Shown piece by piece: positions 1 to 64,000 of a stretch of 64,000 nucleotides of DNA (positions are counted from its first letter, which is position 1; every line of letters begins with the position of its first letter). The position numbers and the translations under genes were made by a program. The notes below the pieces were generated by a model. The model had not been told where the DNA came from. It was given only the letters and a program-made list of their open reading frames with translations, and made no database searches. The DNA comes from Alphaproteobacteria bacterium (GTDB lineage: Bacteria; Planctomycetota; Phycisphaerae; UBA1845): the NCBI GenBank assembly GCA_028285105.1, contig JANQQE010000024.1, positions 124,001-188,000 of the forward strand. The letters are read 5' to 3'.

Positions 1-1115
1 GCATGACTGTCCAATCGCACGCCCAAACCGCTGACCGCATTAAAGCGCTCGATCGTTCCAGCGCACGGGCGGAAGTTGTGATCCGGGTCTTCAGCGTTGA
101 TGCGGCATTCGATCGACGCACCGTTTCGCTTCAACTCGCGCTGGGTAAACGGTAACGCCTCACCCGCAGCGATATGAATCATCTGCTTGATCAAGTCGAT
201 TCCCGTGATCATTTCCGTCACCGGATGCTCAACTTGAATTCGGGTATTTACCTCGATGAAGTACGGCTTGCCCTTCTGATCAACGACAAACTCAACCGTG
301 GCTGCGTTGTAATAACCAGCCGACTTGCACAAGCGAACCGCAGCTTTGCACATTTCATCACGGGTTCGGTTCTCGATACCGGGTGACGGCGATTCTTCGA
401 TCAGTTTTTGATAACGACGCTGCACCGTGCAATCGCGCTCGAAAAGATGAACCGCATGGCCCTTCTGATCGGCGAGAATCTGCACCTCGACGTGACGCGG
501 GTTCTCGATGAACTTCTCAAGGTATACGCCCGCATCCTTGAATGCCGTCAATGCTTCCTGTCGCGACATGGTCAGGGCTTTTTTCAAGTCGCTTTCGGAG
601 TCGGCGACCCGAAGCCCGCGACCGCCACCGCCTGCGAGCGCCTTGACCATCACCGGGTATCCGATCTTCGCCGCGACCTTGAGCGCTTCTTTGTCGTCTT
701 CAACCACACCGTCGCTGCCCGGAACGGTTTGCACACGGGCTTTTTTCGCTACTGTGCGCGCGGCGGCTTTGTCGCCCAGGAGACGTATCGATTCGGACGA
801 CGGGCCAATAAACTGGATGTTCGACTCGCGACACATGTCGGCGAATTGAGCGTTCTCGGCAAGGAAGCCATAACCGGGGTGAATCGCATCCGCTCCTACC
901 ATTTCAGCGGCTGCCACGATGCGATCGCCTTTGAGATAGCTTTCACCGGCAGGTGCAGGACCAATGCAGATCGCGCGCGAGGCCAGATCCAAGTATTGCG
1001 ATCCTTTGTCTTCTTCCGAATACACGCAAGCGGTGTCGATCCCCATCTCGCGACAGGTTCGCATGATTCGAAGGGCGATTTCACCTCGGTTGGCTACGAG
1101 AATACGTTTGAACAT
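1..1115 (-). CDS. accC: Biotin carboxylase subunit of acetyl-CoA carboxylase (3' end off the window)
   Basis: Catalyses ATP-dependent carboxylation of biotin on BCCP, the first half-reaction of acetyl-CoA carboxylase in fatty acid synthesis. The visible 371 residues start with the family N-terminus [16 protein letters not shown] and continue through the ATP-grasp domain: the glycine-rich loop [17 protein letters not shown], and the catalytic stretch [16 protein letters not shown]. The C-terminal domain is cut by the window edge, so the gene is partial, not broken. It lies 125 bases after accB in the same direction, the usual accB-accC order, so both subunits are probably co-transcribed. Family identity is very secure. 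Confidence 0.97.
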
Positions 1116-1240
1116 CGGATATGAACTCCACGGTTCAGCCGGGGGAAACAGGCCTCCGCCACAACTGCCGGGGTAATCGGTCTAGGTACAATTGAACCGG
1201 AAGCAAACACTCCCACAAGCAGGTCCGCACCAACGGCGAA

Positions 1241-1747
1241 CTAGTCAGGCTTCACCATGAACATCGGTTGACCGAACTCGACCGGATCTTCGTTGTTGAC
1301 TAGGATTTCGACAATCGTTCCGCTGACGTCGGCTTGGATCTCATTGAAGACCTTCATGGCTTCAATGATGCAAACCACCGTCGTCGGAGTGACCCGCGAC
1401 CCGACGGACACAAACGGCGGCGTGCTCGGATCGGAAGCAAGATAAAGCGTACCCACCATCGGCGACTTGATCGCATTCAGATTGTCAGCCGGAGCGGAAG
1501 CAGGTATTGCGGCTGGTGGTGCAGCTTCCACCGGCGCAGGCGGTGGCGGTGCGCTCGCCGGAGCGGGCAACATCACGGGACCGGCAGGCCCTGTCCCGGA
1601 AACGACCGGATGCGACTCCGGACCCGGGCGCGTCAACCGAATTTCTTCTTCGCCGTCGCGGAGGTTAATTTCCGTCAGGTCGAATTCGGACATCATCTCT
1701 ACCAAGCTGCGTATTTTGTCTGGATCAACCACGAAGAGCATCTCCAT
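1241..1747 (-). CDS. accB: Biotin carboxyl carrier protein of acetyl-CoA carboxylase
   Basis: Carries the biotin that shuttles CO2 between biotin carboxylase and the carboxyltransferase. The 168-residue protein has the standard plan: an N-terminal helix-rich segment (about 1-40), a flexible Ala/Pro linker (about 55-88) and a C-terminal biotinyl domain with the motif EAMKVFNEI, the biotinylated lysine being K132. The linker of repeated Pro-Ala is typical. Start ATG at 1747 is followed by a second in-frame ATG two codons later (1741); neither has a strong ribosome site. It sits between an M24 peptidase and accC, all leftward, an arrangement common in bacteria where pepP/pepQ-accB-accC are linked. 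Confidence 0.96.
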   Translation of the reverse strand: MEMLFVVDPDKIRSLVEMMSEFDLTEINLRDGEEEIRLTRPGPESHPVVSGTGPAGPVMLPAPASAPPPPAPVEAAPPAAIPASAPADNLNAIKSPMVGTLYLASDPSTPPFVSVGSRVTPTTVVCIIEAMKVFNEIQADVSGTIVEILVNNEDPVEFGQPMFMVKPD

Positions 1748-1852
1748 TATTGTTTGAACAAGATCGTTTGAGCAATTGTACGTCGCGCCCGCTGCCCATC
1801 ATTTTATCCGCAATGCATGATCACGCTGCAGTCGATGTTAGAGTGTAGCACC

Positions 1853-2965
1853 CTAGCCGGCCACTTCGATCACCGCCGACTTAAGCGACTTCGGCAAATG
1901 TGACATCAGTTGGCACGTACGACCCATCACGCGAACATCGTCTTCAATGCGAACACCACCAGCACCGGGTAAGTAGATGCCCGGTTCGACGGTCACAACC
2001 ATTCCGGCTTTCAGTTTCTGATCGCTGCGCCAACTCAGTGAAGGCGACTCATGAACATCGAGTCCAAGTCCATGACCGAGGCCATGCGTAAATCGTTCGC
2101 CGTAACCGCAATCGGCAATGTGTTGTCTTGCGATATCATCGACATCGCACATGCGAACACCGGCTTTGATGGCCGCGATCGCCTTCTTCTGCGACGCCAA
2201 AACAGCCTCATAAATCGCCTTGAATTTCGCCGGGATGCTACCGACGAACACTGTACGGGTCAAGTCGCTGCGATACCCTTCGACAGTCGCGCCCCAGTCA
2301 AAAAGGATCATACAACCGCTCTTAACGCGTCTCTTTCCCGGTACCGCGTGGGGCAATGCGGCATTGGCGTCAATCGCAACAATCGAACCGAACGCAGGTT
2401 CCGTCGATCCGCGACGCTTCATTTCGTATTCCAACCGGGCGGCCAACTCCAGTTCGGTCTGACCGATGCGAATGGTCTTGAGCATCGCGCGATAAGCGCT
2501 TTCAGCCACCCGTATTGCAGCATCCATCTTCTTGAGTTCGGAAGCACTCTTGCACTCCCTCAAACCTGCAATCGTTGGCGGCGCATCGGTCAACTCGATG
2601 TCTCTCAAGCCCTTCCGCAGTGTATTTCTCGTCGCGACCGAAACATGCTGTGGTTGAATGGCGAGTCGTTTGCAGCGCAAGCCCTGGATCGTATCGACCA
2701 ATTCAGCCGTCAATTCGCCCTTGCGAAATCGCACATTCGCCCAGGCAACTTCTTTCTTTGCAGCCGCCTCAAAACGACCGTCCGTGACGACAGTCACCGC
2801 TCGAGCCGTGACCAATATCGCAGAATCCTCACCGGTGAAACCCGTCAAATAAAAATAGTCGGCTGGATGAGCGACCAACGTCGCCGTAATCGACTGCTTT
2901 CGCATCGCCTGACGAACCGCGTCCAAACGGATTTGAAATTGTCTGGTTGGCTGAGTGCGCCTCAT
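1853..2965 (-). CDS. M24 family metallopeptidase (Xaa-Pro aminopeptidase/dipeptidase type)
   Basis: Pita-bread-fold peptidase that removes or splits Xaa-Pro at peptide N-termini in the cytoplasm. An N-terminal creatinase-like domain (about 1-130) is followed by the catalytic domain holding the five dimetal ligands in the expected order: D223 in FDWG, D234 in SDLTRT, H298 in HGLGHGLGL, E327 in VEPGIYLPG and E341 in RIEDD. I chose the ATG at 2965 (370 residues); the frame stays open upstream to 3070 but that extension is basic and unlike the family. Upstream of accBC in the same direction, so probably one operon. Whether it prefers tripeptides (PepP) or dipeptides (PepQ) cannot be told. Confidence 0.9.
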   Translation of the reverse strand: MRRTQPTRQFQIRLDAVRQAMRKQSITATLVAHPADYFYLTGFTGEDSAILVTARAVTVVTDGRFEAAAKKEVAWANVRFRKGELTAELVDTIQGLRCKRLAIQPQHVSVATRNTLRKGLRDIELTDAPPTIAGLRECKSASELKKMDAAIRVAESAYRAMLKTIRIGQTELELAARLEYEMKRRGSTEPAFGSIVAIDANAALPHAVPGKRRVKSGCMILFDWGATVEGYRSDLTRTVFVGSIPAKFKAIYEAVLASQKKAIAAIKAGVRMCDVDDIARQHIADCGYGERFTHGLGHGLGLDVHESPSLSWRSDQKLKAGMVVTVEPGIYLPGAGGVRIEDDVRVMGRTCQLMSHLPKSLKSAVIEVAG

Positions 2966-3117
2966 GTGTTGATTCTTTGCGAGTTGGTGCTTCCTTGTGG
3001 ATCTACGCGAACTGTCGATGGGTTGGTTTTGAATTTGCGCATGAACGAAACGCGGTGAGTCGCCAGACAATCGGTTTCGTTATTCAATAAATTCGGTTAT
3101 TCAATCGATCCGGTTGT

Positions 3118-3939
3118 TTAGCGCTTCTTGGCCTTCTTCTTTGCCTTGGTCTTGGTCTTCTTCTTGGGTTTGGCTTTCGCAGACTTGGTTTTAACCGACT
3201 TGGTTTTGGTCTTGGCCGTCTTTTTCTTGGCTGTGGATTTTTTGGCCGCAGCTTTCTTTTTCACCGTCTTCTTTGCCGTTTTGGCCTTGGCGGTTTTTTT
3301 TGTCGATTTTTTCTTGGCGACTTTCTTCTTCGTGGCCTTGGCCGCTTTCTTTGTGCTGGCCTTCTTGGTCGCTTTTGATTTTGCGGTTTTCTTGGTGGCT
3401 TTCTTATCTTTTTCAGCCGCCTCTTTTTTCTTCAGCGACTTTTTGCGACCGACTCGGGTCACGCCCTCGACATCTGTACCTGAGGACTTCTTCTTGGCTT
3501 TCTTTGCGGCTTGCTCTTCAGCCTTCTTTTCTTTGGCTTCCTGAGCAGCTCGTTGTTTTTCAGCATCGGCGCGTTGCTTGCGGGCGAGCGGCGGGGCTTT
3601 GGGCTCGTCGTCTACCTTGAGCAACTCCAGACCATAATAATAGCCGTCAGCCTGAAGGCGCTCGAGTTGCGCTTCCGAGTCGGCTTTCTCGATCGACTTA
3701 AAGAGTGTCAGTGTATAACCATCAGAGGCAAATCCGCACACCTTCCATTCAAATGGAATGACTTCCTTTTGACCGGGTGCTCGCCGCCCGGTTGTGGGCT
3801 GCCCCGGCTTTCCTGGCGTTCCTGGCGTTCCTGGCTTCCCAGGCGCTTCCGGTTTGGTTGCAGCGCTTGAAGAATCCTCTTCTTTGACAGCAACGTCACC
3901 GCTTTTGGAATCCGTTGGATTTGATTTCTTCTTGGCCAT
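3118..3939 (-). CDS. Lys/Ala-rich protein with histone H1-like C-terminal tail
   Basis: A 273-residue protein with three parts: a low-complexity acidic/Pro-Gly N-terminus (short PGxPGxPG run), a compact conserved-looking segment at about residues 70-125 containing IPFEWKVCGFASDGYTL and YYYGLELLKV, and a long C-terminal tail (from about 135) made almost only of Lys, Ala, Thr and Ser in KKATKK-type repeats. Tails of this kind occur in eukaryotic histone H1 and bacterial nucleoid proteins such as AlgP and Hc1; DNA or RNA binding is therefore an inference from composition. Start taken at ATG 3939 (MAKKKS); the frame extends 17 codons further. Strong base skew from lysine codons. No enzyme motif seen. 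Confidence 0.7.
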   Translation of the reverse strand: MAKKKSNPTDSKSGDVAVKEEDSSSAATKPEAPGKPGTPGTPGKPGQPTTGRRAPGQKEVIPFEWKVCGFASDGYTLTLFKSIEKADSEAQLERLQADGYYYGLELLKVDDEPKAPPLARKQRADAEKQRAAQEAKEKKAEEQAAKKAKKKSSGTDVEGVTRVGRKKSLKKKEAAEKDKKATKKTAKSKATKKASTKKAAKATKKKVAKKKSTKKTAKAKTAKKTVKKKAAAKKSTAKKKTAKTKTKSVKTKSAKAKPKKKTKTKAKKKAKKR

Positions 3940-4287
3940 TAACGTGGCATCCTCAACAATTGAAACGGAAAGCCGTCGCTCGAATTTCAACCGACGAATG
4001 CGGTCTTCTTACCGCTCAACTGAAAAACTGTGAATACTGTGAATGCAATGCGCCTGTCATGGATGTAGATCGCGCTATCTCAAGGACCAGCAAAACTGCC
4101 TGACCGCCGCAAGGCATTTCGTAATCCATGCGCAAAATATATCGTAAACGCCTGCTAAACTTATGTCAAAACCGTGCTTACGAGCCGACTCGAAGTCCCG
4201 TTTCATCCTGCAAATGCCTGCTCAAATCGATCCCTCGCGTACCAGCATTCACTCGCCGTCATTGCGCGATTGGGATACCATGAGCCC
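3940..4287. other. Divergent intergenic region
   Basis: About 350 bases between the leftward H1-like gene and the rightward DUF2723 gene. It must hold the promoters of both. Several short open frames exist but none has a ribosome site or protein-like composition; I see no hairpin or repeat that I would defend. Confidence 0.5.
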
Positions 4288-6399
4288 ATGGCGCATGAAT
4301 CGAAAACGAGTCCTCGATTTCAAACGGATTCAATCGACAACCCTCGCGAACAAGTGAAAGATGGGCGGCTAATTGAATTCGTATGGTCAGCCAGCATCGG
4401 CCTGGTCGCCCTGGCGCTGTTCGTCATCACACTCGCCCCGACCGTCACATCCGAAGACAGTGGCGAACTCATCGCTGCCGCCTGGCACTTTGGCGTGCCC
4501 CACCCACCCGGTTATCCACTCTGGACTGCCCTGTGCGGCACATTCGTTCACATCTTTGCCGTGGGTTCAATTGCATGGCGTGCGAATCTGTTTTCTGCCG
4601 TTTGCTCTGCCGGCGCGGCGACGCTCTTTTTTCTGGCACTACGTCAAATCGGGCTTGCTCGATTCATCGCAGGAAGCGCCGCATTGGTCTGGATATGGTC
4701 AGAAACGTCATGGATGCAGAGCGTCTTCACCGAAGTCTACGCGCTCAATTCGCTTGTGACGGCTGGCATCGTTTACTGCGCAATGCGATGGCATGCAACG
4801 GGCAGCACCCGCCCACTGCTCATCGCATCGCTGCTGGCCGGTCTGGGCATGTCCAACCATCACTCGATCGGATTCGCCTGCCTCGCACTCGTGATCTGGA
4901 TTCTGTCGCGACAACCGTCACTGCTCCTTCGCCGGAAGTTGATCGCTCAGTCGTTGGCCCTGCTGTTCGTTGGACTGTTGCCATACGCATATCTGCCAGT
5001 CCGAGCAGCCGCCAACCCGGCTATGAACTGGGGCGATCCGTCAACCTTTGAAACCTTCCTCAATCACGTCACACGAAAGCAGTACGGCGCGATCGGCCCC
5101 ATCAAAACCCCCGAACCGCGTTCGCTCCAACGCTTCGCCGAACAATCGTGGTACATGGTCGAAACCCTCGCCGAAGACTTAACACCGTGGATTCTCGTCG
5201 CATCAACTATCGGTATGATGGTGATGATCCGTCGAGCGAAGGCGATGTTGTGGCTGGTCTTGCTCTGGGTGACGTGTACCGGTTTTCTATTTGTCTTTCT
5301 CGCCAACTTCGATCTGGATCGGACGGCTCGATGGGCGCTACAGGTGTTTTTCATCCCCGTGTCGTTGGGGCTCGCGATCGCTTACGGTCATTTGCTGCAA
5401 GCGATATTCGATGCCATTAAGAAAGTTGCCGGATCCAAAACTGCGGTCACAGTCGCGTCGACAATCATCGCTCTGGTCGCGCCCGGGGTACTCGTCGCTT
5501 CGCACTTCGACACATGCAACTACTCCAAGTATTGGTACGCCGAAGACCACGCCGAGAACATGCTGGCATGCATGATGGACAACGCGATCGTTTTCCCGTC
5601 GGGCGATCATTCAACGTTTCCGCTTGTGTACAAGGTACTCGTCGAAGGCAAACGCCCGGACGTCACCATCGCCGACATGTACGGCTACGTTCAGCCGAAC
5701 CTCGTCAAAGACCAACCGGAAGACTCGCCCGACGCCCCGGCAGTGTGGCTGATCAAAACCGCAAGACGCCCGGTCTACTTCGCAACCAAGACCGCCCCAC
5801 CTGTCCCCAACGCCATGTTCGTAACGGCTGGTATACTGTACCACCTGCTACCAGAGGGAATGCCATTCGATGGCACCGACCTGATCGACAAGTGCAAGTA
5901 CCGAAACGAAGAAACGCCAACGGCCTGCGATTTTGGCTCGACGCACATCAGGTACGATTACGAATTCTTCGCCGGCTTAAACCAGCTCGAATTCGGAAAC
6001 ACCGAAGCAGCCCTGCGACACTTCAAGCAAGCCTCCCAATTCTGCAATGGCATCAAGGAGGGTTTTAACAACCTCGGCAGCACACTGGCAGAACACCGCC
6101 ACCCCAAAGAAGCTCTGGCCTACTTCAAAGAAGCCGCCAACCTCGACCACCGCTACATCACCCCAAGAAGAAACCTCTACCGCCTGTACAAGAATCAGCG
6201 TGATTGGCCCAACGCTCGAAAACAACTCGAAGAAATTTTGAATGCGGAACCAACCGACTGGCGCGCCAACCGAGACCTCGGTAACCTCCTCGCCGATCAA
6301 TTCAATGACCAACCAACTGCGATCCGTTTTTGGAAGCAATCGATGGAAGCCAACCCGAACCAACCGCACGTTAGGAACCGACTCGCCGAAGTTCCTTAG
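4288..6399 (+). CDS. DUF2723 family membrane protein (GT-C glycosyltransferase-like) with C-terminal TPR repeats
   Basis: A 703-residue integral membrane protein. After the first membrane helix (about 30-50) comes the DUF2723 signature TSEDSGELIAAA...GVPHPPGYPLW, an acidic loop that in the GT-C superfamily (PMT-like mannosyltransferases) lies at the catalytic face. About ten further hydrophobic segments follow to roughly residue 440, then a soluble region and TPR-like helical repeats at about 555-700 (FNNLGSTLAEHRHPKEALAYF). Probably transfers a sugar from a lipid carrier on the outer face of the membrane; substrate unknown. Start chosen at ATG 4288 because the upstream 38 codons lack family character. 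Stands alone, with its own promoter presumably in the preceding gap. Confidence 0.85.
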   Translation: MAHESKTSPRFQTDSIDNPREQVKDGRLIEFVWSASIGLVALALFVITLAPTVTSEDSGELIAAAWHFGVPHPPGYPLWTALCGTFVHIFAVGSIAWRANLFSAVCSAGAATLFFLALRQIGLARFIAGSAALVWIWSETSWMQSVFTEVYALNSLVTAGIVYCAMRWHATGSTRPLLIASLLAGLGMSNHHSIGFACLALVIWILSRQPSLLLRRKLIAQSLALLFVGLLPYAYLPVRAAANPAMNWGDPSTFETFLNHVTRKQYGAIGPIKTPEPRSLQRFAEQSWYMVETLAEDLTPWILVASTIGMMVMIRRAKAMLWLVLLWVTCTGFLFVFLANFDLDRTARWALQVFFIPVSLGLAIAYGHLLQAIFDAIKKVAGSKTAVTVASTIIALVAPGVLVASHFDTCNYSKYWYAEDHAENMLACMMDNAIVFPSGDHSTFPLVYKVLVEGKRPDVTIADMYGYVQPNLVKDQPEDSPDAPAVWLIKTARRPVYFATKTAPPVPNAMFVTAGILYHLLPEGMPFDGTDLIDKCKYRNEETPTACDFGSTHIRYDYEFFAGLNQLEFGNTEAALRHFKQASQFCNGIKEGFNNLGSTLAEHRHPKEALAYFKEAANLDHRYITPRRNLYRLYKNQRDWPNARKQLEEILNAEPTDWRANRDLGNLLADQFNDQPTAIRFWKQSMEANPNQPHVRNRLAEVP

Positions 6400-6740
6400 A
6401 GTCGATTGCAATAATTCTTTCGCAATGGCTTGACTATCAAAATTTGTAGCGCAGAATGCTTGTATTCAATGACCCACCGCAGAAAGGAGGTTTCGTATGT
6501 ATGTAGCAAACCAATCAAATCGTTCGGAGCCTCGCTGCATCGTCGGGCGTTGAGTATTCATCCCTCCCGCCTGATCGATCTTCAAGCAACAGTCTTGGTT
6601 GAAATCGCCTTGAAATAAGGCATTTGCGCAAATCCTGCTCTGTCGTCTGCGGCATGGCTCCCACATCGTTAGCGAAGGATTTAAGTATCAATACTCCGCC
6701 GGTTGCGTTGCGCCCAGCCGACGACTTTCAAGGAGCGTTT
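6400..6740. other. Intergenic region containing one very short reading frame
   Basis: 341 bases between the DUF2723 gene and the RbfA-like gene. It holds one striking Shine-Dalgarno sequence (AAAGGAGGT) followed by a short frame annotated separately. No tRNA, hairpin terminator or longer gene was found. Confidence 0.5.
6483..6553 (+). CDS. Possible 18-codon leader-type peptide with perfect Shine-Dalgarno
   Basis: AAAGGAGGT at 6483-6491 is a full complement of the 16S rRNA tail, five bases before ATG 6497. The frame encodes only MYVANQSNRSEPRCIVGR and stops at 6553. It ends about 190 bases before the rbfA-like start. It might be a translated leader, a small protein, or a relic of a longer gene; no attenuation hairpin is evident and the peptide has no run of one amino acid. 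Low confidence that it is functional. Confidence 0.25.
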
Positions 6741-7187
6741 ATGCCATCGAGCAAACGTGATGCAGAGAAGTTGCGCGCATTTTGCGCAGACGTATTCGAA
6801 GACGACGGCGTCAACCCAAGCGAAGACAAACGCATCGACGCCCGACAAAATAACAAATGCGATCGCAAGCTGGATCAACTGTGTAGACAGGTTGAACAAA
6901 ACTTGCAGCTCGTATTTCCGGGTGCAAACGTCCCGGGCGATGCTCGCATTGCGGGCGTCGAACCGGCTCCCAATGCGGGACGCATGCGCGTGACGGTATC
7001 GGTGTGCGTCGGCTGCGATCTGGCGCAGGTCAGCGATGCACTCGACCGCTGCAAGGGCTACCTGCGTACTGAAGTTGCACAGGCCATCTCCCGTCGCCGC
7101 GCCCCCGAACTCGTGTTCACCGTTGTGACCGACAGCCCGAATCCGACTCCGGAATCCAATGACCAAGAGGAATCAGATCATGCCTGA
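6741..7187 (+). CDS. RbfA-like ribosome-binding factor family protein
   Basis: A 148-residue protein with the RbfA (KH-like) plan: basic N-terminal region with RKLDQLCRQVE, then the core DARIAGVEPAPNAGRMRVTVSV, a helix with GYLRTEVAQAIS and the last strand RRAPELVFTVV, which matches the RbfA hallmark 'LR..la..l..r..P.l.F'. Classical RbfA helps mature the 16S rRNA 5' end on the 30S subunit. Start ATG 6741 has an ideal site (AAGGAG, six bases before). It overlaps the RtcB gene by eight bases, so the two are translationally coupled, suggesting a role linked to RNA repair rather than, or besides, normal ribosome assembly. It may be a paralogue of a housekeeping RbfA elsewhere. Confidence 0.8.
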   Translation: MPSSKRDAEKLRAFCADVFEDDGVNPSEDKRIDARQNNKCDRKLDQLCRQVEQNLQLVFPGANVPGDARIAGVEPAPNAGRMRVTVSVCVGCDLAQVSDALDRCKGYLRTEVAQAISRRRAPELVFTVVTDSPNPTPESNDQEESDHA

Positions 7188-8316
7188 TCCAGTGACGCCC
7201 AAAATGTGGCTGGCCAATCAACCCGAGCCAGCCGTCCGACAAACCATTGATCGATTGTGCCGCGCACCTGATGTCACTCACGTCGCCGTCATGCCAGATC
7301 TTCATCTGGCGGCTGGCGTCAGCAACGGCGTGGCCGTCGCGACTGAACGACTCATTTATCCGGCCGCTGTTGGAGGTGACATTGGTTGCGGGTACTCTGC
7401 CGTCGCATTCGCAGGTGACGCCAGCCCGTTGCAGCGCCGACAAGCGGCTGAGCATGTGCTGAAAGAATTACCGAAAGCAATACCGGTCATCCGCCATTCG
7501 AGACGAAACGGATTGCCAAATCTTGAAGGCGAATTGAATGCAGCGCTTCTGTCTGCCCCGGAACTCATCGCCAAAGCGCTGAGCGTCGGGCGAGAGGAAC
7601 TCGGCACACTCGGACGCGGGAACCACTTTCTCGAATTCCAAGCGGATGAAGAAGGCCGCATGTGGGCCATGGTTCACAGCGGTTCGCGGGCGATGGGTCA
7701 ACACATCACCGCCGCCCATCTCAAAAACGCTGAGAAAGTCGGTGGCGGATTGTCCTGGCTGGATGCTGACACAGATGAAGGCAAGGCATACCTGCAAGAC
7801 GTCGAATGGGCGAGGGCATACGCAGCGGAAAGTCGCCAACGAATGCTCAACCGAGCCGCCGACCTCATCGCAGAAACACTCGGCGTCGAAACCGACATGA
7901 ACACCTGGATCAACACCGATCACAACCACGTCCAACGCGAAGAACACAACGGACGCACATTGTGGGTTCATCGCAAAGGCGCAAACCAGGCGAGCGAAGA
8001 AACCGAAAACATCATCCCCGGTTCGATGGCATCAGCCACCTACCACGTGCAAGGTCGCGGCAACACCAACGCCCTGAATTCAAGCTCGCATGGTGCCGGA
8101 AGACGCCTAAGCCGCGGCGCCGCCCGCGCAATGATCAAACGAAAAGACCTCGACCGCCAACTAGGAGACATCTGGATCAACCCAAGCACTGCAAGCAAAC
8201 TCATTGATGAATCGCCAATGGCCTATAAAGACATTAATACGATCATACGAGCGCAGCGCGAACTCGTTCGCATCGTTCGGAAAATGCAACCGGTACTTTG
8301 CTACAAGGGGGTCTGA
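7180..8316 (+). CDS. rtcB: RtcB family RNA ligase
   Basis: Mn/GTP-dependent ligase that joins RNA 2',3'-cyclic phosphate or 3'-phosphate ends to 5'-OH ends. At 378 residues it is shorter than E. coli RtcB (408). Visible family landmarks: MPDLHLAAG, then GGDIGCG with metal ligands D67 and C70, GRGNHFLEF, VHSGSRAMGQH, HRKGAN, PGSMASATYHV, and NSSSHGAGR whose H304 corresponds to the guanylylated histidine; the C-terminus has YKDINTIIRAQ and PVLCYKG. All catalytic residues appear intact. Start at ATG 7180 (preceded by AAGAGGA) overlaps the end of the RbfA-like gene; an ATG seven codons upstream is also possible. Confidence 0.93.
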   Translation: MPDPVTPKMWLANQPEPAVRQTIDRLCRAPDVTHVAVMPDLHLAAGVSNGVAVATERLIYPAAVGGDIGCGYSAVAFAGDASPLQRRQAAEHVLKELPKAIPVIRHSRRNGLPNLEGELNAALLSAPELIAKALSVGREELGTLGRGNHFLEFQADEEGRMWAMVHSGSRAMGQHITAAHLKNAEKVGGGLSWLDADTDEGKAYLQDVEWARAYAAESRQRMLNRAADLIAETLGVETDMNTWINTDHNHVQREEHNGRTLWVHRKGANQASEETENIIPGSMASATYHVQGRGNTNALNSSSHGAGRRLSRGAARAMIKRKDLDRQLGDIWINPSTASKLIDESPMAYKDINTIIRAQRELVRIVRKMQPVLCYKGV

Positions 8317-8365
8317 TTCGGCAACCATGACAGGTGAGCGAGGACGTGATCGCGAATTAAGAAAA

Positions 8366-8439
8366 TGCGCCTGGCAGGACTCGAACCTGCGACCGTCGGA
8401 TTCGAAATCCGATGCTCTATCCAACTGAGCTACAGACGC
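8366..8439 (-). tRNA. tRNA-Arg (anticodon TCG)
   Basis: Reading the minus strand gives a full cloverleaf: acceptor arms GCGTCTG (8439-8433) and CAGGCGC (8373-8367), D-arm with GCTCAGTTGG, a seven-base anticodon loop TTTCGAA flanked by the TCGGA/TCCGA stem, and the T-arm GCAGGTTCGAGTCCTGC. The anticodon TCG reads CGA/CGN arginine codons. Discriminator A at 8366; the CCA end is not encoded. It lies between convergent rtcB and the PQQ propeller gene. Confidence 0.95.
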
Positions 8440-8711
8440 TTGGTGACTGGCTTGAAGGTTAACGATTATGGCCACGGACGCAACTGGTCGAAACTGCGGT
8501 TTTGGGAAGGACGTGTTGCACAAGTCCTTGGACCAGGGGTCTTAAATTCCAGCCCGCTTCGGTCCGCATTGTTGTCTGAAAATTCAGTAGCCGCGAATCG
8601 AATGCCTCGGAACCAAAGGGTTTGCTTGCCTGATTCATGGCCAATCTGATGATTCGTGGACATCTGACTGCTACGACCGAGAGCCCCTGGGGCATTTATT
8701 CTGGTGGCTGC

Positions 8712-10046
8712 TTACTTCGGCTTTGCAATGCAATACAAGAACTCCTCGCCGCGCAGGTACAATTCATTTCCGACGATGACGGGCGATGCTGAAAATGCGT
8801 CGTTTAGTTTGTTGACGGCTAGCACTTTGAATTCGTTGGCGTGTTTGAGAACGGCGATGTTTCCTCGGCGGTCGGGGATGTAGATTCTGCCGGCGGCTGC
8901 GGTGGGCGATGCGAAAATTTCGGTAACCTTGGGGATTCGGGCTGGACCGAAAATGGTCTTGCCCGTCTTGAGATTGACGCAGGTGACGATGCCGCGCAGG
9001 TGCGACGTGAAGTACACGAGATCGTCGTAGATTAGCGGTGACGGGACGTATGGCGTTTGCTTGTCGCGCTGCCAGAGTACGGCTGGCTTATCGGTGATGT
9101 CCCCGGTTGCTTCGGCTAGCTTGATCGCCAACATTTTCTGCCAGTCGTAGCTGTTGGTGACGACGGCGATACCGCTTGCGACGATGGGCGTAGCGCAAAC
9201 GTTTCGAGAGAGTCCGCTGCACTTCCAGATGGTTTTGCCAGTGGCCAGGTCGTAGCCGCGCACGTAGTTTGTGGCTGCGACGATGACTTGCGGCTTGCCT
9301 TTGACTTCGACGATCAACGGTGACGACCATGAAGTGATCTCGTCGCGCTGCCGTCGCCAGATTTCTTTCCCCGTATTTTTATCCAGCCCGACGATGAACG
9401 AATCGCCCTGGTGGTCCCAGTTAATGACCAGTGTGTCGTCATGTAATGCAGGTGAACTTCCCTCACCGTGTCCGTGGCGACTTTGCATGTCGCCGAAGTC
9501 CTTCTCCCAGACGAGTTGGCCATCCATCGTCAGACAGTACAGCCCCCGCGAACCGAAGAATGCAAACAAATACTCGCCATCGGTCACGGGCGAATTCGAC
9601 GCCCAGCTGCCGGTGTCGTGCGTGCCCTCGTGCGGTTGAACTTCGCGAAGAACCTTCATCCACGCGATTGAACCGTCCTTGCGTTTGATCGCCCGAATGA
9701 CGAAACGCTGCATCCGGTCAGCCGGCAAGTTGTCGTGAGCGCCCGGGTCGCGGTCGGCAGGCGGCGTCAACCGTTCGCCGTAAGCCTCAGCCGACGTCAC
9801 AAAAACATGATCGCCCCAAACAATCGGCGTCGAATGCCCGAGTCCCGGCAGCGGTATCTTCCAACGGATGTTCTCGGTTTCATTCCATTGGATCGGTGGA
9901 TCGCCCATCGGCGCGACACCAGTGGCAAGCGGTCCACGCCATTGCGGCCAGTATTCTGAAGCAGCATGCTTTTCTTCGGCATTCGCATACGTCGCAAAAA
10001 CGCCAATAACGATGGCTGTCAATTGCGAAACTGTATCAGTTGACAT
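8712..10046 (-). CDS. Secreted PQQ-like beta-propeller repeat protein
   Basis: A 444-residue protein with an N-terminal signal peptide (ATG 10046, cleavage near YANA-E) and repeated 'DG..W......TG..IW' blades: WPQWRGP, GQLVWEKDFG, TGKEIWRRQ, TGKTIWKCS, and later blades. This is the PQQ/BamB-like fold, very common in planctomycetes, usually extracytoplasmic and of unknown substrate. The opening 'WPQWRGPLATG..P..DPPIQWNETENIRWK' style is a planctomycete hallmark. The cofactor-binding residues of true quinoprotein dehydrogenases are not evident, so it is likely a scaffold or binding protein. The frame extends to 10154, overlapping the next gene, but the signal peptide supports the shorter start. 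A second, distant relative is at 28917-30329. Confidence 0.82.
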   Translation of the reverse strand: MSTDTVSQLTAIVIGVFATYANAEEKHAASEYWPQWRGPLATGVAPMGDPPIQWNETENIRWKIPLPGLGHSTPIVWGDHVFVTSAEAYGERLTPPADRDPGAHDNLPADRMQRFVIRAIKRKDGSIAWMKVLREVQPHEGTHDTGSWASNSPVTDGEYLFAFFGSRGLYCLTMDGQLVWEKDFGDMQSRHGHGEGSSPALHDDTLVINWDHQGDSFIVGLDKNTGKEIWRRQRDEITSWSSPLIVEVKGKPQVIVAATNYVRGYDLATGKTIWKCSGLSRNVCATPIVASGIAVVTNSYDWQKMLAIKLAEATGDITDKPAVLWQRDKQTPYVPSPLIYDDLVYFTSHLRGIVTCVNLKTGKTIFGPARIPKVTEIFASPTAAAGRIYIPDRRGNIAVLKHANEFKVLAVNKLNDAFSASPVIVGNELYLRGEEFLYCIAKPK

Positions 10047-10125
10047 TCTACTCTGCGGTTTCACGCTATTGATTCCTGAGCGCGAGGGCGCGAACGATGT
10101 CGCACCGACGACTACAGGATTCAAT

Positions 10126-10923
10126 CTAACCTGCTGGATCTGCCGGTACCACATCTGTCTCGTACCGTTTCTGCAACTTTATTCCCGGGATCAGCATCGG
10201 CGTTCTCGCCCTGTACGCCTCATAGCCAGGCCCAAGCGTTTTCAACAAGTCGCGTTCTTCCAGATTCACACCGACGAAGACGTATCCCGTCACAAGGAGC
10301 GCAAAAAGCAAATGTCCCTGCGACATCGTCGGCGTTGACCAGAACGCGATCAGGAATCCGAGCATCAGCGGGTTGCGCACCATGCGGTACAGTCGCGGAG
10401 TCGCAAATCCCGGATGGGTGTATTCTTTGCCGCGAAGATGCAACACGACCTGCCGCAATCCGAACAGATCGAAATGATCGATGCAGAACGTCGAATACAA
10501 AACCAGCAACCAACCAGCCGCCGAGATCGCGCGAAGTGCGGTGGCGAACGGTTCGCTCGTCACATTCCAAATTACCGAAGGCATGGGCCGCCACTGCCAG
10601 AACATCAGAATCAATACGCAACAGGTGGCCAACACAAACGTGCTGCGTTCGACAGCCGTCGGAATAACCTTCGTCCACCGCGCCTTGAACCAGGGTCGGG
10701 CCATGATGGCGTGCTGAACCGCGAAGAGGGAAAGCAGCAATGCGTTGACTAGAATCGAGAAGCCTACGGGACTGATAGTCCCCGAATCGATCGACTTGGG
10801 CACGAGAAAATTTGCAACGAATCCAATCGTGTATGTAAACGTCCCGAGAAATAGCACGTAAACAGCTGTGCCGTAAGCAAAGCAGGCGATTCGATGTACT
10901 CGACCATATGCTTGTGGTGTCAT
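10126..10923 (-). CDS. mddA: MddA-like methanethiol S-methyltransferase (NnrU/isoprenylcysteine methyltransferase superfamily)
   Basis: A 265-residue membrane methyltransferase with about six hydrophobic segments. It shows the MddA pattern: AVQHAIMARPWF, VERSTFVLATC, FWQWRPMP, HFDLFGLRQV, then the SAM-binding C-terminal block YRMVRNPLMLGFLIAFWSTP and LEERDLLKTLGPGYEAYR, in which RNP, LEER and YR are conserved in the isoprenylcysteine carboxyl methyltransferase superfamily. MddA methylates methanethiol to dimethyl sulfide; membership of that exact clade is inferred from pattern similarity and could be confused with related NnrU-like proteins. Start ATG 10923 follows AAGGAAA. No sulfur genes adjoin, so the context does not help. 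Confidence 0.72.
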   Translation of the reverse strand: MTPQAYGRVHRIACFAYGTAVYVLFLGTFTYTIGFVANFLVPKSIDSGTISPVGFSILVNALLLSLFAVQHAIMARPWFKARWTKVIPTAVERSTFVLATCCVLILMFWQWRPMPSVIWNVTSEPFATALRAISAAGWLLVLYSTFCIDHFDLFGLRQVVLHLRGKEYTHPGFATPRLYRMVRNPLMLGFLIAFWSTPTMSQGHLLFALLVTGYVFVGVNLEERDLLKTLGPGYEAYRARTPMLIPGIKLQKRYETDVVPADPAG

Positions 10924-11364
10924 AACTTCGGTTTCCTTAATTTCAATTGTCTCAATTCCTTTAGTTGCATCGCCACCTGAAGAGATCGATGCCGGTTGTC
11001 TACACGTTTCATGCGACGTTTAGGCACAATTTGAACGCGAAAACTCAAAAATATTGTTGAATGTGTAAGACTGGCTTTGTTGCGTCGAAGATCGTTGATT
11101 TCGCCCGTGCAGAATGAAGAATTTGTACGAATCCTCAGTATTCAATTGCGAGCCTCAAGCCAGAACGCTTCAGCGAGGATCATCTGCCGATTCTATTCGG
11201 ATCCACATTTATTCGAGCAGCTCTTTCGGGATTTGAGAGCCGCACTCATTTTTTCCTGAAATTCCGTGAACCTGATTCAGGATTGTCGCTGAGTCATTGT
11301 CTGGCGTGCGGCAACGTGCCCGCACCGAAGTGAAACAACCCTGGCAAAATGCAGGAGCGATGTG
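10924..11364. other. Divergent intergenic region with no recognised feature
   Basis: 441 bases between the leftward mddA-like gene and the rightward lipoprotein gene. It must contain both promoters. One short frame (11077-11259) has no ribosome site. No RNA gene, repeat or convincing hairpin was seen. Confidence 0.5.
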
Positions 11365-12600
11365 ATGCTACGCATGAACAACAGAATTTCAGCCTTCTTT
11401 GTCGCAACGATGATGGCCTTCGGCGTCGTCGGGTGCAATACGATCGGAACGGAAGATCCGAATCCCACTCCCGAACCGACCCCGTCTCCCAACCCGACCC
11501 CCGATCCCAATCCGACGCCCGATCCCGAACTGACCCCAGAACCTGCACCGTCTCCGGCACCTGAACCAAAAGAAGAGCAGGACCCAAGTGGTGTCTGGCA
11601 CTACCAGTCAGGTCCGATTTTCAAAGCGTTCGATTATGAATTCGAATACCAAGTCGATTACATAGTGTTGAAAGCGGACGGCGCCATGCAAATGACGTTC
11701 AAGAATCTCGGAACGGGATCACTGCAGTGTTGGTATGGAATTCATTCCGTCATTGAAGACACTATTTTTCTCAGCCTTGATTTTGGTCCGGAAGCATACT
11801 TCGGGAATTCCGAGTTTGCGTTTTTCTTCATGCCGGATGAAAACACGCTTGAACTCTTTGATTCCAGTAACGAATTATCGATTTTTAGCCGTGAAATCGA
11901 ACTTCCCGCAGAGTCAGACTGCCATTCATTCGAAGTCCTGAATCGATTTGATGACTTGGCCTTCAGACCCTACAACGACGCCGGACTGGCTTTTGACGGG
12001 ACACTGCTTTGGTTCGCCGATAACGACGAAAGCAAGACATATCCGATCTCTCCCGAGTCTGGAACAATCGGCTCACCGTTGGATTTGACCAACGGACGAT
12101 ACGTCCACGCATCACAGGAATTGGATTTCTGGATGCATGATCGTGGCACAATTGCCAAACGAGTTACACGTACCAACGTTGTCGTCGACGAGGTCAATAC
12201 ATCAACCGATCTCGGAGTACCCGTGTATGTCGAGGCACTTGCCTTCGATTCTGAAGACAACGTGCTGTGGATACATGGATATGGCTCGACGGACAATGAC
12301 AGTCGATTATTGAAAGTCAATGCCGATGGAGAACCGGACGAGCTGTTGGACAATGTCATATTTGAAGAGTACATCAGCGCAATGGCGTCGGATGGCGAGT
12401 TTCTGTGGGCCATCATCGGCTATCCGCAATCGGTCATCAAAATCGACGTAAACACGCTCCAAACGATCGCAACATATCGAGTGCCAGACGACAGTATCGA
12501 GTGGCAAGGTATTGCTTCAGTGGGCACGAGCCTCTTCTTGATTGGTGACAACTACCGCGATCAAAGCGGCGTCCTTCTCGAAGTCGAAAAACCAGAATAG
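11365..12600 (+). CDS. Lipoprotein with Pro-rich stalk, function unknown
   Basis: A 411-residue protein with a lipoprotein signal peptide ending in GVVGC (lipobox), a stalk of about 40 residues of repeated PTPEP/PNPTPD units, then a beta-rich domain starting WHYQSGPIF and a second half with repeated motifs that look like propeller blades (GLAFDGTLLWFADN, ALAFDSEDNVLWIHG, MASDGEFLWAIIG). Such repeats resemble secreted 'DNA-binding beta-propeller/SMP-30-like' folds. Probably anchored in a membrane with the propeller outside. Start ATG 11365 has AGGAG seven bases upstream; a GTG one codon earlier is possible. A strong hairpin follows the gene. No enzymatic motif recognised. Confidence 0.7.
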   Translation: MLRMNNRISAFFVATMMAFGVVGCNTIGTEDPNPTPEPTPSPNPTPDPNPTPDPELTPEPAPSPAPEPKEEQDPSGVWHYQSGPIFKAFDYEFEYQVDYIVLKADGAMQMTFKNLGTGSLQCWYGIHSVIEDTIFLSLDFGPEAYFGNSEFAFFFMPDENTLELFDSSNELSIFSREIELPAESDCHSFEVLNRFDDLAFRPYNDAGLAFDGTLLWFADNDESKTYPISPESGTIGSPLDLTNGRYVHASQELDFWMHDRGTIAKRVTRTNVVVDEVNTSTDLGVPVYVEALAFDSEDNVLWIHGYGSTDNDSRLLKVNADGEPDELLDNVIFEEYISAMASDGEFLWAIIGYPQSVIKIDVNTLQTIATYRVPDDSIEWQGIASVGTSLFLIGDNYRDQSGVLLEVEKPE

Positions 12601-12635
12601 CAAACGCCGAACGTCACAACCAAGATGCCGAAGAT

Positions 12636-12670
12636 GGCCGGTCTCGCAAATTGCGGGGCCGGCCTTTCTC
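12636..12670 (+). terminator. Hairpin terminator after the lipoprotein gene
   Basis: GGCCGG (12636-12641) and CTCGCA (12643-12648) pair with TGCGGG (12652-12657) and CCGGCC (12659-12664), interrupted by one T-G wobble, with a three-base loop, followed by TTTCTC. This looks like an intrinsic terminator for the rightward gene; its 3' end abuts the stop codon of the opposing gene. Confidence 0.7.
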
Positions 12671-13121
12671 AATCGACTGTCGTCCCGCATTCGGAGCAGA
12701 TTCCGCTAATATTACCGATCAAATTGTAGCCACATTGCTCGCAAAGTCGCGATTCGTCTTGACGCTGTTGCTCTTTACGCCAGAGGATGTGAAGCATCGT
12801 TCCAAAGATCAAAACAAACAAGGGCCAAGGTACGATGAGATAGCTACTGCCCGCCAGGCTCGGGACGCCTGAATTCATCGTTGGTCGCCAAGTACGAAGT
12901 CCGAGCCAAATCAAATCCTTCCCCAGCCCTTCCGAGCGCGGCGAACCCGCCAATTCCATGACGAAGATGCTGCCGTTCCCGAATACGACACCGGTGTCGT
13001 CGAAAGAGCAGCCGACCGGAAACACCACACTCAATGCCATTGCCAAGAACACCAGAGCGCATGCGGTTATGCCAATCTTGTTTCTGTGACTTCGCACGTT
13101 TCGATCCTGGTGTGTTGTCAA
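12669..13121 (-). CDS. Small two-helix membrane protein with C-terminal zinc ribbon
   Basis: About 150 residues: a hydrophobic helix near 15-38, an extracytoplasmic-like middle, a second helix (LIVPWPLFVLIFGTML), then a C-terminal ribbon CEQCGYNLIGNISGICSECG. Belongs to the same family as the genes at 13118, 15890 and 30314, all with C-x2-C-x-Y-[ND]-L-x-G-N-x-S-G-x-C-x2-C-G. The ribbon should face the cytoplasm after an even number of helices. The likely start is a TTG whose last bases overlap the stop codon of the upstream gene (TTGA at 13121-13118), implying translational coupling. Function unknown. Confidence 0.65.
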   Translation of the reverse strand: MTTHQDRNVRSHRNKIGITACALVFLAMALSVVFPVGCSFDDTGVVFGNGSIFVMELAGSPRSEGLGKDLIWLGLRTWRPTMNSGVPSLAGSSYLIVPWPLFVLIFGTMLHILWRKEQQRQDESRLCEQCGYNLIGNISGICSECGTTVD

Positions 13122-13468
13122 ACGTCAACTGACGACCCGCATTCCGGGCATATGCCGGACTCGTTGCCGGTCAGGTCGTAATTGCACATGATACAGTGTA
13201 CACCATCGTCAACGACTCTCTTCCATCGGAGTAGCAGATACACGACCCACGAAACGCTCGCGATCGGAAGGACAAAAATGGTCGCGGTGAAGACATCGTC
13301 GATGCCGATCCCCCACGATTTGTCCGTCGAAAACTCGCCCCGGTTGTACGACCCGAAGCGCTTCTGCAACGACCACCAAATCCAACAGTAGAGTGCGCCA
13401 AATACGGTGATCGCCCAAAGGGCGGCTGAAAAAGAACTCCAACGCTCGAGTCTGATCTTCTTACGCAT
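13118..13468 (-). CDS. Small two-helix membrane protein with C-terminal zinc ribbon
   Basis: A 116-residue protein with hydrophobic segments at about 11-30 (SAALWAITVFGALYCWIWW) and 55-78, ending in CIMCNYDLTGNESGICPECGSSVDV. The four cysteines are spaced as a zinc ribbon. Start ATG 13468. It forms a coupled pair with the downstream 12669-13121 gene (four-base overlap), and both carry the same ribbon, so they may work as a heteromeric membrane unit. The divergent neighbour is the sulfatase-TPR gene. No function is known to me for this family. Confidence 0.72.
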   Translation of the reverse strand: MRKKIRLERWSSFSAALWAITVFGALYCWIWWSLQKRFGSYNRGEFSTDKSWGIGIDDVFTATIFVLPIASVSWVVYLLLRWKRVVDDGVHCIMCNYDLTGNESGICPECGSSVDV

Positions 13469-13778
13469 GGCCTCACCCTTTCGACTGGCGCAACCCCTCT
13501 AGACATACTACGGAAACACAGGACCGATAACGCATCGTTGAATCAGTCTCGCGTGAATAATTATCTGCTCACAAGAATCGGACGCTTGTTGGCGAACATC
13601 GTTTGTATTTTTCTGTCCGAAGGTGTCAATGTTTGAAATGCAGCTGCTATTAGGCTTCACATTCCAGATGCCCGCACGATAAATTCGGTGGCAAGAAGTA
13701 ATGTCTCAAGCGGCCAGTCTTGCGGGATTCCCCCAAGTCTCGTGTAAGCCGCAAAACGGTATCGGGAAGGAGAGCGAT
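13469..13778. other. Divergent intergenic region
   Basis: 310 bases between the zinc-ribbon pair and the sulfatase-TPR gene. The sulfatase frame stays open back to an ATG at 13701, but the preferred start is 13779. No structured element or small gene could be supported. Confidence 0.45.
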
Positions 13779-15902
13779 ATGGGTGCGCGCATCGCGCAAC
13801 GGACAGCCAAGGCAACACCTCCCACCAGCAAGAGTGGTGTGTGGATTCTCTCTGCCCTGCTCGGACTGATTGCACTGGGGTTTGGGATTGCGTTCTTGGT
13901 GCGCGACGACTCGACGACGCCCCTGATCAAGCGTCCACCTACTCGCCCGAACGTCTTGTTCATCACGATGGACACGACACGGGCAGACCACATCGGATGC
14001 TATGGTCATCCCACAAATGTCACACCCAACATCAACAAGATCGCCAGTGAAGGCGTCTTGTTCGAGCAATGCGTTTCTGCCGCTCCAAGTACGCTTGCCT
14101 CCCACGCCTCGATATTTACCAGCCTCTTTCCATTCGTTCACGGCGCCCGCAACAACATCGGATACCGACTTGGCGAATCGAACAAGACGCTTGCAGAAAT
14201 TCTGAGTGAGCGCGGGTTTGCGACCAGCGCATTCGTGTCAGCCGCTCCACTTCATCGCCGCTCCGGCATCGACCAGGGTTTTGCGTTGTTTCAGGATGCC
14301 GATACCGACAATATGCTGGTCGGTGCAAAAACATGCGACCGAGCCATTCGATGGCTACGCGAAAACTCGGACAAGCGATTCTTCTCTTGGATTCATTTTT
14401 TCGATCCGCATTTCCCTTATGAAGCGCCAGCCGACTTCGAAGTGAACACGTCGAATCCGTATTTGCGGGAAATCGCATATATGGATTCGCAAATTGGTCG
14501 GCTAACGGATGAATTGAAGCGGCTGAATGTTTACGACAATACGATCATCGTACTCGTCGCCGATCATGGTGAAAGCCTCGGTCAGCACAATGAAATGACG
14601 CATTTGTATTTCGTCTATGACACGACGATTCACGTGCCGCTAATCGTACGGGCTGGCGGGTTGCTTCCTGAGAACGTACGGGTCAGCGAACCAGTGCGGA
14701 CCGTTGACATCGCGCCGACGCTGCTGTCGCTACTGAAGCAGAAGCCGCTACCCGTTTCTCAGGGCGTTAATCTGCAACCGTTGATCGCAGGCGAACAAGA
14801 GTCTTTGAACGCTTCGGCATACGCTGAAACGATCGCGGGCAAGATTTCGCTGGGCACGTCAATCTTGCGATCACTGCGAATGGGAAAATGGAAATATATC
14901 CACGCCCCGCAAGTAGAGTTGTACGATTTGTCGAATGACCCTGGCGAAATCAAGAACCTTGCAGCCATCTTCCCAGAGCAAATCCAAACCATGCGGGACG
15001 CACTTTATGCGCTGATCGCCGAATCGCCAAGAATCGATAAAGACGGCAACGATAGGGCGACCGTCGATTCAGAAGACCTGGCCCGTCTCGAAAGTCTCGG
15101 GTATGTCGGCGGCGATGCGGCAAATCAAATTGCGGTAGCCGATGAGTTGGAGTTATTCGAACCAACGGGCAGCGACCCGAAGGACTTCGCGACTGAAATC
15201 ACGATTCTGAGTGCGGCACAGCACCAAATCGGCGACGGGGAATTTCAAGAAGCGGAGGCTGCGTTTCGCAAGTTGGTCGAGCGATTTCCGGAAGTGGTTG
15301 AATTGCGCAAAAAACTCGCCCGTGCGATCTTCAGTCAAAATCGATTCGACGAGGCCATTGCAATCTACGAATCGCTCAGTGCGGAATATCCGGACAATGT
15401 CAGTGTACGATACGGACATGGAAAACTGCTCGACAAGGTCGGACGCCATACCGATGCGATGGAACAACTTCTCGCCACGCTCCGACTCGACCCCGATCAC
15501 GCAGAAGCCTGCCGCGACCTAGCCACCGTGCTATTGAAGGAAGGCCATGCAGACGAGGCGATACGCTACTTCCATCAGGCCATCAAAGTTCGACCCACTT
15601 ATATCCAAGCCCACGTCGACCTGGCGATGCTCCTGCTCGACAGGCAGCAATTCGAAGCTGCCATCAAATCGTTTCGCCGAGCGGCCAACATCACCCCAAA
15701 CAATCCAAGGCTTCAAGCCTACGTCGCATTCGCCATGCTAAAAGCCGGTCAATACGACGACGCAGCCACCGCCGCAAAAACTGCCCTCACCCTGGACGCA
15801 AACTACAAACCCGCCCAAAGAATCCTCGCCGACGTCAAGAGAATCAAAGCGATCCAGACGAAAAAAAAACAAAATAACTCGGACGAACGTCAAGGAACCT
15901 GA
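13779..15902 (+). CDS. Membrane-anchored sulfatase-family protein with C-terminal TPR repeats
   Basis: A 707-residue protein: short basic N-terminus, one membrane helix (about 21-42), an alkaline-phosphatase-superfamily sulfatase domain (about 55-430) and TPR repeats (about 470-690, e.g. GEFQEAEAAFRKLVERFP). Metal ligands are visible in MDTTRADH (D65) and VADHGESLGQH. At the nucleophile position, where sulfatases have Cys or Ser in C/S-x-P-x-R, this protein reads STLASH with T105, so it probably does not form formylglycine; Thr is the nucleophile in some phosphodiesterase/phosphotransferase relatives. Start ATG 13779 has AAGGAG six bases upstream. It may modify a surface glycan or phospho-group while the TPR domain docks partners. 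Converges with the 15890 gene, overlapping 13 bases. Confidence 0.82.
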   Translation: MGARIAQRTAKATPPTSKSGVWILSALLGLIALGFGIAFLVRDDSTTPLIKRPPTRPNVLFITMDTTRADHIGCYGHPTNVTPNINKIASEGVLFEQCVSAAPSTLASHASIFTSLFPFVHGARNNIGYRLGESNKTLAEILSERGFATSAFVSAAPLHRRSGIDQGFALFQDADTDNMLVGAKTCDRAIRWLRENSDKRFFSWIHFFDPHFPYEAPADFEVNTSNPYLREIAYMDSQIGRLTDELKRLNVYDNTIIVLVADHGESLGQHNEMTHLYFVYDTTIHVPLIVRAGGLLPENVRVSEPVRTVDIAPTLLSLLKQKPLPVSQGVNLQPLIAGEQESLNASAYAETIAGKISLGTSILRSLRMGKWKYIHAPQVELYDLSNDPGEIKNLAAIFPEQIQTMRDALYALIAESPRIDKDGNDRATVDSEDLARLESLGYVGGDAANQIAVADELELFEPTGSDPKDFATEITILSAAQHQIGDGEFQEAEAAFRKLVERFPEVVELRKKLARAIFSQNRFDEAIAIYESLSAEYPDNVSVRYGHGKLLDKVGRHTDAMEQLLATLRLDPDHAEACRDLATVLLKEGHADEAIRYFHQAIKVRPTYIQAHVDLAMLLLDRQQFEAAIKSFRRAANITPNNPRLQAYVAFAMLKAGQYDDAATAAKTALTLDANYKPAQRILADVKRIKAIQTKKKQNNSDERQGT

Positions 15903-16333
15903 GGTTCTGGCTCAATCGCACTCCCGCATTCCGGACAAACGCCGCTAACGTTACCGGTCAGGTTGTAGCCACATTCGACGCACCCACTCTTGGGTTGGCG
16001 ATCCGATCGCCACAGCCAGACGGTCACAATTGCTGCGAATAGCAGTGGAATCCAGGTCGGTGTGACTACATACCACATACCCCGTCCACTTGAAGACATC
16101 GGTTTCTTCGTAAACATTTCCATGCGGGTAAGACGCCGCGCTTCGAAGCGCAAGGGGGCTCTAGTTCGTGCTTCCGTCGCAAAAAGGCAACCGTATCCTG
16201 AGGACAGTGCGTAACCTTCGCAACTCAAAGAGATGCTATACTTTAGACTTGTAAAAAATGCGGCGATCAGTAGCAGGTTCAGCACCAAGCCGCACCACTT
16301 CATGATACGCCGAATTCGAATTCGTTTTTTCAT
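15890..16333 (-). CDS. Small two-helix membrane protein with C-terminal zinc ribbon
   Basis: A 147-residue protein starting MKKRIRIRRIMKWCGLVLNL, with helices at about 12-32 and 92-112 and the ribbon CVECGYNLTGNVSGVCPECGSAIE at the end. It is a clear paralogue of the 30314-30826 product, which begins MKKRIRKRRILKW and ends CANCGYDLTGNVSGVCPECG; this similarity fixes the start at ATG 16333 although the frame is open for 120 more codons upstream. Its 3' end overlaps the sulfatase gene by 13 bases. Function unknown; the cytosolic ribbon may bind nucleic acid or protein. Confidence 0.75.
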   Translation of the reverse strand: MKKRIRIRRIMKWCGLVLNLLLIAAFFTSLKYSISLSCEGYALSSGYGCLFATEARTRAPLRFEARRLTRMEMFTKKPMSSSGRGMWYVVTPTWIPLLFAAIVTVWLWRSDRQPKSGCVECGYNLTGNVSGVCPECGSAIEPEPQVP

Positions 16334-16723
16334 GAATTTGAACCTTGATTGGCCTCTTTCAGTATAGCTTGGTCGCTTGCATATGATGACCGAACGGTCT
16401 GGATAAAGCGAGGAATATCGGCGGGCTGGCAGGGTTCCTGACGATTGATAGATTCTTGGCGGGCCGACGTGCCATCCGTTGTGGCCGCACATATAGTCGC
16501 TGAGTCCCAACGATTGCAGCAAGCTACATCGACCGGATTCGACATTGCACCGCTGGGCCATCTGTACGGTTTCTTGCAATCTACCCGGTCCCGTTTCAAA
16601 ACTCCGGCGAATGGACGTGTAATTCGAATTGTTGAATGAGCCGCTTGTCCGTATTCGTCCGTCACCATTTAATGTCCTGGCCGCTGCCGGCAATTGAATC
16701 CTTCTTGTTATGAGCCCATTTGT
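16334..16723. other. Divergent intergenic region with an open but unconvincing frame
   Basis: 390 bases between the leftward zinc-ribbon gene and the EamA gene. The leftward frame of the zinc-ribbon gene stays open for 120 codons here, but the translated text has no domain character and the paralogue does not share it. No other element recognised. Confidence 0.45.
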
Positions 16724-17704
16724 ATGTCGTTAAACAACGATACATCTGATCCCGAAACATCCTCGCCACGATTGCTTTTGATCGTTGCGGCGTTTGCGGC
16801 GATTTACATCGTTTGGGGTTCTACTTATCTGGCAATTCGATTTGCCATCGAAACGATGCCGCCATTTCTGATGGCCGGCATGCGATTCCTGGTGGCTGGC
16901 ACGATGATGTATGCGTTCTTGCGAATGCGCGGGGCTCAGACACCGTCGCGGTCCAATTGGCGATCGGCTGGTCTGGTGGGTTGTCTGATGTTGCTGGGCG
17001 GAAACGGACTTGTCTGCTGGGCCGAACAACACGTCGCATCCGGGTTGGCCGCGCTGCTCATCGCGACTGTTCCTCTTTGGATGGTGACGTTGGACTTTGT
17101 GTTTTATCGCGGCCCCAAGCCAACCACAGCCATCGCGCTTGGATTGATCGCCGGGTTGGTCGGTATTGTCGTTCTCATCGGACCGGCTGACATTGGTGGC
17201 GAACCCATTCATGCGACGGGCGGTGTCGTGCTGCTCTTGGCGTGCGTGTTCTGGTCGGTCGGATCGCTTCACGCGCGACGCGTGGCTCTGCCCAAATCGA
17301 CAACAATGAGCGCAGCGATTCAGATGATCTGTGCCGGTATCGCGTTTTTTGTCGTCGGGACGTTCGCCGGCGAATGGAGCGCGTTCGACTTGTCGGCTGT
17401 CTCAGTTAAGTCGTGGTTGTCGTTGACCTACCTGGTCGTCTTCGGATCGGTCATGGCGTTGACTGCTTACAATTTCCTGCTGCAAAACACTTCGCCCAAG
17501 AATGTCGCAACCTACGCATACGTCAATCCTGTTATCGCCGTGGTGTTGGGAGCACTGTTTGCCGATGAAGCTCTATCGCCGCGCACGCTGGTCGCCGCGT
17601 TGATCATTATCGGTTCGGTGGTCTTGATCACCTACTCGCGGAGACGAAAAAGCAAGACGCTCTCCGCCCCGTTAAGTTGCACGGAGGTCACACCAGCCGA
17701 ATAG
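16724..17704 (+). CDS. EamA/DMT-family transporter
   Basis: A 326-residue inner-membrane protein with ten hydrophobic segments in two homologous EamA halves. The N-terminal half opens with IYIVWGSTYLAIRFAIETMPPF and the second half includes AYNFLLQNTSPKNVATYAYVNPVIAV, both hallmarks of the drug/metabolite transporter superfamily (YedA/RhaT-type exporters). It probably exports a small metabolite such as an amino acid; substrate cannot be read from sequence. Start taken at ATG 16724 (MSLNND); the frame is open ten codons further upstream. Stands alone; no co-directional neighbour within 200 bases. Confidence 0.9.
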   Translation: MSLNNDTSDPETSSPRLLLIVAAFAAIYIVWGSTYLAIRFAIETMPPFLMAGMRFLVAGTMMYAFLRMRGAQTPSRSNWRSAGLVGCLMLLGGNGLVCWAEQHVASGLAALLIATVPLWMVTLDFVFYRGPKPTTAIALGLIAGLVGIVVLIGPADIGGEPIHATGGVVLLLACVFWSVGSLHARRVALPKSTTMSAAIQMICAGIAFFVVGTFAGEWSAFDLSAVSVKSWLSLTYLVVFGSVMALTAYNFLLQNTSPKNVATYAYVNPVIAVVLGALFADEALSPRTLVAALIIIGSVVLITYSRRRKSKTLSAPLSCTEVTPAE

Positions 17705-17953
17705 TCGGTCACGCCGAAAACTCAAATCAAGAAATTCCTTCTTCAAGCCCTCGATCCGGGGCAGTCTCTAAAGCCAAGATGAGAGTCGGTAACCGCTTTA
17801 TCGGTTGATATAATCCGGCCGGATTGCTTAGAATGCGTCCTTGATTTACGCTAACGAGCGCATTGAATATAAACGCGAGCGGTTCGCGAGTGGTTATCGT
17901 TTCCAATCGCACACTAACAAAACATCAGTCACCTATATGGACGAATTTTATCC

Positions 17954-20900
17954 ATGAATCTATTGAACCGAGTCAGTAAGACGGAGAATTCTTCACGATT
18001 TGCCGCATCCGCCGTGCTAGCTCTGTTCGTCGAGGCGAACCTGTTTACGAATCAACCGCTCCACGCCCAAGTGATAGCAGAGCCGGCCGTGTCCAAGCAG
18101 GTTGAGCATCCGAACAATACTCCAGTCGCCGAATTGTTCAGTGGTTCCTATGCTGATTCAACTGACGATCCCACCACAGGGCTGAGCCAACACAATCCGA
18201 ACCAAATTGACATGGCCATTGGGGAAGAATTCAACTACATCGTGACGATTTCTTACCCTGAAGGGACCACCGCGGACACGTTTTTGATAGATCAAGCGTC
18301 ACCCACGACGCAGATCGGTGCATTCGATGACACAGTCATCGAGATCATTAGCGCAGAGGTCATCCATGTGGGCACCAATCTCAGTGGTGGACTCCCGGCG
18401 TTGGGTTTTCAAACGATCCGCGACCTGAATCCCATTGACGGAGACGGCTCGCAATTTCAGTATGGTAGCGCAACGAGTGACGTAACTGTGGTGGCGGATG
18501 GGGTCACCGATGACAAAGATCGCGTGGTGATCCGCATCCTGGCACGGCTGGACGACGAAGATGATTCAGGTGGTCTGACCGACGCCCTTGATGCAAACAA
18601 TATCGATGGGCGCGACGCTACCAATCGTGTCCAAATCGCGTGGAATTTCGGCGCCAATACTCAGCAAAGAAATAGCTTCGGTACAGTGGATATAGTGGAA
18701 TCCGATCTAAGTATCTCCCTGTCGGTGGTCGATGATTCGAGCGTGGCAATTGGCGATACGGTGAGCTTCGAACTGACCGTCAGCAACGTCGGAACGGCGA
18801 CGGCATACAACGTTGAAATCACCGATACACTTCCAAACGACGGTGTTGATGACTTCCTCTTGTTTGACGCCATAGATGCAGCAAACTCAACCTGCGACGA
18901 GATTGCTGGTTTTGCAGTGATCGGTGCGGCGCCACCGGATGTAGATTTCTCATTCGATCAGTTGGCGGCTGGGACGAGCTGCGTCATTCAGTTTGATGCC
19001 ACCGTGGATACCAGCATTACACCCGGTGATGTCTACACCAACGGCGTCGAGATCACATCCTACGACAGCCGCGACAACAACACCGACGACGACAATCGAA
19101 ATTACAGCGGTCCGACCGCGACGGCTACCGTGACGGCGGCGACAGTGGATTTGGAACTGACCAAGAGCGATGGCGATTTCTCGGCGAACCCGGGAGATAC
19201 AATCGTCTATTCGCTCGTCCACGCAAATACCGGAGGACTTGCCGCGACGGGGGTTGTACTCACCGAAACCGTTCCCGCGAATACTCGATTCAACCCATCC
19301 GAAAGTTCTGTCGGATGGAACTGTCTCCCGAACAACAACGCCGGTTCCACATGCACGCTCGACCTGGGCACACTCTCTCCAGGAGCATGCAGCACCAGCA
19401 CGCTCTTTGCGGTGGATGTCGATCTGCCCGTACTGGCAGGCGTCGATGCAATCGCCAACACAGCCAGCATCGCCGACGACGGAACAAACGGGATTGACGC
19501 CAATCTGCTGAACAACACGGCGCAGGATACGACACCGGTCACAGCCGGCGTTGACATGCGCATCGATAAGGACGACCGCGACCGGACAGCCAAGCCTGGC
19601 GAGACGATTCCCTACGCGCTGTCCATCGACAATATCGGCGATCAGAACGCAACCGGCGTCATCATGACCGAAACTGTTCCGCAACACACAACGTTCAACG
19701 CCGGTGCAAGTTCAGCCGGATGGACTTGTGCGGATGGTGCGCCAGCTGGCACGAATTGCGAATTCGACCTCAGCGCCATTATTGGAGGACAGTTTGATGG
19801 TAACGAAGACCTCGTTGTGTTGGTCACATTCGCCGTCGATGTGGACGCCACGATTCCCAGCGGAGTATACGAAATCTCCAACACGATCAGCGTGACGGAC
19901 GATGGGAACAACGGCGTCGATTCGGATTTGCAGAACAACGAGTCGAGCGCAGTGACCCCGCTTGAAGCCACCCGCCTGCTGATTACCAAGACAGCACTGC
20001 CTCCTGACGATACAGAATTCGACTTCGCATTGGATTTCGGAACGAATGCCACCGTTGACTTTACGTTATCCGACCCTACCGACGATGAGATCATCTTCAA
20101 CAACGCCTTGGCTGGCCAATATACGATTACCGAATTTGCAGTGGATGGCTGGTTGCTTGAAAGCGTGTTCTGCAATTCACCGGACTTCACATGGGCAGGC
20201 AACGTGACGACTGTCGGGTTGGACGCCGATGCTGACGTCGTTTGCACGTTTTCTAATGTGCGCGACTGCAATTCAAATGGTGTCAACGATGCCACCGATA
20301 TTACCACGACGTTCAGCGACGATTGCCAACCCAACGGCATCCCCGACGAATGCGAGATTGCGGCTGGCTCTTCTTTGGATGGTGACTTGGACGGCGTGCC
20401 GAACGAATGCGACAACTGCCCGACACTCGCCAATGCCAATCAAGCCGACTCCGATAACGATGGAACGGGCGACGTGTGCGAGTCGTCATCATCGGGCGGA
20501 GGTGGAGTGCTGATATTCGATGCAGATGGAGACGGCGTAACCGACGGCAACGATCTGTGTTTCAATACGCCAACAGGTTCAGTGGTGAATCAAGACGGAT
20601 GCAGCGACGAGCAACTCGATGACGACAACGACGGCGTGTCCAACGATGTGGATCAATGCGAAGAAACACCCGCAGGCGAGCCCGTCGATGACGACGGATG
20701 CAGCCAGTCGCAGATCGTCGTTGAGCCTGAACCGACACCATCGCCCAGTCCATCGCCGCAACCGTCACCCGAACCATCGCCATCGCCAAGTCCAACCCCG
20801 GCTCCGGACGATCAACCGCTTCCGGACGATTCCGATGATGACGGCGTCAGCGACGACGAAGACGACTGCCCGAATCCAGCCGGTACCGGTCCAAATGGAT

Positions 20901-21085
20901 GCCCTGTAGAAAACGACGGCAATGACACAGGCGGTGAAGAAGAATCGATGTGCGGCGCAGGAGCGGGCCCCTGCGGACCGATCGGAGCCGTTAGCCTATG
21001 GTTCACCTTCGCCGTCTTAACAAGGATGCGCTATCGAAGACGCATTGAGCGCTGTCATGTCGCCTTGCACCATGAAAAGCATTAA
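17954..21085 (+). CDS. Large secreted surface protein with DUF11 and thrombospondin type-3 repeats
   Basis: A 1043-residue protein with a signal peptide (cleavage near LHAQ), a N-terminal beta domain, three DUF11-type repeats at about 249-395, 398-525 and 533-670 (each opening with a variant of 'VDLELTKSDGDFSANPGD'), an SpaA/prealbumin-like domain at about 673-770, the planctomycete motif DCNSNGVNDATDI / QPNGIPDECEI, calcium-binding TSP3 repeats (DSDNDGTGDVC, DDDNDGVSNDVDQC) to about 915, a Pro-Ser stalk (925-952), and a C-terminal tail: Cys-Gly-rich CGAGAGPCGP, hydrophobic helix, then Arg cluster. The tail resembles a sorting signal of the MYXO-CTERM/PEP-CTERM type. Likely a calcium-stiffened surface adhesin or sheath protein. 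Confidence 0.85.
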   Translation: MNLLNRVSKTENSSRFAASAVLALFVEANLFTNQPLHAQVIAEPAVSKQVEHPNNTPVAELFSGSYADSTDDPTTGLSQHNPNQIDMAIGEEFNYIVTISYPEGTTADTFLIDQASPTTQIGAFDDTVIEIISAEVIHVGTNLSGGLPALGFQTIRDLNPIDGDGSQFQYGSATSDVTVVADGVTDDKDRVVIRILARLDDEDDSGGLTDALDANNIDGRDATNRVQIAWNFGANTQQRNSFGTVDIVESDLSISLSVVDDSSVAIGDTVSFELTVSNVGTATAYNVEITDTLPNDGVDDFLLFDAIDAANSTCDEIAGFAVIGAAPPDVDFSFDQLAAGTSCVIQFDATVDTSITPGDVYTNGVEITSYDSRDNNTDDDNRNYSGPTATATVTAATVDLELTKSDGDFSANPGDTIVYSLVHANTGGLAATGVVLTETVPANTRFNPSESSVGWNCLPNNNAGSTCTLDLGTLSPGACSTSTLFAVDVDLPVLAGVDAIANTASIADDGTNGIDANLLNNTAQDTTPVTAGVDMRIDKDDRDRTAKPGETIPYALSIDNIGDQNATGVIMTETVPQHTTFNAGASSAGWTCADGAPAGTNCEFDLSAIIGGQFDGNEDLVVLVTFAVDVDATIPSGVYEISNTISVTDDGNNGVDSDLQNNESSAVTPLEATRLLITKTALPPDDTEFDFALDFGTNATVDFTLSDPTDDEIIFNNALAGQYTITEFAVDGWLLESVFCNSPDFTWAGNVTTVGLDADADVVCTFSNVRDCNSNGVNDATDITTTFSDDCQPNGIPDECEIAAGSSLDGDLDGVPNECDNCPTLANANQADSDNDGTGDVCESSSSGGGGVLIFDADGDGVTDGNDLCFNTPTGSVVNQDGCSDEQLDDDNDGVSNDVDQCEETPAGEPVDDDGCSQSQIVVEPEPTPSPSPSPQPSPEPSPSPSPTPAPDDQPLPDDSDDDGVSDDEDDCPNPAGTGPNGCPVENDGNDTGGEEESMCGAGAGPCGPIGAVSLWFTFAVLTRMRYRRRIERCHVALHHEKH

Positions 21086-21101
21086 CCAGCGGTTCGAGTT
21101 G

Positions 21102-21156
21102 CCGGCTCGCTACGCTTCAATCGAATATGTCGAGTTGGACTTGTGAAGCGAGCCGG
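21102..21156. repeat. Inverted repeat downstream of the surface-protein gene
   Basis: CCGGCTCGCT (21102-21111) and AGCGAGCCGG (21147-21156) are perfect complements separated by 35 bases. They lie 17 bases after the surface-protein stop. No T-run follows, so an intrinsic terminator is possible but not classical. Confidence 0.45.
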
Positions 21157-21240
21157 TCAGGTCAAGATGTTGCTTGCACTCGCGGTTGCAATGTCGGGCA
21201 CACACTTCACGACATGCAACAAACATCTCGGAGTGTTTGA

Positions 21241-22110
21241 GTGGTACTTCATGGAATCGAAAATGACGGACTGTTCGACTCGGACGGCGTGATCAATACC
21301 GATCATCTCTGCCGCCAGTGCGAATACAACCTTCGCGGATTGCGGGAAGGTAGCATCTGCCCGGAGTGCGGCTCTCCCATCAGCATCTCATTTCGGGATG
21401 ACTTCTTAAGATTTGCGAATCCGTATTGGATGCAAAAGGTGGCAAGAGGATTGTTCATCATTCTTCTGATGACTGTCGTCAGAATCATTGCTCACGGGTC
21501 AAATCGCCACATTGGACTGCAAGCTTCCGAAATCATCTCGTTTCTTGCCAAGTCCGTCGGCTACTATGGGGCTTGGCTTCTCACGACTCCGGAACCGACT
21601 GTAATCGGGAAAGATCCCAGCCAGAACGACCGCCTTACGGTTCGCGTGGCTTTGGCGATTGGGCTTGTCGGTAGCTTTATTGGTTTGTTTATGGGCGACT
21701 TCTCATCGGCAAGACGGTCCCGTACGGGTACGTCATTGTACGTTGGGTTGATGCTGTTGACTGGTCTTGCAGGTGAAGCCGCGAAGTATAAGCTTTATGA
21801 ACGATTAGCCATGCGAATTCCAAATGAATCATTGACCGCCCGCGCGCGATTTCTGTACTGGGCATACCCCGTTTCGTTGTTGTTTTTTTACATCTTTTCC
21901 TATGGAAAGGTCTTTGCGTTTCTGCTCCTATTTATCAATCCACTTGCATTTTTGGGATTCGGTTGTATCGCGAGTACCCTTGCGGCGTGTGTCCTCATTT
22001 TTGGACTTCTTACGGTAGCTCTGCTTTCACAATTGCGCATGCACATCGGTAAGCAAATCAAGATCGCCCGCGAACACATGAAGGCGCCAGCAATTAAAAA
22101 CGACATGTAG
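21241..22110 (+). CDS. Membrane protein with N-terminal zinc ribbon (paralogue 1 of tandem pair)
   Basis: A 289-residue protein with a short N-terminus, the ribbon CRQCEYNLRGLREGSICPECGSPI at about 24-47, and about six hydrophobic segments. It is homologous along its length to the next gene: both share LFxxDG before the ribbon, and YGAWLLTxPEPxxIGxD after the second helix. The start is GTG 21241, directly after an in-frame stop; the shared LFDSDG segment means little or nothing is missing. The ribbon is the 'RGL.E' variety, distinct from the C-terminal 'GN.SG' variety found elsewhere in the window. Function unknown. Confidence 0.72.
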   Translation: MVLHGIENDGLFDSDGVINTDHLCRQCEYNLRGLREGSICPECGSPISISFRDDFLRFANPYWMQKVARGLFIILLMTVVRIIAHGSNRHIGLQASEIISFLAKSVGYYGAWLLTTPEPTVIGKDPSQNDRLTVRVALAIGLVGSFIGLFMGDFSSARRSRTGTSLYVGLMLLTGLAGEAAKYKLYERLAMRIPNESLTARARFLYWAYPVSLLFFYIFSYGKVFAFLLLFINPLAFLGFGCIASTLAACVLIFGLLTVALLSQLRMHIGKQIKIAREHMKAPAIKNDM

Positions 22111-22187
22111 CAGAAGACAGGCCGATTCCAGATTCAGTCCGAATATTTCGCAACTGCTTCGACACTTTCGAAAACGTGGAATTGAAA

Positions 22188-23051
22188 ATGGATTACGAGA
22201 GATTTCTGCGTACCCCTACTTTCGATGCAGATGGCAACATCGAAGATGACGTTTACTGTAAGCGATGCGCATACAACTTGCGTGGCTTGCAAGAGGATAG
22301 GGCTTGCCCGGAGTGCGGAGTTTCGGTTGCCTTATCGACGCAGGGTGATTTACTCTATTCTGCCGACCCCAAATGGGTGGCAAAGCTTTCTTGGGGACTC
22401 AAGATCATTCTCATGATGATCGCGGTTCGGATAATTTCAGTATTGCTATTCCTTTGGTACAGGCAACCGTCATTCTTGATGATTCTGACGGTTGAACAAT
22501 TCATTAATATCTACGGTGCTTGGCTTCTGACCGCGCCGGAACCAAAGCTCATCGGCGAAGATCGGAACATTAGTGCACGAAGGATTGTGCGATTAGGGCT
22601 CATTGCTGGAATCATAGGAAGTTTTCCTCAATTCGTTTCGTTGCACTCAGTACTCTCCGAACCCGCCCTCATTGTTGTAAGCTATTGTGTGATCGGTCTT
22701 TTATTCGTGCGGTTGGCGGGCGAATTTGCACTGTTTATTTATTATGAGCAGCTTGCATATCGTATTCCACACGGTGCATTGGCCGAGCGAGTGTGCTTCC
22801 TGAGATGGGCGTTTTTCAGCGCGTTGCTGGTCGTAATCTTGGTCGGTTTCGCAAGGCTGTTCAAGCCAACACCCGGGCGTTCGAGCGGGCAAGACGTGTT
22901 TGGGTGCATCGGTATGATTGCGGGCCTGTGCATCATCATATTCGGTATCATGGTGCTAATCATGATCATGCGCCTGAGTCGTGAATTGACGACCGAGGCC
23001 AAACGTTCTCGCGAATATTGGGCAACACACGCGAAGTTGCCCGTCCGATAA
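22188..23051 (+). CDS. Membrane protein with N-terminal zinc ribbon (paralogue 2 of tandem pair)
   Basis: A 287-residue protein with ribbon CKRCAYNLRGLQEDRACPECGVSV near residues 24-47, followed by about six hydrophobic segments, including LKIILMMIAVRIISVLLFL and YGAWLLTAPEPKLIGED. It lies 77 bases after its paralogue, a tandem duplication. Start ATG 22188 gives MDYERFLRTPTFDADG; a GTG four codons upstream is possible. The conserved loop PEPxxIG after the third helix may be functionally important. No annotated function is known to me. Confidence 0.72.
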   Translation: MDYERFLRTPTFDADGNIEDDVYCKRCAYNLRGLQEDRACPECGVSVALSTQGDLLYSADPKWVAKLSWGLKIILMMIAVRIISVLLFLWYRQPSFLMILTVEQFINIYGAWLLTAPEPKLIGEDRNISARRIVRLGLIAGIIGSFPQFVSLHSVLSEPALIVVSYCVIGLLFVRLAGEFALFIYYEQLAYRIPHGALAERVCFLRWAFFSALLVVILVGFARLFKPTPGRSSGQDVFGCIGMIAGLCIIIFGIMVLIMIMRLSRELTTEAKRSREYWATHAKLPVR

Positions 23052-23225
23052 TCGCTTCCTCGACGTGCAAATCTTCAGGGCGAAGGTAATTCGTCAAGTC
23101 ATTCAACCCCTTATACGTGAACAGACGATTCATCGTCTCCGATAGCCCATGTATAAAAGGTTTGCGCTCTATCGGTGAGTTGGGGGGCGTTGCGCTTCGT
23201 GTTTCGCAGCGCCAGATGAGCCTTC

Positions 23226-23819
23226 ATGCGAACAACCGGATTAAAGATCGATTCGACGATGCCGCGTTTCATTGCGCATGAAATACGCGCAACACCGCGA
23301 ATCAAGCGGGGACCTTGCCATCACGGGTTCAGTCTCGCCGAGATGGTCATGGTGATTACCATCATCAGCATCGCAGCCGCGATTGCGGTTCCCCGTTTTT
23401 CCCGATCTGTTGCTCGGCGACAAGCCGATGCGGCGGCGCAGCGCGTTTCGCAAGACATGTCACTGGCCCGTCACCATGCCCGCATTTCCAGCAGCGACAT
23501 CAAAGTCGAGTTTCGCACCGCGCCGGGATACCTGATTAACGGTCTGCCCGATCCCAACAGCCCGAGCCGAGACTACACCGTCGATATGCAGTCTGCACCT
23601 TATCACGTCTCACAATGGGAAGTGGACTTCGACGGCTTCAAAGACGTGACCTTCAATATGTATGAGCGGCCGGACCGTGGGGGCGATATCGTTCTGCGGG
23701 TAGGAGACGAAATACGAACCATTGCGATCAACGGTGATACTGGTCGCTCTCAGATTGTCGATGATGACGCACCGGTGACCAACAATGCGATTGAACTCTC
23801 GCAGGGTGTGTCGCGATGA
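23226..23819 (+). CDS. GspH/FimT-like minor pseudopilin
   Basis: A 197-residue type II secretion/type IV pilus-type prepilin. The cleavage and helix motif is HHG|FSLAEMVMVITIISIAAAIAVPRF, with Gly at -1, Phe at +1 and Glu at +5. The following ARRQADAAAQRVSQDMSLARHHARISS helix and the later beta part match GspH. Start ATG 23226 gives a leader of about 34 residues; ATG 23259 would give a more usual 23. It overlaps the next gene by four bases (ATGA), starting a four-gene pseudopilin operon. It would form part of the pseudopilus tip in the periplasm after cleavage by a prepilin peptidase, which is not in this window. Confidence 0.87.
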   Translation: MRTTGLKIDSTMPRFIAHEIRATPRIKRGPCHHGFSLAEMVMVITIISIAAAIAVPRFSRSVARRQADAAAQRVSQDMSLARHHARISSSDIKVEFRTAPGYLINGLPDPNSPSRDYTVDMQSAPYHVSQWEVDFDGFKDVTFNMYERPDRGGDIVLRVGDEIRTIAINGDTGRSQIVDDDAPVTNNAIELSQGVSR

Positions 23820-26134
23820 TTTTCGTCATATCCCAGAAACGAAACGCCTTCACTCTCGTGGAAATGATGGCCACCATGACGGTACTCTCCATTGTTGCCG
23901 TCGGTGTCGGCACGACGATGGTCATCGCCAGCCGCGCCGTTGACGATGGGACAGCTGTCAATTCTCAGATTCCGCGAGCCCGCGATATTGCCGACGTTAT
24001 CGTGGCAGACCTTAACGACGCCTTGACCATCACCGAACACACCGATAAGTCCATCGCCTTCACCGTACCCGACCGCAACGATGACGACGTAGTCGAAACC
24101 ATTCGTTATGCATGGGACGGCAAAAAGAGCGGTAAATTGACACGCGAATACAACGGCTCGGCTGCGATGAATATCGCCAGCGATGTCTTTCGTTTCGATT
24201 TAACCTATTTGACGCGTACCGTCAAACCCCCACCCCGCGCGTGTTGCAATCCCGATGGAACCTGCACGGACGAGTCGCCCGACGACTGCACGTCAAACGG
24301 TGGATTGGCCAAGGGTCGCAACACCGAGTGTGCCTCCACCGATTGCATCGGCGCGTGTTGCATGGACAACGGCAGTTGTGTCGACACGACCGAACTGCAA
24401 TGTACGATCATTTCGGATAACTGGTACCGAGGCGATGGCAGTCGCTGTGCAGACACGCCGTGCCCGGATGCATTGAAGGTCCTTTTTGTCACCAAATCCG
24501 ACACGGTCGATCCAAGCGAATCAGAATACGTAGCGAAATTTGATGCGTGGGGATTCGTCACAACCATGATCGAAGACGATGCTACACAGGGTGACTACGA
24601 TGCGGCTGTCGCAGATCATGAAGTCGTATACATTCCCGGCAACATCGACGATGGCGAACTGGGTACCAAGTTGCGAGATGCGGCGATCGGAGTGGTGATC
24701 GGCGACAAGGATCTTAGCGACAATTTCGGCACCAGCGAGAAAGATAATGAAAGCGACGAACTGCAAATCAATGTCACCAACAACACGCACTACATTACAG
24801 AGACGTTTTCTACAGGATCGTTAACGGTCGCAACAATTAAGAAGAAAATGGTCTATCACGAACCCGAACTGGCTTCGGACACAACAACGCTTGCAACAAA
24901 AATTGACGACGCCAACAAGATAATGCTACTCGTGATTGACCAAGGTGACACGCTATACGGCGGCGGCACAGCGGCCGGAAGGCGCGTGTCATTGCCGATC
25001 GCTCGATTCGCATCGAGCGAACTGAACGAAGACGGTATGACACTCCTCCAACGTTCGCTCCTCTGGGCATCTGGTGATGACGCCGACGAATCCGTATCCG
25101 TGTGTGGCGATTCCACTTGCGATCCCGATGAAGACCCTTGCACGTGTTCAAGCGACTGCGGCGCGGCGACCGCCAATGAGCAGGTATCATTCAATTGTGC
25201 CGACGGCATCGATAACGACTGTGACGGCGACGCGGACTGCGATGATTCGGATTGCGATGGCGATTCCTTTTGCGACGCGGTCTGCGGCGACAGCAACTGT
25301 GACGTCGGCGAAGACATGTGTAAGTGTGCTGCCGACTGCGGCGCGCCAGCGGCCAATGAAACCGGAGATACCGATTGCGCCGACGGGATCGACAACGATT
25401 GCGACGGTAACATCGACTGCGACGATACCGAATGCAACGCTGCGACTCCTTGCAACCCATTCTGCGGCGACAGCAAATGCGACACCGGCGAGAACGCCTG
25501 CAACTGTTCAGCCGACTGCGGCGCTGCACCTTTAACCGAAGCCAACTGCAACGACAGGGAAGACAACGATTGTGATGGCGATGTCGATTGCGACGACAGC
25601 GATTGCGACGGTGACGACGCCTGCGTGGCACGATGCGATTGCGATGGCACTTATGGCGACAACTTTGAATCTGGAACCTACGACAGCAGCGTGGGCACGT
25701 TGGATTGGACCGCGAATCCATGGGCTGAAATCGGAGAATCGAACGGACCAAATGCGGGCAACATTCTGATCACAACCGATCTGTTGTCGAAGCGATTGAT
25801 GTTGAGTAACAGGAACAACGGCGCAGTACGAGCAATAAATCTATGCGCTGGTGGGTCTGCTACACTGCGATTGTTTTATCGCCGAGAAGCGTTGAACAAT
25901 GCCTCCGACTACGCAACCGTCGAAATATCAGCCACCAGCAGCAGCGGGCCCTGGACCGAAATTGCCCGATATGCCTACTCGATTCCCGGAACGGACCTCG
26001 TCTACTTACCGGATGTGATTGACATCAGTGCATATGCTGCCGAAACAACTTGGATTCGATTTGTCACTTCATCATCGATGAATGGCGCGGACAGAATCTA
26101 TTTCGATAATGTGCAGGTGACCTGCGAACCGTAA
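23816..26134 (+). CDS. GspJ/PilW-like minor pseudopilin with large extracellular cargo region
   Basis: A 772-residue prepilin-type protein, over three times the usual length. N-terminus: RNA|FTLVEMMATMTVLSIVAVGVG, with Ala at -1 and Glu at +5, followed by an ordinary minor-pseudopilin segment to about 125. Then come two cysteine blocks of the planctomycete type (ACCNPDGTC...C, GACCMDNGSC...CP, about 140-215), a Rossmann-like domain (about 217-420, DALKVLFVTKSDTVD) like ThuA-type amidotransferase folds, three MopE-like repeats (about 427-612, CADGIDNDCDG) rich in Asp/Cys and likely metal-binding, and a beta-sandwich ending (614-771) with NFESGTYDSS. The gene couples by ATGA to the GspH-like gene. 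Confidence 0.82.
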   Translation: MIFVISQKRNAFTLVEMMATMTVLSIVAVGVGTTMVIASRAVDDGTAVNSQIPRARDIADVIVADLNDALTITEHTDKSIAFTVPDRNDDDVVETIRYAWDGKKSGKLTREYNGSAAMNIASDVFRFDLTYLTRTVKPPPRACCNPDGTCTDESPDDCTSNGGLAKGRNTECASTDCIGACCMDNGSCVDTTELQCTIISDNWYRGDGSRCADTPCPDALKVLFVTKSDTVDPSESEYVAKFDAWGFVTTMIEDDATQGDYDAAVADHEVVYIPGNIDDGELGTKLRDAAIGVVIGDKDLSDNFGTSEKDNESDELQINVTNNTHYITETFSTGSLTVATIKKKMVYHEPELASDTTTLATKIDDANKIMLLVIDQGDTLYGGGTAAGRRVSLPIARFASSELNEDGMTLLQRSLLWASGDDADESVSVCGDSTCDPDEDPCTCSSDCGAATANEQVSFNCADGIDNDCDGDADCDDSDCDGDSFCDAVCGDSNCDVGEDMCKCAADCGAPAANETGDTDCADGIDNDCDGNIDCDDTECNAATPCNPFCGDSKCDTGENACNCSADCGAAPLTEANCNDREDNDCDGDVDCDDSDCDGDDACVARCDCDGTYGDNFESGTYDSSVGTLDWTANPWAEIGESNGPNAGNILITTDLLSKRLMLSNRNNGAVRAINLCAGGSATLRLFYRREALNNASDYATVEISATSSSGPWTEIARYAYSIPGTDLVYLPDVIDISAYAAETTWIRFVTSSSMNGADRIYFDNVQVTCEP
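25101..25640 (+). repeat. Tandem repeats encoding MopE-like Cys/Asp motifs
   Basis: Three approximate direct repeats of about 175-180 bases inside the pseudopilin gene. Each encodes CGDSxCDxxEDxCxCxxDCG, a spacer, and CADGIDNDCDGxxDCDDxxC (third copy: NDREDNDCDGDVDC). They begin near 25101, 25284 and 25461. The unit matches the MopE metal-binding pattern 'DNDCDG.vD' and probably folds around Ca or Cu. Their near-identity suggests recent expansion. Confidence 0.75.
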
Positions 26135-26150
26135 GGATGAAACTCTGCCT

Positions 26151-27350
26151 ATGAACAATGCGGCTTTCCACAACCCAGATCAGAGGCAATGGAATGCGGA
26201 ACGCTTCCGCAGGCGCAGCTTCTCGATGGCGGAAGCAGCGCTCGCTGTTCTAGTGGTTGGAACGATGATGGTCGCAGCGCTCAATACGGTCACCATGTCG
26301 GCAAAGGCCCGCAGCGTCAATGCGTCCCTCGGTAAGGGGCCTGCACTCGCGCATGGATTGATGAGCGAGATTCTCCAAGCCTTCTACCAAGACCCAGAAT
26401 TCGTTCCCACTGAAATCGTCGGTCCCGAGATCGAACTAGCCAGTTATGGCCCCACTCCGGTGAACGGCAAGGACCACGGAATGTGGGATGACAAATGTCT
26501 TGGCCAGATATTCACACCCACGCTTCCGGTTAACGCGATTTCGTGGGAAGTGACTCGGGTCATGTTTCAGGCGAAAAGCGTAGGACCGACGAACGGAATT
26601 ATCAACGTGCAGTTGCACACACTTGACTCTTCAAACAAGCCAAGTGCAGCGGTCATTGAAAAATATCCCATTGCTGAAAGCGCAATGGGCGCATCCTACA
26701 GTTGGCAGACAGCCAACTACAGCAGCGCAACCGACTTGGCGCCCGGTGACGGACTGGCATTCGTATTGGCTGTAGAGCAAAACGACGCTGATGTCTGCAG
26801 TATCCTCGCAGATAACTCCGGTGGGAACGGTATGACTCACAAGAACAACGCAGGATCGCCTTGGGTCATCGAGTCCGGAAAGGGGCTGCCTCACTATGTG
26901 TATGGAAAGGTAACAACATCCAATTCTGCTTCGCTTTCCATTGGACCCGATTTCGATGAAGTCACCAGCACCCGTGTCGACTTTGACGACGTAGACGACT
27001 ACCACGGCTGGTCTGCTTCACCGCCACAATTCAGAAATGGCACCGCTCTGCCAGACTACAACGGATGGACACGGAGCGCTACGGTCGAATTCTCCAATAT
27101 CAACGCACCTGGTGGAAAGGCGGCTGGTAGCGCAACTGGCGCGAAGCGAATCACAGTCACGGTCACAGACCCAAGCGGTGCGGAGACCACAATCGTCAGC
27201 AGTCGGTCCAGAACCGGAAGCTATCAACAAGAACCATCAGCGACGCGAACGTATTGCAGTTGGGTTGGACTCGAATTACAGGTCGGAAAAGCCAATGCTG
27301 CGTTGTCGATGGGGGCATCGTTGGCAAATGAACCCGCACTTGAAGATTAG
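26151..27350 (+). CDS. GspI/PilV-like minor pseudopilin with beta-sandwich insert
   Basis: A 399-residue prepilin-type protein. The hydrophobic helix is preceded by RRRS|FSMAEAALAVLVVGTMMVAA, with Ser in place of the normal Gly at -1 but Glu at +5 retained. The following segment KARSVNASLGKGPALAHGLMSEILQAF is typical of GspI/PilV. An inserted domain of about 150 residues (about 110-265) has a jelly-roll look (VQLHTLDSSNKPSAAVI, APGDGLAFVLAV) as in choice-of-anchor or carbohydrate-binding sandwiches. Start ATG 26151 is 16 bases after the previous stop; the next gene begins three bases after its stop. Confidence 0.8.
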   Translation: MNNAAFHNPDQRQWNAERFRRRSFSMAEAALAVLVVGTMMVAALNTVTMSAKARSVNASLGKGPALAHGLMSEILQAFYQDPEFVPTEIVGPEIELASYGPTPVNGKDHGMWDDKCLGQIFTPTLPVNAISWEVTRVMFQAKSVGPTNGIINVQLHTLDSSNKPSAAVIEKYPIAESAMGASYSWQTANYSSATDLAPGDGLAFVLAVEQNDADVCSILADNSGGNGMTHKNNAGSPWVIESGKGLPHYVYGKVTTSNSASLSIGPDFDEVTSTRVDFDDVDDYHGWSASPPQFRNGTALPDYNGWTRSATVEFSNINAPGGKAAGSATGAKRITVTVTDPSGAETTIVSSRSRTGSYQQEPSATRTYCSWVGLELQVGKANAALSMGASLANEPALED

Positions 27351-27353
27351 TAG

Positions 27354-28766
27354 ATGAAAAAACAGTACGCCAAGAATTCTGGAAAATTTCGCCGCCGATC
27401 GGCTGGATATCTGCTGGTCTTGGGTGCCGCGATGCTGCTGACTGTGATTGGCTATGCATCGATCATGACCGCGCGGATCAACACGCGAATGGTTACCGGC
27501 ACCAACGACTGGGCCGAGGCCGGGGCGTTGGCCATCGCAGCCGCCGAATTGGCCCCGCTTCTTCTTCTAGGCGACGCTTGGCGCGATAACATTCAAAACG
27601 GGGTCGCAGTCGAATTTGAATTTGGCGGCGGAACAGCGTCCATCATCTACGTCGACGAGGTTGATGGTGATTTCTCGACGGGTCCGTACGATCCGATCCG
27701 GGCATACGGGATGGCCACCGTCGGAGATGCCGTTCGCGTTCGCAGCGTTCAACTGACGCCCAATGTCACGGTTCCGCTATCCAGTCTGGAGGTGGCAGTC
27801 CACTGCTCGGGTGGAGTCAGCGGAACATTGGCGTCCATCACGTCGAATCAAACGATCAGCACGGAAGGGAGCCTGACTGGTTTCCTGTTTAACGTCAACG
27901 CGGATGTGGAATACATGGGAACCGCCGTCGGTCCGACGGTCAGCGGCACTTTGACCAAGACTCTCACCGCCCGTGGCATGCCTGATCCGGAAAGTGTTTT
28001 TCAGTTCTACATTAACAATGGTACGTCGATTCCAGTCAGCGCGCTTCCCGTATCTGGTGGCAATCCAACGATTGAGGCGGTTGCACTGACGTCAAGATAC
28101 AATCCGTTCACCGGAGAGGTCAATCAATCTGGAATCTATGTGATCGATTGCGAAGGCCAAGCCGTGAAAATCAAAGACGCGCGCCTTAATGCAACACTGG
28201 TCCTGCTCAACGCGCCGGATTCCGGACTTTCGGACAAGTGCGCCGTACTGGGTCAAGTCAGTTGGCAGCCAGCGATTCCAAATTACCCGGCGCTATTGGT
28301 TCAGGGCCACCTGGATTTTTCGTTTGAAGGTGGTACGCAACTTTCTGAACTGTCCCTCGGCGTCAACCTGAATTTAGGCGAAGGATCGCAGCAGGTGCTT
28401 AATGTCGATCTCGACGGCAGCTATCCATCAAGAATCAAGGGACTGATTTACGCATCTTCTGACGTTTCGGTCTTATCCGAGAATGCAAAGATTCAGGGGG
28501 TTCTGCTTTCCGGCGGAAGCATTGACATTTCTTCGGCTGCAGAAAGCACGATCGACTATTCTAATCGCTTCTACCGCGACCCACCGCCCGGATTCGGTGC
28601 AGGACCATACGAACCCGTTGTCGGAACCTGGCGATGGGATGAGGCTCCCTGCGGAATACGTCAAACCGATTGCACGCTGGATTCCGACTGTTGCTCGGGC
28701 AATTGCAATGAGGTGACGGGCAAGTGCACGCCGAATGCCGTCGTCAGCATCAACCTGCCAATCTAA
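27354..28766 (+). CDS. GspK/PilX-like pseudopilin with adhesin-like C-terminus
   Basis: A 470-residue protein starting with a basic leader and RRSAG|YLLVLGAAMLLTVIGYASI. Gly is at -1 but there is no Glu at +5, the known exception of the tip pseudopilin GspK/PilX. The body is beta-rich with a long right-handed-repeat character (AVHCSGGVSGTLASI, KIQGVLLSGGSIDIS), as in PilX-associated filamentous domains. The end has a six-cysteine knot-like motif CTLDSDCCSGNC. It closes the pseudopilin operon (H-J-I-K order). Together the four would form a tip complex; no assembly ATPase, platform protein or secretin gene is visible here. Confidence 0.78.
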   Translation: MKKQYAKNSGKFRRRSAGYLLVLGAAMLLTVIGYASIMTARINTRMVTGTNDWAEAGALAIAAAELAPLLLLGDAWRDNIQNGVAVEFEFGGGTASIIYVDEVDGDFSTGPYDPIRAYGMATVGDAVRVRSVQLTPNVTVPLSSLEVAVHCSGGVSGTLASITSNQTISTEGSLTGFLFNVNADVEYMGTAVGPTVSGTLTKTLTARGMPDPESVFQFYINNGTSIPVSALPVSGGNPTIEAVALTSRYNPFTGEVNQSGIYVIDCEGQAVKIKDARLNATLVLLNAPDSGLSDKCAVLGQVSWQPAIPNYPALLVQGHLDFSFEGGTQLSELSLGVNLNLGEGSQQVLNVDLDGSYPSRIKGLIYASSDVSVLSENAKIQGVLLSGGSIDISSAAESTIDYSNRFYRDPPPGFGAGPYEPVVGTWRWDEAPCGIRQTDCTLDSDCCSGNCNEVTGKCTPNAVVSINLPI

Positions 28767-28916
28767 TCGACCACAACGCAGTCGATCAGGAGCAGCCTTG
28801 GAATTTTCGACCGACATCGCGCATCAAGAATGCAATCGCGTTGAGAGCGCGTACAATGGGAATCGGTCCTAAGTTGGCATGACCTTTCCCCTAATTAAAC
28901 TTTTTGGACATTAGAA

Positions 28917-30329
28917 ATGCGCAGATTTGCTGTTTGTTTGTTGGTCGTCATGCAGTTTCCCATTGCCCATGCAGATACAAAATCTGGGCCAAAGTCCACT
29001 GCATTATTCGTGAAGCAACACCAGCCCGCTCCGCCACTCTTGAAGGATGCTGTCCTTGAAGACTGGCCGCAATTCCTCGGTCCACATGGCGACATGACAT
29101 CTCGCGAGCAGCCGCTGCGCCTCGACTTTGGATCGAATGGACCGCCATTGATTTGGGAAATGCACACAGGGACCGGTTATGCCGCACCGTCGGTCGCAGA
29201 TGGCCGGCTTGTATTCTTCCATCGTGTTGACAACGAAGCGCGGGTTGAATGTGTCGATGCTGATTCTGGAAAGAGCCATTGGACATTCGGATATCCAACC
29301 GATTACAAAGATCGATACGACTTCAGCAATGGTCCGCGAAGCAGCCCTGCAATTTCAGATGGCAAAGTCTACGTTCACGGTGCCGAAGGAATACTCCACT
29401 GCCTCGAATTGGAAACCGGGAAACCCATTTGGCGACTGGACACAGCGAAGGAGTACAACGTTCCGCAAGATTTCTTTGGGGTCGGTCCGTCACCGATGGT
29501 TGACGGCGACTTGCTCATCCTTGGCATCGGCGCGCCCAAGGGACCGTGTGTCGTCGCTTTGAACAAGAATACTGGCAAAGAAGTCTGGCGGGCCGGTAAA
29601 ACGTGGCGAGCGGGTTATGCCACCCCGACGGTCGCCAAACTCAACGGAAGGACGCGGGTCTTGTTCTTTGCCGGCGGCGATGACGATCCACCCACGGGCG
29701 GTCTCATCGGAATCGATCCATCTGACGGCCGCGTGGCATTCGAGTATCCATTTCGAAGTCGCATCGTCAACTCGGTCAATGCATCCAACCCTGTCGTCAG
29801 CGGCAATCGCATCTTTCTTTCAAGCAGCTACAACACAGGTGGCGTTTTATTGCAAGTCGATGAAAACGATCAAGTCAGCGAGGTCTGGCGCATACGCAAT
29901 TTCGGAATGCACTTTATGACCCCGATCATGCACGATTCGCATCTGTACGGAATCACCGGAGCGGGTACGGGCGACGCCGAACTGGCGTGCGTGAAATGGC
30001 AAACAGGTGACATCATTTGGCGAGATGCGCCCAAGTGGCCCACGACAGTCAAACAAGCGGGTGAACCAAGAGAAATTTCGCTCTCAATCTTTCGCGGCAG
30101 CCTGCTGAGTTTGCCCGAGGGCTTCCTGATCCTGGGAGAAAAAGGCCACCTCGCATTCGCCGAAATGACGCCCAAAGGCTACACCGAACAAAGTCGCACA
30201 TCGCTCTTCTACGCCGACGAAACCTGGACACCGCCAGTCATTAGCCAAGGCTTGCTATACATTCGTCAAAACAAACCAGACCCGGTAACAGGATCTCAGC
30301 CGCGGTTGTTGTGCTATTCGCTGCGTTGA
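28917..30329 (+). CDS. Secreted PQQ-like beta-propeller repeat protein
   Basis: A 470-residue protein with signal peptide MRRFAVCLLVVMQFPIAHA and propeller blades marked by DSGKSHWTFG, TGKPIWRLD, TGKEVWRAGK, TGDIIWRDA. The opening DWPQFLGPHGDMTSREQPL is the variant of the planctomycete 'W.QFRGP.g.' start. Relative in fold and layout, but not close in sequence, to the protein at 8712-10046. Extracytoplasmic; substrate or partner unknown. Its 3' end overlaps the opposing zinc-ribbon gene by 16 bases. It starts about 150 bases after the pseudopilin operon, so it may be separately transcribed. Confidence 0.83.
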   Translation: MRRFAVCLLVVMQFPIAHADTKSGPKSTALFVKQHQPAPPLLKDAVLEDWPQFLGPHGDMTSREQPLRLDFGSNGPPLIWEMHTGTGYAAPSVADGRLVFFHRVDNEARVECVDADSGKSHWTFGYPTDYKDRYDFSNGPRSSPAISDGKVYVHGAEGILHCLELETGKPIWRLDTAKEYNVPQDFFGVGPSPMVDGDLLILGIGAPKGPCVVALNKNTGKEVWRAGKTWRAGYATPTVAKLNGRTRVLFFAGGDDDPPTGGLIGIDPSDGRVAFEYPFRSRIVNSVNASNPVVSGNRIFLSSSYNTGGVLLQVDENDQVSEVWRIRNFGMHFMTPIMHDSHLYGITGAGTGDAELACVKWQTGDIIWRDAPKWPTTVKQAGEPREISLSIFRGSLLSLPEGFLILGEKGHLAFAEMTPKGYTEQSRTSLFYADETWTPPVISQGLLYIRQNKPDPVTGSQPRLLCYSLR

Positions 30330-30826
30330 GTTGCTGGCCACGAATTGGACCCGTTTGTGGAAATGGACGCTACAACAATCTTCGCGCCGCATTCAGGACA
30401 AACACCGCTGACGTTTCCGGTAAGGTCATAGCCACAATTCGCACAGCCGCCTTTCGGCGCACGATCCCATCGCCAAAGCCCAGCCGTGATAAGCGACGCC
30501 AAGCTGAAGAACATCCAGATTGGTATTTCAAATAGCCAGCAACCTATGTAGATGTCTCGTGTTTGCGGCCAGCCGAAATAGGAATTCGAGAGGGGATTAA
30601 AGTCATTACGGCTAGTCTTTGATGCACTCCATCCCAAGAAGTCGATTCCGATTTCGTTCGGGTAGGATAGGACGACCAAACTACAACTTGCGCACCCAAT
30701 GTATGACGACGGCATTCCGTAGCCGATTGAATAGTGCGGCGAAATCAACCATAGCGAGAGCAGCGCGACACACGCCAACACACCAAGCCATTTTAGAATG
30801 CGCCGCTTGCGAATTCGCTTCTTCAT
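30314..30826 (-). CDS. Small two-helix membrane protein with C-terminal zinc ribbon
   Basis: A 170-residue protein beginning MKKRIRKRRILKWLGVLACV (basic, then helix), with a second helix near 108-128 (PIWMFFSLASLITAGLW) and the ribbon CANCGYDLTGNVSGVCPECGAKI at about 135-158. Paralogue of the 15890-16333 product. It starts 51 bases after the SPFH-propeller gene in the same direction, so it could be the last member of the ESCRT-like cluster or an independent gene. The four cysteines are intact. Function unknown. Confidence 0.72.
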   Translation of the reverse strand: MKKRIRKRRILKWLGVLACVALLSLWLISPHYSIGYGMPSSYIGCASCSLVVLSYPNEIGIDFLGWSASKTSRNDFNPLSNSYFGWPQTRDIYIGCWLFEIPIWMFFSLASLITAGLWRWDRAPKGGCANCGYDLTGNVSGVCPECGAKIVVASISTNGSNSWPATQRSE

Positions 30827-30877
30827 GTTGGCCCTTTGGCTGAACGTGATATCGAGCGCAGATTCTCGCCTGAGAAG

Positions 30878-32689
30878 TCAGGCGGTAGCGGTGCCTGTTA
30901 GGCTTGCACCTGCAATCGGAATCAAACAAACATCCTGCGTGCTGTGGCCGGTGAGTTGCGTGATGGACACCGTTTGTGCGGGGTGCTTGGGCTCATTGCC
31001 GTTCCAGATCACGATGCGGTCGCGGGCGTCGTTGATGGCGACGATGATGTCTGCGGCGCATTCGGCGCGACGGATGGTCTGACCGCCGGCATCGTAGCGG
31101 CAGACGAAAGAATCGCCCAGTACCTGCGAGTAGACGGCCAGCGACGTGTCGGTGTAGAACAATCGGGCGACATCGCCATCGATGATCGAAGCGATGGATT
31201 CGACGGCTCGGCGGCTGCCGGCATGAATCCGCGCTGGCGATTCGCAGGTTAGACCATTCCAGTGCAGGACATCGCCATCGACCGTACCCGCGAAGATGTC
31301 GTCGCCTTCGACCGACAGAGCGGTGATCGTGTCGCCGCGTGCGGACAGTTCTGCAACACCGGATTCGAGATCGCCTTCCAACACGCTGCAAATGGTATCG
31401 TCGATGCTGCACCAGAAACGCCCGGTGGCGATCAGTGCGCAGCGAACGGCTTTGGCGTTTGGGGTTTTGTCATCGAATAGCCGAATGGCCTTCGTATTGG
31501 GCTTGCCTTCGGAATCGTCCTCTTGTTGTTGCGGCCAGGCGAGTACGCCCAGTTCCGAATGGGTCGCGACCACCCAGCGATCGCTGACCGCCACCGCATT
31601 GAAACCCCCGCGCGGCACTTTGGCACAGGTGTAGACGAATGTATTCTTGATCGCGCCGCTTGCGACATCGAGTTCATACACACCGGTCGAAGCACCAATC
31701 CATAACGTGTTTGGCTCGGCGGCGCTTGCGAACTGAACCGATCGCATCCGCCCCGCCACACCACTGACCGGGATGCGTCGAGGGGAATCGCCGAGACTGC
31801 TTGCACCGAATAGCAGGACTTCGCTACCCGTGAGTGCGACGACGTGCTCGGTGACGGGTTGCGTCGCCCGCGATTCGAACAGTGCCTGATAAAGTTGCCC
31901 ACGCTGCGATTCGGAAAACGCCTTCATCAAATCCGACATCGCGGCATGTGGCGACTCGTCGGCGAGTTCTTTCAGCTTGCCCAACATCGACTGGAGATGA
32001 TCGAGCTTTTGATTTTGCGCCGTGGTGATGGCCTCTCGCAATTCGCCCTGCGCGGCGTGTTCGTGCAATCGGCGGGCTGCGATTTCTTCGGTTGCTCGGG
32101 CGCGGGCGTGCCCTTCAGATGCGAAGCGCACCTCGCGAATGGTTTCAATCGACAACCCGCTCGCAAAGCATATCTCGGCGACGGATTCCTTGACCGCCTC
32201 AATAGCAGCCGCTCCGCACTTTCCGCCGACCAGTTCTCCAGACGTATTTGCTGCGACGAACGCCAACATGCCCTTTTCGATCGATGGGCGCAGGCACGAT
32301 TGCACGGACGCGACATCCGCATCCGATCGACTGGCAATGACCCGATCGCGAAACGAATCAAGATCGCTGCGCTCGGCAACGAGTGCGACCTGCACCTGCA
32401 CGGCAACATCGCAAAGGTAACTGTCGCTCGCGGGAACCTTCTGCATTTCAAACGTCAGGTCGATCGGTTGGCTGCGGAAAATCAGCAACTCCGCCAGATC
32501 GCTGCCGTCGATGACCTGCCCGGGGCGATGAATGCGATGAACACCGTCGCGCGAAATCGACTTCGCCGCAAAACTTGCCGGCAAATCGAAGCTTCGCTTG
32601 AACACCCCGAAGATCGCTTCTGCCGGAATGGAGACGGCAACCGAGTTCGGGTTCGACAACCATTTTTGAATGTCGATGACGCTACTCAT
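30878..32689 (-). CDS. SPFH/Band-7-like domain fused to a beta-propeller
   Basis: A 603-residue soluble-looking protein with no signal or membrane helix. Residues about 15-215 look like an SPFH (prohibitin/stomatin) domain of the YdjI type: IPAEAIFGVFKRSFD at the start, then SDSYLCDVAVQVQVALV, and a helical end with ASGLSIETIREVRF. A charged coiled coil (about 215-285) follows, then six or seven propeller-like blades (AVSDRWVVATHSELGVLAW, ALSVEGDDIFAGTVDGDVLHW). In B. subtilis an SPFH protein (YdjI) binds PspA at membranes, and here the gene is last in the cluster with three Snf7-like proteins and PspC. It is separated from the AAA gene by 140 bases, so it may have its own promoter as well. 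Confidence 0.68.
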   Translation of the reverse strand: MSSVIDIQKWLSNPNSVAVSIPAEAIFGVFKRSFDLPASFAAKSISRDGVHRIHRPGQVIDGSDLAELLIFRSQPIDLTFEMQKVPASDSYLCDVAVQVQVALVAERSDLDSFRDRVIASRSDADVASVQSCLRPSIEKGMLAFVAANTSGELVGGKCGAAAIEAVKESVAEICFASGLSIETIREVRFASEGHARARATEEIAARRLHEHAAQGELREAITTAQNQKLDHLQSMLGKLKELADESPHAAMSDLMKAFSESQRGQLYQALFESRATQPVTEHVVALTGSEVLLFGASSLGDSPRRIPVSGVAGRMRSVQFASAAEPNTLWIGASTGVYELDVASGAIKNTFVYTCAKVPRGGFNAVAVSDRWVVATHSELGVLAWPQQQEDDSEGKPNTKAIRLFDDKTPNAKAVRCALIATGRFWCSIDDTICSVLEGDLESGVAELSARGDTITALSVEGDDIFAGTVDGDVLHWNGLTCESPARIHAGSRRAVESIASIIDGDVARLFYTDTSLAVYSQVLGDSFVCRYDAGGQTIRRAECAADIIVAINDARDRIVIWNGNEPKHPAQTVSITQLTGHSTQDVCLIPIAGASLTGTATA

Positions 32690-32829
32690 GGCGTGGTTGG
32701 CTTTCTTGCGATTCGTTTATTATTCCACAACTCTCAAAACAGAGACACTTCGGTAATCCTAGTTATATCATCTCTTATTCGCCCGTATGCCGCCTTTATT
32801 AATCAGTCTTTTGATTATAGCGGGGTCAA

Positions 32830-33948
32830 TTACCGGCCGGTCTGTTTGAACTTGTCGAAGCGGACGAGGTCACCGGGCTTGACCGAGGGCAGTTGTGCCT
32901 CGATGCGACTCAGCATGTCGGCGAGCGTGATTTGCCGCTCACCCCCACCCATCGCATCCATGAACGCGACCTGGGCAGCCCCCATGCAGATGTTTTTGAT
33001 GTCGGCCCCGCTGTAACCATCCAACCGATCGCAGAGTACGCCAAGGTCGATGTCGGCGGCGATGGGTCGGTCAGCCAGGTAAATCTCCAGAAGCTTAAAG
33101 CGCGCCGGCGCGTCGGGCAGCCCGACATACACCTGCGTATCGAAGCGCCCGGGTCGCAGCATCGCTTCATCGAGCATCCACGGTTTATTCGTCGCCCCAA
33201 CGAACAACAGTGCCCGTTCGCCCTTGCGATCGAACCCTTCCAGTTCCTGCAAGATCTGCGGAACAACGCGGGCCATCACCGTCGATCCTTCGGACTTGCG
33301 ACGTGGGACGAGCGCCTCAATCTCGTCGATAAAAATCACCGAACGTTTGTGCTGCTTTGCCGTCTCGAAAAGCTTGCGAACGTTTTGCTCAGCTTCTCCC
33401 ACCCACTTCGAAAGAATCTGCGCGGGGCTGATGACGAAAAACGTCGAATCAATTTCCTTCGCGATGGCTTTGGCCATCATCGTCTTACCGGTTCCGGGCG
33501 GGCCATACAGCAGCACACCGCCACCGATGTTGATCCCGTACTTCGCCGCAAGTTCCGGGTGACTGAACGGATAGATCATCTTAAGGCGAATTTCCTGCTT
33601 GATGTCTTCCAACCCGGCGATGTCGTCGAAACCGATGTCGGGAGTGTCCTGTACGATCCAATCGGATGCAGAAGCGCCCTCGTCTTCGTTTTCCTTAGCA
33701 CGTTGACGGAAGCGCCCGTCTTCAGGATTGGCTTCGTATCGTTTGCAGTCCTTGGCGAGGTCGATCAGCTCTGCGGCGACTTCTTCGCGCTGACGACGCA
33801 GCTCGGGCGTGTCGCTTTCTCCCGCGAGTTCGACCATGCAGTCAGCCGCTTCGATCAGGAACGTGCCGGCGGATGCGTAGTCGCCCTTCTTGTATGCGGT
33901 GACGCCTTTGCTCTTGAGCCTCTCGAATGTGGAGTAGGATACGCCCAT
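32830..33948 (-). CDS. Vps4-like AAA ATPase with MIT-like N-terminal domain
   Basis: A 372-residue AAA protein. Residues about 5-75 form a three-helix MIT/TPR-like bundle (GDYASAGTFLIEAADCMVEL), followed by a linker and one AAA module: Walker A GPPGTGKT (149-156), pore loop SKWVGEAEQNVRKLF (180-194), Walker B FIDEIE (206-211), sensor/Arg-finger region GATNKPWMLDEAMLRPGRFD (251-270) and DGYSGADIKNI. The pore loop, the PWxLD signature and the overall 'MIT-linker-AAA' order match Vps4/katanin (meiotic-clade) ATPases, which disassemble ESCRT-III polymers; the LRPGRFD element is instead the general classic-AAA form. It lies nine bases after the CHMP-like gene. A canonical bacterial AAA of the p97/SpoVK type is the main alternative. 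Confidence 0.82.
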   Translation of the reverse strand: MGVSYSTFERLKSKGVTAYKKGDYASAGTFLIEAADCMVELAGESDTPELRRQREEVAAELIDLAKDCKRYEANPEDGRFRQRAKENEDEGASASDWIVQDTPDIGFDDIAGLEDIKQEIRLKMIYPFSHPELAAKYGINIGGGVLLYGPPGTGKTMMAKAIAKEIDSTFFVISPAQILSKWVGEAEQNVRKLFETAKQHKRSVIFIDEIEALVPRRKSEGSTVMARVVPQILQELEGFDRKGERALLFVGATNKPWMLDEAMLRPGRFDTQVYVGLPDAPARFKLLEIYLADRPIAADIDLGVLCDRLDGYSGADIKNICMGAAQVAFMDAMGGGERQITLADMLSRIEAQLPSVKPGDLVRFDKFKQTGR

Positions 33949-33957
33949 GATGTGCGG

Positions 33958-34563
33958 TTACTTCTGCTTCTCGCTCTTGCCTTTGAGGGCATCGATTTCG
34001 GCGCGGAGTCCTGCGAGTTTGCCCATTTCCTTTTGATGCTCGGCTTCGCTTTCGGCTTCGATCATGCGGTCAATCTCTTCGTCGCTGATGCCGTCAGCCG
34101 ACGTCATTTCCACATCCTGCTGGGCGACATCTTCAATTGTATCGAGGAACATGCCCATGCGCTCTTCCATCGTCTGCGACTGAACCATCGCCTTTTCCCA
34201 ATCGGCTTGCGTTTTGACCAAATCGGTTTCGCCGAAGAGCTTGCCGATTTCGCTGGCCATCATGCCCATCGCACCGGCGAAGTCGGCCGACGCTTCAGCT
34301 TGCTTCTTGATTACCATCGCGTTTTTGACGCTGAGCAGTTGGCGTTCCAGCACGCGCTTCATCGCAGCCGTTTTCTTGAGCGTGTTGCGAATGAACTGAT
34401 ACTGCGCGGTGTCGCCGATTTCCTTAGCGCGGCGGGCGTTCTGGACGAACTCGTCGGTGAACTTGCCCTGTTCGCGAATGGCTTTCTCGATACGGCGGAT
34501 GCCCTGGCGAATCTTGATATCGCGTTCAATACGACGCTCTTCGTTGGATTTGAATAAAGCCAC
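33958..34563 (-). CDS. CHMP/ESCRT-III-like helical protein with MIM1-like C-terminus
   Basis: A 201-residue, almost wholly helical protein. The first half is basic (MALFKSNEERRIERDIK...RRIEKAIREQGK), the second half acidic (EERMGMFLDTIEDVA, SDEEIDRMIEAESEAE), the charge asymmetry typical of Snf7/CHMP proteins. A Met/Gly-rich hinge (FAGAMGMMASEIGKLF, about 95-110) falls where CHMPs have a similar segment. The last helix contains LRAEIDALK (186-194), which fits the MIM1 pattern LxxRLxxLK with Glu for Arg and Ile for Leu; MIM1 is what Vps4 MIT binds. The GTG start at 34563 shares a base with the pspC stop (TAGTG), giving coupling, and the Vps4-like gene follows after nine bases. PspA is a distant alternative of the same superfamily. 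Confidence 0.7.
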   Translation of the reverse strand: MALFKSNEERRIERDIKIRQGIRRIEKAIREQGKFTDEFVQNARRAKEIGDTAQYQFIRNTLKKTAAMKRVLERQLLSVKNAMVIKKQAEASADFAGAMGMMASEIGKLFGETDLVKTQADWEKAMVQSQTMEERMGMFLDTIEDVAQQDVEMTSADGISDEEIDRMIEAESEAEHQKEMGKLAGLRAEIDALKGKSEKQK

Positions 34564-34763
34564 TAGTCGTACTCTCGCTCAGGAATCAACATCCACAGTA
34601 TGAAATACACGAGTACGCCCGCAAACGCCGTAAAGATCGATAAGAGTACGTATACGACGCGAACAGTGGTCGGGTCCAAACCAAAATAATCTGCGATCCC
34701 GCTACACACGCCGGCAATCTGAACGTTTTGACGACTCCTTCTCAATGGATATGGTGATGACAT
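34563..34763 (-). CDS. pspC: PspC domain membrane protein
   Basis: A 66-residue protein with the full PspC domain: LRRSRQNVQIAGVCSGIADYFGLDPTTVRV followed by one long hydrophobic helix ending in YFILWMLIPE. PspC proteins sit in the inner membrane and anchor or signal to PspA, a member of the ESCRT-III superfamily. Start ATG 34763 has a GA-rich site (GAGGCGGG) upstream; a TTG seven codons earlier is less likely. The stop overlaps the GTG of the next gene. Its position between two Snf7-like genes ties the cluster to phage-shock type membrane stress. Confidence 0.93.
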   Translation of the reverse strand: MSSPYPLRRSRQNVQIAGVCSGIADYFGLDPTTVRVVYVLLSIFTAFAGVLVYFILWMLIPEREYD

Positions 34764-34806
34764 GCTAGTCCCGCCTCTCTTCAAACCTACCTTATTATCT
34801 CAAATT

Positions 34807-35415
34807 CTACTCTGTCGCGGCGTTCTGCTGTTCGCGGACGCGGCGGTCGGCTTCGTCAAACGCTTCGGTGGAATCCTCGATCGCCCCGCGATCCATCTGA
34901 TCCCAGACGTCCAGCACCGTTTGCCCTGCATCGGAAAGGGCGGCTGACCCCTCATCCACTTCGCGTCCAAGCTTCAGCACTTCGTCGAGTCGCTCCTGGT
35001 ATAACTCCGTTTTGATCGAATCGTTCTCGATCATCTTTCCGAGTCGCAGAATGTCCTTCTCGCTGATGAGTCCGAGTTGGCTTCCGGCGCTGGCGGCGCG
35101 GTCTGCATTTTCGCGCATCATCCGCAGGCGCGAAACCGTCATCATCTCTTTGCTGCGAATGTTGAGCTGCCTTGAAAGCATTAATTGCTCGGACGTCTTA
35201 AGCTCAAACTCTTGCGCCATCATACGGCGCACTTCGGGGACTTTTTCGTTGGCCCCCTTCTCGAAAAGTTCCTGCTTCTGCCGCGCGAGTTTCATCGTTT
35301 TGTTGACGAGCTGCGTGCGGTCTTTTTCCAGCAGCAACTCCTGACGCCGCAATTCTGCACGGGTCATCTTCGACAACGGTTTCTTGCGCTTCACCAGCCA
35401 ATCCATCAAAGACAT
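34807..35415 (-). CDS. Second Snf7/ESCRT-III-like coiled-coil protein
   Basis: A 202-residue all-helical protein. The N-terminal amphipathic/basic start (MSLMDWLVKRKKPLSKMTR) leads into a long hairpin-like pair of helices (LRRQELLLEKDRTQLVNKTMKL, then after the turn EKGANEKVPEVRRMMAQEFELKT), followed by an acidic tail (QTVLDVWDQMDRGAIEDSTEAFDE). Basic hairpin with acidic C-terminus and a lone Gly-containing turn is the ESCRT-III core plan. No MIM1-like ending as clear as in the 33958 product. It begins three bases after the stop of the winged-helix gene. Assignment rests on pattern and context; plain coiled-coil protein is the alternative. Confidence 0.58.
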   Translation of the reverse strand: MSLMDWLVKRKKPLSKMTRAELRRQELLLEKDRTQLVNKTMKLARQKQELFEKGANEKVPEVRRMMAQEFELKTSEQLMLSRQLNIRSKEMMTVSRLRMMRENADRAASAGSQLGLISEKDILRLGKMIENDSIKTELYQERLDEVLKLGREVDEGSAALSDAGQTVLDVWDQMDRGAIEDSTEAFDEADRRVREQQNAATE

Positions 35416-35418
35416 GCG

Positions 35419-36873
35419 TTAACTGGCCTCCGGATCGGCGGGTTTGCGCTCTTTGGTTTCAGGCGCTTTTGGTTCTTCGTCGAACATCGCAAACGACTGA
35501 TCGGAAGCGGCTGGCTGGCTTGTCTGTTTGGGCGTGGCGCTCGGCGTAGACGACTCTGCCGCCACTGGCTCATCGAACTCTGCAAGGATGTCGGCTTCTT
35601 CGCCACCGATCAGCGCTTCGCCCACACCGGTTTCCAGACTCGACACCAGGTCGGAATCAGCTTTTAACGTTTCAAGCATTTCTTCTGCCCGAACAGCATT
35701 TTCCGTCAACTCCTGCGTGTCGGGCAGCGACGCGACTTCTCCCTGCTGGATCAGCGTGAGATTGTGAACGTCGGTGCTGATGATGTTGATCTGCTGATTG
35801 AGCATGTTCGCCGTCGTGTTCTGACGAGCAATATCTTTGCGAAGCTGCGAAATCTGCGCAACCAACCGCCGGCGCACGACGGCAGACTTGTTCTCGCGCC
35901 CCTGCTTGAGAAGATCGGCTTCCTTCTCTTCGAGGCTGGCGATCTCTTCGTACAATCGGTTGCGACGCTGCGCGAGGGCAGCCCGCCGCTCCGAAAGCAT
36001 GTTGATCTTCGCGACCTCGTCTCCCTCCTTGGAAAACATCTCTTTGATACGGTCAACAAAACTCATAGACGTTTTCTCCGTGGCGACAACAGCCGCACCG
36101 CGATACAACAATCGCCCTTCCTTCGACTTGGACACCCGCAGTTCCGGGTCGCTCTTGGCGATCAGGTCCAGGGCCCGATTCACGACCTCGATCGGCAGGC
36201 CCACATCCTGGGCAATTCGATCCGATGCCAGCCCGCCGGTCAACAATTCGGTACCATTTCGCTCCACTTCGCGTTTGACCCGCTCAAGTTTCTGCTCGAT
36301 GTCCTCCGGGTCGAACATGTCGCGTACGAACTTTTGCACGCTGTCATCGGCAGTGACCTTCCAACCACCGCCCGGCAGCGGCTCCACCAATACCACATCC
36401 ATGTTCGGATATTCGTGTCGGGCATTGCGAGCTTCTTCGGTGAAACCGCTCGTCGAACACACGCCGACGACGGCACGCACCTTCGAGTCCGGAGCAATCT
36501 CTCGAAGGTGGGCGGTCAACTCGTTGAGCGACACCGGTTGTGGGTTACCGCCTTCGTCGAGCAAGTCGTCAAATCGCGACGTCACCGACGCAATCGCCGA
36601 CCCCGTCTGCCGCTTCCAGAATATGAATCGCTTCTCGTATCCGTTGACGCTGACAGTACGGTTCTTCGGCATCTGTTTGAGCAATGTGCGGTCGTACAGC
36701 CGCTTCGACGCCATCTGCGCCCGAAGCGCATCGCTGTCGTCTTTCTCGACCGTCTGCCAACTGCTGCCCCGAAGGTAGCGACTCTTGGCTTCTTCGATGT
36801 TGGCGGTCACGCCGGCGAGAAACTGATTCTCAACCTTCAACGCATCTGCCGCCGCATCGGTTAGTTTGGCCAT
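35419..36873 (-). CDS. Winged-helix plus Snf7-like protein (CHMP7-like architecture)
   Basis: A 484-residue protein with three parts. Residues 1-200: alpha/beta region with strands RAVVGVCSTSGF and DVVLVEPLPGGGW, of no family I recognise. Residues about 205-260: winged helix, with LASDRIAQDVGLPIEVVNRAL as helix-turn-helix and ELRVSKSKEGRLLYR as wing. Residues about 271-435: Snf7-like, opening SFVDRIKEMFSKEGDEVAKI, a basic hairpin (LAQRRNRLYEEIASLEEKE, VVRRRLVAQISQLRKDIARQ) and an acidic end (GGEEADILAEFDE) like CHMP4/Snf7 helix 5. A Pro/Ser/acidic tail follows. Winged helix joined to ESCRT-III is the layout of eukaryotic CHMP7. ATG 36873 has GAAGGAA upstream. Confidence 0.62.
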   Translation of the reverse strand: MAKLTDAAADALKVENQFLAGVTANIEEAKSRYLRGSSWQTVEKDDSDALRAQMASKRLYDRTLLKQMPKNRTVSVNGYEKRFIFWKRQTGSAIASVTSRFDDLLDEGGNPQPVSLNELTAHLREIAPDSKVRAVVGVCSTSGFTEEARNARHEYPNMDVVLVEPLPGGGWKVTADDSVQKFVRDMFDPEDIEQKLERVKREVERNGTELLTGGLASDRIAQDVGLPIEVVNRALDLIAKSDPELRVSKSKEGRLLYRGAAVVATEKTSMSFVDRIKEMFSKEGDEVAKINMLSERRAALAQRRNRLYEEIASLEEKEADLLKQGRENKSAVVRRRLVAQISQLRKDIARQNTTANMLNQQINIISTDVHNLTLIQQGEVASLPDTQELTENAVRAEEMLETLKADSDLVSSLETGVGEALIGGEEADILAEFDEPVAAESSTPSATPKQTSQPAASDQSFAMFDEEPKAPETKERKPADPEAS

Positions 36874-36908
36874 CTATTCCTTCCGAAGGTAGATTTGGAC
36901 CCGGTTAC

Positions 36909-37241
36909 CTAAAGTCGCTGCCCGCAGCGCCCACAGTATACCGCCGAAGGACGATTCGCATATCCACATCTCCGACCCGCACACAATTTTCGGCCGCCAC
37001 GTGCCCCCAAGTCCATTGATCGCGAGGTCGCCGCATGTCGCGAGTTCTGTCTTGGGCGTTTTTCAACGTATGGACGTTTGACGCCGAATATCGCGCTTAG
37101 GAAATTCGTAAATCCCTTAAAGGCGACGCCGATCACAGCTCCTATGATCGCTAACACCCCGACGATCGCTCCCAGAAACACAAGGAAGACTAGGAGAAAA
37201 ACCGATATGACGATTCCGCTCTCGGCGATCATGCCCAACAT
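36909..37241 (-). CDS. Membrane protein with C-terminal zinc ribbon
   Basis: A 110-residue protein (start ATG 37241; a TTG at 37253 is possible) with a long hydrophobic N-terminal segment that can form two helices (IVISVFLLVFLVFLGAIVGVLAIIGAVIGVAF), a basic middle (VKRPYVEKRPRQNSR) and a C-terminal ribbon C-x4-C-x10-C-x2-C (CAGRRCGYAN...YCGRCG). The ribbon differs from the 'GN.SG' family seen elsewhere. It sits 31 bases after the kinase and 35 before the winged-helix Snf7 gene, so it is likely a membrane adaptor of this system. Zinc-ribbon membrane partners are also known beside bacterial PspA (YdjG). Confidence 0.65.
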   Translation of the reverse strand: MLGMIAESGIVISVFLLVFLVFLGAIVGVLAIIGAVIGVAFKGFTNFLSAIFGVKRPYVEKRPRQNSRHAATSRSMDLGARGGRKLCAGRRCGYANRPSAVYCGRCGQRL

Positions 37242-37272
37242 GACAATCCCCAACTAGTCACTCGCACTCCCA

Positions 37273-38364
37273 TCAAACGCGGCTGGACTGCGCAAGCATT
37301 TCACCGCAACGATCACAGTAATTGTCTTTGTCATCCACGTATGCATTGCAACTCGGGCATTTGGGAATCTGGGCAGTGACCTGCGTTCCGCATTGATCGC
37401 AGAAATTGTGGCGGGCGTCGACGACATTCGCACACTTCGGGCATGGCGATCCGCGTTGGCCCGCATCGAGAGAGACCGCCCCGCCACCGATTTTGCGAGC
37501 GGCTGGTGCAGACTTGCTGGTACGCGCCTTCGCACGTCCGCCATGATTGCGCGTGATCGCAGCCAACATCGACGTCGCCGAATCGAACCTACCCAGCAAG
37601 CGGGTATAGCTTTTTCTAAATACATCGTCGAGATAGCCAGGTATATCCGGACGATCCATGCTCGGCAGGTCGCTTCCCGCCGGTCGCGTTCCGGTCAAGA
37701 GTTCATACAGCACAACCGCGCAGCTATATAGGTCGCTCCGACCGTCTAGGTCCTCACCCGCTCGCTGTTCGGGCGACATGTACACCAACGTGCCGGCGAT
37801 GCTCTTGCCGTCGTCTGTCACAAGACTTCCCGATTGCACCAGCGATGCAGTGGTGATTCCCGTTGCCCGACCCAGTCCAAAGTCGGTCAGTTTCACGTCG
37901 CCCGGTTGAACCTTGGTGACGTCACCGTCGCCGGTGCGAAGCAGAATGTTTGCCGGTTTTACATCGCGATGTACCAGACCGGCATCGTGGGCGGCTTGTA
38001 ATCCTTCGAGGATACCGCGCATGATGTTCTGTACGGTATCGACGGGCAGTCCGCCGGGGTTGCTGTCGATCACCGTTCGCAATGACGGCCCATCGACGTA
38101 TTCCATGATCATATAAGGCGGATCTGAAAACGGATCGATGTCCATCGCCCGAACGATATTGGGATGGCGAAGGCCATGCACGACCACGCCTTCCTGCCGA
38201 AAGTTTCGCACGTATTGCGGGTCGGTCAGAATCTTAATCGCAACGACCTGATCCAGAACGTGATGCCGGGCGCGCCAAACCTGCCCAAAGCTGCCATGCC
38301 CCACCACTTCTTCAAGCAGATAATTGTTGATACGATCGTTGGGTTTGGGGAGATTCACGTCCAC
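37273..38364 (-). CDS. Serine/threonine protein kinase with two C-terminal zinc ribbons
   Basis: A 363-residue cytosolic Hanks-type kinase. Visible: G-loop GHGSFGQVW, lysine VAIKIL (K44), HRDVKPANILL (132-142), DFGLG (161-165), APE-equivalent MSPEQRAGE and the LYSCAVVLYELLTGTRP helix. After a Lys/Ala linker come two ribbons: CPKCANVVDARHNFCDQCG (C308, C311, C322, C325) and CPSCNAYVDDKDNYCDRCG (C336, C339, C350, C353). All catalytic residues are present. No membrane helix, unlike PknB. Start is GTG 38364 or, with better Shine-Dalgarno spacing, GTG 38358. Within the cluster it is the obvious signalling input, and phosphorylation of Snf7-like proteins would be a fair hypothesis. Confidence 0.9.
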   Translation of the reverse strand: MDVNLPKPNDRINNYLLEEVVGHGSFGQVWRARHHVLDQVVAIKILTDPQYVRNFRQEGVVVHGLRHPNIVRAMDIDPFSDPPYMIMEYVDGPSLRTVIDSNPGGLPVDTVQNIMRGILEGLQAAHDAGLVHRDVKPANILLRTGDGDVTKVQPGDVKLTDFGLGRATGITTASLVQSGSLVTDDGKSIAGTLVYMSPEQRAGEDLDGRSDLYSCAVVLYELLTGTRPAGSDLPSMDRPDIPGYLDDVFRKSYTRLLGRFDSATSMLAAITRNHGGRAKARTSKSAPAARKIGGGAVSLDAGQRGSPCPKCANVVDARHNFCDQCGTQVTAQIPKCPSCNAYVDDKDNYCDRCGEMLAQSSRV

Positions 38365-38421
38365 CTCTCCGATTCATGGTTAACGGGCAAGTCGAACACA
38401 CAACACACACAGCCGACGGGT

Positions 38422-38826
38422 CTACAATTGATCTTCGAAATGAGACGCTTGAAAGTCGCAGACCAGAAAATTATAGACCGCCGCACATAGGAATCCAAGC
38501 AGCAGTACCATCCAAGTCAGCGCACCGCTCACGTTCCAGTTGGCCAGGTACAACGCAAACAACACGTCTACCGCTACAAGTCCGAACAATAGCAAACCGG
38601 CTGCGACATTGGAGTCCTGCTTCACCACGCGCCCGGTCACAAAGAACGCAGCCCAGGGCAGAACCAGCACCAACCCCAACCATACCAGTACGCCCTTGAG
38701 TACCGACCAGATCGTCTCAAGTTGCTCGGGATGTTTGTAGAACCAAAACGCGCTGGCTGCACTTGCCACGATGAGGATCGCGGTGAGCACTTTGCCTCCA
38801 ACATATTTGCCGATTGTGGCGTACAT
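38422..38826 (-). CDS. Four-helix membrane protein, first gene of the ESCRT-like cluster
   Basis: A 134-residue protein with hydrophobic segments at about 12-27, 45-66 (GVLVWLGLVLVLPWAAFFVTG), 75-93 and 98-118, and short loops; the end is acidic/aromatic (CDFQASHFEDQL). I recognise no family. Start ATG 38826 has a very good site (GGAGGA five bases before); the frame is open 20 codons further upstream. It precedes the kinase by 57 bases. As the first gene of the cluster it may be the membrane sensor or anchor. Confidence 0.65.
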   Translation of the reverse strand: MYATIGKYVGGKVLTAILIVASAASAFWFYKHPEQLETIWSVLKGVLVWLGLVLVLPWAAFFVTGRVVKQDSNVAAGLLLFGLVAVDVLFALYLANWNVSGALTWMVLLLGFLCAAVYNFLVCDFQASHFEDQL

Positions 38827-38948
38827 AAATTCCTCCGAGAATCCGAGATGCTGCCCCGTGCGAGACACGATCCCAGCCGATTCCAATGAGAGTTTAACCC
38901 ACGCTTGGGCGCTGGGCGATTAGAAAGCCCAGTCCATTGTATACCGGC

Positions 38949-38994
38949 ATATTCGCCTATTTTGCGTGAATATCCGCCGCAATTGGGCGAATAT
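38949..38994. promoter_or_regulatory. Triplicated 9-bp element upstream of the ESCRT-like cluster
   Basis: ATATTCGCC at 38949-38957, a variant ATATCCGCC at 38970-38978, and the inverted copy GGCGAATAT at 38986-38994. The first two start 21 bases apart, two helical turns. The block lies about 120-170 bases before the first gene of the cluster and just after the diguanylate cyclase stop. It could be an operator; being also downstream of the cyclase gene, it might instead be part of a terminator, though spacing is long for a hairpin. Confidence 0.4.
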
Positions 38995-39034
38995 GGTATG
39001 GGATGGTGACGACGGGGAAAGTCAAGACGGACGG

Positions 39035-40450
39035 TTAGCGGCCCTGAACGACTGGCTTCTTGGCGTCTCGTTTGGAGTCATAAAGACTAAGGTCGGCCAA
39101 TCGCACGAGATCATCAGGATTGTCGGACGACACATCGTCGAGACTTGCAGTTCCGATGCTCATGCCCACATTGCAACGTGGATATTGAATCGAGATGACT
39201 TCGTTAAAACGATCTTGAATGCGCTGGGCCAACCCTTTGGCTTGCTCGGAATCGACTTGTGGCATGAGCAAGACAAACTCGTCGCCACCGAAACGCGCTG
39301 CAACGTCCGAAGAACGCAATTCCTGTTCGATTGTGGTCGCAGCCAACTTGAGAATTTCATCGCCATATTGGTGACCATGCGTATCGTTGACCGATTTGAA
39401 ATCGTCCAGGTCGATCATGATGCACGCCAACGACGAATCATAGCGTTTCGATTCGGCGAACCGGCGGTTGAGGACTTCGTTGAAATGGCGACGGTTGTAC
39501 AGACCGGTCAGCGGGTCGCGCGATGCAAGATCCTGCAACTGCTTCGTTCGCTCAACCACGCGATGCTCAAGATACGAATTCAATTCGGTGATTTCCATGT
39601 GCTTTTGCTGGAGACGTTCGGCCATCAGGTTGTATGCAACAGCCAACTCGCCGATTTCGTCCGCACCGCCAATGCGACATCTGGCATTGAGGTCGCCATT
39701 TGCGAACTTCGAAATCGAATCGGACAGCGATGCCAATGGTCGCAACAATCGAAGCACCAGCAGATACGCTAATGGCACGGTCAAACAAATAATTATTACT
39801 GCGATTCCGCTGAGCAGTTCCGATGCGGCGTTCACCTCCGCAAGGGTTTGCTCAAGCGAATAACCGATTCGCACGTACCCGATCAACTGCTCTGATCCGC
39901 TCGACTGCTCAAGCGTTTTCCCCGTCTTATCCGCCAATTGGTCCTCGACATCGCCATTTGCAACCCGAACCGGATAAGTCACGTCGAGATAACCGCCACC
40001 ATCGTTTGTATCCGCATTGCGGATCGGTTGGCCGATCGTGGTATCCGGAGTGAAACCTTCTGTCAGCGAGTTGCCTGCAACCCGCGTGGGCGATTCGACG
40101 GATGCAAGCATTCGTCCGTGAGCATCCATAAAGGAGACGAACAGCAACGACTTAGCCCGCACAGAACGGGCGGCTAACAGTTGAAGTGCAGATTTTCCCA
40201 GATCGTATTCGTCGGCGGCTTTATATGCGAGAAGCGCTGCTTCCTGACGACAATGATCCATCTGAATACGTCGAACGATGAGCGTGGCATGGTCCGTCGT
40301 CACACTACCCACGATCATTCCAACGGCCAGCGCCAATCCCACCACCAGGCACGTGAATTTCAATTGCAGTCCCGTGCGTAGCAATCGCCGACGCCGATGC
40401 GGTTCGGGCGAAACGGACAGGTTCGGAAATAGGATGGATTCTTCAGACAT
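39035..40450 (-). CDS. Membrane-bound diguanylate cyclase with HAMP domain
   Basis: A 471-residue sensor. Membrane helix at about 31-50, a periplasmic sensor region (51-210) with a Cache-like look (SLLFVSFMDAHGRMLASVES), second helix at 211-235, HAMP (236-288), a short coiled coil and a GGDEF domain (305-465). The active loop is intact, RFGGDEF (GGDEF 388-392), and the product-inhibition I-site RSSD (379-382) stands five residues before it. It should make cyclic di-GMP on an extracellular cue and be feedback-inhibited. It lies 208 bases upstream of the ESCRT-like cluster, same direction, likely separate. Confidence 0.92.
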   Translation of the reverse strand: MSEESILFPNLSVSPEPHRRRRLLRTGLQLKFTCLVVGLALAVGMIVGSVTTDHATLIVRRIQMDHCRQEAALLAYKAADEYDLGKSALQLLAARSVRAKSLLFVSFMDAHGRMLASVESPTRVAGNSLTEGFTPDTTIGQPIRNADTNDGGGYLDVTYPVRVANGDVEDQLADKTGKTLEQSSGSEQLIGYVRIGYSLEQTLAEVNAASELLSGIAVIIICLTVPLAYLLVLRLLRPLASLSDSISKFANGDLNARCRIGGADEIGELAVAYNLMAERLQQKHMEITELNSYLEHRVVERTKQLQDLASRDPLTGLYNRRHFNEVLNRRFAESKRYDSSLACIMIDLDDFKSVNDTHGHQYGDEILKLAATTIEQELRSSDVAARFGGDEFVLLMPQVDSEQAKGLAQRIQDRFNEVISIQYPRCNVGMSIGTASLDDVSSDNPDDLVRLADLSLYDSKRDAKKPVVQGR

Positions 40451-40459
40451 GAAAATGGT

Positions 40460-40730
40460 CTACAGGTGCAACCCAATCGCCGCGCAGACTCGTGTGCAGC
40501 CCCATGTCGTTGGCGACTCGCCAAACTCGGCAAGTTCCATTCGACACGTTTGACACCTGCAATATCGACCGATAAAGGGGCGATCTGGATCATCCGACCG
40601 TTCGATGATGGTCGCGCCGGCGGTGTGAACCCCAACGGGTGGTGCGTTCAATCCGATCGAAAACGTCTTGACGTACTGAACGGATCACCTGGGTTGTCTC
40701 CAGTTGGCCCGCTTTGAGTTGGTGTGTCAT
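40460..40730 (-). pseudogene. Possible small gene split by a one-base frameshift in a G run
   Basis: ATG 40730 opens a frame (MTHQLKAGQLETTQVIRSVRQDVF...) that reaches IERTTRWG and then turns into poor sequence. Right there, at the G4 run (C at 40630-40633 on the plus strand), the next frame carries VHTAGATIIERSDDPDRPFIGRYCRCQTC... and runs to TAG at 40460. Omitting one G joins both into an 89-residue protein with a C-x-C-x2-C...C-x3-C pattern. It lies between the helical-repeat membrane gene and the cyclase, same direction. Could be a frameshifted gene, an assembly error, or chance. Confidence 0.35.
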
Positions 40731-40757
40731 AAAACTAAATCTTCTACGCAAATCGTG

Positions 40758-41777
40758 CTACGTTTCGGCGGTGTGGCGTGTGTAAGTGACGTCGACGTCT
40801 TTCGCTCCCGCACGCGAGCGCAGTCCGTCCATCGCTTCGGATACCTCTTTGGACATGCGCGAGTTGGGGAATTCTTCCATGATTTGAACACCAATTTCCA
40901 ATGCGTCGCGCCAGCGGTGTTCGCTGACAGCAAACTGAAACTGTGTTCCGAGTTGCAGCAGTTTGGCTTTGAAGACGCTTCGTGCGGTTTCTTCCAGTTG
41001 CCGGGCTTCTTCTCTTGTCAGGTACGCATCGAGATCGCGCAGAATGTTGATCGCATCGTCTACGTCGTTGCGACCGCATGCATTCTTCCAATTGGTCAGC
41101 AATTCCTGCTTGCGTTTGGCTTTTCGTGTAACCAATGCTTCACGCAGTTTGCCCACCCGCGGCTCGTCCGGCAAGGCGTGATGCAAACGTTCGATTTCCT
41201 TGTCGGCTTTTTCCCATTCGCAGGCCTTGAACAACTGATCGATCATATGAGACGCCTGCTCGAATTTGTTCCGCATCGCTTTGAGGCGGGCGTCTTCAAT
41301 TTCTTTGCGCAGGACTGCCGCCTCATCCGTGAATCCAAAGCGACTCTCCATTTCGTCAACTAGACGAATACCTGCATCCCACGATTCTGTTCGGATAACC
41401 GTGCGAATCGTCTCGCGGAGGCGATCGATTTCCATCTCGCGATTGGAGAGTGACCGGGCAGCATCGGAAAGGGCGCTGTTTTCCGCAATGCGAGCGAGCA
41501 GTGCACTCTGCTTCAAACTCAACTCGTGCATGTCGCGAAACTGGCCATACAGCCGAAACGAATTCGACTCGATTTTGATTTGCAGCATCGCGAGTACGAG
41601 CGTCAGCACACCAACCAACACCACGAACGCCCCACCCAGAATCATCCAGATGCGATCCATGCCCTCGGCACGCCAGGCGCCGAGAACAATCGGGACCAAC
41701 CCGACGATGATAATCAACGAACCGGTCAGGTTGGCAATGGCCTGCGTCTTGGCCAGTCTCGAAGATTTGGCTTTCAT
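40758..41777 (-). CDS. Membrane-anchored helical-repeat protein
   Basis: A 339-residue protein: short basic N-terminus, two membrane helices (NLTGSLIIIVGLVPIVLGAW and IWMILGGAFVVLVGVLTLVL) and a long cytoplasmic helical region of about 260 residues with TPR/coiled-coil character (WDAGIRLVDEMESRFGF, WEKADKEIERLHHALPD, WRDALEIGVQIMEEFPNS). The repeated 'W..A...i..l...fP' pattern suggests degenerate TPRs that bind another protein. Start ATG 41777 (MKAKSSRL); an extension to 41792 is possible. Function unknown. Confidence 0.65.
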   Translation of the reverse strand: MKAKSSRLAKTQAIANLTGSLIIIVGLVPIVLGAWRAEGMDRIWMILGGAFVVLVGVLTLVLAMLQIKIESNSFRLYGQFRDMHELSLKQSALLARIAENSALSDAARSLSNREMEIDRLRETIRTVIRTESWDAGIRLVDEMESRFGFTDEAAVLRKEIEDARLKAMRNKFEQASHMIDQLFKACEWEKADKEIERLHHALPDEPRVGKLREALVTRKAKRKQELLTNWKNACGRNDVDDAINILRDLDAYLTREEARQLEETARSVFKAKLLQLGTQFQFAVSEHRWRDALEIGVQIMEEFPNSRMSKEVSEAMDGLRSRAGAKDVDVTYTRHTAET

Positions 41778-42085
41778 GGATGCGCCTCGCAAATCGACAT
41801 GTCAGGTCCAACCTTTGGATCGGTCACGTGCCAGCCGCAACCTTAATGGCAATTGCCCAACCGACGCTGACAAATGACTTTCGTGAACGTGGGTAGAGCT
41901 ACCACCAATCGCTTCAATCTAGGCGTGGGATCGTGTCAAGTCAACTGAATTGAGCCGCACCAGCCGCCCGCCGAACTAACTGTATACCGCACTCAATTAT
42001 CAAGCAGCAACGGAATGTTCGTAAGGAGCGAGGGCTAGTGAAAGGGGCGAATCAGCCCGTTGATCGATCATACGAGCGACGGATC
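41778..42085. other. Intergenic region with no recognised feature
   Basis: 308 bases between two leftward genes. No small gene with ribosome site, RNA gene or clear hairpin; it presumably holds the promoter of the helical-repeat gene. Confidence 0.45.
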
Positions 42086-42304
42086 TCATGCAGACTTCTT
42101 CGCACCGGATTTAGCCAACATCTGCTGTTCGAGGCGTTCGATGTGCTCAGCTTCGAGGCGCTTCTTGATCTCGTCGCGCACCCTGTCGGATTCAAATTCG
42201 ATCTCCCGATTCTTGATGACGATCTCGTGACAAACGATTCGTAGGAACGTCAGCGTTCCGAACCCGCCACAAATCACCATCCCGAATATAAGCCACCGAT
42301 CCAT
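42086..42304 (-). CDS. Small membrane protein with cytoplasmic coiled coil
   Basis: A 72-residue protein: one N-terminal helix (WLIFGMVICGGFGTLTFLRIV) followed by a charged amphipathic helix (EIEFESDRVRDEIKKRLEAEHIERLEQQMLA in part). Start ATG 42304. Resembles in plan small PspB-like proteins (one helix plus coiled coil), but the sequence is too short to assign. It follows ilvE by 90 bases in the same direction. Predicted real from its composition and spacing. Confidence 0.5.
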   Translation of the reverse strand: MDRWLIFGMVICGGFGTLTFLRIVCHEIVIKNREIEFESDRVRDEIKKRLEAEHIERLEQQMLAKSGAKKSA

Positions 42305-42394
42305 TTGCAATCCCCAAACTTCAATACGGCGATTGGCATATCGGCAGTTTCTGAGGCCCGGTGAAGATCGCAGTTCAATCGAATTGGACGCCCG

Positions 42395-43444
42395 CTAACC
42401 GGCGATTGTGCGAAGCCAACCATGGGTGTCCGGTTCTTCACCAAGTTGGATCGCACGCAGCTTGTTGTAGAGCTTCGTCGTGATCGGACCCGGTTCGCCG
42501 TCGTGCGCGTAGACGGCTTCGCGATCGCCATGTCGAATCGAACCGATCGGCGTAATCACCGCCGCTGTTCCGCAACAGCCAGCCTCCGCAAAATCATGGA
42601 TTTCTTCGATGGCAATGGGTCGTCGCTCCGGACGCAGGCCCATTTCGTCGGCAATCGTGACGAGCGATTTGTTGGTAATCGACGGAAGGATCGAATCGCT
42701 CTTCGGCGTGATGTACTGACCGTCCTTGGTGATTGCAAAGAAGTTCGCTGGACCGGACTCGTCGATGTACTTTCGTTCCTTGGCGTCGAGGTACACGACA
42801 TCGGCATAGCCCTGCTCCCGGGCAGCCGCCCCGGCCCGAAGGCTCGCTGCATAGTTGCCGCCCACTTTCGCATCGCCCACACCCAGCGGTGCGGCGCGAT
42901 CGACCTTTTCCTCAACGATCATCTTGACGGGTTTGAAACCATTTTTGAAATACGGACCGACGGGCGTCACAAACACCATTAACATGTAGTCATCTGAAGG
43001 CTTCACCCCAACCCTTGGCCCGATACCGATCAACAGCGGACGAACATAAAGTGAAGCACCAGTGCCATAAGGTGGCACAAAACGCCGATTGGCTTGGACA
43101 ACACGATCAACCGCTTCGATGAACATATCGATGGGTGGAGACTGCATTAAAATCTTACGCGCGGTGTAGTCCATTCGTTTCGCGTTCTCATCGACACGGA
43201 AGACGACCACATCGCCATCCTTCGTCTCGAACGCTTTGAGGCCTTCAAAACATTCCTGACCATAGTGCAGACAGGTGGAGGCCATGTGGACGGGAATGTT
43301 TTCGTCCTCGGTCAAGACGCCTTCGTCCCACCCGCCGTTGCTGAATGTGTAGCGGATGTTGCAGTCGGTTTTCGTGTATCCAAAGATGAGCTCGGACCAG
43401 TTGAGGTTTGCTTTCGTTGTCGCTTGGGTTTCGGTGTCGCTCAT
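42395..43444 (-). CDS. ilvE: Branched-chain amino acid aminotransferase
   Basis: PLP-dependent fold-IV transaminase of the BCAT type II group, converting leucine, isoleucine and valine to 2-oxo acids and back with 2-oxoglutarate/glutamate. Markers in the 349 residues: HYGQECFEGLKAF, FRPxxNxxR-equivalent FRVDENAKRM, SLYVRPLLIG, VGDAKVGGNYAASL with the PLP lysine, YIDESGPANFF and GTAAVITPIG. Start ATG 43444 has AGGAGA eight bases before. Leftward, following the LolD/permease pair with a 50-base gap but functionally separate. High certainty. Confidence 0.96.
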   Translation of the reverse strand: MSDTETQATTKANLNWSELIFGYTKTDCNIRYTFSNGGWDEGVLTEDENIPVHMASTCLHYGQECFEGLKAFETKDGDVVVFRVDENAKRMDYTARKILMQSPPIDMFIEAVDRVVQANRRFVPPYGTGASLYVRPLLIGIGPRVGVKPSDDYMLMVFVTPVGPYFKNGFKPVKMIVEEKVDRAAPLGVGDAKVGGNYAASLRAGAAAREQGYADVVYLDAKERKYIDESGPANFFAITKDGQYITPKSDSILPSITNKSLVTIADEMGLRPERRPIAIEEIHDFAEAGCCGTAAVITPIGSIRHGDREAVYAHDGEPGPITTKLYNKLRAIQLGEEPDTHGWLRTIAG

Positions 43445-43493
43445 CTGCGAATTCTCCTGACGTTGGGCTTAACCGCTTTGAACTTTGAAAATC

Positions 43494-44180
43494 TTAGGCT
43501 TCGATTCGACCGTCCACCAACCGCACTTGCCGGTCGGCTTGCTGGGCGATCAGCGGGTCGTGTGTCACCAATACGATGGTCTGTCCGTTTTGGTTCAGCC
43601 CGCGCAGACAATCCATGATGCCCTTACCCATCTTAGCATCTAGGTTACCCGTTGGCTCGTCGGCAAGCAAAAATCGCGGTTCATTGACAATGGCCCGGGC
43701 AATCGCCACCCGTTGACGCTCTCCGCCGGATAACTCCTTTGGGCGATGATTGAACCGATCTTTCAACCCCACCAATTCAAGAATCTCAGCCGCTCTGGCC
43801 TTGGCGGTTTTTCGCGACGAAATCCAACTCAGCACTGGCGTGCCGACCATACGCGGCATCAACACATTTTCGAGAACGTTGAACTCCGGCAACAAATGAT
43901 AGAACTGGAACACGAAACCAACATCGCGGTTGCGAATGGCGTCGCGCTTCCAGGTCTTCTGAGCAAACAAATCCTCGCCGGCAAATGAAACCGTGCCCTG
44001 ATCCGGTGCATCGAGCGCGCCGAGGATATGGAGAAGCGTACTCTTTCCGCAACCGCTCGAACCGGTGACTGCCAGCATCTCGCCTTTGCGAACTTCAAGG
44101 TTTACACCGCGGAGAACGCTGACCCGCGTCTTGCCGAGCGGATAGGACTTATGAATTTTGGTTGCTTTCGCCAGGACCAA
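43494..44180 (-). CDS. lolD: ABC transporter ATP-binding protein, LolD/MacB type
   Basis: A 228-residue ABC ATPase with Walker A GSSGCGKST, the Q-loop region FVFQFYHLLPEFN, signature LSGGERQRVAIARA, Walker B LLADEPTGNLD and H-loop THDP. The FQFYHLLPE and TGNLD motifs are characteristic of the LolD/MacB/FtsE group. It follows the FtsX-type permease by 30 bases, so both form a transporter that releases lipoproteins from the inner membrane. The probable start is TTG 44180, with GGAGAG about eight bases upstream. Confidence 0.9.
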   Translation of the reverse strand: MVLAKATKIHKSYPLGKTRVSVLRGVNLEVRKGEMLAVTGSSGCGKSTLLHILGALDAPDQGTVSFAGEDLFAQKTWKRDAIRNRDVGFVFQFYHLLPEFNVLENVLMPRMVGTPVLSWISSRKTAKARAAEILELVGLKDRFNHRPKELSGGERQRVAIARAIVNEPRFLLADEPTGNLDAKMGKGIMDCLRGLNQNGQTIVLVTHDPLIAQQADRQVRLVDGRIEA

Positions 44181-44210
44181 AGCGGTCTCTCCAAGGATAA
44201 CGCGAAATCG

Positions 44211-45776
44211 CTATTCGTAACGCAGCGTCTTAACCGGCCAGACCCACGCAGCTTTCATCGCTGGCACCAATGCACCAAGCGTAGATGTCAAAACAGCCAT
44301 TCCAAACACCGCGAATATTACCGTCGGCTTGACCACGCTGGGTATTCGATCAAACGTATAGACCTCAGGCGACCAGACTTGCAGGTTCGGATTCCGAGAC
44401 GCAAGCCATGCCTGAATCTCGTTGATGTTCGCGACCACCGTCGTCCCGGTCAGAATCCCGAGGATACCACCAATGACACCAATGATCGCCCCGTACATGA
44501 TGAAGATCATCGCCACGCCAAGCGACGTCGCCCCGAGGCTTTTGATGATGCCGATGTCACGGGTCTTTTGCAGCACGATCATGTAGAACACCACACCAAT
44601 CAGTACGATCGCCACGATGCTGATGATCGCAAAGAGGATGGTGACCAGCACCTTTTCTTTTTCGACGGCTTGGATGAAGGCTTGTTGACGTGTTTCCCAT
44701 GTATCGACTCCGACACGGGTAAGCAGGTCGGCATCCTTGGGCGTCACGCTCCCGTAGAGCGTCACCAGAAATTCCTTCCACAACGCTTCAACTCTTGGTG
44801 CGACAGCGTTGTAGTCATTCCCCTCTTTCAGGCTGACCAGAAGTTGCGACGCCCGCGGCTGGGTGTATGTCCCGTCCACGCGCTCAAGCGGCCCCATGCT
44901 GAGGTATTCCTGGAACAACTTGAAATCGACATAGACGCAGATTTTGTCGATTTCGTAAACCTTGGTGCGCGAATCGTCAACCGCGCGCATCGCCACCGGA
45001 ATAGGGTTTTCCGCGATGGTTCCGCGCGAGGTCAGCGGGAGAATCGTCAGGACGATTTCAGCACCGCGATTCAACACCTGACGATCGTAGAAGCCTTCTT
45101 TGTCCCGATGAAAGAAAACGTCGGTACCGATGATGATTCCCGGTAAGGGATTCCCTTCAAAACTCGGTTGGCCAAAGCGCTGTACGTATTCGCCAAACCC
45201 GTGCGGCGACGAAAAGGTCTTACCATAAAAGTCCGTTTCATCGAATTTGTCTTCATCACGATCGTTCAAATACGATTGATGGGCTTTTTCAAGCTTGGGC
45301 GGCAAGATGGGTTTGTCCTGCTCGTCGACGCCAGCCACCGGCAGTTGCGCAAAACCGAGCGAAGTCGTGTCGGGATAGTACCGATCATAATACAGACTTT
45401 CGCGAAAGCTATTGACCCCGCAGTACGAATCAAAATCAATGCCCACAATACGAACCGGTTTGGTAAAGCTCGTCAGCGGTTCGCGCATGATGCCATAGCT
45501 GTAAATCACCGGCGTAACGACATCGATCTCGGCGGGCATCTTTTCCTTCAGGTATATGCTGAAATCGTCGTAATACGGAAAGCCCTGAAGGGTCGAGTTA
45601 TCGATGATGATGTCGCCGAGCAGTCCGCGCGAATGCTGTTTGATGTTATCGAGAAAACCGTCCATGACGCTGAATACGATCAGCACCATCGCCACGCACA
45701 GCCACACGCTCAGGATTGAAAAGACCGCCACCCATTTGCTGATGAGATATCGAAAGGTGAGGAAGAGCTTATACAT
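44211..45776 (-). CDS. FtsX-type permease, LolC/LolE family
   Basis: A 521-residue membrane protein. N-terminal helix (WVAVFSILSVWLCVAMVLIVFSVM) with a following periplasmic core region of about 320 residues (MacB_PCD-like), then three C-terminal FtsX helices, including VLVTILFAIISIVAIVLIGVVF and the conserved RDIGIIKSLGATSLGVAMIF loop, which contacts the ATPase. It is longer than E. coli LolC (about 400) owing to an enlarged periplasmic part. Partner of the downstream LolD-type ATPase. Single permease, so probably a homodimer (LolF/C style). Start ATG 45776. Confidence 0.88.
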   Translation of the reverse strand: MYKLFLTFRYLISKWVAVFSILSVWLCVAMVLIVFSVMDGFLDNIKQHSRGLLGDIIIDNSTLQGFPYYDDFSIYLKEKMPAEIDVVTPVIYSYGIMREPLTSFTKPVRIVGIDFDSYCGVNSFRESLYYDRYYPDTTSLGFAQLPVAGVDEQDKPILPPKLEKAHQSYLNDRDEDKFDETDFYGKTFSSPHGFGEYVQRFGQPSFEGNPLPGIIIGTDVFFHRDKEGFYDRQVLNRGAEIVLTILPLTSRGTIAENPIPVAMRAVDDSRTKVYEIDKICVYVDFKLFQEYLSMGPLERVDGTYTQPRASQLLVSLKEGNDYNAVAPRVEALWKEFLVTLYGSVTPKDADLLTRVGVDTWETRQQAFIQAVEKEKVLVTILFAIISIVAIVLIGVVFYMIVLQKTRDIGIIKSLGATSLGVAMIFIMYGAIIGVIGGILGILTGTTVVANINEIQAWLASRNPNLQVWSPEVYTFDRIPSVVKPTVIFAVFGMAVLTSTLGALVPAMKAAWVWPVKTLRYE

Positions 45777-45846
45777 GGACGTCCGTTTCGTGTGGGCTGG
45801 TACCGCCTTATGAAGTGCCAGATTGCGTCACTTCTGATGCGACAAT

Positions 45847-47361
45847 CTACTCATCCTTGATGGCCGCTTCTTCTGCTGACGTTGTTTCCGACTCCACTTG
45901 AACGGCTGCCCGCCGCTGAAGCGGAAACAGGATCACGTCTCTGATGCTGGCGCTGTCTGTCAGAAGCATTACCAACCGGTCGATCCCCACGCCCAGACCA
46001 CCCGCCGGCGGCATTCCGTATTGCAATGCATGCACGAAATCATCGTCCATCACCGCCATCGTTTCATCCTGCCCGGACAGCTGCTGCTTGAGATTCGCTT
46101 GCTGCACATCGGGATCGTTCAATTCGGTGTAGGCGTTTCCCAGTTCCATGCAGGCAACGTAAGCCTCGAACCGAAGTGCGATGTTGGGATCGTCCGGATG
46201 TCGCCGCGTCAAAGGGCACAAAGCGGCGGGGTAGTCATAAACGAATGTGGGCTGTACCAGATGCGGTTCGACGGCTTCTTCAAACACGTCGTTGACCACA
46301 ATCGCGTCATCCTTGCCCTCGTGCTTGATGCCGAGTTCCGTCGCCTTCGCCCGGACACCGGCCATGTCGTCCATCGACACGCCGGCATATTCGCGAAGCA
46401 GGTCCAAATATTTCTGCCGACTCCACGGCAAACTGAAATCGAGTTCGTACTCGCGGAACTTGCGGGTGAAGTTGTCATCAAGATCCTCAATGGCTGCCGC
46501 CACCATCTCCTCGACCCGTTGCATCATCACAAAGTAATCGCCATACGCCTCGTAAAGTTCCAGCAGAGTAAATTCAGGGTTGTGCTGCGTGCTGATTCCC
46601 TCGTTGCGGAAGTTACGCGAAAACTCAAACACCCGCTCCAGCCCGCCGACCAGCAACCGCTTGAGATACAACTCCGGGCTGATCCGCAAAAACAATTCCA
46701 AATCGAGCGTGTTATGGTGCGTCGTGAACGGACGGGCAGCCGCCCCACCGTAGATCGGTTGCAACACCGGCGTTTCGACTTCGAGGTATTCCAACCCGAC
46801 CAGATAATCGCGAACCGACTGGATGATCTTGCTGCGGGCCTTGAACACTTCGCGCACGTCGGGGTTCGTGAACAAATCGACATAGCGCTGGCGATAGCGC
46901 ATCTCGACATCGGTCAAACCGTGCCATTTTTCGGGCGGAGGATGCAGCGCCTTGCACAGCAGCACAACGCCCGTTCCCCAAACTGTGATCTCGCCGGTTT
47001 TGGTCTTACCGAGGTATCCGTCCAACCCGATGATGTCGCCGAGATCGAACGTTTTGATGACCGGCCAAAGGTCTTTGACCGCCCGTTTCGACAATGCCAC
47101 CTGTATGTCGCCGCTGCCGTCGCGAATCGTGAGGAACACGAGGTTGCCCATAACCCGCTGAAGGACGATGCGGCCCGCAACCCGCGCGGTTTCGTCTTCT
47201 TTCGATTCGCCGCTTTCAAATTGCAGCGCATCAGCCCGCCCCCGGACGTCGGTGATGTGCTCGACATCGGGAAATCGCCCGCCGTAGGGATCGACCTCAA
47301 GCTCGCGGATTTTCTCCACCTTTGCTCGACGTTCCTGTACGAATTTGTTTTCGTTCTCCAC
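45847..47361 (-). CDS. lysS: Lysyl-tRNA synthetase (class II)
   Basis: Charges tRNA-Lys with lysine. With GTG 47361 the protein is 504 residues, the usual LysS length; the frame continues to 47556 but that part is not family-like. N-terminal OB-fold anticodon domain (VAGRIVLQRVMGNLVFLTIRDGSG), then the class II core: motif 2 in FRNEGISTQHNPEFTLLELY and motif 3 in GLGVGIDRLVMLL. The C-terminus has a short charged tail (TTSAEEAAIKDE) beyond the family. Adjacent genes are a short-chain reductase upstream and the FtsX permease downstream, all leftward. Confidence 0.96.
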   Translation of the reverse strand: MENENKFVQERRAKVEKIRELEVDPYGGRFPDVEHITDVRGRADALQFESGESKEDETARVAGRIVLQRVMGNLVFLTIRDGSGDIQVALSKRAVKDLWPVIKTFDLGDIIGLDGYLGKTKTGEITVWGTGVVLLCKALHPPPEKWHGLTDVEMRYRQRYVDLFTNPDVREVFKARSKIIQSVRDYLVGLEYLEVETPVLQPIYGGAAARPFTTHHNTLDLELFLRISPELYLKRLLVGGLERVFEFSRNFRNEGISTQHNPEFTLLELYEAYGDYFVMMQRVEEMVAAAIEDLDDNFTRKFREYELDFSLPWSRQKYLDLLREYAGVSMDDMAGVRAKATELGIKHEGKDDAIVVNDVFEEAVEPHLVQPTFVYDYPAALCPLTRRHPDDPNIALRFEAYVACMELGNAYTELNDPDVQQANLKQQLSGQDETMAVMDDDFVHALQYGMPPAGGLGVGIDRLVMLLTDSASIRDVILFPLQRRAAVQVESETTSAEEAAIKDE

Positions 47362-47533
47362 AGCCAGCACAACTCCGAAAGCGTTTTGAAATTCTGGAAA
47401 ATACGCCGGGTAAGCACACGCAACGGGCGGGAAACCCCTGGGCGGATCGGCCCGCTGACCGACTCGCGCGCCAATCCCATCAGGGCTGAATCCTATCACG
47501 CATTTGCAAGGGTAGCAACGAACCGGCGGCGCG

Positions 47534-48286
47534 TCAGACGATGCTGCGACCGCCATCCACGCGGATGATCTGACCGGTGATGTAATCGCCCTGGACTACG
47601 AGAAACTTCACAGCTTCGGCGATGTCGTCAACCGTACCTTCACGCTTCAAAGGGACCTTCGCAGTCAACTGCTTCCGCGTCGATTCGTCGTATTCATCGG
47701 GGAAAACCGCAATGCCGGGCGCGACACCGTTGACGCACACTTGCGGAGCCAACTTGCGAGCGTACGACAACGTCAAATTCGCCAGCGCCGCCTTCGATGC
47801 GCAATACGCTCGATGGTCGGGCCATGGGCGGTCTGCCGATATGTCGCACAGGTTGACGATGTGTCCGCAAGGCGATTTCTCAAGCAAGTGCGTCACCGCT
47901 TCGATCAAAGCTGCCGGCGCGATGGCATTGACCTGCATCATTTTATGCCAGTGTTCGCTGGAGAAACCGTCGGTTGAGTCCCTCTCGAAGACCGATGCGT
48001 TGTTGATTAGAACGTCAAGTCGACCAAATGCATCTTCGACAGCGCTTACCAATTTGGTAGGCAAGTTAGAATCAATCAAATCGCCCTGGACGATAATGCA
48101 TCGCCGCCCTTTGGGTTCGATGATAGATTTCGTTTCGGCGGCTTCTGTGTAGGATTCACGATAGTGAATCGCCACGTCGAAACCGGAGTCGGCCAATGCA
48201 ATGGCAATTGCACGCCCGACGCGTTTCGCCCCGCCGGTCACCATCGCAACTGGCGCGACATCTTGATTCGCTGGTGAATCAGTCAT
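47534..48286 (-). CDS. Short-chain dehydrogenase/reductase (FabG/pteridine-reductase-like)
   Basis: A 250-residue SDR. Cofactor motif TGGAKRVGRAIA, in which the Lys-Arg after TGGA favours NADPH and is seen in FolM/PTR1-type pteridine reductases; NNAS, catalytic Ser in LCDISAD, and YCASKAA. The end VDGGRSIV is typical. Substrate uncertain: a FolM-like dihydrobiopterin/dihydrofolate reductase is one option, 3-oxoacyl-ACP reductase another. It overlaps the preceding small membrane gene by eight bases, making a coupled dnaJ-membrane protein-SDR series. Confidence 0.85.
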   Translation of the reverse strand: MTDSPANQDVAPVAMVTGGAKRVGRAIAIALADSGFDVAIHYRESYTEAAETKSIIEPKGRRCIIVQGDLIDSNLPTKLVSAVEDAFGRLDVLINNASVFERDSTDGFSSEHWHKMMQVNAIAPAALIEAVTHLLEKSPCGHIVNLCDISADRPWPDHRAYCASKAALANLTLSYARKLAPQVCVNGVAPGIAVFPDEYDESTRKQLTAKVPLKREGTVDDIAEAVKFLVVQGDYITGQIIRVDGGRSIV

Positions 48287-48614
48287 CGTCCGATTCGCCC
48301 TCGGTCAACTTTTCGTCATCTTCTGGCAACTTGTGCATCGCCCACACGTCCGTTGCGTCGGTGGCTTCGGACCGTTTCCGCGCCATCCGCCCGCGCGAAC
48401 GTTGCAACGATCGCATCAAAAACCATCCGAACACCAAAACGACGATCAGCAGAAGCAGGATCATCATCAACATGGCGTAACCGGCGACGGGTCTTTTGGG
48501 ATCGGCTGACGTTGTCGCGGGTTGCTGCGCCAATGCGACGAGTGGAATTGCAAACGTCATCGCGCAACTCAACGCATTCGCGCGTCTTGCAATGAACCGG
48601 CAAACCCACCTCAC
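48279..48614 (-). CDS. Small membrane protein of unknown function
   Basis: A 111-residue protein with an N-terminal signal-like hydrophobic segment ([13 protein letters not shown]), a short periplasmic part, a strong membrane helix ([21 protein letters not shown]), a basic stretch ([14 protein letters not shown]) and an acidic end ([13 protein letters not shown]). The GTG start overlaps the dnaJ-type stop (GTGA) and the 3' end overlaps the SDR gene by eight bases, so it is translated in series. No domain recognised. Confidence 0.65.
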
Positions 48615-49558
48615 GACGATTCTTCAACTGGTTGCTTTTGAAGGGTCGCGGCGAATTGCTTCATCAAGTCCTTCTGCTCGTCGGTTGGGGTGGCGGGCAC
48701 GTCCACTTGAATGTTTGCGATCAAATCACCGGCGGGCAGCGAAGCACTGGCTGGCACCCCTCGGCTGCGTAGTCGCATCTTCGCACCGCTCGACGTTCCT
48801 GCCGGAATCGTCAGCGTGACTTCACCATCGAGCGTCAGGACATCCACCTTCGCACCGAGTACCGCTTGCGAAAGATCGATATGAACGTCGGCATGAATGT
48901 CGCGCCCGATACGTTTGAATACCGGATGCGCTCTGACCCGGCAGATGAAGAACAGATCGCCACGCGGACCTCCATTGCTTCCGGCTCCTCCGCGACCTTT
49001 CAATCGAATCTGTTGGCCGTCCTCGACACCGGACGGAACCTTGACCTTGAGCGTTTCCCGTTTGCCCAGCGACGGGTCGTGGAGTTGAACATCGACTTCG
49101 ATCTCGGCACCCTTGACGGCTTGCTCGAAACTGAGGTTGATGGTTCGACGGATGTCCGCACCGGCTTGTGCTCGACGCTGCTGGCGATTGCGACGCCCGC
49201 CGAAAATGCTTTCAAAAGGATTGCCGCTGGATCGAAACGCCCCAAAAAGGCTGTCCAGATCGTCGGCATCGATCTGCGAACCGTCCGTCCCCCAAGTGTA
49301 GACCTTTTGCCCGTGCGGATTTGTTTGAAATTCGCCGACCCCGATCTCGCCAAACTGGTCGTATTGCGCTCGTTTTTCTTTGTCGCTCAAGACCGAGTAG
49401 GCGTGCTGGACTTCCTTGAATTTGGATTCGGCGGATGCGTCGCCTTTGTTGCGATCCGGGTGGAACTCCTTGGCAAGCTTGCGATAAGCCTTCTTGATCT
49501 CCGCGTCGGACGCACTTCGATCCACGCCCAGAATTTCATAGTTGTCGCGCTTGCTCAT
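48611..49558 (-). CDS. cbpA: DnaJ-family co-chaperone, CbpA type
   Basis: A 315-residue J-domain protein: J domain at 5-70 with the HPD tripeptide (33-35), a Gly/Phe-linker region with [15 protein letters not shown], and two DnaJ C-terminal barrel domains (LQRETLKV-like [26 protein letters not shown], and [17 protein letters not shown]). The four CxxCxGxG zinc fingers of classic DnaJ are absent, which is the CbpA (type II) layout. It stimulates DnaK ATPase and delivers unfolded clients. First gene of the coupled leftward series. Confidence 0.93.
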
Positions 49559-49710
49559 GTCGTTGTTGCTTGGTTGGTGTCGTTGCCATTTTCGCCCGCA
49601 CGGGCGCTTCGACGCCTGAACTTGAATCCACTTTGGCGTTCGACGAATCGATTATAGAGTCGCCCACAGGTATTGAAAAGCAAGCCGCGCCCACCTAGTA
49701 TGTCGCGACC

Positions 49711-51177
49711 ATGTCCAAAGCAAAAAGCTCTTCAACCAAAGGCAAACGCAGCACAATCACCGTCGCTGCCGCCCAGCTTTCCGCGCACACGCTCGAACAA
49801 GCCGACACCGCGCTTGGCGAAATCGAACAAGCGATCCGCGATGCGGCTGCCGTTGGTGCCGACATGCTCGTTCTGCCAGAATGTGCCTACCCCGCTTACC
49901 TGATCGGTAGCGAAGAAACCTATCGCTCGTCAGAAATCTTGAATTCCAAGGCGTTCATCAAGAAACTCTCCGCGTGGGCAAAAGAACACAAAATTCAAAT
50001 CGTCTGCGGGTTTGTTGACGATGAAGGCGACCATCTCTTAAACGCTGCGATTGTCATTGACGCAAAGGGAAGAGAGCGTGGCCGCCACGCCAAGTCGTTC
50101 CTTTGGGGAAATGACAACAATTACTTCCAACCCGGACGTGACCTGAAGCCGATCGACACGCCCCTGGGTAAAATCGGCGTGATGATTTGCGCTGACGGAA
50201 GGGCTCCTGAATTGGCAGCGGGTCTCGCCCAACAAGGCGCCCAGTTGATCGCCATTCCGACCTGCTGGGTCAATGCAGCCAAGGAACCGAATGCGTTTCG
50301 CAACGCCCAAGCCGACTTCATGGCCCAAGGGCGCGCGATCGAATGCGGACTCGCGATCGTCGCTGCGAACAAATGCGGCATAGAAGGGGACACGCCCTAT
50401 TGCGGAAAAAGTCAAATTGTCACTTCCGATGGGCAGCATGCGGCGGTCGCCCCACCCGACGAACCGGTACTGATTTCGGCTGACGTCTCGCTGTCGAAAC
50501 CCAACGCGATCGACATTCCGCAGTGGTCGAAGCGGCGCATTTTTTCGGCATACGAGCCGATCGTGCCGAATCGCGAAGAGCTGGGCGACGTGAAGATCGC
50601 CGTGGCGCCGACGGATTGCGTGTTTGGCGACGAAAAGGCGGAAATGACGCCGCCACTCGAGCAGTTGGCTGGCGATGGCGTGCAGGTGGTTGGGACGGCG
50701 ATCCCCGATCCCGAGACAGCCGACCGGTTGGATATTTATTGTCGGGCGTTGGGCATGTCGCTGGTGGCGTTTCCGTTTGTCGAGCGGTTGATGATCGAAA
50801 GCTTCGGGGCGTGCGGATGCATCGAGTCGGAGCATCTGACGTCGTTCGCACCCATGCGGATCATGGCCCTCGACGGCGCAGCGATCGTCTTTGTATTGGG
50901 CGACGAGGTCAGCCTGCCGCTACTTCGAACGCGGGCAGCAGAAAATTGCATCTTCGTCGCGTCGGTAACCGCAAGCTTAGCCGTCCTGGTCGATCCAACG
51001 GGCAAGGTGGTCGATCGGACCGAACCGGGCAAACCGCGAATCATCACCGAAACCATCGACCTGCGGTTGGCAGCCAACAAAGAAGTGTTCCCACAAACCC
51101 ATATCTGGGAACAACGCAAGCCAGAAATCTACGCCGACGCCTTCGACATCCACGAACGCTTCGTCGCGCCGCACTGA
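49711..51177 (+). CDS. Carbon-nitrogen hydrolase with second, apparently inactive nitrilase-like half
   Basis: A 488-residue nitrilase-superfamily protein, nearly twice the usual 270-300. The first half (about 15-285) has the full Glu-Lys-Cys triad: E57 in LVLPECAYPAYL, K128 in RHAKSFLWG and C160 in VMICADGRAPEL. The second half (about 290-488) shows the same strand order (KIAVAPTD, MSLVAFPFVERL, APMRIMALDGAAIVFVLG, ENCIFVASVTASLAVLVDPTGKVVDR) but Phe-Val-Glu replaces the LPE segment and the Cys is missing, so it looks degenerate. Substrate (amide, carbamoyl or nitrile) unknown. Start ATG 49711. Stands alone, converging with the next gene. Confidence 0.85.
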   Translation: MSKAKSSSTKGKRSTITVAAAQLSAHTLEQADTALGEIEQAIRDAAAVGADMLVLPECAYPAYLIGSEETYRSSEILNSKAFIKKLSAWAKEHKIQIVCGFVDDEGDHLLNAAIVIDAKGRERGRHAKSFLWGNDNNYFQPGRDLKPIDTPLGKIGVMICADGRAPELAAGLAQQGAQLIAIPTCWVNAAKEPNAFRNAQADFMAQGRAIECGLAIVAANKCGIEGDTPYCGKSQIVTSDGQHAAVAPPDEPVLISADVSLSKPNAIDIPQWSKRRIFSAYEPIVPNREELGDVKIAVAPTDCVFGDEKAEMTPPLEQLAGDGVQVVGTAIPDPETADRLDIYCRALGMSLVAFPFVERLMIESFGACGCIESEHLTSFAPMRIMALDGAAIVFVLGDEVSLPLLRTRAAENCIFVASVTASLAVLVDPTGKVVDRTEPGKPRIITETIDLRLAANKEVFPQTHIWEQRKPEIYADAFDIHERFVAPH

Positions 51178-51194
51178 CTTAAGGCGCAAACGAC

Positions 51195-52484
51195 CTAGTC
51201 TTCCTGCCCACCACCAAGTTTGATCGCAGTGCCCAATGCCAGCAATATGAAGATGAGGTCGATCGGTCCAAACATCGAGAAAAACGTAAACTTCCTCGAA
51301 CCGAACGGACCGCTAATGTCGTCGTCAATTTCGCTCTTGAGGTCTGCGAGTTCATCTTTCAGTCCTTCAAGGCGATCATCCTCGATCGTTCTCGCTTCGA
51401 CAGGCCATTGATCGGAAGGCATTCCTTCAACCCGAGCCAGCGCTTTCTCAAAAATAGGCTCCCACTTCGGTCTCACGATCGAGTCGCCTTCCTCCCAATC
51501 TTCTTCCGACAATATTGCGTTATAAACGAGCGGGTTTTCTTGGGCATACAAACAAGCGAGGTGATTCTTGGCGTAGACGTCGTCCTTCCACCGCTCTGTT
51601 TCATACCAGAAATCGAGATCGTCGCGTCTTGACTCAATTTCGGATTTACTCTTTTTCATCAGTTCTTGGCTGGCATTCTCGCACCGGATACGACCTGGAT
51701 CCCACGGCGAAAGGCCTTGGACATCAAGTTCAGATTCACACTGAAGCTGGTCGCGCCAAATGACTTCCGCAGTGGATGGGTCCCACATTTTTTCCAGCTG
51801 ACCCAGCGCTTCCTTGGCTACGTTGTAGACCATGCCCTTGGCTACGAGTATCCCCATTAATGCCATCGCCATCGCTACCATAGCGCCGCGCATGTTCTCC
51901 TGACCGTACCCAATCTTCATGCCGAGTCCGGCGAGAAGCCCAACACCCCATGCGATGAGTCCGTGTTCCCAACCCGTCGACATGAGTACGAAGTACCAGA
52001 CGCCCGCCCCGATTAGGGCCCCACCCGCACTTAAGGCACACCCAATTCCGAACCGACTTGCTCCCTTAGCCAGTCCGCCGACCTTGCTTGTAGCAATCGA
52101 TTTCTTGGCCGGCTCATTACCAACAATCGCCGGATCAAAACCGCACGACAGACAGACTTTCGCATCCTTGGTCATCTGTGCTTTACATTTGGGACAGGTT
52201 TTTTGGTGAGCGAGCAAATCGGGACCCTGCGCTGTTTCCGATGATGCCTCGGAGCTAAGCAGATCGTCGAGAAGGTTATCCTCTTCCATCGGTGGCGATG
52301 AAGGAACGGGTGGAGGTGCTGTATTTGCCGGTTGAGGCGTCGCGCTCGACGCACTCGTCGGCGCGCCGACGAGAATCTTGAACCCGCATTTCGGGCACTT
52401 GACTTTGCGACCAGCCGCAGCTGCTGGCACGCGAAGTTTGGCGCTGCACTGACAGCGAACGATCTGATGATCATCGTTGGTCAT
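51195..52484 (-). CDS. Membrane protein with two N-terminal zinc ribbons
   Basis: A 429-residue protein: first ribbon VRCQCSAKLRVPAAAAGRKVKCPKCGFK (about 9-36, the common planctomycete 'C.CG..L.vp..aaG...rCP.Cg' type), Pro-rich linker, second ribbon CPKCKAQMTKDAKVCLSCG, four hydrophobic segments (about 160-255), a long hydrophilic region with a coiled coil (ERLEGLKDELADLKSEID part) and a last membrane helix (LIFILLALGTAI). Start ATG 52484 with AAGGAA upstream; upstream codons lack family character. Function unknown; the cytosolic ribbons suggest nucleic-acid or protein contacts. Confidence 0.75.
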   Translation of the reverse strand: MTNDDHQIVRCQCSAKLRVPAAAAGRKVKCPKCGFKILVGAPTSASSATPQPANTAPPPVPSSPPMEEDNLLDDLLSSEASSETAQGPDLLAHQKTCPKCKAQMTKDAKVCLSCGFDPAIVGNEPAKKSIATSKVGGLAKGASRFGIGCALSAGGALIGAGVWYFVLMSTGWEHGLIAWGVGLLAGLGMKIGYGQENMRGAMVAMAMALMGILVAKGMVYNVAKEALGQLEKMWDPSTAEVIWRDQLQCESELDVQGLSPWDPGRIRCENASQELMKKSKSEIESRRDDLDFWYETERWKDDVYAKNHLACLYAQENPLVYNAILSEEDWEEGDSIVRPKWEPIFEKALARVEGMPSDQWPVEARTIEDDRLEGLKDELADLKSEIDDDISGPFGSRKFTFFSMFGPIDLIFILLALGTAIKLGGGQED

Positions 52485-52686
52485 CGAGGAATTCCTTTCG
52501 AAGCGTTTCCCGACCTCCCACGACAGGCCCTGCCATCGTTGAATCGATCCGCCCATGTTCGCCCAATCACAGCACCGGATCAAGGATGCGACCAGCTATC
52601 CGGCTCTGCAAGTGTAGATTTTCCCCTCGTATTGACTACCCTACGCCGAATCGTACGAAATATTCGATGCAAACGGATGACGTCTC

Positions 52687-55600
52687 ATGTCTGGAATTGA
52701 ACAGTTGGAAAAGGTTTACGATCCCGCCGCGGTGGAAGGCGAGATGTACAAGCGGTGGGTCGATGCCGATTGTTTCGCAGCGACGCCCGACGATCGTCCC
52801 GCGTCAAAGCGATTCACCATCGTCATCCCTCCGCCCAACGTCACCGGTGCGCTCCACCTCGGACATGCGCTGAACAATACCTTGCAAGACATCCTCGTCC
52901 GATGGCATCGCATGATGGGCGACAACACCCTTTGGCTGCCCGGGACCGATCATGCCGGTATCGCCACGCAAGCCGTCGTCGAAAAACGCCTCAAAGCCGA
53001 CGAAGGCAAGACCCGCCACGACCTCGGCCGCGAAGAACTCGTCAAACGCATCTGGGCGTGGAAGGATCAATACGAAGAGCGCATCGTCTCGCAGCTTAAA
53101 CTCATCGGCTGCTCTTGCGACTGGTCGCGCAAACGCTTCACCTTGGACGACGGGTTGGCGAAAGCCGTACGCTACACGTTCTTCAAAATGTTCAAGGACG
53201 GACTCATCTTTCGAGGCAAGCGACTCGTTAACTGGGACACGCAATTGCAAACTGCTGTCGCCGACGACGAAGTCTATCACGAAGAAGTGAAGGGTAGCTT
53301 CTGGCACTTCAAGTATCCGGTCAAAGATGCCAAGTCCGGCGAACCCACGCATGTGATCATCGCGACGACCCGCCCGGAAACCATGCTGGGCGATGTGGCC
53401 GTCGCGGTTTCGCCCGATCCGGAAGGTGCGATCGACAAGCGCGAATCCGAGTTGACCGAAAAGCTTGCCACCGTGCCGACCAAGGAAAAACCTTTTGTCG
53501 AAAAGCAGCTCGAGCAGTTGGCCAAGCGGCGCGAAGAAAAGCTCGCCGATCTCGTCAATCTTCGCGATATGGCCAACGATGGTCGCACGTTGATGCTGCC
53601 ATTGGTCGATCGCGAGATTCCGCTCATCACCGATCAACATGCCGACCCGCTGCTGGGTACCGGCTGCGTGAAGATCACGCCCGCGCACGATCACAACGAC
53701 TACGAAGTCGGACTCCGCAACGACCTGCCCATGATCAATATGATGAACCCGGACGGTACGGTCAACGAACATGGCGGCCCGTATGAAGGCCAGCTCATGT
53801 TCGACGCCCGCAAGAAAGTCGTCGCCGACATGGAGGACGCCGGCTTGCTCGATCATGTTGAAGACAAAGTGATCGATCTCGGTCACAGCGATCGCAGCAA
53901 ATCGCCTGTGGAACCGTACCTTTCCGACCAATGGTTCCTCAAGATGAGCGAGTTAGCCGACGCCGCCCTCGACGTGGTGCGCGACGACGTGATCAAGTTC
54001 TTCCCGAAGCGCTACGCCAAAAGTTACCTGGATTGGCTCGGCGAGAAACGCGACTGGTGCATTTCAAGACAACTGTGGTGGGGACACCGCATTCCGGTTT
54101 GGTCGAAAACGATCAACCTCACGACGGACAACTGGACGGACGAGTTGCAAAAAACCGGACTGGATTCGCTGATCGATAACGCCTGGGGCGACAATGTCGC
54201 CTACCGCATAGAACGAATCGCCGGTGAGAAGGTCGAATACCCCGACACCATCGATCTGCCGATCACCAGCGAGTCGGAAGGCACGTATCGATTCCTCGTT
54301 TGTGTCGCCGAAGATGACGAAGCCGTCGTTTCAAAAATCGAAGCGGCTGGTTTCGCGCAGGATGACGACGTACTCGATACGTGGTTCAGTTCCGCACTCT
54401 GGCCGCACAGCACGCTGGGTTGGCCAGATGATGAAAGCGCCGACCTTAAATATTACTACCCGACGAGCGTGCTGGTGACGTCGCGTGATATCATCACGCT
54501 TTGGGTCGTGCGCATGGTCACCACCGGCTTGTACAACATGGGCGAGATTCCGTTCGACCATGTGTACATCCACACCAAAATCCTCGATGGTCGCGGCGAG
54601 ACGATGAGCAAGTCGAAGGGCAACGGCGTCGATCCGCTCGATGTTGTCTCAGTCTACGGTGCAGACGCCCTGCGCTACTCCATCGCAGAGATGGCCACCG
54701 AAACGCAGGATGTCCGCATGCCAGTGGATTACATTTGCCCGAAGTGTCAGCACTTGACACCGCAAGCCGGTATCGTGCCCAAGGGCAAACAACCTGCCGA
54801 CGTTCACCGCGTGACATGCAGCAAATGCAAGGAGAAATTCGCGACGCAGTGGGCACCCGAAAAGATCAAAAGCGAACTGCCCGTTGCCCGCGAAACGTCG
54901 GAGAAGTTCGAGGTGGGCCGCAACTTCTGCAACAAGCTCTGGAACAGCGCCCGCTTCGCTTTCATGAATCTTGAAGGCGCACCGTGCGAACCGCTCGAAT
55001 TCGCCCAGCTTCCGCCGGAAGATCGCTGGATTCTTGCGAAACTTTCCGAAACGATTCGCGGGGTTCACAACGAACTGAGGCAGTATCACTTCTCGTCGGC
55101 GATCAAACTCATCCGCGAGATGTTCTGGGAGTCGTTCTGCGACTGGTACATTGAACTATCCAAACCGCGCATGCGCGACGACGCCACGTCCGGCACAGCC
55201 AAGCAGGTGTTAGCCACCGTACTGGATCAGATCCTGCGAATGATGAGCCCGTTCATGCCGTTCGTGACCGAGCGCCTGTGGGAAGAACTCAACCGCCTCG
55301 CACCGAAACGCGGCATCCCCGGCGCGATCGATCTTGAGATTAGCCCGTACCTGATGCTCAGCATGTTCCCGCCGGCTGACGGTTGGCCCGTCGCCGACGA
55401 TGAAAACATCATGCACGTCTTCGACGATGTTCAGCAGGCTGTCCGAGGCATCCGCGATCTGCGCAACAAATGCACCGTGCCAAACAAGGATCGCGTGAAG
55501 GTCAGCATCAAATCCACGCAGGAACACCTCGACCTGCTCGCCCAACAGCAACACGTCGTAGAACAGATGGCCGGCGCATCCTCGCTCGATCTCGTCACCG

Positions 55601-55875
55601 AAATCGACCGCCCCAAAAACGCCGGAACAACGGTCGTCGGTCCGCTGCAAATCTTCGTCCACGACATCAGCGACGATGACGCCGAGCGCAAGCGATTGGA
55701 AAAAGAAAAGGAATCTATTGAAAAGAGGATGGCCGGTATCGAAGGCAAACTCGCCAACGAAAAATTCGTGAGCAACGCGAAGCCAGAAGTCGTCGCAACC
55801 GAAAGAGAACGCCTCGCCGAAGTCAAAAAATCGCGAGAAGCCGTCCTGGAAAGCCTTGCCGATCTGGGAAGTTAG
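52687..55875 (+). CDS. valS: Valyl-tRNA synthetase
   Basis: Class I synthetase of 1062 residues (usual 880-950). HIGH motif as HLGH (57-60) within PPPNVTGALHLGHAL, editing domain with TTRPETMLGDVAV, WRHIPVW-type WWGHRIPVW, KMSKS as MSKSKGNGVDPL (640 on), anticodon-binding domain and the C-terminal coiled-coil arm (RLEKEKESIEKRMAGIEGK). Two additions explain the length: a charged helical insert in the editing domain (about residues 250-300) and a zinc-ribbon insert (CPKCQHLT...CSKCKEK, about 683-722) just after the KMSKS loop. Rightward, ending at a strong hairpin. Confidence 0.97.
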   Translation: MSGIEQLEKVYDPAAVEGEMYKRWVDADCFAATPDDRPASKRFTIVIPPPNVTGALHLGHALNNTLQDILVRWHRMMGDNTLWLPGTDHAGIATQAVVEKRLKADEGKTRHDLGREELVKRIWAWKDQYEERIVSQLKLIGCSCDWSRKRFTLDDGLAKAVRYTFFKMFKDGLIFRGKRLVNWDTQLQTAVADDEVYHEEVKGSFWHFKYPVKDAKSGEPTHVIIATTRPETMLGDVAVAVSPDPEGAIDKRESELTEKLATVPTKEKPFVEKQLEQLAKRREEKLADLVNLRDMANDGRTLMLPLVDREIPLITDQHADPLLGTGCVKITPAHDHNDYEVGLRNDLPMINMMNPDGTVNEHGGPYEGQLMFDARKKVVADMEDAGLLDHVEDKVIDLGHSDRSKSPVEPYLSDQWFLKMSELADAALDVVRDDVIKFFPKRYAKSYLDWLGEKRDWCISRQLWWGHRIPVWSKTINLTTDNWTDELQKTGLDSLIDNAWGDNVAYRIERIAGEKVEYPDTIDLPITSESEGTYRFLVCVAEDDEAVVSKIEAAGFAQDDDVLDTWFSSALWPHSTLGWPDDESADLKYYYPTSVLVTSRDIITLWVVRMVTTGLYNMGEIPFDHVYIHTKILDGRGETMSKSKGNGVDPLDVVSVYGADALRYSIAEMATETQDVRMPVDYICPKCQHLTPQAGIVPKGKQPADVHRVTCSKCKEKFATQWAPEKIKSELPVARETSEKFEVGRNFCNKLWNSARFAFMNLEGAPCEPLEFAQLPPEDRWILAKLSETIRGVHNELRQYHFSSAIKLIREMFWESFCDWYIELSKPRMRDDATSGTAKQVLATVLDQILRMMSPFMPFVTERLWEELNRLAPKRGIPGAIDLEISPYLMLSMFPPADGWPVADDENIMHVFDDVQQAVRGIRDLRNKCTVPNKDRVKVSIKSTQEHLDLLAQQQHVVEQMAGASSLDLVTEIDRPKNAGTTVVGPLQIFVHDISDDDAERKRLEKEKESIEKRMAGIEGKLANEKFVSNAKPEVVATERERLAEVKKSREAVLESLADLGS

Positions 55876-55911
55876 TGATCATCGCATCGCACAAGATGAA
55901 TCGATACATAA

Positions 55912-55954
55912 AACGCAGCGATTCCGAATCGCATTGAAACGGAATCGCTGCGTT
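55912..55954. terminator. Bidirectional hairpin terminator between valS and the opposing secreted-protein gene
   Basis: AACGCAGCGATTCCG (55912-55926) and CGGAATCGCTGCGTT (55940-55954) are perfect 15-base complements with a 13-base loop. The hairpin lies 36 bases after valS and 38 before the end of the convergent gene, so it can end both transcripts. Short T/A stretches flank it but no long T-run. Confidence 0.75.
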
Positions 55955-55992
55955 ACTTTGCAGTCTATTGGCTGTTGAGTCAGTTCGGTTTG

Positions 55993-57762
55993 CTAGCCCT
56001 CTTCTTCAGCCTTGTCCATTGCTTCTGCTTCAGGTGGAGTCGCTGGAGTAGGTTCGCTTGGAGGCGGTCCGCCGCCCTGCATCGACATGGCGAAGTCTTT
56101 GCCTGCAACCACCATTTCCATCGGAACGGCAACGTCAATCTGGAATCCGGTGCTGCCTATGGGAGCGCCGACCACGCCCACCGGAACTTCAACCGGAGGC
56201 ATGGGTGGCGGCGGTGTTTCGTTGACTGCTTTCGAGGCAGCAGTAGCGAACTTCATGGTGTTGTCGAGCGAAAAGTATCCTTCAAACGATCTCGATTTCG
56301 GAAGCAACGAGGCAACTTTCTTGATTCCCTCGTTCGACCCGAGCGGCGCATCGCCGCCTTGGACCAAGCCGGCGACGTTTTCCATGAAATTCTTTCCGCC
56401 ACCAAATGTCACCGCGACGCGCTTGTCGTCGATGGCGGCCATCCGGACGAGTAAGCCCTCAGGCCCGAAGATCGACTTCATCTCGTTGTAATCTTTTTCA
56501 CTGACGCCCTCCATCTTGTCGATGGCAACAGCCAACTGATCGACCGAGATACCACCGAGGTTTTCGGCATCGCTCTGGTACTTGATGTGCTTCATCGCTT
56601 CCTGGGCTTCTTCACCTTGGAACATTCCGCCCAGAATCGAGCTGACGATCTCGCCCATCTTGGCGCACTTACCTTTGGCGTCATTTTCAAACGTGATCAC
56701 CTTGGTCATGCCCATCAGCCCATCTGACCCTTCGGGCAAGGCGCTGACAGAAAAGGACACGTCGCGGACGTCAGCAACAAGAGCAGCCGCCTTCGCCCCA
56801 ACTTCCTGCATCTTCGCGGGGTCGGCACCGAGATTCATCGCCATCATTGGATTCCCAAGAATTGCGCCATACACCTCGCTGTATTTAGCGAACGCTTGCT
56901 TGCTACCGTGCAGACCCGCAGCAAACAGGTAGTCGCCGCCGGGGAGTCCGCCCAGCAGTGAATCGCTCGTCGGATTGACGGAACCAAGAATGTTGGCCGA
57001 AGGCGATCCTTCCGCTACCTGATAATAAAGACCCAGATTGATGCCGTTATCGCCGATTCGCAGCGCAACGGTCGCACTGTCGAGATCGTTCAAGTCCTGG
57101 GGATTAAAAGAACCGCTGGCGGCCAGCATCGGCAACATGCCCTGCACCATCGGACTGGCAACGATCGCCTTAAGGTTGATGTTAAGGGTTACATCGTCTT
57201 GCTCGAAGCGGCCCAGTTGGTGTTTCGACCATCCGGTGTCTGCAGTTGGATTGGACTTCGCCGCAAGAATCGCCTGCACACCCGCAGCCGACGGACTCAA
57301 GATGGCGTAATTGCCATGCTGGGCGATGTACGATTCTTCGGCGCCCATCAACATGCAGCGCGACACGCCGCCGACAGGTTCTTCCGGCGCCATGTTGGCC
57401 GTCATCGCAGCGTAGTCGCTGCACGGAACCAAAATACCAAATGCACTGTTCGGGTCAGTCGGGTTGAGCATCGGCATCATCACGACGGCTACTCCGGCAT
57501 CATTATTGACACCGCTCAGTTGCAACATCCCTTTGAGCATTTCCAGTGGCGACATCGGTACCGGTACGTTAAGGCGCTGAGACAAAGCCATCAGCTTGTT
57601 GTCAAGTTCGCCCACGTTGCGAATTGTCAACGAAGCCCACGCCTCTGCCGGTACGGATTTTAGCGCATTGACCGATTCTGCCTGAAGCGGTAACGCGGTG
57701 ATCATCATGGCCAGACAACTCGCCATCGCGCCGCAGCGCCCCGTTCGTTTCATGTTCATCAT
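55993..57762 (-). CDS. Large secreted protein of unknown function
   Basis: A 589-residue protein with a signal peptide (MKRTGRCGAMASCLAMMITALPLQAE), then an alpha/beta region opening SVPAEAWASLTIRNVGELDNKL, and a long mixed body with repeated short Gly/Ala/Met-rich motifs (LAASGSFNPQDLNDLDSATVAL, GGLPGGDYLFAAGLHG). A Pro-rich stretch (NETPPPPMPPVEV) and an acidic end (EAEAMDKAEEEG) close it. The layout resembles DUF3352-type secreted proteins common in planctomycetes, but I cannot assign it. Start ATG 57762 with GAGGAAAG upstream. Converges with valS; upstream lies a palindromic sequence. Confidence 0.7.
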   Translation of the reverse strand: MMNMKRTGRCGAMASCLAMMITALPLQAESVNALKSVPAEAWASLTIRNVGELDNKLMALSQRLNVPVPMSPLEMLKGMLQLSGVNNDAGVAVVMMPMLNPTDPNSAFGILVPCSDYAAMTANMAPEEPVGGVSRCMLMGAEESYIAQHGNYAILSPSAAGVQAILAAKSNPTADTGWSKHQLGRFEQDDVTLNINLKAIVASPMVQGMLPMLAASGSFNPQDLNDLDSATVALRIGDNGINLGLYYQVAEGSPSANILGSVNPTSDSLLGGLPGGDYLFAAGLHGSKQAFAKYSEVYGAILGNPMMAMNLGADPAKMQEVGAKAAALVADVRDVSFSVSALPEGSDGLMGMTKVITFENDAKGKCAKMGEIVSSILGGMFQGEEAQEAMKHIKYQSDAENLGGISVDQLAVAIDKMEGVSEKDYNEMKSIFGPEGLLVRMAAIDDKRVAVTFGGGKNFMENVAGLVQGGDAPLGSNEGIKKVASLLPKSRSFEGYFSLDNTMKFATAASKAVNETPPPPMPPVEVPVGVVGAPIGSTGFQIDVAVPMEMVVAGKDFAMSMQGGGPPPSEPTPATPPEAEAMDKAEEEG

Positions 57763-58086
57763 CTTTCCTCGAATCGTTGCTTGATTGTCGTCGGGATTTA
57801 CTTGGCCCGACTGCGATCAATCGTTTGTTGAATTGGGGAATTGCCCGTCACTTCGTGAATTCCCCACCGTTGTTTGTGTATTCAAAACTAAACCATTTTC
57901 GCTCCGTTTCAAAGTAGGCCATGTTGGAATTCGTCTGAAACGGTCAGAATTGCCTGCGAACCGGTTTGCAATTCGCGGAATCGTCGGTCAGCGGTTCGTG
58001 TGTGTCAAGAATGCCACGGTTCCATGTTCGCTTCGGGCCGCAATATATTTGCGGCGGTTGGTTCGTTTGCATGTGCCTGTGAATTC
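57763..58086. other. Intergenic region between the secreted-protein gene and oppF
   Basis: 324 bases between two leftward genes; it should hold the promoter of the secreted-protein gene and the end of the opp transcript. It contains one clear inverted repeat, listed separately. No small gene was found. Confidence 0.45.
57834..57866. repeat. Inverted repeat upstream of the secreted-protein gene
   Basis: TGGGGAATT (57834-57842) and AATTCCCCA (57858-57866) are exact complements with a 15-base spacer, 24 base centre-to-centre. It lies about 70-105 bases before the start codon at 57762. It may be an operator for a dimeric regulator or a weak hairpin. Confidence 0.45.
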
Positions 58087-58917
58087 TTAAGGTTCGACTA
58101 CGCATTTGGCATGGAGGCGGGCAGCGATGAGGGATTGTGTGTAGGCGTGTTTTGGATTGTGCAGGACCCCTGCCGTCGGGCCAGTTTCAACGATGCGCCC
58201 CTGATGCATGACGGCCAACCGATCGCAGATGGCAGCCGCGATATCGAGATCATGGGTAATGAACAGCAAGGTCAGGGAACGGTCGATTTGGATTTCCTTC
58301 AATCGATCAAGAATCTCAACCTGCGCCGTCACATCCAACGCACTGACCGGTTCGTCGCAAATCAGAACGTCGGGATCGAGTACTATCGCCCGCGCGATCG
58401 CCACCCGCTGCAACTGACCTCCAGAAAGTTCGTGAGGATAGCGCTTGCGAAACGCTTCTTCCAAACCCACCAGTTGCAACGCTTGCGTGACCCGGTCAGC
58501 CCGTTCGCTTTTGTGGCAACGATTTTCAAATCGAAGCGGGTCGGAGACAATCAATTCGACGGTCATCCGCGGGTTCATGCTGGATTGGGCGTTTTGAAAA
58601 ACCATCTGCATGCGCCGAAGCGATGCATTTGCAAGGATCTGCTCATCGATCAAAACGTTGCCGCGATCCATCGGCACCAATTGCATGATTGCACGGGCCA
58701 GCGTCGATTTGCCGCACCCGCTCTCGCCGACCAATCCGAAACACTCGCCTGACTCGATGCCCAATTCGACACCGCCGACCGCACGAATTCGATTTGAATT
58801 CCTATTGGTGCGAAGCCAGTTGTGCGAACGATTTGCATACGAAACGTGGGCATTGGAAACCGTCAGTTTAGCCATCGATGTTGTGTCACTGCTTTGTCGA
58901 TGATTGGAAGAAGTCAC
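58087..58917 (-). CDS. oppF: Oligopeptide ABC transporter ATP-binding protein
   Basis: A 276-residue ABC ATPase of the Opp/Dpp group: Walker A GESGCGKST, FQNAQSSMNPRMTV, signature LSGGQLQRVAIARAI, Walker B LICDEPVSALDV and H-loop ITHD. The oligopeptide-specific tail is shown by NPKHAYTQSLIAA. The GTG start overlaps the oppD stop (GTGA). With OppD it energises peptide uptake through OppB/OppC. All motifs intact. Confidence 0.93.
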   Translation of the reverse strand: MTSSNHRQSSDTTSMAKLTVSNAHVSYANRSHNWLRTNRNSNRIRAVGGVELGIESGECFGLVGESGCGKSTLARAIMQLVPMDRGNVLIDEQILANASLRRMQMVFQNAQSSMNPRMTVELIVSDPLRFENRCHKSERADRVTQALQLVGLEEAFRKRYPHELSGGQLQRVAIARAIVLDPDVLICDEPVSALDVTAQVEILDRLKEIQIDRSLTLLFITHDLDIAAAICDRLAVMHQGRIVETGPTAGVLHNPKHAYTQSLIAARLHAKCVVEP

Positions 58918-59759
58918 ACCATTTTCCCTGCGATTGCGGTGAATGCTTTCGATTTAAGTCTTGCGGCATCGACGAGTCGTTTCGTCGCCGCGTGACATGA
59001 CGGGGAATCCAGTTTGTCGATGGGTCGATTATCGACGAGGCTACCGCGATCCAAAACGCAGACCCGGTTTGCGAGCGCTTGGGCGACACAGATGTCGTGG
59101 GTGATCAGTAGCAGCGCCACCCCCGCCTGGCGACACGCATGGCGAAACACTTCTAGAATCTGCGACTGCACATTGGCATCCATCGCCGACGTCGGTTCAT
59201 CTGCGATGATGAGCGACGGGTTGCCCGCGAGCGCCAATGCCAGTCCAACACGTTGTGCCATTCCGCCCGACAGTTCGTGCGGCCAGGCTTGTGCCAATCG
59301 CTGCGGGCTGGGCAAACCGACGCGCTCGATCAACTTGATGGCCATTTTGTGGGCCGTGGACCGATCTGCACCTTGAGTCACTCGAACAACTTCGGCGATC
59401 TGGTTGCCGACTCGCATGACCGGATCGAGCGAACCGACCGAATTTTGAAAAACCATTGCAATGTGCTTGCCCCGGACCGCCTGCATAGTCCGCTCATCGA
59501 CGCCCATCAGGTCCATGGGTTCGAACTCGCCATCGCCGCGAAATACAATCGATCCACGAACCGCAGCGTCAGCCGGAAGCAGTCGCATCAAACTCATCGC
59601 CAGTGTCGACTTCCCGCAACCGCTGTCGCCAACGAGCGCAATCGACTCGCCGCAATTCATCGAAAACGAAACGTCCCGCAGCACCGGAGCTTGCCCACGC
59701 TTGTATCGCACCGAAAGGTCGGTCACTTCGATCAGCGGCTGCTCGATTGCGGTTTTCAT
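58914..59759 (-). CDS. oppD: Oligopeptide ABC transporter ATP-binding protein
   Basis: A 281-residue ABC ATPase: Walker A GDSGCGKST, FQNSVGSLDPVMRVGNQI, signature ELSGGMAQRVGLALAL, Walker B LIIADEPTSAMDAN and ITHD. The C-terminal part is shorter than in E. coli OppD (337), lacking most of the Cys-rich oligopeptide extension. ATG 59759 overlaps the oppC stop (ATGA). Upstream in-frame codons to 59858 run back into oppC and are not used. Confidence 0.92.
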   Translation of the reverse strand: MKTAIEQPLIEVTDLSVRYKRGQAPVLRDVSFSMNCGESIALVGDSGCGKSTLAMSLMRLLPADAAVRGSIVFRGDGEFEPMDLMGVDERTMQAVRGKHIAMVFQNSVGSLDPVMRVGNQIAEVVRVTQGADRSTAHKMAIKLIERVGLPSPQRLAQAWPHELSGGMAQRVGLALALAGNPSLIIADEPTSAMDANVQSQILEVFRHACRQAGVALLLITHDICVAQALANRVCVLDRGSLVDNRPIDKLDSPSCHAATKRLVDAARLKSKAFTAIAGKMV

Positions 59760-60808
59760 GATCGGTTTCCGCCAAAACTTTGCCTGGGATCGAGCGAGCG
59801 GCGCAGTTGTTCGCCGAGAATATGGCAGCACAGCACGCAAACAAAAATCGCTGCGCACGGTGCGATCATCAATCCCGGATGCGTGCGAATCTGATCGAAC
59901 GCATCGCGCAACATGCCGCCCCAGGTCGGCGATTCAGACCCCACACCCAATCCAAGCCACGACAGGCCAGCCTCCAACAGGATCGCATCGGCCATACCAA
60001 ACATCATCGCCACCAACGTCGGGCCAATCGCGCCGGGTAACAAATGTCGCAATGCGATGTACCAACCCTTCGCGCCGTAGCTGCGGGCTGCATCGACGAA
60101 ATCCAACTCGCGCGACGACAGAAACTCCGCGCGAACCAATCGCGCAATACCGGTCCATTGCGTCAAACCGATCACCAAGATCACGCCCGAAACGCCATTT
60201 CCGATCCAAACCATCACCGCCAGAATCAAAAAGAATGCCGGAAAGCACATCATCATTTCGATCAACCGGCAGCCCATCCAGTCTGCCGCTCCACCATAGA
60301 AGCCGGCGATCGTTCCCACCAGAACGCCAACGAATCCGGCAAGCAGCATCGCGTAAACGCCGACTTGAACGGAGATCGCGGCACCGTGAATCATGCGCGA
60401 AAGGATGTCACGTCCGCGATCGTCGGTACCCAACCAGTGCGTCGTCGATGCGGACAGGTTGGCATCGGCGATCAGTTCCATGGGTCCGAATGGCACGGGC
60501 GGCCAAACGGCGAAGGCATCGAGTTCGGTTCGGGCGTCGAACGATGGGAATCGAAACGGTTTCGCCTTTTGAATCCATCCGCCGACAATTGGTATACGGT
60601 TGGCGGTGTCGCTGACGGCTGGGAAATACAACGCGCCCTGGTATCTGCAGACGATCGGTTGATGCCACGCGAGAAGCGGCGCAAACGCTGCAATCAATAC
60701 CAAGAAGATTGCAATGGCGATCGCCGAGCGCACCAACCAACTGCGGTGGGATCGATCGGTTGAACCGTCGGACCAGACCATCGGGCTTGATGGGTTGAGC
60801 GTGGTCAT
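59756..60808 (-). CDS. oppC: Oligopeptide ABC transporter permease
   Basis: A 350-residue permease with six membrane helices. The first helix (SAIAIAIFLVLIAAFAPLLAW) is followed by a periplasmic loop, longer than usual (about 90 residues), then HWLGTDDRGRDILSRMIHGA, the standard OppC motif, and the EAA loop in the form DAARSYGAKGWYIALRHLLPGAIGP, which docks the ATPases. Ends with GLGVGSESPTWGGMLRDA, also typical. ATG 60808 overlaps the oppB stop by four bases. Confidence 0.93.
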   Translation of the reverse strand: MTTLNPSSPMVWSDGSTDRSHRSWLVRSAIAIAIFLVLIAAFAPLLAWHQPIVCRYQGALYFPAVSDTANRIPIVGGWIQKAKPFRFPSFDARTELDAFAVWPPVPFGPMELIADANLSASTTHWLGTDDRGRDILSRMIHGAAISVQVGVYAMLLAGFVGVLVGTIAGFYGGAADWMGCRLIEMMMCFPAFFLILAVMVWIGNGVSGVILVIGLTQWTGIARLVRAEFLSSRELDFVDAARSYGAKGWYIALRHLLPGAIGPTLVAMMFGMADAILLEAGLSWLGLGVGSESPTWGGMLRDAFDQIRTHPGLMIAPCAAIFVCVLCCHILGEQLRRSLDPRQSFGGNRS

Positions 60809-61782
60809 GCGTACCTCACTCGCGGGTCGGACCACGCGTGCAGCAGATCCACGACAAGCGTCACGCCGAGCACGATGACAGCCGACAACACCGTCATGCC
60901 CATGATGACGGGATAGTCGCGGTCGTGAATTGACTCATAGAGGAGACGACCCATCCCCGGCCAGGCAAACATGACTTCTAGCACGACCGAACCACCAAGG
61001 ACGGCAGGCACGATCAATCCCATCACCGTCAGAAGCGGTCCAAGGGTGTTGGGCAACACATGGCGGAAAACGACTTGGCGTTTGGTTAATCCTCGGGCGA
61101 AGGCAGCCCGTACAAAATCTTCATTCAAAACCGAGAGCATCGTTGCGCGCACGAAGGGAACGAGGTACGCGACGAGGGGATACAGAAAGCAGCATCCAAT
61201 CAAGACGCTGTGCTGGATTATGTCAACGAACTTTTGCCACAGCCTCATTTCGGAGTATCCCTCAGACGTCAAGCCTGAGAATGGGAGCCATTCGAATCGC
61301 ACACCGAGAATCAGAATGAGTACCATGCCAACGATGTACGGCGGGATTGCATAGAAGCCAACGCACGCGCCGAGGATGATGCGGTCAAAGTGCTTGCCCG
61401 CATGGAGCGCGGCATACGATGCGATCGGTATAACAATGCACAATCCGATCATGATCGTGACCAGCGTGACCAGCAGTGTCGGGTAGAGTCGTTCGAGGAT
61501 TCGTTGCGAGACCGGTCGTCCGTCGGCGAACGACCGTCCGAAATCAAACCGTATCACCCGAGTAAGCCAACGACCGAACCGAGATAGCAGCGGCGCATCG
61601 AGTTCAAAGTGGGTTCGCAGTCGGTCATGGTCAACCGAACTGATGCCACCATCGCCAAACCCGCCGGCTGTCCCGCTGGCGGGCGAACCAGGCGAAAGAT
61701 GTATCAACAGGAAAGTAATGAGAACAATGCCGACGAATGTCGGAATGGTCATCAGAATTCGTTTGATAACGTATTGCCACAC
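60805..61782 (-). CDS. oppB: Oligopeptide ABC transporter permease
   Basis: A 325-residue permease with the OppB start MWQYVIKRILMTIPTFVGIVLITFLLIHLSPGSPAS, six helices and the EAA-type loop FVRAAFARGLTKRQVVFRHVLPNTLGPLLT. The last helices and GMGRLLYESIHDRDYPVIMG match the family. Start is GTG 61782; no ATG in frame nearby. It follows the binding-protein gene by 24 bases and overlaps oppC, so the transporter is translated as one unit. Confidence 0.93.
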   Translation of the reverse strand: MWQYVIKRILMTIPTFVGIVLITFLLIHLSPGSPASGTAGGFGDGGISSVDHDRLRTHFELDAPLLSRFGRWLTRVIRFDFGRSFADGRPVSQRILERLYPTLLVTLVTIMIGLCIVIPIASYAALHAGKHFDRIILGACVGFYAIPPYIVGMVLILILGVRFEWLPFSGLTSEGYSEMRLWQKFVDIIQHSVLIGCCFLYPLVAYLVPFVRATMLSVLNEDFVRAAFARGLTKRQVVFRHVLPNTLGPLLTVMGLIVPAVLGGSVVLEVMFAWPGMGRLLYESIHDRDYPVIMGMTVLSAVIVLGVTLVVDLLHAWSDPRVRYA

Positions 61783-61806
61783 GTCATTGTGCCAAGGGGT
61801 TAGGCG

Positions 61807-63558
61807 TTACGGCGCGTCGGAATCAGGCAACCCGGTTTGCATCGGGCCGTCGATCGGGTCGGGTGTGCCCATCGGGTCAGGACTGTTCGGTGTCCACCAT
61901 CCGCGAATTCCTGGAAACGAATGAAGCGGTCCACGCGGGCTGAGCGTTACGCCACGGACCCGGTGGCCAAACGCCCAAAGCGTCGGCGCTTCGACAAGGA
62001 ACGTACACGGTTCGTCCTCGACAATCGTACGTTCGATCTGGTCGTAGATTTCCGCCCGCTTCGTCGCATCGGTTTCCCGCACGCCTTCATCGAACAGCGC
62101 ATCGACTTTCGGATTCTTGTATCCGACATAGTTGCGGCCTGTGTCAGCCGCGTTGCTGTGAAACAGATTTCGGGCTTCGTCGGGATCGGGCCCGCACGTC
62201 CAAGCCGAAAGAAACGCATCGAATTCGTGAGCGAGATTGCGCTCGTTAAAGACAGACCATTCGAGCGTTTGCGTCTTCATCTCGATGCCCAGTTTCGCCA
62301 GATCGCTTCGCAGAATGTCGGCGACATGCGGCGATGTCTGCGAACCGGATACTAGGTTCAAAACGAAGCCTGCCCGAACCTTTCCAACATCTGTTGAGCG
62401 ATAGCGCCGACCGTCGTCATCGCTGACCCGCCAACCCGCAGCGTCAAGCAGCTTCGCAGCCAGATCCAAGTTGAACGAGGTTGCCCGTCGTTCGCCATTC
62501 GTGAATGCATTCGGAAAGAAGCCGGAGCTTTCCCGAAACAATCCAAAAAACACACGCCCGTTCATCAGCGGTCGATTGACCGACATCCCCAATGCCCGCC
62601 GAACGCGCGGATCGGTCAGGAAAGAATTGCTACCCCGCGTGTTCCAGCCGATGTAGTAATTTGTCCACTGCTCACCCCGCACCTTGACGCCACGGCTCGC
62701 AAACCGCTGACCGACGCAATCTTCCGCGTATTGTCGAGGCGCGAGCGACATTTCGTCGATCTCACCGGCTTCAAATGCGAGGAGCGCTGCATTGTTGTCC
62801 GAAATCACGCGGTAGACGATCTTCGCAAATGCCGGTTTCGGTCCGCGGTAATCGTCCCAGCGGGTCAGCACGATGCGTTCGCCGCTCGCCCATTCGGTCA
62901 GGCGATAGGGACCGTTGCCGACGGGGTGGCGATTGGCACGCACGCAGCCGTCGCTTCGCTGCATCGTGGAATCGTCGTTCATCAGCGGTTCGTAAACGTG
63001 TTTCGGGATGATGGGAAAGTCGACACTCCACCTGTTGGTCGCGAGCGCATCTTTGAACGTAAAGCGAACCTGCATCGGATTGACTGCAACGCATTGCACG
63101 ATCTGGTCGGTCCCGTGGCGGGCCTTTCGGGCCAGGACGTTGTCGTCGAGAATCCGCTGCCAGCTGAAAACGATGTCGGCTGCGGTCAGGGGCACGTCGT
63201 CCTGCCAACGCAAATCGGTCTCCAAGGTAAGCGTTGCGCTGAGGTGGTTGTCGTTGAATTCGAACGATTCCACCACCCTGGGGTTGATCGTCCATTCGAG
63301 TCGATCATTCAAAACAAAGGGACGATCCCACAGCAAGTAATCGAACTGCGCGTCGATGGCTGTGAACATGAGTATCGGATTGAAACTCGACGGTTCAGAT
63401 CGAAGGCGACACCGCAACGTAGCGCCTTCATCCACCAGCGTACGATCGTCCGGCAGGGCATCGAACACACGCTCGGTACCAAACGCGATGGTGCCTGCTC
63501 CGTAGGGAAAGGCAAGCAGTCCAACCAGAATTGGAATGGTGCGCAGGCGGCAACTCAT
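61807..63558 (-). CDS. oppA: Periplasmic substrate-binding protein of the oligopeptide transporter (family 5)
   Basis: A 583-residue family 5 binding protein with a signal peptide (MSCRLRTIPILVGLLAFPYGAGTIAFG). Family features: LRSEPSSFNPIL near the N-terminus, WQDDVPLTAADIVFSWQRIL, NGPYRLTEWASGERIVLTRWDDY, DPRVRRALGMSVNRPL and the C-terminal NYVGYKNPKVDALFDEG. The tail (about 25 residues) is Pro/Asp-rich with repeated DPMGTPDPIDGP, not normal for the family. Start ATG 63558; the frame extends 17 codons further. First gene of oppABCDF; ligand is presumably peptides, but nickel or heme cannot be excluded. Confidence 0.9.
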   Translation of the reverse strand: MSCRLRTIPILVGLLAFPYGAGTIAFGTERVFDALPDDRTLVDEGATLRCRLRSEPSSFNPILMFTAIDAQFDYLLWDRPFVLNDRLEWTINPRVVESFEFNDNHLSATLTLETDLRWQDDVPLTAADIVFSWQRILDDNVLARKARHGTDQIVQCVAVNPMQVRFTFKDALATNRWSVDFPIIPKHVYEPLMNDDSTMQRSDGCVRANRHPVGNGPYRLTEWASGERIVLTRWDDYRGPKPAFAKIVYRVISDNNAALLAFEAGEIDEMSLAPRQYAEDCVGQRFASRGVKVRGEQWTNYYIGWNTRGSNSFLTDPRVRRALGMSVNRPLMNGRVFFGLFRESSGFFPNAFTNGERRATSFNLDLAAKLLDAAGWRVSDDDGRRYRSTDVGKVRAGFVLNLVSGSQTSPHVADILRSDLAKLGIEMKTQTLEWSVFNERNLAHEFDAFLSAWTCGPDPDEARNLFHSNAADTGRNYVGYKNPKVDALFDEGVRETDATKRAEIYDQIERTIVEDEPCTFLVEAPTLWAFGHRVRGVTLSPRGPLHSFPGIRGWWTPNSPDPMGTPDPIDGPMQTGLPDSDAP

Positions 63559-63710
63559 GCTTCGATTCGCCGAAGTTTTCTTCAGCGATCTCCTCCATGC
63601 GGAATTCAATCACCGCCGCAGTATGAATGCGCACCGCCACCATCGCCAGAATATTCTGACGTATTCGCACTTTTACAAGTTTCAGAACGAATGCATGCGG
63701 TATTGATGAC

Positions 63711-64000
63711 TTACGGTGCGCCGACCGGAACGTCCCAGGGGCTTTTGTTGAGAACGCCCTCTGTCTGTTCCGTGCCGATCCAAAGCAGCAATTCGATTTT
63801 CATCGCCGGAACAACGGAAGGACTCCCCGATTCCCGTTTCGCCATTTCGGATCGAATATCCGGCTTCTTGCCGCTGGGATTGACGATCGAATCGATCAGT
63901 TCTTCCAGCAGAACGATCATCTGCTCGATGGCGTCGCGACGGGCTTCGGCTTCAAATCCCTTGGCATCGAGATCCTCGAATGCTTCGACCGACAATCGCA
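63711..64000 (-). CDS. 3' end of an unrecognised gene
   Basis: The frame is open to the right edge of the window, so only the last 96 or so codons are seen. The text includes an amphipathic helix (RRDAIEQMIVLLEELIDSIV), a basic/polar linker and a C-terminal segment IELLLWIGTEQTEGVLNKSPWDVPVG. It looks like the helical tail of a larger protein. It ends about 150 bases before oppA. No family assignment can be made. Confidence 0.5.
   Translation of the reverse strand, partial: RLSVEAFEDLDAKGFEAEARRDAIEQMIVLLEELIDSIVNPSGKKPDIRSEMAKRESGSPSVVPAMKIELLLWIGTEQTEGVLNKSPWDVPVGAP

Follow-up and report, generated by a model that had tools for sequence, protein, structure and literature searches.

A CHMP-like protein and an adjoining AAA ATPase with an MIT-like N-terminal domain as the probable core of an ESCRT-type system in Planctomycetota

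The window analyzed here is a stretch of 64,000 nucleotides from a genome of the Phycisphaerae (Planctomycetota), whose close relatives are labelled Phycisphaerales or UBA1845. It contains a gene for a CHMP-like (ESCRT-III-like) protein and, next on the same strand, a gene for an AAA ATPase that we term AAA1, with 9 bases between the stop codon of the former and the ATG of the latter (Table 1). The CHMP-like frame opens with GTG, and its orthologues start with MGLFKS or MALFKS. Both genes belong to a cluster in the order cc344, GGDEF, tm154, kinase, cc484, cc202, CHMP, AAA1 and 603-aa protein, which is kept fully or partly across the taxonomic order of the window genome. Insertions separate CHMP and AAA1 in some genomes of this order; most genomes of family f13 retain the AAA, though without linkage. 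Since the diguanylate-cyclase-like gene recurs in the same cluster of relatives, a link to signaling is suggested. Furthermore, we considered cc202 and cc484 as ESCRT-III paralogues and discarded this idea, as profile comparison with CHMP showed no relation.

Table 1. Genes and sequence features of the locus, with positions in the window
Feature	Position	Strand	Remarks
603-aa protein, downstream of AAA1	30878..32689	-	conserved; beta-propeller-like (inferred)
AAA1, single-domain classical AAA ATPase with N-terminal MIT-like domain, 372 aa	32830..33948	-	
AAA1 core and lid	32833..33657	-	SKWVGEAE resembles a pore loop; has the signature LRPGRFD; Vps4_C matches weakly at the end
AAA1 MIT-like three-helix domain (residues 1-75)	33724..33948	-	K66 aligns with VPS4A E68
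CHMP-like (ESCRT-III-like) protein, 201 aa	33958..34563	-	predicted helices 7-49, 52-109, 115-153, 161-197
MIM1-like nonamer LRAEIDALK (residues 186-194)	33982..34008	-	E189 stands where MIM1 has Arg
DEEIDRMI (residues 161-168)	34060..34083	-	opens the C-terminal helix; kept throughout the phylum-wide family
cc202, conserved coiled-coil/helical subunit	34807..35415	-	homologue of the cc484 C-terminal half
cc484, N-terminal globular region fused to a cc202-like coiled coil	35419..36873	-	probable winged helix (inferred)
Protein with membrane segment and zinc ribbon	36909..37253	-	seen mostly in the nearest relatives
Ser/Thr kinase with double zinc ribbon	37273..38364	-	conserved operon member
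tm154, small membrane protein (by reading)	38422..38886	-	conserved operon member
Diguanylate-cyclase-like (GGDEF) gene (by reading)	39035-40450		recurrent in the gene cluster of relatives

Across the window's order the CHMP-like orthologues share 60-98% identity, which is high for a coiled-coil protein. A PDB search with a 57-member CHMP profile placed human CHMP3 first (E 0.0017, residues 13-164, collinear in both proteins), followed by two more CHMP3 entries and a weak match to CHMP2A (E 0.42). Pfam Snf7 matched 7 of the 57 family members (best 4.7e-4); the window protein itself had no Snf7 match in Pfam, and none of the single sequences examined passed the Pfam cut-offs for MIT and Snf7. 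An AF2 model gave four helices in the ESCRT-III plan, a hairpin of helices 1-2 followed by helices 3-5, with pLDDT mostly 60-88. This model came from a read-through fusion used as a prediction device (pTM 0.48); the stop codon is genuine, and we do not propose a fused protein. With the model, Foldseek listed CHMP2A among its matches (prob 0.99), and VIA superposed it on Snf7 9jsd with Z 9.9 and an rmsd of 3.5 over 114 residues. For this model and for that of the AAA1 N-terminal domain, Foldseek returned nothing with E <0.001. Because these individually weak signals combine, and because a homologue occurs in the archaeon Thermococcus, the CHMP-like protein likely belongs to ESCRT-III. In one relative (L103:7385 region, G240:C23:83892-84131) a short frame near the full gene holds an extra CHMP tail only, corresponding to query residues 122-200. 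Matches of the tail (146-199) in frames of 650-670 aa (G051, G054, G203, G268 and G270) were dismissed as chance similarity; by length and DnaK match these frames are probably DnaK.

The first 75 or so residues of AAA1 had been described in the earlier note as a three-helix bundle resembling MIT, and the structure model agrees with this description. Three helices are predicted (5-21, 24-44 and 48-73; mean pLDDT 85), and the Foldseek matches are led by the MIT domains of VPS4B, SKD1, yeast Vps4, MITD1, VPS4A and katanin (TM 0.69-0.79, rmsd 1.1-2.5), with a best E of 0.021 that is modest and unsurprising for an 85-residue bundle. A TPR fold, named in that note as the finding that would speak against it, was not favored by Foldseek: the bundle reaches TM 0.7-0.8 to MIT versus 0.32-0.35 to designed TPRs (rmsd about 11-13). 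Some TPR-domain proteins (AIP) align better than the designed TPRs in VIA, with Z 11-12, values near which a common arrangement of helices can suffice for helical bundles. On the structure model, a TPR identity of the N-terminal domain thus appears unlikely. Profile methods gave a more mixed picture. Designed TPRs scored strongest against the AAA1 N-domain profile in the PDB, each over only about 24 residues of helix 1-2, and one MIT domain was matched, that of chitin synthase 2mpk, over 11-67. Among 40 AAA1 N-domains, Pfam assigned TPR_2 to 15 and MIT to 3, the latter weakly (best 0.013). Pfam MIT left the AAA1 of the window unmatched, and a search of its own genome gave, among the matches listed, other places but not AAA1. 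The N-domain is, however, homologous over its whole length to that of AAA2, a second MIT-AAA of other Planctomycetota (hhalign 93%, E 2.4e-7). The profile of the AAA2 N-domain against the PDB returned VPS4 MIT domains in all top six positions (E 3.7e-4 to 0.0064), and this connection strengthens the assignment of the AAA1 N-domain as MIT.

With an MIT-like domain followed by a single classical AAA module, AAA1 has the architecture of Vps4 and CdvC. The NCBIfam CdvC model aligns over residues 16-366, N-domain included, at a score of 230 versus a cut-off of 650. Vps4_C gave 17.3 bits on the window protein, under the cut-off of 21.3; this cut-off was reached in one AAA2 and in one AAA1 orthologue, the latter at L171 (28.2 bits). 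In both AAA trees, for which the reference AAA sequences are those of the PDB, AAA1 forms a clade of its own (100/99 and 100/100). One tree places it, with modest support (93/81), apart from the reference clades of Vps4 and CdvC; in the other, the backbone support of 73/25 does not single out Vps4, CdvC or Cdc48 as nearest to AAA1. A defence role for AAA1 and AAA2 found no support, since the PADLOC IetA matches arise mainly through the AAA core. One could also read AAA1 as a Cdc48/PAN-like unfoldase for other substrates that carries a short TPR-like adaptor, next to a generic coiled-coil protein, with a likeness to ESCRT that is convergent. The roughly equal scores of AAA1 against the PAN, CdvC and Cdc48 models and its LRPGRFD signature fit this explanation, as do the TPR_2 matches and the designed TPRs heading the profile search. 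The fold comparison, the link of the AAA2 N-domain to VPS4 MIT, the first place of CHMP3 in the CHMP profile search and the recurrence of Snf7 among family members all argue against it, and we regard it as unlikely.

The CHMP-like gene and AAA1 also occur together in other genomes. Counted over 248 genomes of the class, leaving out three DnaK-like matches and one weak AAA match, both genes were found in 68 and neither in 175; three had CHMP only (G028, G104 and G145) and two AAA1 only (G243 and G160). All five exceptions are assemblies with at least 300 contigs. This co-occurrence is support and no test of binding, because shared ancestry accounts for much of it. In a threshold search of 292 Planctomycetota genomes, CHMP was detected in 43 and AAA1 in 27, and all 27 had CHMP as well. 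PspA is the known bacterial relative of ESCRT-III (PMC8281802), and the CHMP-like protein could in principle be an ordinary PspA/Vipp1 that has no partner of the Vps4 type. We consider this highly improbable, given the near-perfect co-occurrence with an MIT-AAA. Moreover, the recurrent weak Pfam match is to Snf7 and not to PspA, and PspA_IM30 matched nothing in 14 planctomycete genomes, that of the window included, versus 9 of 14 controls.

In many loci of the phylum AAA2 lies beside CHMP, so that CHMP is placed between two MIT-AAAs; AAA2 is encoded upstream of CHMP at L171:1698-2912, L186:5805-7109, L176:6624-7853 and in other phylum loci. In some phylum loci the cc202-like gene is present twice and cc484 is split. 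AAA2 bears the Vps4-like signatures LSKYFGESSKI and SRFEKKILIPLPD. Profile searches for AAA2 in the window genome, its order and f13 retrieved AAA1 and other AAAs only, and no AAA2. Family f47 (e.g. L186, L188, L191 and L205) has CHMP and AAA2, with no AAA1 at threshold. Together with AAAs from ESCRT-type loci on archaeal plasmids, AAA2 forms one clade (100/100). A plasmid of Candidatus Chlorohelix allophototropha (Chloroflexota; L208, 1-4655) encodes AAA2, a Ser/Thr kinase and two coiled-coil proteins, one of them related to cc202/cc484; CHMP was not detectable in this locus. On a plasmid of Thermococcus peptonophilus (NZ_CP014751.1; L214, 1676-9579) we found homologues of CHMP, AAA2, cc202 (two) and the N-terminal part of cc484, together with a kinase and PP2C; cc202 is thus homologous to subunits of both the Thermococcus and the Chlorohelix loci. 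The CHMP homologue was found with a profile E of 1.7e-19 in a nine-protein search and itself matches Snf7 (4.2e-4). The AAA2 homologue was found with E 1.8e-113 and reaches 35.8 bits for Vps4_C; a homologous system adjoining a Vps4_C-positive AAA again speaks against convergence of generic coiled coils and unfoldases. The globular N-terminal region of cc484 is homologous to a 607-aa protein of this locus (hhalign 94.8%, E 5.5e-8). Judged by gene content, the Thermococcus locus is probably of the euryarchaeal 'Main' ESCRT type; a published survey lists solo Vps4 in several Thermococcales.

As the earlier note had observed, the 201-residue protein ends in a helix that carries LRAEIDALK and agrees with LxxRLxxLK save for Glu in place of Arg and Ile in place of Leu; the nonamer sits inside the predicted terminal helix. 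Of shuffled versions of the 43-residue tail, 0.075% contained LxxE[LI]xx[LV][KR] and 1% contained a relaxed motif. All distinct orthologues inspected from the window's order bear the nonamer, which reads L-R-A-E-[LI]-x-x-[LV]-K with few exceptions (67 distinct sequences; the search pattern itself fixes L1 and E4). The expected conservation in orthologues thus holds within the order and ends there: outside it, including lineages that retain AAA1, LxxE[LI]xx[LV][KR] is absent, so that 52 of 119 distinct sequences are without the motif. Tails outside the order are amphipathic in other registers (GLKEIEKELGK, ELESEIAKEL and REELDREIARELG), and lineage f43 alone has near-canonical MIM1 cores, [VM]xxRLxxLR. 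A 4-3 hydrophobic spacing is found in 98 of 117 distinct tails versus 10.7 expected by shuffling, a significance that is overstated because shuffling ignores helix periodicity and relatedness.

MIM1 has been described as (D/E)xxLxxRLxxL(K/R), held in the groove between MIT helices 2 and 3, with its Arg meeting acidic residues of helix 3 and VPS4 E68 among the listed contacts (PMC5141497); VPS4A L64D blocks MIM1 (PMC11218997). The strict pattern was found neither in the window protein nor in any tail of its order, which have E for R. Therefore, of the MIM1-MIT pairing proposed earlier, an ESCRT-III-like subunit beside an MIT-bearing AAA stands, and a canonical MIM1-MIT pair in the window is unproven. 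The accompanying statement that this pairing is how CdvC of Sulfolobus recruits ESCRT-III was mistaken, since crenarchaeal CdvB is without MIM1 and uses MIM2 instead (PMC7240154). At MIT position 66, aligned by VIA with VPS4 E68, all 49 partners of Glu-type tails carry K or R and all 5 partners of Arg/Lys-type tails carry Glu; the remaining tail types pair mostly with K or R, and this pairing was spotted post hoc. As the five share one lineage, the charge pairing represents one or two evolutionary events and is only suggestive.

It is possible, though in our view rather doubtful, that the AAA docks through another element, e.g. DEEIDRMI, or through another subunit (cc202 or cc484), with the LRAEIDALK helix serving in polymerisation or autoinhibition. 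This contests the docking step alone and not the whole ESCRT-type system. It is favored by the DEEIDRMI-like segment, which is present by pattern in at least 114 of the 119 distinct sequences and hence more widespread than the order-specific nonamer, and by f47, which retains an amphipathic tail without AAA1 at threshold. On the other hand, f47 keeps AAA2, which could use the tail, and the excess of the 4-3 spacing over the shuffled expectation, the near-exact MIM1 cores in one lineage and the charge pairing with MIT 66 point to docking by the tail.

We therefore consider it probable that the window holds the core of a bacterial system for membrane remodelling of the ESCRT type, in which the MIT domain of AAA1 binds the CHMP tail and the polymer is disassembled. 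This reading is built on computed results: the CHMP-like protein follows the ESCRT-III helix plan, the N-domain models as an MIT fold, the two genes are linked and co-occur, the tail helix is conserved, and AAA1 has the AAA motor. A working recruitment system in the window is likely. Judging from the protein families, the CHMP-like subunit with its ESCRT-III fold would probably polymerise on the membrane. The MIT domain of AAA1 would bind the acidic amphipathic C-terminal helix of CHMP in its helix 2/3 groove, and AAA1 would then extract subunits from the polymer using ATP, as Vps4 and CdvC do. In the window's order the tail resembles a charge-swapped MIM1, with Glu189 putatively opposite Lys66 of the MIT domain, a pair of positions occupied by Arg and Glu68 in eukaryotes. 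The proteins cc202 and cc484 and the kinase with zinc ribbons probably act as co-subunits or regulators. Genes for an ESCRT-III-like protein and an AAA are both present and associated, and they make up a complete ESCRT system if AAA1 and AAA2 count as Vps4-type. The wider proposal is evenly balanced in our judgement: Planctomycetota may possess a complete ESCRT made up of several helical subunits and a wH-type partner, under the control of a kinase and with as many as two MIT-AAA motors, one of Vps4 type that Euryarchaeota also have and one of its own clade; in the window's order the MIM-MIT interface would be charge-swapped.

With the euryarchaeal 'Main'-clade ESCRT (Makarova et al. 2024, PMC10936438) the system shares ESCRT-III, a Vps4-type AAA, a coiled-coil/globular/wH protein and a Ser/Thr kinase. 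It differs in being bacterial, in the zinc ribbons of the window-type kinase and in the diguanylate cyclase and small membrane protein that join the cluster; the window's order keeps AAA1, with its own clade, whereas AAA2 was not found there. Like CdvABC of Thermoproteota, it has an ESCRT-III subunit adjoining an MIT-AAA, and NCBIfam CdvC spans nearly the whole of AAA1; however, no CdvA was recognised and no MIM2 identified in the window system, whereas published CdvB uses MIM2. Eukaryotic Vps4 and the MIM1 tails of CHMP1/2/3 share with it the MIT fold, the amphipathic C-terminal helix and the L-x3-L-x2-L-K spacing, but the window has Glu for the MIM1 Arg and Lys for the MIT Glu, and AAA1 lacks the eukaryotic RRRFEKRIYIPLP signature and forms its own clade. 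PspA and Vipp1 of bacteria have the ESCRT-III superfamily fold as well; the window protein has no PspA_IM30 match, and PspA is described as being without a clear Vps4 partner (PMC7615534). Vps4-like AAAs have also been transferred to bacteria (Ravi et al. 2024, PMC11237479), but in those systems an unrelated TPR/6TM protein displaces Snf7, while the ESCRT-III-like gene is present and linked in the window. The same study also describes Snf7 or PspA genes of bacteria in the vicinity of other AAA+ ATPases, so that there is some precedent for such an association (PMC11237479).

The system could have a role in division, budding, vesicle formation or membrane repair. A test of 33 planctomycete genomes, carriers of the system as well as non-carriers, found FtsZ in none of them. 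As FtsZ was also not found in the tested genomes that lack the system, we rejected the idea that it is a general FtsZ substitute. Among the carriers of the system are planctomycetes without a detected FtsZ or PspA. According to reviews, paired ESCRT-III/ATPase systems do not occur in bacteria. If true, a linked and co-inherited ESCRT-III/MIT-AAA pair across a bacterial phylum would contradict this view. The open-access literature that was searched yielded no paper joining ESCRT-III, Vps4 and Planctomycetota and no description of such a system. How ESCRT arose and spread laterally, and how specific MIT-MIM recognition is, become questions that small recombinant proteins can test directly. As a natural experiment, the f47 genomes bear on the question of which ATPase engages the CHMP tail.

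Follow-up and report, generated by a model that had tools for sequence, protein, structure and literature searches.

A planctomycete gene cluster that probably encodes an ESCRT-like membrane-remodeling system

What kind of machinery is encoded by a bacterial locus whose central gene joins a winged helix to an Snf7-like helical domain? A 2024 survey in mBio found systems combining vps4 and ESCRT-III genes only in archaea and eukaryotes (PMC10936438), and a conserved bacterial locus with vps4-like and ESCRT-III-like genes, in a phylum of unusual membranes and FtsZ-less division, would matter for the question of how ESCRT originated. We analyzed this gene (P0001) and its neighbors in a 64,000-nucleotide stretch of planctomycete DNA, hereafter the window, and conclude that the locus probably encodes a bacterial ESCRT-like membrane-remodeling system. 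The parts assigned to it are three proteins that share the helical plan of ESCRT-III or are tied to it by profiles (the C-terminal unit of P0001, P0002, and P0003), a Vps4-type AAA ATPase, a winged helix, an SPFH-like protein, PspC, small membrane proteins, and a Ser/Thr kinase.

The P0001 gene runs on the minus strand from 36873 down to 35419 and encodes 484 amino acids that comprise, as judged from the translation and a structural model, an alpha/beta domain, a winged helix, an ESCRT-III-like unit, and an acidic disordered tail. The open reading frame (ORF) is genuine, and within the order 100 of 114 genomes contain at least one match, with internal stops absent from almost every one. The named relatives belong to metagenome-assembled genomes of Phycisphaerae and other planctomycetes, and identity among the 48 that were aligned spans 90 to 23 percent. 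The opposite strand also contains long open frames (35764-36864, plus; 366 and 313 amino acids), which resemble shadow ORFs of a G+C-rich gene. One genome (G066) carries a second copy of the fused gene (L056), 33 percent identical and situated close to the end of a different contig; no further operon gene was recognized within the 10 kb examined there.

The architecture of P0001 was predicted with an AlphaFold2 model built on the 48-sequence alignment (mean pLDDT, 81.2). Residues 1 to 190 (36304..36873, minus strand) adopt a confident alpha/beta fold, with block pLDDT mostly of 86 to 96, in line with the initial annotation, which had delimited such a domain at residues 1 to 200; outside the order, this domain is also part of separate winged-helix proteins. 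The winged helix (residues 191 to 260; 36094..36303, minus strand), previously placed at about residues 205 to 260, was modeled at 192 to 258 with helices 192-205, 207-212, 217-224, and 228-241 and strands 245-250 and 253-258. Its best structural matches are Zalpha, GntR, and other winged-helix regulators (Z of about 8 to 9.5), and FeoC and MarR-like proteins are its best natural profile matches. ESCRT-II does not appear among the 50 structural matches listed for the P0001 model, which does not amount to an exclusion; the proposed ESCRT-II-likeness of the winged helix, singled out by neither structure nor profile searches, is neither shown nor excluded.

The segment following the winged helix (residues 270 to 436; 35566..36066, minus strand), assigned to the ESCRT-III-like group by VIA-align and by hhalign with the S2 family, is modeled as helices 272-280, 286-327, 331-380, 386-420, and 422-434. 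A helix 1-2 hairpin is present and is followed by the shorter helices 3 to 5, i.e., the ESCRT-III plan, and the short helix 272-280 could lie on a membrane. VIA-align ranked Snf7 (9jsd) at the top (Z, 10.9; root mean square deviation [rmsd], 1.4 Å over 88 residues), ahead of Shrub (5vo5), Snf7 (5fd7), CHMP1B (6tz9), Asgard ESCRT-IIIB (9ftl), and Vipp1 (8qbs), with a few unrelated helical proteins interspersed. This ranking alone is not proof, since helical hairpins reach such Z scores by chance and values under about 13 can reflect a common arrangement. Foldseek returned nothing below an E-value of 0.001 for the P0001 or P0003 model, a single-sequence search of the PDB with P0001 retrieved only chance coiled coils, and Pfam Snf7 was listed neither for P0001 nor among the families most often matched by its relatives. 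The lack of a Pfam Snf7 match is the reason why we call this unit ESCRT-III-like and not a member of the family. The model thus agrees with the Snf7-like unit annotated at 271 to 435, and its junction to a winged helix is backed by both structure and operon context. The annotated course from a basic hairpin to an acidic helix holds only in part (net charges of 0, +4, and -14 for residues 286-327, 328-380, and 381-436, respectively).

On the minus strand, the gene order is P0008, P0007, P0006, P0001, P0002, PspC, P0003, P0004, and P0005. The conserved run begins with P0008 (K1; 38422..38886), a small hydrophobic membrane protein that keeps its position in most loci of the order, followed by P0007 (37273..38364), a Ser/Thr protein kinase with a double zinc ribbon (Pfam Pkinase, 3.8e-41; DZR, 9.2e-9), and P0006 (36909..37253), a small protein with a hydrophobic N terminus and a zinc ribbon (Pfam Zn_Ribbon_1, 4e-4, under the curated cutoff). 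Downstream, P0002 starts 3 bases past the stop codon of P0001, and a 66-amino-acid PspC-domain membrane protein (34563..34763; Pfam PspC, 7.5e-25) is encoded between P0002 and P0003, its stop codon overlapping the GTG start of the latter; this gene is absent from many relatives of the operon. P0005 (PROP; 603 amino acids; 30878..32689) combines an SPFH/Band 7-like N terminus, a coiled region, and a likely beta-propeller, the last predicted from repeats and weak matches. The Band 7 assignment comes from relatives: P0005 itself does not match Band_7 (PF01145), and 7 of 19 family members do (best, 7.8e-4). Among the 31 loci of this Phycisphaerae order, some of them shortened by contig ends, the genes present lie on a single strand in every case and keep the same order in 30. 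L060 is the sole rearranged locus, with the S3 and ATPase genes beyond the kinase end of the cluster. Elsewhere in the window, positions 17954-21085 (plus strand) encode a 1043-amino-acid, probably surface-exposed protein with DUF11 repeats, thrombospondin type 3 repeats, and a prealbumin-like domain.

Two further proteins of the operon, P0002 (S2; 202 amino acids; 34807..35415, minus strand) and P0003 (S3; 201 amino acids; 33958..34563, minus strand), were linked to ESCRT-III at the level of families. Neither matches Pfam Snf7 as a single sequence. The P0002 family aligned with the ESCRT-III-like part of P0001 with an E-value of 1.2e-5, which improved to 4.8e-9 over 183 columns upon wider sampling (hhalign; reversed-profile controls, 0.3 to 0.5). 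The profile links of S3 to the P0001 unit (0.0045; controls, 0.06 to 0.1) and to S2 (0.016; controls, 0.17 to 0.21) are weak. An S3 alignment restricted to the order gave three weak Pfam Snf7 matches, and three P0003 relatives scanned for this family all stayed under the curated Pfam cutoff (27.3 bits). A search of the phylum recovered S3, patchily spread, in 56 of 392 genomes; with these relatives added, 18 of 30 members matched Pfam Snf7 (best, 2.7e-6). When the widened S3 profile was run against 177,635 distinct PDB sequences, the six matches below an E-value of 10 were all ESCRT-III proteins (Snf7, 0.0063; CHMP3, 0.0078; CHMP2A, 0.14). Only this widened alignment gave matches, the A2 and the small A3 profiles retrieving nothing useful from the PDB. 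The P0003 model (pLDDT, 71) consists of helices 7-49, 52-109, 115-153, and 161-200. Foldseek placed a CHMP2A-CHMP3 chain first and CdvB second, with poor E-values, and VIA-align superposed CHMP2A with a Z of 8.9 (rmsd, 1.9 Å over 109 residues), BAR and bMERB rows ranking above the ESCRT-III rows. The acidic C-terminal part of P0003 ends in an amphipathic helix with a conserved LxxLRAELxxLK pattern that resembles MIM1 by eye.

P0004 (372 amino acids; 32830..33948, minus strand) carries an MIT/TPR-like N terminus and one AAA domain (Pfam AAA, 2.1e-41) with Walker A, Walker B, sensor 1, and arginine fingers. Its pore loop, SKWVGE (SKW[VM]GE in 26 of 33 orthologues), is close to the SKW[LM]GE of Vps4 chains in the PDB. 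NCBIfam CdvC covers residues 16 to 366 (2.9e-68), the sole full-length match in the genome; because its 230 bits fall far under the curated cutoff of 650, we refer to P0004 as Vps4-like and not as CdvC. The first 75 residues are similar to TPR as well as to MIT, with an E-value of 0.033 over 60 residues for the VPS4B MIT domain and stronger TPR matches; among the N termini of 21 family members, Pfam MIT was matched in 2 and TPR_2 in 11. The Vps4_C region scored 17.3 bits against 21.3 (E-value, 0.0049), and p97/Cdc48 rank first among PDB chains for the C-terminal region. In a tree of 46 AAA domains, Cdc48 D1 and D2 formed one group (99.8/100), and P0004, a second AAA, eukaryotic Vps4, haloarchaeal plasmid ATPases, and a Streptomyces ATPase formed the other (89.4/90). 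This is a small tree, comprising two eukaryotic Vps4 sequences (PDB chains), haloarchaeal plasmid ATPases, Cdc48 domains, and one Streptomyces ATPase, with another AAA of the same genome as the outgroup. The second AAA gene, with an MIT-like N terminus, occurs in the same locus of planctomycetes outside the order (L092, 8361-9593; L094, 1698-2912; L108, 10121-11401; and others), and its product clusters with one haloarchaeal ATPase and the eukaryotic Vps4 sequences (87.8/97). If P0003 is taken as the ESCRT-III gene, the operon places ESCRT-III near a Vps4-type ATPase, which is criterion ii of PMC10936438. Two haloarchaeal plasmids (L112, 3137-4960; L115, 3263-5242) carry, immediately upstream of the gene for a Vps4-like ATPase, an unannotated coiled-coil gene that by eye resembles ESCRT-III; a Pfam scan of this coiled-coil gene gave no Snf7 match.

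The initial annotation compared P0001 with CHMP7 and called for a search for fission and fusion variants in relatives. Inside the order, each of the 48 aligned relatives has both modules, winged helix and ESCRT-III-like unit, in one chain. Separate-gene versions were found outside it: in L092, L095, L096, and L104, an alpha/beta-winged-helix protein and an ESCRT-III-like protein are encoded by adjoining genes, and in L093, L107, L108, L110, and others the winged-helix protein occurs alone, no ESCRT-III-like partner being recognized by profile. Since the ESCRT-III-like unit, wherever found outside the order, is a separate gene beside the winged-helix gene, the fusion looks local. The simplest reading is that it arose at the base of the order, so that the CHMP7-like layout would be convergent. 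CHMP7 has a tandem ESCRT-II-like winged helix. The P0001 model contains a single one ahead of the ESCRT-III-like unit (192 to 258), preceded by an unrelated alpha/beta domain; the parallel with CHMP7 therefore stands for domain order and fails for the tandem. True orthology to CHMP7 or to an ESCRT-II/III fusion, gained from archaea or eukaryotes, is disfavored and highly improbable: the two modules do follow each other in the same order, but the lone winged helix has no specific ESCRT-II match, the N-terminal domain is additional, and the ESCRT-III-like unit is a gene of its own where detected outside the order. The likeness is thus best read as convergence. Eukaryotes are then not the only place where a winged helix has been fused ahead of an ESCRT-III-like unit, and this supports the idea that the two modules work as partners.

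The combination of parts suggests how an ESCRT-like system of this kind might operate. The SPFH, PspC, and K1 proteins would mark or anchor a membrane patch, and P0001 may bind the marked site or its cargo with its alpha/beta domain and winged helix. By analogy with the seeding of Snf7 filaments by ESCRT-II or CHMP7, the ESCRT-III-like unit of P0001 would nucleate a mixed P0002/P0003 filament. The MIT-like domain of P0004 could grip the C-terminal tail of P0003, a putative MIM-like amphipathic helix, and the ATPase would then thread and dismantle the filament, with membrane deformation, repair, or scission as the outcome; the P0007 kinase may regulate assembly. The best-supported role of the system is ATP-driven remodeling or repair of a membrane, in which, we infer, P0001 links site recognition (through its alpha/beta domain and winged helix) to filament nucleation. 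Counted against the ESCRT-like reading are the Snf7 misses of P0001, P0002, and P0003 as single sequences, the Z scores that hairpins reach by chance, the BAR and bMERB rows, TPR matches at least as good as MIT, the p97/Cdc48 ranking, and the 230 of 650 CdvC bits.

Several of these points would be accounted for if the helical proteins were unrelated coiled coils and the AAA protein were a Cdc48-like unfoldase with a TPR adaptor, acting in membrane protein quality control. The TPR matches in the N terminus of P0004, p97/Cdc48 as the best PDB relatives of its C-terminal region, and the weak single-sequence evidence for P0001 and P0002 favor this explanation, which we nevertheless consider quite improbable: the S3 profile matches exclusively ESCRT-III, the structural ranking of P0001 points the same way, and P0004 groups with Vps4, not Cdc48 (89.4/90). 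A possible, if doubtful, alternative narrows the ESCRT-like explanation to a Psp-type envelope-stress system, with derived PspA-like proteins, PspC, and a dedicated ATPase acting in repair of the cytoplasmic membrane. It draws on the PspC gene between P0002 and P0003 and on the lack of any PspA_IM30 (PF04012) match in the whole genome that carries the locus; S3 matches Snf7/CHMP and not PspA_IM30, however, and PspC is missing from many loci. Moreover, PspA occurs alongside S3 in 28 of 56 genomes, and owing to this coexistence the S3 system was rejected as a PspA substitute.

A Cdv-like division machinery, as CdvABC in Thermoproteota, was considered because Phycisphaerae divide without FtsZ, in a binary-fission-like mode whose driver is unknown (PMC6952346). 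No FtsZ match was found in the genome that carries the locus, and the weak FtsZ-family matches in 10 of 392 genomes of the phylum all fell short of the curated FtsZ cutoff. Yet S3 is patchily distributed in the phylum (56 of 392 genomes) and occurs in none of the genomes sampled from other orders of the class, the absence from these sister orders disfavoring a general division role; no CdvA was identified either. The overlap of S3 with FtsZ-like genomes is zero and not significant (Fisher P, 0.37), so that replacement of FtsZ has no statistical support. Overall, a division role is unlikely, and ATP-driven membrane remodeling or repair by an ESCRT-like system is the reading we retain.

No description of the P0001 locus was found in the open-license full texts on ESCRT in planctomycetes. 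The claim of the initial annotation that no bacterial equivalent is described mostly holds for a full vps4 plus ESCRT-III system (PMC10936438). It does not extend to the PspA-winged-helix neighborhoods of bacteria cited in the same survey, nor to the PspA and Snf7-clade genes that PMC11237479 reports next to AAA ATPases in bacteria, along with transfers of vps4-like genes without snf7. The locus is a concrete candidate for ATP-driven membrane remodeling in planctomycetes. A broader proposition, which we regard as evenly poised, is that Planctomycetota hold complete ESCRT systems (multiple ESCRT-III-like paralogues, a winged-helix adaptor, Vps4-type ATPases, SPFH, and a kinase) homologous to those of archaea; ESCRT would then not be confined to archaea and eukaryotes and would have crossed domains early or predate the archaeal ancestor.

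Among known systems, the bacterial Snf7-clade gene beside an AAA ATPase (OGG56892.1) shares a bacterial host and an ESCRT-III-type gene with the locus but has a transmembrane segment and transporter genes, and the bacterial vps4-like gene ACB74714.1 shares the host and a Vps4-like ATPase but is without snf7; the passages of PMC11237479 that describe the two mention no winged helix, SPFH, or kinase. PspA/Vipp1, of the bacterial ESCRT-III superfamily (PMC8281802), resembles the system in its ESCRT-III fold, its PspC neighbor, and the winged-helix neighbors reported for PspA, and differs in that the proteins described here lack a PF04012 match and have a dedicated Vps4-like ATPase. Eukaryotic CHMP7 likewise carries a winged helix and then an ESCRT-III-type helical domain in one chain, whereas P0001 has a single winged helix and an extra N-terminal alpha/beta domain, in a fusion confined to one planctomycete order. 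In TACK archaea, a winged helix is also joined to ESCRT-III but stands C-terminal to it (PMC10936438). CdvB/CdvC of Thermoproteota pair an ESCRT-III-type protein with an MIT-AAA ATPase in an FtsZ-less host; here, ESCRT-III-like genes stand beside an MIT/TPR-like AAA ATPase gene in a genome likewise lacking an FtsZ match, CdvA was not identified, and the genomes sampled from other orders of the class are without the system. The companions of ESCRT genes in archaea include SPFH and winged-helix proteins, kinases, and zinc ribbons (PMC10936438), a parallel that counts in favor of the ESCRT-like reading. The archaeal loci of that survey ("Main," Meth_adaptin, and Halo clades) have in common with the planctomycete one a Vps4-type ATPase, ESCRT-III genes, a winged-helix protein with an unassigned globular domain, a membrane-linked Ser/Thr kinase, and, corresponding to the SPFH-like protein described here, an SPFH protein with a zinc ribbon in one archaeal clade. 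Unlike them, the locus described here, in which no adaptin-appendage or FHA protein was recognized, resides in a bacterium and combines three ESCRT-III-like genes, a winged helix fused before an ESCRT-III-like unit, PspC, and an SPFH-like domain with a predicted propeller.
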